Position numbers and translations under genes: made by a program. Below the pieces are notes generated by a model. It was not told the origin of the DNA, made no database searches, and saw only the letters and a list, made by a program, of their open reading frames with translations. A DNA stretch of 11,084 nucleotides, taken from positions 1 to 11,084 of the forward strand of contig JAQTPJ010000015.1 in the NCBI GenBank assembly GCA_028712915.1. The letters are read 5' to 3'. The stretch comes from Candidatus Omnitrophota bacterium (GTDB taxonomy: Bacteria > Omnitrophota > Gorgyraeia > Velamenicoccales > JABMQK01). This document shows, in pieces, positions 1 to 11,084 of the stretch. The stretch's first letter is position 1, and each line of letters opens with the position of its first letter.

Positions 1-277
1 CACCTGTTTTCTCGCCGTATAAACCGGGCCTGTTATAATAAGCTTCATTCTCTATAAAATATACTTTTACATTTTTACCTATGTTAGCGCTAGATATGCC
101 GGGTTTTAACTTTTTAATCCCTACGCCGCTTTTATCCACGCAGGAATACTTCGGCATCACCACTATAACTTCCTGCCCTAAATTTTCTAAAGCCAAAGGC
201 AGCGCTCCGGCAACATCAGCAAGCCCGCCTGTCTTAGCAAAAGGAACTACCTCGCTGGAACATATAACTATTTTCAT
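1..277 (-). CDS. glgA: Glycogen (starch) synthase, N-terminal part, cut by window edge
   Basis: GlgA transfers glucose from ADP-glucose to the end of a growing alpha-1,4-glucan in the cytoplasm. Only the first 92 codons are present. The protein begins MKIVICSSEVVPFAKTGGLA and continues DVAGALP. This is the hallmark start of bacterial GT5 glycogen synthases, and Lys15 of the KTGGL motif falls at the same position as the ADP-glucose-binding Lys15 of E. coli GlgA. The following segment, with VVMPKYS and a YFIENEAYYNRPGLYG stretch, also matches the family. The ATG at 277-275 is chosen because a strong Shine-Dalgarno sequence lies just upstream and because residue numbering agrees with E. coli. 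The gene follows polA by 236 bases filled with inverted repeats, so it may have its own promoter. The family is usually about 480-530 residues, so most of the gene lies left of the window. Confidence 0.95.
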   Translation of the reverse strand, partial: MKIVICSSEVVPFAKTGGLADVAGALPLALENLGQEVIVVMPKYSCVDKSGVGIKKLKPGISSANIGKNVKVYFIENEAYYNRPGLYGEKTG

Positions 278-281
278 CTGG

Positions 282-288
282 CCTCCTT
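282..288 (-). promoter_or_regulatory. Shine-Dalgarno sequence of glgA
   Basis: AAGGAGG reads on the minus strand at 288-282, four bases before the ATG at 277. It is the strongest ribosome binding site in the window and fixes the glgA start. The hairpin at 295-339 ends only seven bases upstream of it. Confidence 0.8.
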
Positions 289-294
289 CAATGA

Positions 295-339
295 CGACAC
301 AACTTATGGAGTCCAAAAGACGACATAAGTTGTATGTCG
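295..339. repeat. Imperfect inverted repeat just upstream of the glgA ribosome binding site
   Basis: Left arm 295-308 reads CGACACAACTTATG and right arm 324-339 reads CATAAGTTGTATGTCG. Ten base pairs are perfect (299-308 with 324-333). Four more (295-298 with 336-339) pair beyond a two-base bulge, and the loop is 15 bases. In the glgA transcript this would form a hairpin ending just before the Shine-Dalgarno sequence. It could be an mRNA structure or part of a dispersed palindromic repeat; the sequence alone does not decide. Confidence 0.6.
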
Positions 340-430
340 GAATTGAACCCAGCACCTTTTACATATTCAAGTATTTTAAATAATTGTTTATTAAAAATTA
401 TTAATACTAAAAAGGTGCTGGGTCAAGTTC
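340..430. repeat. Long inverted repeat with AT-rich centre between polA and glgA
   Basis: ACCCAGCACCTTTT at 347-360 is perfectly complementary to AAAAGGTGCTGGGT at 410-423. Weaker pairing with two mismatches extends the arms out to about 340 and 430. The 49-base centre (361-409) is almost pure A+T. Each arm has the run of T or A on the inner side, facing the loop, so this does not look like a standard intrinsic terminator. Its layout of matched ends around a short AT-rich core resembles a miniature inverted-repeat element or a REP-type sequence. No target-site duplication was established. Confidence 0.6.
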
Positions 431-456
431 AAACTCACCTGCCCAACGACAGACGG

Positions 457-509
457 ATAACTTAGCTTCACTTACGCCTGCCTACCGTCAGGCAGGTTCG
501 CTAAGTTAT
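457..509. repeat. Nested palindrome directly after the polA stop codon
   Basis: The outer arms ATAACTTAGC (457-466) and GCTAAGTTAT (500-509) enclose the GC-rich inner arms CCTGCCT (477-483) and AGGCAGG (490-496) with a six-base loop, ACCGTC. The two stems are separated by ten unpaired bases on one side and three on the other. The structure begins five bases beyond the polA TGA, so it would form at the 3' end of the polA message and could protect it from exonucleases. No T-run follows in the polA direction, which argues against an intrinsic terminator. Elements of this kind are often dispersed REP-like repeats. Confidence 0.7.
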
Positions 510-513
510 GTTT

Positions 514-3084
514 TCACTTGACCTCCTGCATACTCGCCCAGTTCGCCCCTATCTTTAAAGAGACCTCTACGGGTACATCTAATTTTATTGCACCTTTCAT
601 GCCGGACTTTACGATTTTAATCAATTGAGCCTCTTCTTCTTTGGGAAAATCAAACACAAGCTCATCATGAACCTGTATGGCCATCTTGCTCTGCATATTC
701 CTCTTGTCTAATTCATCCTGGATATTTATCATGGCTAATTTTATCAAGTCTGCCGCCGAGCCCTGAATAACGGCGTTTACCGCCTGGCGCTCGCTGAACT
801 GCCGTATGCCGACATTTCTTGAATTTATATAAGGAAGATAACGCCTGCGGCCCATAATCGTAGAAACGTAACCGTTAGCGCGCGCGAATTCAATCTGTCC
901 GTTTATAAATTCTTTGACCCGCGGATAACGCAGGAAATATGTGTCTATGAAATCCTGCGCCACATCTACGCCAATGCCCAAATCTTTAGAAAGGCCGTAT
1001 GCGCTGATGCCGTATATTATGCCGAAATTAACCCGCTTGGCAACTTCACGCATCTCATCCTGCACTTCTTTAATGTCGACGCTGTAAAGCAGCGCCGCTG
1101 TCATCTTGTGTATGTCTAAATCCTTTCCGAACGCCTCGACAAGCACTTCATCTTTGGACAGATGCGCCAGAAACCTTAATTCTATCTGAGAATAATCGCA
1201 GGAAAGCAAAGACCATTTTGCCGAATTGGCGATAAAAGCTGCCCTAATCTCCCTGCCCAGCTCGCTCTTCACTGGTATATTCTGCAAATTAGGGTTATTG
1301 GAACTAAGCCTTCCTGTCTCAGTGCCTGTCTGCAGGAACGTGCTGTGAATCCTTTTATCTTTTTTGTCGCATAAATCGCCAAGTACATCCACATAAGTCG
1401 ATTTTAATTTAGTTATCTGCCTGTATTCTAAAATAAACGACGGTATTTTATGCTGGGGAGATAATTTCCGCAATACCTCTTCATCTGTAGAAAAGCCGGT
1501 CTTTGTCTTTTTAACCACCGGCAATTTAAGCTCCTGAAATAAAACCTGGCCTAATTGTTTCGGCGAATTTATATTGAATTCCCTGCCGCAGACATCAAAA
1601 ATTTTCTGCGTTAATTTGCTAAGGTCTTTATCCAGCCTCTTGGATAAATCTTTTAGGAGCTCAACATCTATTTTTGCTCCGTTTTTCTCCATCCTGAACA
1701 AAACGCCAGCCAAAGGCAGCTCTAATTTATAAAATAAATCCTTAAGCCCCTTGTCGCCAAGCTCATCCTCTAACGCCTCTTTTAACCTATAGAGAAAAAC
1801 TGCTTCGTTCAGGCCTATCTTTTCCTCCTGGAGCGGCCCTATCTTTAAATAGTCGTATGATAAAACTCCAGTTTTGTAATCTTTGCGCGAAGGGTCAATT
1901 AAATACGCCGCTAACATAACGTCAAAAAAATTACCTGCCATGCTTATGCCTAATTTATCAAAGGCGAGTTTGGCGCTTTTTATATCATTGCCAATCTTAA
2001 CGGTATTTTTATCTACGAACAGGGATTTTAACTTGTCCAAATCGCAAACAGCATAGATATCATCTCTGCCGGCATATATATAAACATTAAAATTTGCGCC
2101 GCTGTTATCGAACGAAAAAGCAAAACAGTTTGTTTCTTTTAATTCTTTGGCTAATTTATTTAAATCTGAACTCTGCCTTATATCTTTTACGGAATCCAAT
2201 CCCTTGTCAGAACTAACGCTTCCCGCTTTATCGCCTAAACTTTTTAGCAAAGATTTAAACTCAAGCTTGGAAAATATGCTATACAACTTATCGTAATCCG
2301 CCGGCACAAGAACAAAGTTCTTCAAGTCGGGATCTACGTCAACGTCCAAAGGTAATTGCGCTAACTCCCGGCTTAAGATTATCATCTCTTTATTATTCTT
2401 TATGAGTTCTCTTAATTTGTCTGATTTTATCTTATCCACGTTATCCAATAAATCGTCTACGTCCTTAAACTGCTTCAGGAGTTCCCTTGCCGTCTTATCG
2501 CCTATACCTTTGGCCCCGGGGATATTATCAGCGCTGTCTCCCATCAAAGAAAGCAAATCAGTGATATTTTCCGGCCTGACCCCGAAATCTTCTTCTACCT
2601 CTTTAGGGCTGAAGTGCCTGCCTTGGCCTTTATATGGATTGTAAACCTCAATCCTGTTATTTACCAGCTGCAGCATATCTTTATCGCTGGTTACGATGCT
2701 GACATCTACATTTTTATTGGCGGCCTTATTTGCCAGAGTAGCTATCACGTCATCCGCCTCAAAGCCTTCTTTTTCTATAATCTTTATATTATTGGCCGAG
2801 ATTACATCCTTGATTAAAGGAATCTGGGTTTTTAAATCGTCCGGCATGGGGTTGCGGTTAATCTTGTATTCCTTAAACTTCTCTTCGCGAAACGTGGGCT
2901 TGCCAACATCAAAACATACAGCTAAATAGTCAGGTTTTATGTGCTCTAAAATCCTATTTAGCATATTTATAAAACCGTATACCGCGTTGGTAGGTTGTCC
3001 ATACGAAGTAACCAGCCCTGCTTTTATTGCGAAAAAAGCGCGATAACATAGAGAATGTGCGTCAATCAGACATAGTCTGGGCAT
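514..3084 (-). CDS. polA: DNA polymerase I (5' nuclease + inactive proofreading domain + polymerase)
   Basis: This 856-residue protein fills gaps and removes RNA primers during replication and repair. Residues 1-290 form the 5' nuclease domain, with the LIDAHSLCYRAFFA start, FEADDVIATLA (108-118) and MGDSADNIPG (181-190). Residues about 298-440 correspond to the 3'-5' exonuclease fold, but its metal ligands are gone: the DxE motif reads SFD (324-326) and the exoII Asp is Ala371. Residues about 440-856 are the polymerase, with motif A DYSQIELR (Asp630), motif B R679, K683, F687 and Y691, and motif C QVHDELVF with Asp807. Phe687 at the O-helix position fits normal dideoxynucleotide discrimination. 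Length is normal for an enzyme with all three domains. The start lacks a clear Shine-Dalgarno, but the N-terminus aligns with the family. A plausible promoter lies at 3106-3133, and a palindrome follows the stop. Confidence 0.97.
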   Translation of the reverse strand: MPRLCLIDAHSLCYRAFFAIKAGLVTSYGQPTNAVYGFINMLNRILEHIKPDYLAVCFDVGKPTFREEKFKEYKINRNPMPDDLKTQIPLIKDVISANNIKIIEKEGFEADDVIATLANKAANKNVDVSIVTSDKDMLQLVNNRIEVYNPYKGQGRHFSPKEVEEDFGVRPENITDLLSLMGDSADNIPGAKGIGDKTARELLKQFKDVDDLLDNVDKIKSDKLRELIKNNKEMIILSRELAQLPLDVDVDPDLKNFVLVPADYDKLYSIFSKLEFKSLLKSLGDKAGSVSSDKGLDSVKDIRQSSDLNKLAKELKETNCFAFSFDNSGANFNVYIYAGRDDIYAVCDLDKLKSLFVDKNTVKIGNDIKSAKLAFDKLGISMAGNFFDVMLAAYLIDPSRKDYKTGVLSYDYLKIGPLQEEKIGLNEAVFLYRLKEALEDELGDKGLKDLFYKLELPLAGVLFRMEKNGAKIDVELLKDLSKRLDKDLSKLTQKIFDVCGREFNINSPKQLGQVLFQELKLPVVKKTKTGFSTDEEVLRKLSPQHKIPSFILEYRQITKLKSTYVDVLGDLCDKKDKRIHSTFLQTGTETGRLSSNNPNLQNIPVKSELGREIRAAFIANSAKWSLLSCDYSQIELRFLAHLSKDEVLVEAFGKDLDIHKMTAALLYSVDIKEVQDEMREVAKRVNFGIIYGISAYGLSKDLGIGVDVAQDFIDTYFLRYPRVKEFINGQIEFARANGYVSTIMGRRRYLPYINSRNVGIRQFSERQAVNAVIQGSAADLIKLAMINIQDELDKRNMQSKMAIQVHDELVFDFPKEEEAQLIKIVKSGMKGAIKLDVPVEVSLKIGANWASMQEVK

Positions 3085-3105
3085 AAAGTAGTTTTATGCT
3101 AAATT

Positions 3106-3133
3106 CTTATATCCTCATGGATTTTATCTTCAA
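3106..3133 (-). promoter_or_regulatory. Possible sigma70-type promoter of polA
   Basis: On the minus strand TTGAAG (3133-3128) is followed after 16 bases by TATAAG (3111-3106). This leaves a leader of roughly 15 bases before the polA ATG at 3084. The match is fair rather than strong, and it lies in the 91-base gap after the TPR gene, where no terminator was seen. Confidence 0.35.
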
Positions 3134-3175
3134 GGAATGCTTAGGAGTGGTTTACAATAATAATACGGGTTGCCA

Positions 3176-3868
3176 TCAGTTATAAAGAAGGACCTTGCGC
3201 TGTGTATCGTCTAATAATTTCGCTATCTCTTGGTTGTCTTGGTCAAGGGCTATTGCCGCATTGAGCTCTTTTAAGGCAGCGATATAATTTCCCGCCAGGA
3301 TATACTGGCGTCCGCGATATAGATGATATTGTGCATCGCGTTTTGCATTAGGCATTAATTTTAAATCCTTCTCTCCCATCATCGGTTCTGCGTCGCCGCT
3401 TAATTTACCGGAAGCCTCTAAGGCTTCTATATGGTCTTTTGCTTTCCATGTCCAGGTATCCGACCAATCCCCCAGCTGAACGCGCACTCTCCAATAATAT
3501 GCGGCTTTATCGAAATCGCCTTCCTTCTCATATAGAGCTGCAAGATTATAATAAGAACTTAAGTAACCCGGGTCAACCTCTACGGCTTTAGAATACGCTT
3601 CTTTTGCGGCGCTGTTTGTGCCTCTTGCCTCCATAACTATCCCTAAATCATTATAGGCAACAGCATAGGCAGGATACAATTCCACTGCTCGCTGATAGAA
3701 GCTCAACGCCATATCTAAATTGCCTGCGCGCTGAGCCTGATATCCTTTATCGCGATAAATTTGGGCCTGTTCGATATCTCTTTTGGATTCAGAAAAAGAG
3801 GGAGGCACAAAAGAAAATAGCAAAATTGCTAGGATTATGAAATGGAGTTTGGGTATGGAATTACCCAT
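3176..3868 (-). CDS. Exported tetratricopeptide-repeat protein
   Basis: The 230-residue product starts with a classic signal peptide: Lys7, a hydrophobic core at about 9-22, and a likely signal peptidase I cleavage after SFS at residue 26. The mature part is built of TPR helices at about 37-66, 71-100 and 105-130, with a fourth repeat near 181-212. The typical pattern of small and aromatic residues is visible, for example AYNDLGIVMEARG and SYYNLAALYEKEGDFDKA. A less regular linker (about 131-175) separates repeats three and four. TPR domains mediate protein contacts, so an envelope scaffold or assembly role is plausible, but the partner is unknown. There is no good Shine-Dalgarno before the ATG and no alternative upstream start was found. 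It follows acsB by 73 AT-rich bases, so it may belong to a different transcript. Confidence 0.8.
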   Translation of the reverse strand: MGNSIPKLHFIILAILLFSFVPPSFSESKRDIEQAQIYRDKGYQAQRAGNLDMALSFYQRAVELYPAYAVAYNDLGIVMEARGTNSAAKEAYSKAVEVDPGYLSSYYNLAALYEKEGDFDKAAYYWRVRVQLGDWSDTWTWKAKDHIEALEASGKLSGDAEPMMGEKDLKLMPNAKRDAQYHLYRGRQYILAGNYIAALKELNAAIALDQDNQEIAKLLDDTQRKVLLYN

Positions 3869-3941
3869 CGTGTTAAGTTAGGTATAGGTTAATATAAATA
3901 GCGTTAAAAATCAAGTGTTTTTTTAAGAATTCGTCTGATTT

Positions 3942-6104
3942 TTAGATGAGCGACGGCATTTCTAATGCCGGATGCTTTGCCTTATTGAGAAACTCCAAGA
4001 GTTGTTCTAAAGTAGTAGCGCTGGTTTCATCTGCTATCTTACTTACAAAATCTGGGTCGCCTATTTCTTTTGCCCTTTCCTCTAATTTTGCCTGCAGAAA
4101 TTCCTTTAAATCTTTGGGCATCCAGACAATTCTTTTTATGCCGCCTTCGGCTAAGATAAATTTCTTACTGGTTAAATAAAGTTTCCCTACGCCCAAAAAT
4201 CCCGGCGTCTGCACCCCGCCTCCGACGGAACTTGCCAAAGTCGTAAAGGTCATGCCTAATGGAGTATCCCCGGCATAATCACGGTGAACTATCATTACCC
4301 CGTTTGCCTCCGGCACCATAGCCACAATACACTCAAAACAGCCACAGCTGGATTGAGGGGATTCTATAAGAGAATACATGCTAACTTTATCAATGGTGCT
4401 GTTGGATTTTTTATATACAAAATCATTTATATTTTTCCACTGGCCTAATCTGTCATCCAGAATTTTACCTTTCTGAATAGGCTGATTTGCGCCAGCAGGG
4501 CTTATCTGGAAATTCGCCTTGGCGTCCAGCCAGGAATACGCCCCGCATAAACCAAGCCTTTCAGGCGTAATAACACAAATGTGATTGGGGGCGAACGACT
4601 GGCACAAGGCGCAGCTGTAAAAATCCTCAACAGCCTCATCAGTCATACCGCTTAACCTATCGTCTCTCTTTGTATAACTAAGCCTCGCTTCCTTAATCTT
4701 TTCTTCCACATCTTTCTTATTGGAATAAATTTTTACCTGCACCTTATCCACAATCGCAGAGTATTCCTGATGTATCATGGCGTGGAGAATTACTCCGAAA
4801 TGTTTAAGCCTAAGCCCTTTCTTGAATGCCTCTTGGCTTATCCTGACCCAGATTATATCGCGCTGGCCGATATGCATTATGCCCTGGGCTTCATTTAAAT
4901 AACGATGAAGCTGCCTTTCTAATATGGGCTCAAAATCTTCTTTTGCGCTGCGCGCGGCAACTTCCACAATTATTCCCAATGGCAAAGATTGCTCTTTGAT
5001 TACGTCTATATCCGGGCCTATTAATTCGACTTTGCCGTCTTCCACCTTATCCATATCCACGTATTTTAAAAACTCAAAACCCATCGCCTTCTTGCCGCCG
5101 AATTCCACGTAGAGATTTTCTTTTCTTACGCGTTCGCCTTCAAATGCCGGGCCGTATAGAACCGGAATATCCAACTTATGTACTTTGATTTTTATGTCGC
5201 GGGTTTCTACGCATCGCGCGACTATCTTTTTGTAATCTTTTTCTACGACGATGGCTTCAAATTTCGTAGTTTCAATCTTCGGCACTGAAGGGGCATCCAT
5301 ATCGGTAATAATGGGAAACCCTAAGTTTAAAACCCCCATACCGGTCGTTACGATAACCTCGTCTAATTTTCCCAATACGAGCACAAAAGCCGGCACGCGC
5401 TCCTGGCAATATTCTAAATTCTTTTTCCACTCGCCGCTCTTACATCCGCCGTATATCAGCGGCGCGCGTATGGCGAAATTTACCGCGAAAATGCTTGATA
5501 GCGCGTCAGGTCCTAATGGGACAATATAATTATCAAGGCCGACTTCCACGCCTTCTTTCTTCAACTGGTCAGCTAAAGTCATTCCATCAACATCGCCCAC
5601 CAGTATGCTGACAATATTTTTCTCCTGAAACCCTCTGATTATATCTGCGGCTGCGGAGGAATCCTTCGGCCTGCCTAAAATAACGGCGATACCGGCGATT
5701 CTTCCGTCGACCAGCTGCAGCCCCAGGGAACGCAGGATTGTATCGGGGATAAAACCTATCCAACCAGAACCTGCTGTTTTGCCCTTGGCGTAATTAATAG
5801 CGGTTAACAACTCCTCGCAAAAAAGCGTTGCCAACCCCTGATTCAAGAAGCCATTTAAATAAGGAACATTTAACCCGTTATCAAGCGCCTGGCCCTGCCA
5901 TAACTTCCTGGCGCTGGCTATTATGTCTTTAGCCTGGCTTGCTGTTTTTATCTCCTTGCCCAACAGCGCATAAGCCAAAGGCAGATGATAGGCGGTATCT
6001 TTAAACTCAATATTCTGATCAGGGCTAAGCTCTTTTAAAGAGGCCTCTGCCATATCGATAATACTTTTTGAGGTATCGTTTATTAATTTTGCTAATTCTG
6101 ACAT
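3942..6104 (-). CDS. acsB: Acetyl-CoA synthase, CODH/ACS complex catalytic subunit
   Basis: AcsB joins a corrinoid-bound methyl group, CO and CoA into acetyl-CoA, the last step of the Wood-Ljungdahl pathway. The 720-residue protein carries every A-cluster ligand. Cys498, Cys501, Cys510 and Cys520 match the C-x2-C-x8-C-x9-C set that holds the [4Fe-4S] cluster. The distal-nickel CGC motif is at 587-589, 67 residues after the last cluster Cys. These spacings equal those of Moorella AcsB (506, 509, 518, 528, 595-597) with a constant offset of eight. The N-terminal region of about 310 residues, which contacts the CO dehydrogenase subunit in bacterial enzymes and is absent from archaeal CdhC, is present. 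The start overlaps the preceding oxidoreductase gene by 13 bases, and AAGGAG precedes the ATG. No CODH gene lies in the window, so the partner must be encoded elsewhere. Confidence 0.97.
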   Translation of the reverse strand: MSELAKLINDTSKSIIDMAEASLKELSPDQNIEFKDTAYHLPLAYALLGKEIKTASQAKDIIASARKLWQGQALDNGLNVPYLNGFLNQGLATLFCEELLTAINYAKGKTAGSGWIGFIPDTILRSLGLQLVDGRIAGIAVILGRPKDSSAAADIIRGFQEKNIVSILVGDVDGMTLADQLKKEGVEVGLDNYIVPLGPDALSSIFAVNFAIRAPLIYGGCKSGEWKKNLEYCQERVPAFVLVLGKLDEVIVTTGMGVLNLGFPIITDMDAPSVPKIETTKFEAIVVEKDYKKIVARCVETRDIKIKVHKLDIPVLYGPAFEGERVRKENLYVEFGGKKAMGFEFLKYVDMDKVEDGKVELIGPDIDVIKEQSLPLGIIVEVAARSAKEDFEPILERQLHRYLNEAQGIMHIGQRDIIWVRISQEAFKKGLRLKHFGVILHAMIHQEYSAIVDKVQVKIYSNKKDVEEKIKEARLSYTKRDDRLSGMTDEAVEDFYSCALCQSFAPNHICVITPERLGLCGAYSWLDAKANFQISPAGANQPIQKGKILDDRLGQWKNINDFVYKKSNSTIDKVSMYSLIESPQSSCGCFECIVAMVPEANGVMIVHRDYAGDTPLGMTFTTLASSVGGGVQTPGFLGVGKLYLTSKKFILAEGGIKRIVWMPKDLKEFLQAKLEERAKEIGDPDFVSKIADETSATTLEQLLEFLNKAKHPALEMPSLI

Positions 6105-6958
6105 ATGCTCCTTCCCGCTGCCGTTCCTTCCTGCTCAGCGTTTACCCATGAATATTGCTTTTCCTGTCCTCTAATTTCAGCGACATCTCCTGCCGCATAA
6201 ATATCCTGTACACTTGTTAACATCGAAGAATCAACCATTATGCCGTTATTGCACTCAATAGAAGTTTCTTTTACCAAATCAATATTCGGCGACAATACCT
6301 GCGTATAGACGACCAAATTTGTGCCGATTATTTTGTTGTTGGATAATTTTACCGCTTTTATATCGCCTTCGCCGAGTATCTCCTGAATCTGCGCGTCGCT
6401 AATATGCTCAACCAAATCCATCTGCAGGCCTTCTTTGAGCTGGCTGCGCAATAATTTAACTTCTATTTTCCTGCGCACAAAAAATTCCGTTAATTTGTCG
6501 GCAATGCCATTATCGCCTGCGATACAGACTGTCTGCAGGAGCGGTATTATCTCTAAAATATGCTTAACATCGTCTAAATTATAAATAGAAACCACGCCGT
6601 TCTTATTTACGCCTTTTATCTGCGGCATCTTAGGCTTCCTGCCGCAGGCTATAACTAACTTATCAAACTCCAAAAACCCTTTTTCCTTAAAATAAATCCT
6701 CTTTTTTGACGGATCAACCGCGGAAACTATATTATTTACAAGTTCGATATTATTCCTCTGGTAGAAATCCTGATAGGGCTCGAACAAAGCAGACTCTTTT
6801 ACTTGCTGATACAGATAATCAAACAGCTTGAATCTCTGGTAAGCCGGCCGATTTTCGTCGGATACTATGGTAATTTTGCTCTCTGCATCCTGCTGGCGTA
6901 TAGCGCTTGCGCAAGACAGGCCTGCTGCGGAATTACCTATTATAATAATGCTTCTCAT
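6092..6958 (-). CDS. Short FAD-dependent pyridine-nucleotide oxidoreductase-like protein
   Basis: The 288-residue protein resembles the flavin domains of NirB and rubredoxin-reductase type enzymes. An N-terminal dinucleotide fold starts IIIIGNSAAGLSCASAI (4-20), the family's tyrosine/arginine region appears as AYQRFKLFDYL (39-49), and the C-terminal FAD motif is IYAAGDVAE (253-261) followed by a W-x2-A-x2-QG-like segment. The second dinucleotide fold, normally GGGxxG for NAD(P)H, is degenerate here (IAGDNGIAD, 146-154). It ends right after the FAD domain, so it lacks the C-terminal dimerisation domain of roughly 400-residue relatives. There is no CxxC redox pair. Its ATG follows the metF TAA with no gap and its end overlaps acsB by 13 bases, so the three are translationally coupled. 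A role in electron supply to MetF or in AcsB activation is inference only. Confidence 0.75.
   Translation of the reverse strand: MRSIIIIGNSAAGLSCASAIRQQDAESKITIVSDENRPAYQRFKLFDYLYQQVKESALFEPYQDFYQRNNIELVNNIVSAVDPSKKRIYFKEKGFLEFDKLVIACGRKPKMPQIKGVNKNGVVSIYNLDDVKHILEIIPLLQTVCIAGDNGIADKLTEFFVRRKIEVKLLRSQLKEGLQMDLVEHISDAQIQEILGEGDIKAVKLSNNKIIGTNLVVYTQVLSPNIDLVKETSIECNNGIMVDSSMLTSVQDIYAAGDVAEIRGQEKQYSWVNAEQEGTAAGRSICQN
6108..6113 (-). promoter_or_regulatory. Shine-Dalgarno sequence of acsB inside the upstream gene
   Basis: AAGGAG reads at 6113-6108, three bases before the acsB ATG at 6104. It lies within the last codons of the oxidoreductase gene and supports the overlapping start. Confidence 0.6.
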
Positions 6959-7831
6959 TTAGAAACCAGCGCCTTTTAATATGTCAGGTACTAATTTATC
7001 CCAGCCTAAAGGCATAAGGTGTATGCCTGAACATAGAGGTTTTAACTCTTTAATCAGGCGGACGGCAATCTCGACGCTCTTTTTAGGGCGGTCTTCCTTG
7101 GGAACCTCGGCAATTTCTTTTATGAGCGCGTCCGGCACATAGACTCCGGAGACATTCTCGTTCATATATTTTGCCATACCTGCGGATTTCAATAAAACTA
7201 TCCCCGCCAGGATCTTTGTCTTAAGGTGCTTTGTATTATCCAGAAACTTTTTAAATAAATCTATATCATAAACAGCCTGCGTCTGAAAGAACTGCGCGCC
7301 TGCCGCTATCTTCTTTTCCATTTTTATAACCTCGGGCTCCAAAGGGTCTGCCCCGGGATTGACTACTGCCCCTATAAAAAAGTTCGGAGTGCCTTTTAAT
7401 TCGTTTCCCTTCATATCCTTGCCTTCCTGCAGAGTCTTAGCCACCTGAATAAGCTGGACAGAATCCAAATCAAAAACAGGCTTTGCCTCGGGATGGTCTC
7501 CCAAAGTTGTATGGTCTCCGGTAAGCAATAAAACATTTTCTATCCCTAAAACTGAGGCGGAAAGCAGATCTGATTGCAATGCCAGGCGGTTCCTATCCCG
7601 GCAGGTAATCTGCAGTATCGGCTCTATGCCTTTTTCTTTCAGGAGGCGGCAGACAGCCAGAGAACCCAACCGCATCACAGAGCTCTGCAGGTCAGTAACG
7701 TTTATGGCGTCAACCTTATCCTTAATTAATTCGGCGTCTTCTAAAGCCTCTTTAATTGCGGTTCCTTTGGGAGGGCCTATTTCGCTCGTAATTACGAATT
7801 TCCCTACTTCTAATCTTTCGCGTAAAGACAT
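6959..7831 (-). CDS. metF: Methylenetetrahydrofolate reductase, acetogen-type MetF
   Basis: MetF is a cytoplasmic FAD enzyme that reduces 5,10-methylene-THF to 5-methyl-THF, the methyl donor for acetyl-CoA synthesis and methionine. The 290-residue protein shows the family residues: Glu17 in SEIGPP (E. coli Glu28), Asp106 in LLTGD (E. coli Asp120) and Gln185 in FFQTQAVYD (E. coli Gln183). The GIVLLKSAGMAKYMN segment (210-224) replaces the E. coli region containing Phe223, the residue that stacks NADH. By my alignment that position is Ala217. In acetogens this short MetF type often works with a MetV partner, which is absent here. The gene starts five bases after the lipoprotein stop, and its TAA directly abuts the ATG of the flavoprotein gene. 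That flavoprotein is therefore a candidate redox partner, though this is inferred from position only. Confidence 0.93.
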   Translation of the reverse strand: MSLRERLEVGKFVITSEIGPPKGTAIKEALEDAELIKDKVDAINVTDLQSSVMRLGSLAVCRLLKEKGIEPILQITCRDRNRLALQSDLLSASVLGIENVLLLTGDHTTLGDHPEAKPVFDLDSVQLIQVAKTLQEGKDMKGNELKGTPNFFIGAVVNPGADPLEPEVIKMEKKIAAGAQFFQTQAVYDIDLFKKFLDNTKHLKTKILAGIVLLKSAGMAKYMNENVSGVYVPDALIKEIAEVPKEDRPKKSVEIAVRLIKELKPLCSGIHLMPLGWDKLVPDILKGAGF

Positions 7832-7836
7832 CTTAA

Positions 7837-8379
7837 TTACCTGGTTTTGCTTTTTATGAGCTGGAAGGAATCCAGAAATCTTTTTATATTATAAGAATCA
7901 GACCATTTTTTATCGGTAGTAACCATCAATTGATACACCCGCTGGCCGACGAGAAAAAGTTTTCCTTTAACAACCGCCTCGCCATTACCTACCTCAATAG
8001 TAAATTCCCTGCCGGGATAACCCTCAATGGATATGTTTGACTCTTTAGTCAATACCCCTTGCACATTCCTGGCAGCGCCATCGCGTCCGTCATTCAATAT
8101 CTGGTCAACGCTCTTTAAATTAAAAAGTTCATCCGGATAATCAACATACCCTACAGCATAAATAAAATTATCGTCTTTTCTGTTGAGAGTGTACATATTC
8201 AAATAAGTGCGGCCAACCTGTGTATCCAATATAATCTTCTGTCCTTCTGGCTCTCCGGGCAACTGAACCGAAAAACCTCCTTCCACAGATGCATATTGTT
8301 TCCAACCCATGATATTGCAGCCTGAAATCAAAATAACAACTGCCCACAATACCAGCGATTTGAACATTTTTGTTTTCAT
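7837..8379 (-). CDS. Small lipoprotein with PsbP/DUF1795-like fold features, function unknown
   Basis: The 180-residue product has a lipoprotein signal: Lys2, Lys4 and Lys7, a hydrophobic stretch at 9-19, and the lipobox I-S-G-C with Cys21 as the lipid attachment site. The next residue is Asn rather than Asp, so in a diderm it would be expected to go to the outer membrane. The mature part has GGFSVQLPGEP (34-44), GYPGREFTIEV (120-130) and a closing RVYQLMVTTDKKW...FLDSFQL segment. I recognise this pattern from small PsbP-like or DUF1795-like domains, but assign no activity. It sits 18 or 19 bases after folD and five bases before metF, inside an otherwise cytoplasmic one-carbon operon. GAGG lies about six bases before the ATG; a second in-frame Met at residue 5 is possible. 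Confidence 0.75.
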   Translation of the reverse strand: MKTKMFKSLVLWAVVILISGCNIMGWKQYASVEGGFSVQLPGEPEGQKIILDTQVGRTYLNMYTLNRKDDNFIYAVGYVDYPDELFNLKSVDQILNDGRDGAARNVQGVLTKESNISIEGYPGREFTIEVGNGEAVVKGKLFLVGQRVYQLMVTTDKKWSDSYNIKRFLDSFQLIKSKTR

Positions 8380-8398
8380 CTTTTGCCTCTGCGGTTAA

Positions 8399-9265
8399 TT
8401 ACCTGCTTTTTAAATTATGTATCTTGAACGCCTCGAGGGTATTTTTCATTAACATCGTGGTGGTAAGCGGCCCTACGCCCCCCGGCACAGGGGTAATAAA
8501 ACCTGCGCGTTTGGAGGCTTCTTCAAAATCAACATCGCCCACAATTTTATCCGCTACTTTATTTATCCCTACATCTATTACAATCGCGCCTTCTTTAACC
8601 CAATCGCCTTTAATCAAACCGGCCTTTCCCACGGCAACAACTAAAACCTCGGCTTTTTTCACATGTTCAGGCAAAACGCCGCGCTCGCCTGTGGCAATAT
8701 GGCATACAGTCGTAGTTGCAAACTTGGATAATAACATTAAACTCAAAGGCTTGCCCACAATTTCAGAGTGCCCCACGATTACAGCTTCTTTGCCGTATAA
8801 ATTAACGCCTGTTGATTCAATCAATGCCAGGCACGCGCTTGCCGTGCAGGGAGCCAACTTCCACTTGCCCAGTAAAACCTGGCCTAAATTCTGCGGATGC
8901 ATTCCTTCTGCATCTTTGGCAGGCTCGATTAAATTCACGAGCTTCTTAGCGTCTATTTGCGGCGGGACAGGCAGCTGCAAAATTACAGCCGACACACTTT
9001 TATCTTTATTTAACGAAATGATTTCTTCTTCGGCTTGTTTCTGCGTGGCTTCTTTGGGCAATCTCTTCAAAATATATTCTATTCCTAATCCCTGGGCTGT
9101 ATTTACCTGCGCCTTAAGGTAAACTTCCGAAGACGCGTTCTCTCCTATCTGAAGCGCCATCAACCTGGGGGATAAACCTGTATCTTTCTTTAAAGACTCC
9201 ACTTCATTTTTTATCTCTTCCTTGATTTTATCCGCTATGGGTTTTCCTTTTAACAGCTCTGCCAT
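8399..9265 (-). CDS. folD: Methylenetetrahydrofolate dehydrogenase (FolD), cyclohydrolase lysine replaced
   Basis: FolD normally oxidises methylene-THF to methenyl-THF and hydrolyses that to formyl-THF; in the Wood-Ljungdahl direction it runs in reverse. From the ATG at 9265 the protein has 288 residues and aligns end to end with E. coli FolD. The dinucleotide fold is VIVGHSEIVGKP (162-173), the QLP glutamine is Gln97, and the C-terminal PVPGGVGP is at 259-266. Unusually, the family motif Y-x3-K reads Y49-L-K-A-Q53, so the cyclohydrolase Lys (E. coli Lys56) is Gln. The folate-binding DVDG reads DAEG, with Glu120 in place of the second Asp. The dehydrogenase may therefore work without the cyclohydrolase. 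A GTG at 9268 could add one residue, but the ATG has AAGGAG at a better eight-base spacing. The start shares one base with the fchA stop, coupling the pair. Confidence 0.95.
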   Translation of the reverse strand: MAELLKGKPIADKIKEEIKNEVESLKKDTGLSPRLMALQIGENASSEVYLKAQVNTAQGLGIEYILKRLPKEATQKQAEEEIISLNKDKSVSAVILQLPVPPQIDAKKLVNLIEPAKDAEGMHPQNLGQVLLGKWKLAPCTASACLALIESTGVNLYGKEAVIVGHSEIVGKPLSLMLLSKFATTTVCHIATGERGVLPEHVKKAEVLVVAVGKAGLIKGDWVKEGAIVIDVGINKVADKIVGDVDFEEASKRAGFITPVPGGVGPLTTTMLMKNTLEAFKIHNLKSR

Positions 9266-9876
9266 CACTTCAGCTCCTTAGTAGTAAAATTAATGATACT
9301 CTTCTTAATATTCGCGATATCTTTTGCCTGCTCGTTTGTTGCTTTGTTAATATTGGAAACAAATTCTGTGTCTTTTATGCTCTTTAAGTTTATCTTTACG
9401 TTATACAAAGCGCTATAGTATGCGGCGGATAACAACTCCGCTGCCACAGCTATATCGCTTATTAAATTCTTATTAGTCCTGTCCATAATTTCGCGGCATA
9501 ACTTTATCGCCTGGTAACTGTGGTTGCATATCTGGATAGGAACCGCCGCGGCGTCTTTAAGCGCCTTCTCCTTGACCGTGCCGTCCTGCGAACTGAATGT
9601 CAGAGATAATTTCTTATACGCCTGGACATCCTTATCTATCAATGCGGTAATTTTATCTTTTAACTCTTTGGCTGCGTCTAATTTATCCTTCAGCTCAATC
9701 TCAAATTCTTTATACTTCTCTTTGCCGATTGTGTAATTTAAAACCATGATGGCAAGCGAAACACCCAATGCCCCTGTCAAAGCCGCAGCGCTGCCTCCGC
9801 CGGGCGCAGGCATCTTTGCCGCCAGGTCAGCCAGGTATTTGTTAATCGAACCTTCGATATAAATATCTTTTTCCAT
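9265..9876 (-). CDS. fchA: Methenyltetrahydrofolate cyclohydrolase (FchA; cyclodeaminase family)
   Basis: The 203-residue protein belongs to the cyclodeaminase/cyclohydrolase family, which interconverts methenyl-THF and 10-formyl-THF or deaminates formimino-THF. Family marks are PAPGGGSAAAL (23-33), DKDVQAY (81-87) and SDIAVAAELLSAAYYSALYNVKINL-like helices (starting at 140). Length matches stand-alone FchA proteins, and there is no formiminotransferase domain. No histidine-degradation genes are nearby, so the cyclohydrolase role in the folate methyl branch is more likely. The ATG at 9876 places the PAPGGGS motif at its usual distance from the N-terminus. There is no Shine-Dalgarno; a strong promoter ends only about 11 bases upstream, so the message is probably near leaderless. 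The stop TGA overlaps the folD ATG by one base. It is the first gene of the one-carbon operon. Confidence 0.9.
   Translation of the reverse strand: MEKDIYIEGSINKYLADLAAKMPAPGGGSAAALTGALGVSLAIMVLNYTIGKEKYKEFEIELKDKLDAAKELKDKITALIDKDVQAYKKLSLTFSSQDGTVKEKALKDAAAVPIQICNHSYQAIKLCREIMDRTNKNLISDIAVAAELLSAAYYSALYNVKINLKSIKDTEFVSNINKATNEQAKDIANIKKSIINFTTKELK
9274..9279 (-). promoter_or_regulatory. Shine-Dalgarno sequence deciding the folD start
   Basis: AAGGAG reads at 9279-9274, eight bases before the ATG at 9265 and five before the overlapping GTG at 9268. The ATG is favoured, and it also gives the N-terminus MAELLKGK that aligns with E. coli MAAKIIDGK. Confidence 0.65.
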
Positions 9877-9887
9877 ATCAGAATAAT

Positions 9888-9915
9888 ATTATATTATCTT
9901 TTCCTTTAATATCAA
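9888..9915 (-). promoter_or_regulatory. Near-consensus sigma70-type promoter of the fchA-acsB operon
   Basis: On the minus strand TTGATA (9915-9910) and a perfect TATAAT (9893-9888) are separated by 16 bases. This is the best promoter match I found in the window, and it lies in the 64-base gap between yraN and fchA. Transcription would be expected to begin near 9882-9880, only about four to six bases before the fchA ATG at 9876. The -10 region is embedded in an AT-only dyad (ATAAT-ATAAT-ATTAT), which might matter for regulation. Confidence 0.65.
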
Positions 9916-9940
9916 CCCTTGTTGTATTTATTTTTTCCTG

Positions 9941-10300
9941 TCAGAACGCGTCTTTTATAAGGCTGATTTGGGCTTTATTATCGCTGTTAAACATAACCGA
10001 GACTATATCAAACCTGGCAGGCGCTTCTAATAGATTATAGTGTTTTAGGTAACCTAATGCAATTCTATTTAATTTTTTCTGCTTGGAGAACGTTACCGCT
10101 TCTTCAGGAAGGCCAAATTTAAGACTGGTCCTCGCCTTTACCTCTATAAAGCATATTGTATCTTTATCTTTTGCTATTATGTCAATCTCGCCTATCTTGT
10201 TTTTATAATTGCGCTCTAAAATCCCGTAGCCTTTCTTCCTTAAGAAATTCGCGGCCTTCTCTTCGCCTTCTTTACCCAATTCTATTCTTTCTCTGCCCAT
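9941..10300 (-). CDS. yraN: UPF0102 family YraN, predicted restriction-endonuclease-fold protein
   Basis: YraN proteins are small, widespread nuclease-like proteins of uncertain role, commonly next to rnhB, as here. The 119 residues show the family core: GKEGEEKAANFLRKKGYGIL near the start, then GEIDIIA (37-43) and FIEVKAR (51-57). These supply the acidic and Lys residues of a PD-(D/E)xK-type site (Glu38, Asp40, Glu53, Lys55). A terminal RFDIVSV segment follows (97-103). The ATG at 10300 overlaps rnhB by 29 bases and has no Shine-Dalgarno. A TTG at 10279 would shorten the protein by seven residues and the overlap to eight bases, and many family members start near that point, so the start is uncertain. 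Cytoplasmic location is expected. Confidence 0.9.
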   Translation of the reverse strand: MGRERIELGKEGEEKAANFLRKKGYGILERNYKNKIGEIDIIAKDKDTICFIEVKARTSLKFGLPEEAVTFSKQKKLNRIALGYLKHYNLLEAPARFDIVSVMFNSDNKAQISLIKDAF

Positions 10301-10916
10301 CTTTAATGGTGTTTAAGGGGTAAAAGCTCATGCGGTGTATTTTGCAGGCGCCGTATCGGGCTATTGCCTTGAAGTGCGCTTTCGTGCCATAGCCTTTGTT
10401 GTCTTTAAAACTATACTGCGGATAAAGGCTGTCGTAGTCAGACATAATGCTGTCGCGGATGACTTTCGCCACAATGGACGCCGAGGCTATAGAAAGGCTT
10501 TTCGAATCGCCTCTCACAATGTTCTTTGTTTTAAAAGGCAAATCCAGTGAGAAATTCCCGTCCACCAAAACAATCGCTTTATTTTGTTTTATCTTTTTAC
10601 GCGACGCGCGAAAAAGGCTATTCACCGCTTTATCCATTGCCAGTTTCGTGGCGTTCAAGATATTTAACTCATCAATCAGAAGCTCATTGACTATGCCAAT
10701 ACCCACTAAGGCATTATCTATAATCTCCAGAAAAGCCCTCTCCCGCTGCAAGCGGGTTAACTTTTTGGAATCGTTGATATAATTGTTGAACTTGACGCGG
10801 TTTAATTTGACTGCAACGGCTACCACCGGCCCTGCCAGCGGCCCGCGGCCGACTTCATCTACGCCGATTACAAAAGAAAAACCTCTATTTTTGGCTTTTT
10901 TCTCGTGATAAAGCAC
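10272..10916 (-). CDS. rnhB: Ribonuclease HII
   Basis: RNase HII cuts the RNA strand of RNA-DNA hybrids and starts removal of misincorporated ribonucleotides. The 214-residue protein has the complete active site: Asp20 and Glu21 in GVDEVGRGPLAGP, Asp119 in VDGN and Asp137 in RGDSKS, the last two 18 residues apart as in E. coli. The GRG ribonucleotide-recognition motif is at 23-25. DSKKL (49-53), SIASASIVAKVIRD (142-155) and KGYGT (174-178) are also typical. The start is a GTG at 10916, 17 bases after the rplS stop. The upstream frame runs only to a TAA at 10955 with no ATG, and the protein aligns from its first residues. Order rplS-rnhB-yraN is a common bacterial arrangement. Confidence 0.96.
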   Translation of the reverse strand: MLYHEKKAKNRGFSFVIGVDEVGRGPLAGPVVAVAVKLNRVKFNNYINDSKKLTRLQRERAFLEIIDNALVGIGIVNELLIDELNILNATKLAMDKAVNSLFRASRKKIKQNKAIVLVDGNFSLDLPFKTKNIVRGDSKSLSIASASIVAKVIRDSIMSDYDSLYPQYSFKDNKGYGTKAHFKAIARYGACKIHRMSFYPLNTIKDGQRKNRIG

Positions 10917-10933
10917 TTCTGCCAGCGGATATC

Positions 10934-11084
10934 TTAAGTGGTGGGAATACTTTTATCTTCCTTAACCTTGGAAACCTTGCCTACTTTTCCTCTTAAATAA
11001 TACAATTTAGACCTGCGGACCTTGCCTTTTTTTACAACCTCGATTTTCTCTATTGACGGCGCGTTTATGGGAAAAACCCTTTCC
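10934..11084 (-). CDS. rplS: 50S ribosomal protein L19, C-terminal part, cut by window edge
   Basis: The last 49 codons of L19 are present on the minus strand, ending in TAA at 10936-10934. The visible protein starts [20 protein letters not shown] and continues [17 protein letters not shown], which is the highly conserved C-terminal region of L19 that lies at the interface of the two ribosomal subunits. The tail after that ([12 protein letters not shown]) is variable in the family. The first part of the gene, about 60-70 codons, lies right of the window. The 17-base gap to rnhB suggests one transcript with rnhB and yraN. Confidence 0.96.

Follow-up and report, generated by a model that had tools for sequence, protein, structure and literature searches.

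A FolD protein without the cyclohydrolase lysine, encoded beside a stand-alone FchA, as a predicted dehydrogenase-only enzyme of Omnitrophota

The window, as we call the whole analysed stretch of 11,084 nucleotides, comes from a Candidatus Omnitrophota assembly of 1.06 Mb in 187 contigs (76% complete). Its minus strand carries a series of genes that includes, in this order, those for RNase HII and a UPF0102 protein, fchA, folD, an ORF of 180 aa, metF, an oxidoreductase gene and acsB (Table 1); this set is the methyl branch of the Wood-Ljungdahl pathway together with acetyl-CoA synthase. The fchA gene lies directly upstream of folD, and the one-base overlap described in the original prediction is real: the last base of fchA is the A of the folD ATG. 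A GTG at 9268-9266 offers an alternative folD start. The two genes are probably co-transcribed and translationally coupled. Close spacing recurs elsewhere: among the 110 linked fchA-folD pairs described below, 53 overlap, 26 have a gap of 0-20 bases, 15 one of 21-60 bases and 16 one of more than 60 bases, with start codons assigned by a rule of thumb. A single FolD (one PF02882 match) is present in the 76% complete assembly, so no other FolD was found there to supply a cyclohydrolase. Further along the strand, the pyridine-nucleotide-disulphide oxidoreductase gene follows metF directly and overlaps acsB by 13 bases; its product is perhaps an electron-transfer partner of MetF.

Table 1. Features of the fchA-folD locus and active-site codons of FolD in the window
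Feature	Position	Strand	Description
fchA	9265..9876	-	203 aa; PF04961 181 bits; predicted methenyl-THF cyclohydrolase
AAGGAG, Shine-Dalgarno-like	9274..9279	-	within fchA, 8 bases ahead of the folD ATG; putative, picked out by eye
folD	8399..9265	-	288 aa; PF00763 106.6 bits and PF02882 206.4 bits; predicted dehydrogenase-only methylene-THF dehydrogenase
Tyr49 of FolD	codon TAC 9119..9121	-	equivalent of human Tyr52
Gln53 of FolD	codon CAG 9107..9109	-	position of the cyclohydrolase Lys (human Lys56, E. coli Lys54)
Gln97 of FolD	codon CAG 8975..8977	-	equivalent of human Gln100; kept in the window FolD
Glu120 of FolD	codon GAA 8906..8908	-	position of the pterin-binding Asp (human Asp125)
ORF	7837..8379	-	180 aa; lipoprotein-like start (by eye); without a family match
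metF-like methylene-THF reductase	6959..7831	-	290 aa; PF02219 131.2 bits
Short pyridine-nucleotide-disulphide oxidoreductase	6092..6958	-	288 aa; PF07992 106.3 bits
acsB, acetyl-CoA synthase subunit	3942..6104	-	720 aa; PF19436 399.3 bits; NF040764 980.2 bits (cut-off 800)

Alignment of the window FolD (residues 2-281) with human MTHFD1 (PDB 1a4i) equates Tyr49, Gln53, Gln97 and Glu120 with Tyr52, Lys56, Gln100 and Asp125; together with a reading of the minus strand, it confirms both the identity of Gln53 and Glu120 and the codon positions first given for them. The alignment had been described as free of gaps in this region, which holds between Tyr49 and Gln97 of the window protein but not beyond, where two residues are gapped between Gln97 and Glu120; that description referred to E. 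coli FolD (1b0a), which is also matched (residues 2-280 on 3-279) and was checked only by way of the human protein and Lys-type relatives. The seven key residues of MTHFD1 are Tyr52; Lys56 and Gln100, which act in catalysis; Asp125, which binds the pterin; and an arginine-serine-histidine set that binds the 2'-phosphate of NADP (PMC3368264). The window FolD shares with the bifunctional FolD/MTHFD enzymes of E. coli and human the fold (PF00763 and PF02882, both over the cut-off), the Tyr, the Gln100 equivalent and the NAD(P) domain, and is up to 46% identical to Lys-type loci among the best 80 of at least 591, but it has neither the YxxxK motif with its catalytic Lys nor the pterin-binding Asp. 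No NCBIfam model of bifunctional FolD reached its cut-off among the 25 families shown (30 matched), the best scoring 301.4 versus 355 bits. FchA, for its part, is a protein of 203 aa with PF04961 (FTCD_C) alone and none of the transferase domains of FTCD. The window thus holds both parts expected of a dehydrogenase-only FolD served by FchA: a FolD family member without the Lys and, adjacent in the same genome, a stand-alone FTCD_C protein.

What becomes of a FolD that loses this Lys? The E. coli K54N variant retains about 19% of its dehydrogenase activity while its cyclohydrolase is undetectable, and Q98H retains about 8% of the dehydrogenase with the cyclohydrolase estimated at 1%, according to PMC5688156. 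The premise that the cyclohydrolase needs the Lys, while dehydrogenase activity can survive its replacement, is thus documented for a close analogue, in which Asn rather than Gln takes its place. Since the changes at Lys54 and Gln98 of the E. coli enzyme also lower the dehydrogenase (PMC5688156), the Gln-type enzymes must have compensated.

Is the substitution a peculiarity of one genome? FolD sequences of at least 230 aa (shorter pieces were dropped) gave 207 rows, 196 of them unique; by residue 53, the unique rows comprise 107 Gln-type, 74 Lys-type and 15 Ala/Ile/Leu-type sequences. In the 87 FolDs from Omnitrophota, the window's own included, residue 53 is Gln in 83, Leu in three and Ile in one, and residue 120 is Glu in 86 and Asp in one. 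The absence of the cyclohydrolase Lys is therefore confirmed, but as a phylum-wide state (0/87 Lys, fixed among the typed FolDs) and not as a change in one genome. In family f8 of this phylum (loci L055, L056, L168 and L179), FolD has Leu or Ile at 53, Phe or Tyr at 97 and a long branch, which looks like a further change of the same site within the Gln clade.

The neighbouring gene is nearly as constant. An FTCD_C gene lies less than 500 bases from folD on the same strand in 79 of the 87 Omnitrophota rows and 844-1021 bases away in three more. Five rows have none linked: in one genome (G043) a piece of FTCD_C is cut at the contig end beside FolD, in two (G014 and G048) the gene is on another contig, in one (G064) it is elsewhere in the genome, and in the last (G137, 72% complete) a full-length Gln-type FolD is preceded by 1.5 kb of upstream sequence and FchA was not found. 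Whole genomes give the same picture. In a first set of 59 relatives, FolD is present in 58 and FchA in 58, and one genome (G010, 78% complete) lacks both; among 237 Omnitrophota genomes drawn from a larger group, the source genome included, 223 have FolD and FchA, three FolD alone, none FchA alone and 11 neither, and as these are drafts the absences are upper bounds. In two of the three FolD-alone genomes (G108 and G206), the FolD match starts inside the protein at contig base 5 or 21, so that any fchA preceding it would lie beyond the contig end; the third is the 72% complete one.

The original prediction proposed to check whether Gln at this position co-occurs with an adjacent fchA, and a FolD without the Lys does so in all three groups sampled. 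Linked fchA genes accompany 110 of the 196 unique rows (Omnitrophota, Armatimonadota and Clostridia), and all 110 of these FolDs are without the Lys; conversely, none of the 74 Lys-type rows, second copies included, has a linked FTCD_C gene in the stretch examined. The Clostridia and Armatimonadota samples were drawn by FchA, not by the residue, and the FolDs typed in them are those no more than 1.5 kb from FTCD_C. Among 46 genomes sampled from the class Clostridia, 14 had an FTCD_C match, giving 15 loci: 12 have a FolD within 1.5 kb (10 Ala, two Ile, no Lys) and three do not. The 121 Armatimonadota genomes yielded 31 with an FTCD_C match and 30 loci, 21 of which have a FolD nearby, always Gln, and nine of which have none within 1.5 kb; in three of the latter the frame is 570-596 aa long and may be a fused FTCD. 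One Armatimonadota genome (G405, L227:862-2007, minus strand) combines FTCD_C and 5-formyl-THF cyclo-ligase domains in a single frame of 382 aa.

A scan of named genomes matched at least 591 stretches, of which the best 80 FolD loci were typed: 71 are Lys-type and lack an FTCD_C gene in the stretches examined, and nine are Gln-type (four Omnitrophota, one Armatimonadota, one Planctomycetota, SAR324 and two Mesorhizobium). Fifty of the 71 Lys-type loci were chosen for a genome-wide search, and any FTCD_C protein was found in four of the 49 genomes searched: in one it is a fused FTCD encoded next to urocanase, in two it neighbours amidohydrolases and in one it scores 80.7 bits. In a Bipolaricaulota genome, a Lys-type FolD coexists with an unlinked FTCD_C protein that stands on its own, free of the FTCD transferase domains; in an Altarchaeum genome with a Lys-type FolD, FTCD_C was not found. 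In the Planctomycetota genome, the one FolD is of the Gln type, and FchA is present but unlinked. The case that the original prediction named as adverse, a Gln-type FolD in a genome without FchA, does occur outside Omnitrophota, in SAR324 and the two Mesorhizobium genomes, but is not counted as a refutation because each of the three carries one or two further FolDs of the Lys type. In SAR324 (L080:7277-12187), the Gln-type gene is flanked on one side by a FAD/GCV_T gene and on the other by a gene for a Rieske oxygenase. Among NCBIfam models, this oxygenase scores best against glycine betaine monooxygenase, at 145.5 bits versus a cut-off of 670; the Gln-type FolD might serve a demethylation cluster as its dedicated methylene-THF dehydrogenase. 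Around the Mesorhizobium gene at L120, no one-carbon genes were seen in the five neighbouring ORFs scanned.

Other positions of the active site behave less uniformly. Gln97, which partners the Lys, is conserved in the Lys-type rows (73 of 74), less so in the Gln-type rows (63 of 107) and replaced in all 15 Ala/Ile/Leu-type rows, a pattern that points to its relaxation once the Lys is gone. Position 120 is Asp in all 74 Lys-type rows and Glu in 88 of the 107 Gln-type rows. Glu120 had been noted alongside Gln53, but the two changes are separable, and Glu120 is rejected as a necessary part of the same loss: Asp is retained in 18 of 20 Gln-type rows from Armatimonadota and in 11 of 11 clostridial rows. 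The idea that Lys51 might partly compensate fares no better, as this position is not conserved (Lys in only 41/107 Gln-type and 4/74 Lys-type rows). The cofactor site differs too. Where the human enzyme binds the 2'-phosphate of NADP through Arg173 and Ser197 (PMC3368264), the window FolD has His166 and Ile190; Ile190 is found in 75 of 107 Gln-type rows, while Ser or Arg occupies the position in 67 of 74 Lys-type rows. Because His166 and Ile190 replace the Arg and Ser of the 2'-phosphate site, there is a hint that the Gln-type clade prefers NAD over NADP.

How many evolutionary events stand behind these counts? In an unrooted tree of 64 rows, built with the motif columns blanked, a deep Gln clade of 36 rows (two of them Leu) is split from the other 28 at support 99/96, and nine clostridial Ala/Ile rows are placed among the Lys-type rows. 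Two changes between Lys and non-Lys suffice, as they do in a 113-row quick tree; a tree with all non-Lys rows in one clade is not rejected (AU p 0.309), and an independent-pairs test, with 1-2 pairs, has no power. One or two evolutionary events thus underlie the large co-occurrence counts, and Fisher p-values overstate the evidence because the tree contains only two Lys/non-Lys changes. The stronger points are that the two samples drawn by FchA contain no exception and that the three Gln-type genomes without FchA have a Lys-type backup. As the tree is unrooted, gain and loss of the Lys are indistinguishable in it. It is conceivable, if unlikely, that the Gln clade (Omnitrophota, Armatimonadota, a Planctomycetota, SAR324 and Mesorhizobium) is an ancient NAD-preferring stand-alone dehydrogenase that never had the Lys, and that bifunctional FolD gained it later, making fchA redundant; if so, Lys or its absence would mark a switch, readable in genomes, between pathways of one enzyme and of two.

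Residues, linkage, co-occurrence and clade structure all support the central claim of the original prediction: judged from sequence, the window FolD is very likely a methylene-THF dehydrogenase only, with FchA as its cyclohydrolase partner, the two together replacing one bifunctional FolD. In such a relay, FolD would use a nicotinamide cofactor to interconvert 5,10-methylene-THF and 5,10-methenyl-THF; it would not hydrolyse methenyl-THF, having presumably lost the cyclohydrolase activity because the Lys of this step is Gln; and FchA would interconvert methenyl-THF and 10-formyl-THF. The relay would feed MetF and AcsB in the source genome; in relatives that lack AcsB, it would serve one-carbon metabolism in general. 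Against it stand the 72% complete genome that has a full-length Gln-type FolD and in which FchA was not found, the Bipolaricaulota genome with its Lys-type FolD and unlinked FTCD_C, the nine Armatimonadota and three clostridial FTCD_C loci that have no FolD within 1.5 kb, the lowered dehydrogenase of the E. coli Lys54 and Gln98 variants, and the score of FchA itself: 144.8 bits, below the cut-off of 275 for the NCBIfam FchA model NF045657.

This score, and the fact that PF04961 is common to cyclohydrolases and formimino-THF cyclodeaminases, leave room for a different reading, in which the FTCD_C protein is a cyclodeaminase or a structural partner and methenyl-THF is hydrolysed spontaneously, as has been argued to be possible in E. 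coli mutants (PMC5688156). We regard it as highly improbable: the best PDB match of the window protein is 7vg4, named methenyltetrahydrofolate cyclohydrolase (E 2.7e-25), FTCD_C genes lie beside formate-THF ligase at two loci (L191 and L232), and the linkage to folD recurs in three groups, all of which argues for FchA as a methenyl-THF cyclohydrolase. Could the Gln-type FolD itself still be bifunctional, with Gln53 serving the cyclohydrolase step, assisted by Gln97 or by some other group (Lys51, for example), and with FchA only adding capacity? The enzyme does keep its fold and part of the folate site, Tyr49 and Gln97 included, Glu for Asp at 120 is a conservative change, and named relatives are labelled bifunctional or dehydrogenase/cyclohydrolase, labels that are annotation only. 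Yet K54N leaves no detectable cyclohydrolase in E. coli, Gln97 is replaced in 44 of the 107 Gln-type rows, Lys51 is present in a minority of them, and FolD without FchA amounts to three of 237 genomes, two with cut genes and one incomplete; retained bifunctionality is thus highly improbable. Sequencing error or FolD decay confined to a single assembly of 187 contigs and 76% completeness has practically no chance of being the explanation and is rejected, as the same residues recur throughout the phylum, in relatives of 81% and 77% identity among others.

The dehydrogenase-only FolD with its FchA partner has counterparts elsewhere. In acetogenic and other Clostridia, a stand-alone FchA is likewise adjacent to a FolD whose catalytic Lys is missing in the 12 cases typed, but the residue in its place is Ala or Ile rather than Gln, Asp is kept at 120, Phe is at 97 in 10 of 11 full-length rows, and the sequences group with the Lys-type half of the tree and outside the Gln clade. 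The C. perfringens FolD is said to be dehydrogenase-only, a result ascribed to Aluri and colleagues in 2016. A FolD relative found by sequence (1edz, E 1.3e-12), which we take to be yeast MTD1, an NAD-dependent dehydrogenase-only enzyme, is very distant from the window FolD; it presumably has a different residue at the Lys position, and is not known to have an FchA partner. In Methylobacterium extorquens, the dehydrogenase is MtdA, which is not a FolD. The same split of the two reactions is found there, with mtdA and fch as separate genes (PMC9618320). A separate cyclohydrolase FchA in some microorganisms is mentioned in a further paper (PMC7219735, citing Aluri et al.), and T. acetatoxydans has fchA and folD near fhs (PMC3584212).

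Clostridial FolD/FchA pairs thus already exemplify the principle of one enzyme per step, and clusters of fchA and folD have been published (PMC3584212). New here are the Gln clade and its residues, the fixation in the Omnitrophota sample, the link to Armatimonadota and the residue-plus-neighbour rule. In the open-licence literature, we found no paper joining FolD, cyclohydrolase and Omnitrophota, none joining FolD, FchA, Clostridium perfringens and monofunctional, and no activity datum for a Gln-type FolD. Why does this matter? Named relatives are annotated as bifunctional, so pathway models credit FolD with a step that is probably beyond it, and one residue plus one neighbouring gene makes a simple sequence rule to tell one-enzyme from two-enzyme organisms. 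The Gln clade would also offer natural dehydrogenase-only enzymes with which to tease apart two reactions that share an active site.

Is the split an adaptation to the Wood-Ljungdahl pathway? As a general account this is rejected: PF19436, the AcsB family, has matches in 89 of the 237 Omnitrophota genomes versus 223 for FchA, absences in these drafts being upper bounds. Of the 223 genomes that have the FolD/FchA pair, at least 134 gave no AcsB match, so the pair looks like a general one-carbon module of Omnitrophota rather than a Wood-Ljungdahl speciality. Presence and completeness of the pathway vary within the phylum (PMC10066038). In four Omnitrophota genomes (G034, G051, G235 and G185; loci L235, L236, L237 and L238), AcsB itself carries in-frame inserts of about 150-570 aa. 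They occur at two sites adjoining Cys residues of the C-terminal part, residues that we take to be A-cluster ligands. Pfam finds Intein_splicing in all three loci scanned (L235-L237) and LAGLIDADG in two; the inserts are probably inteins in acetyl-CoA synthase.
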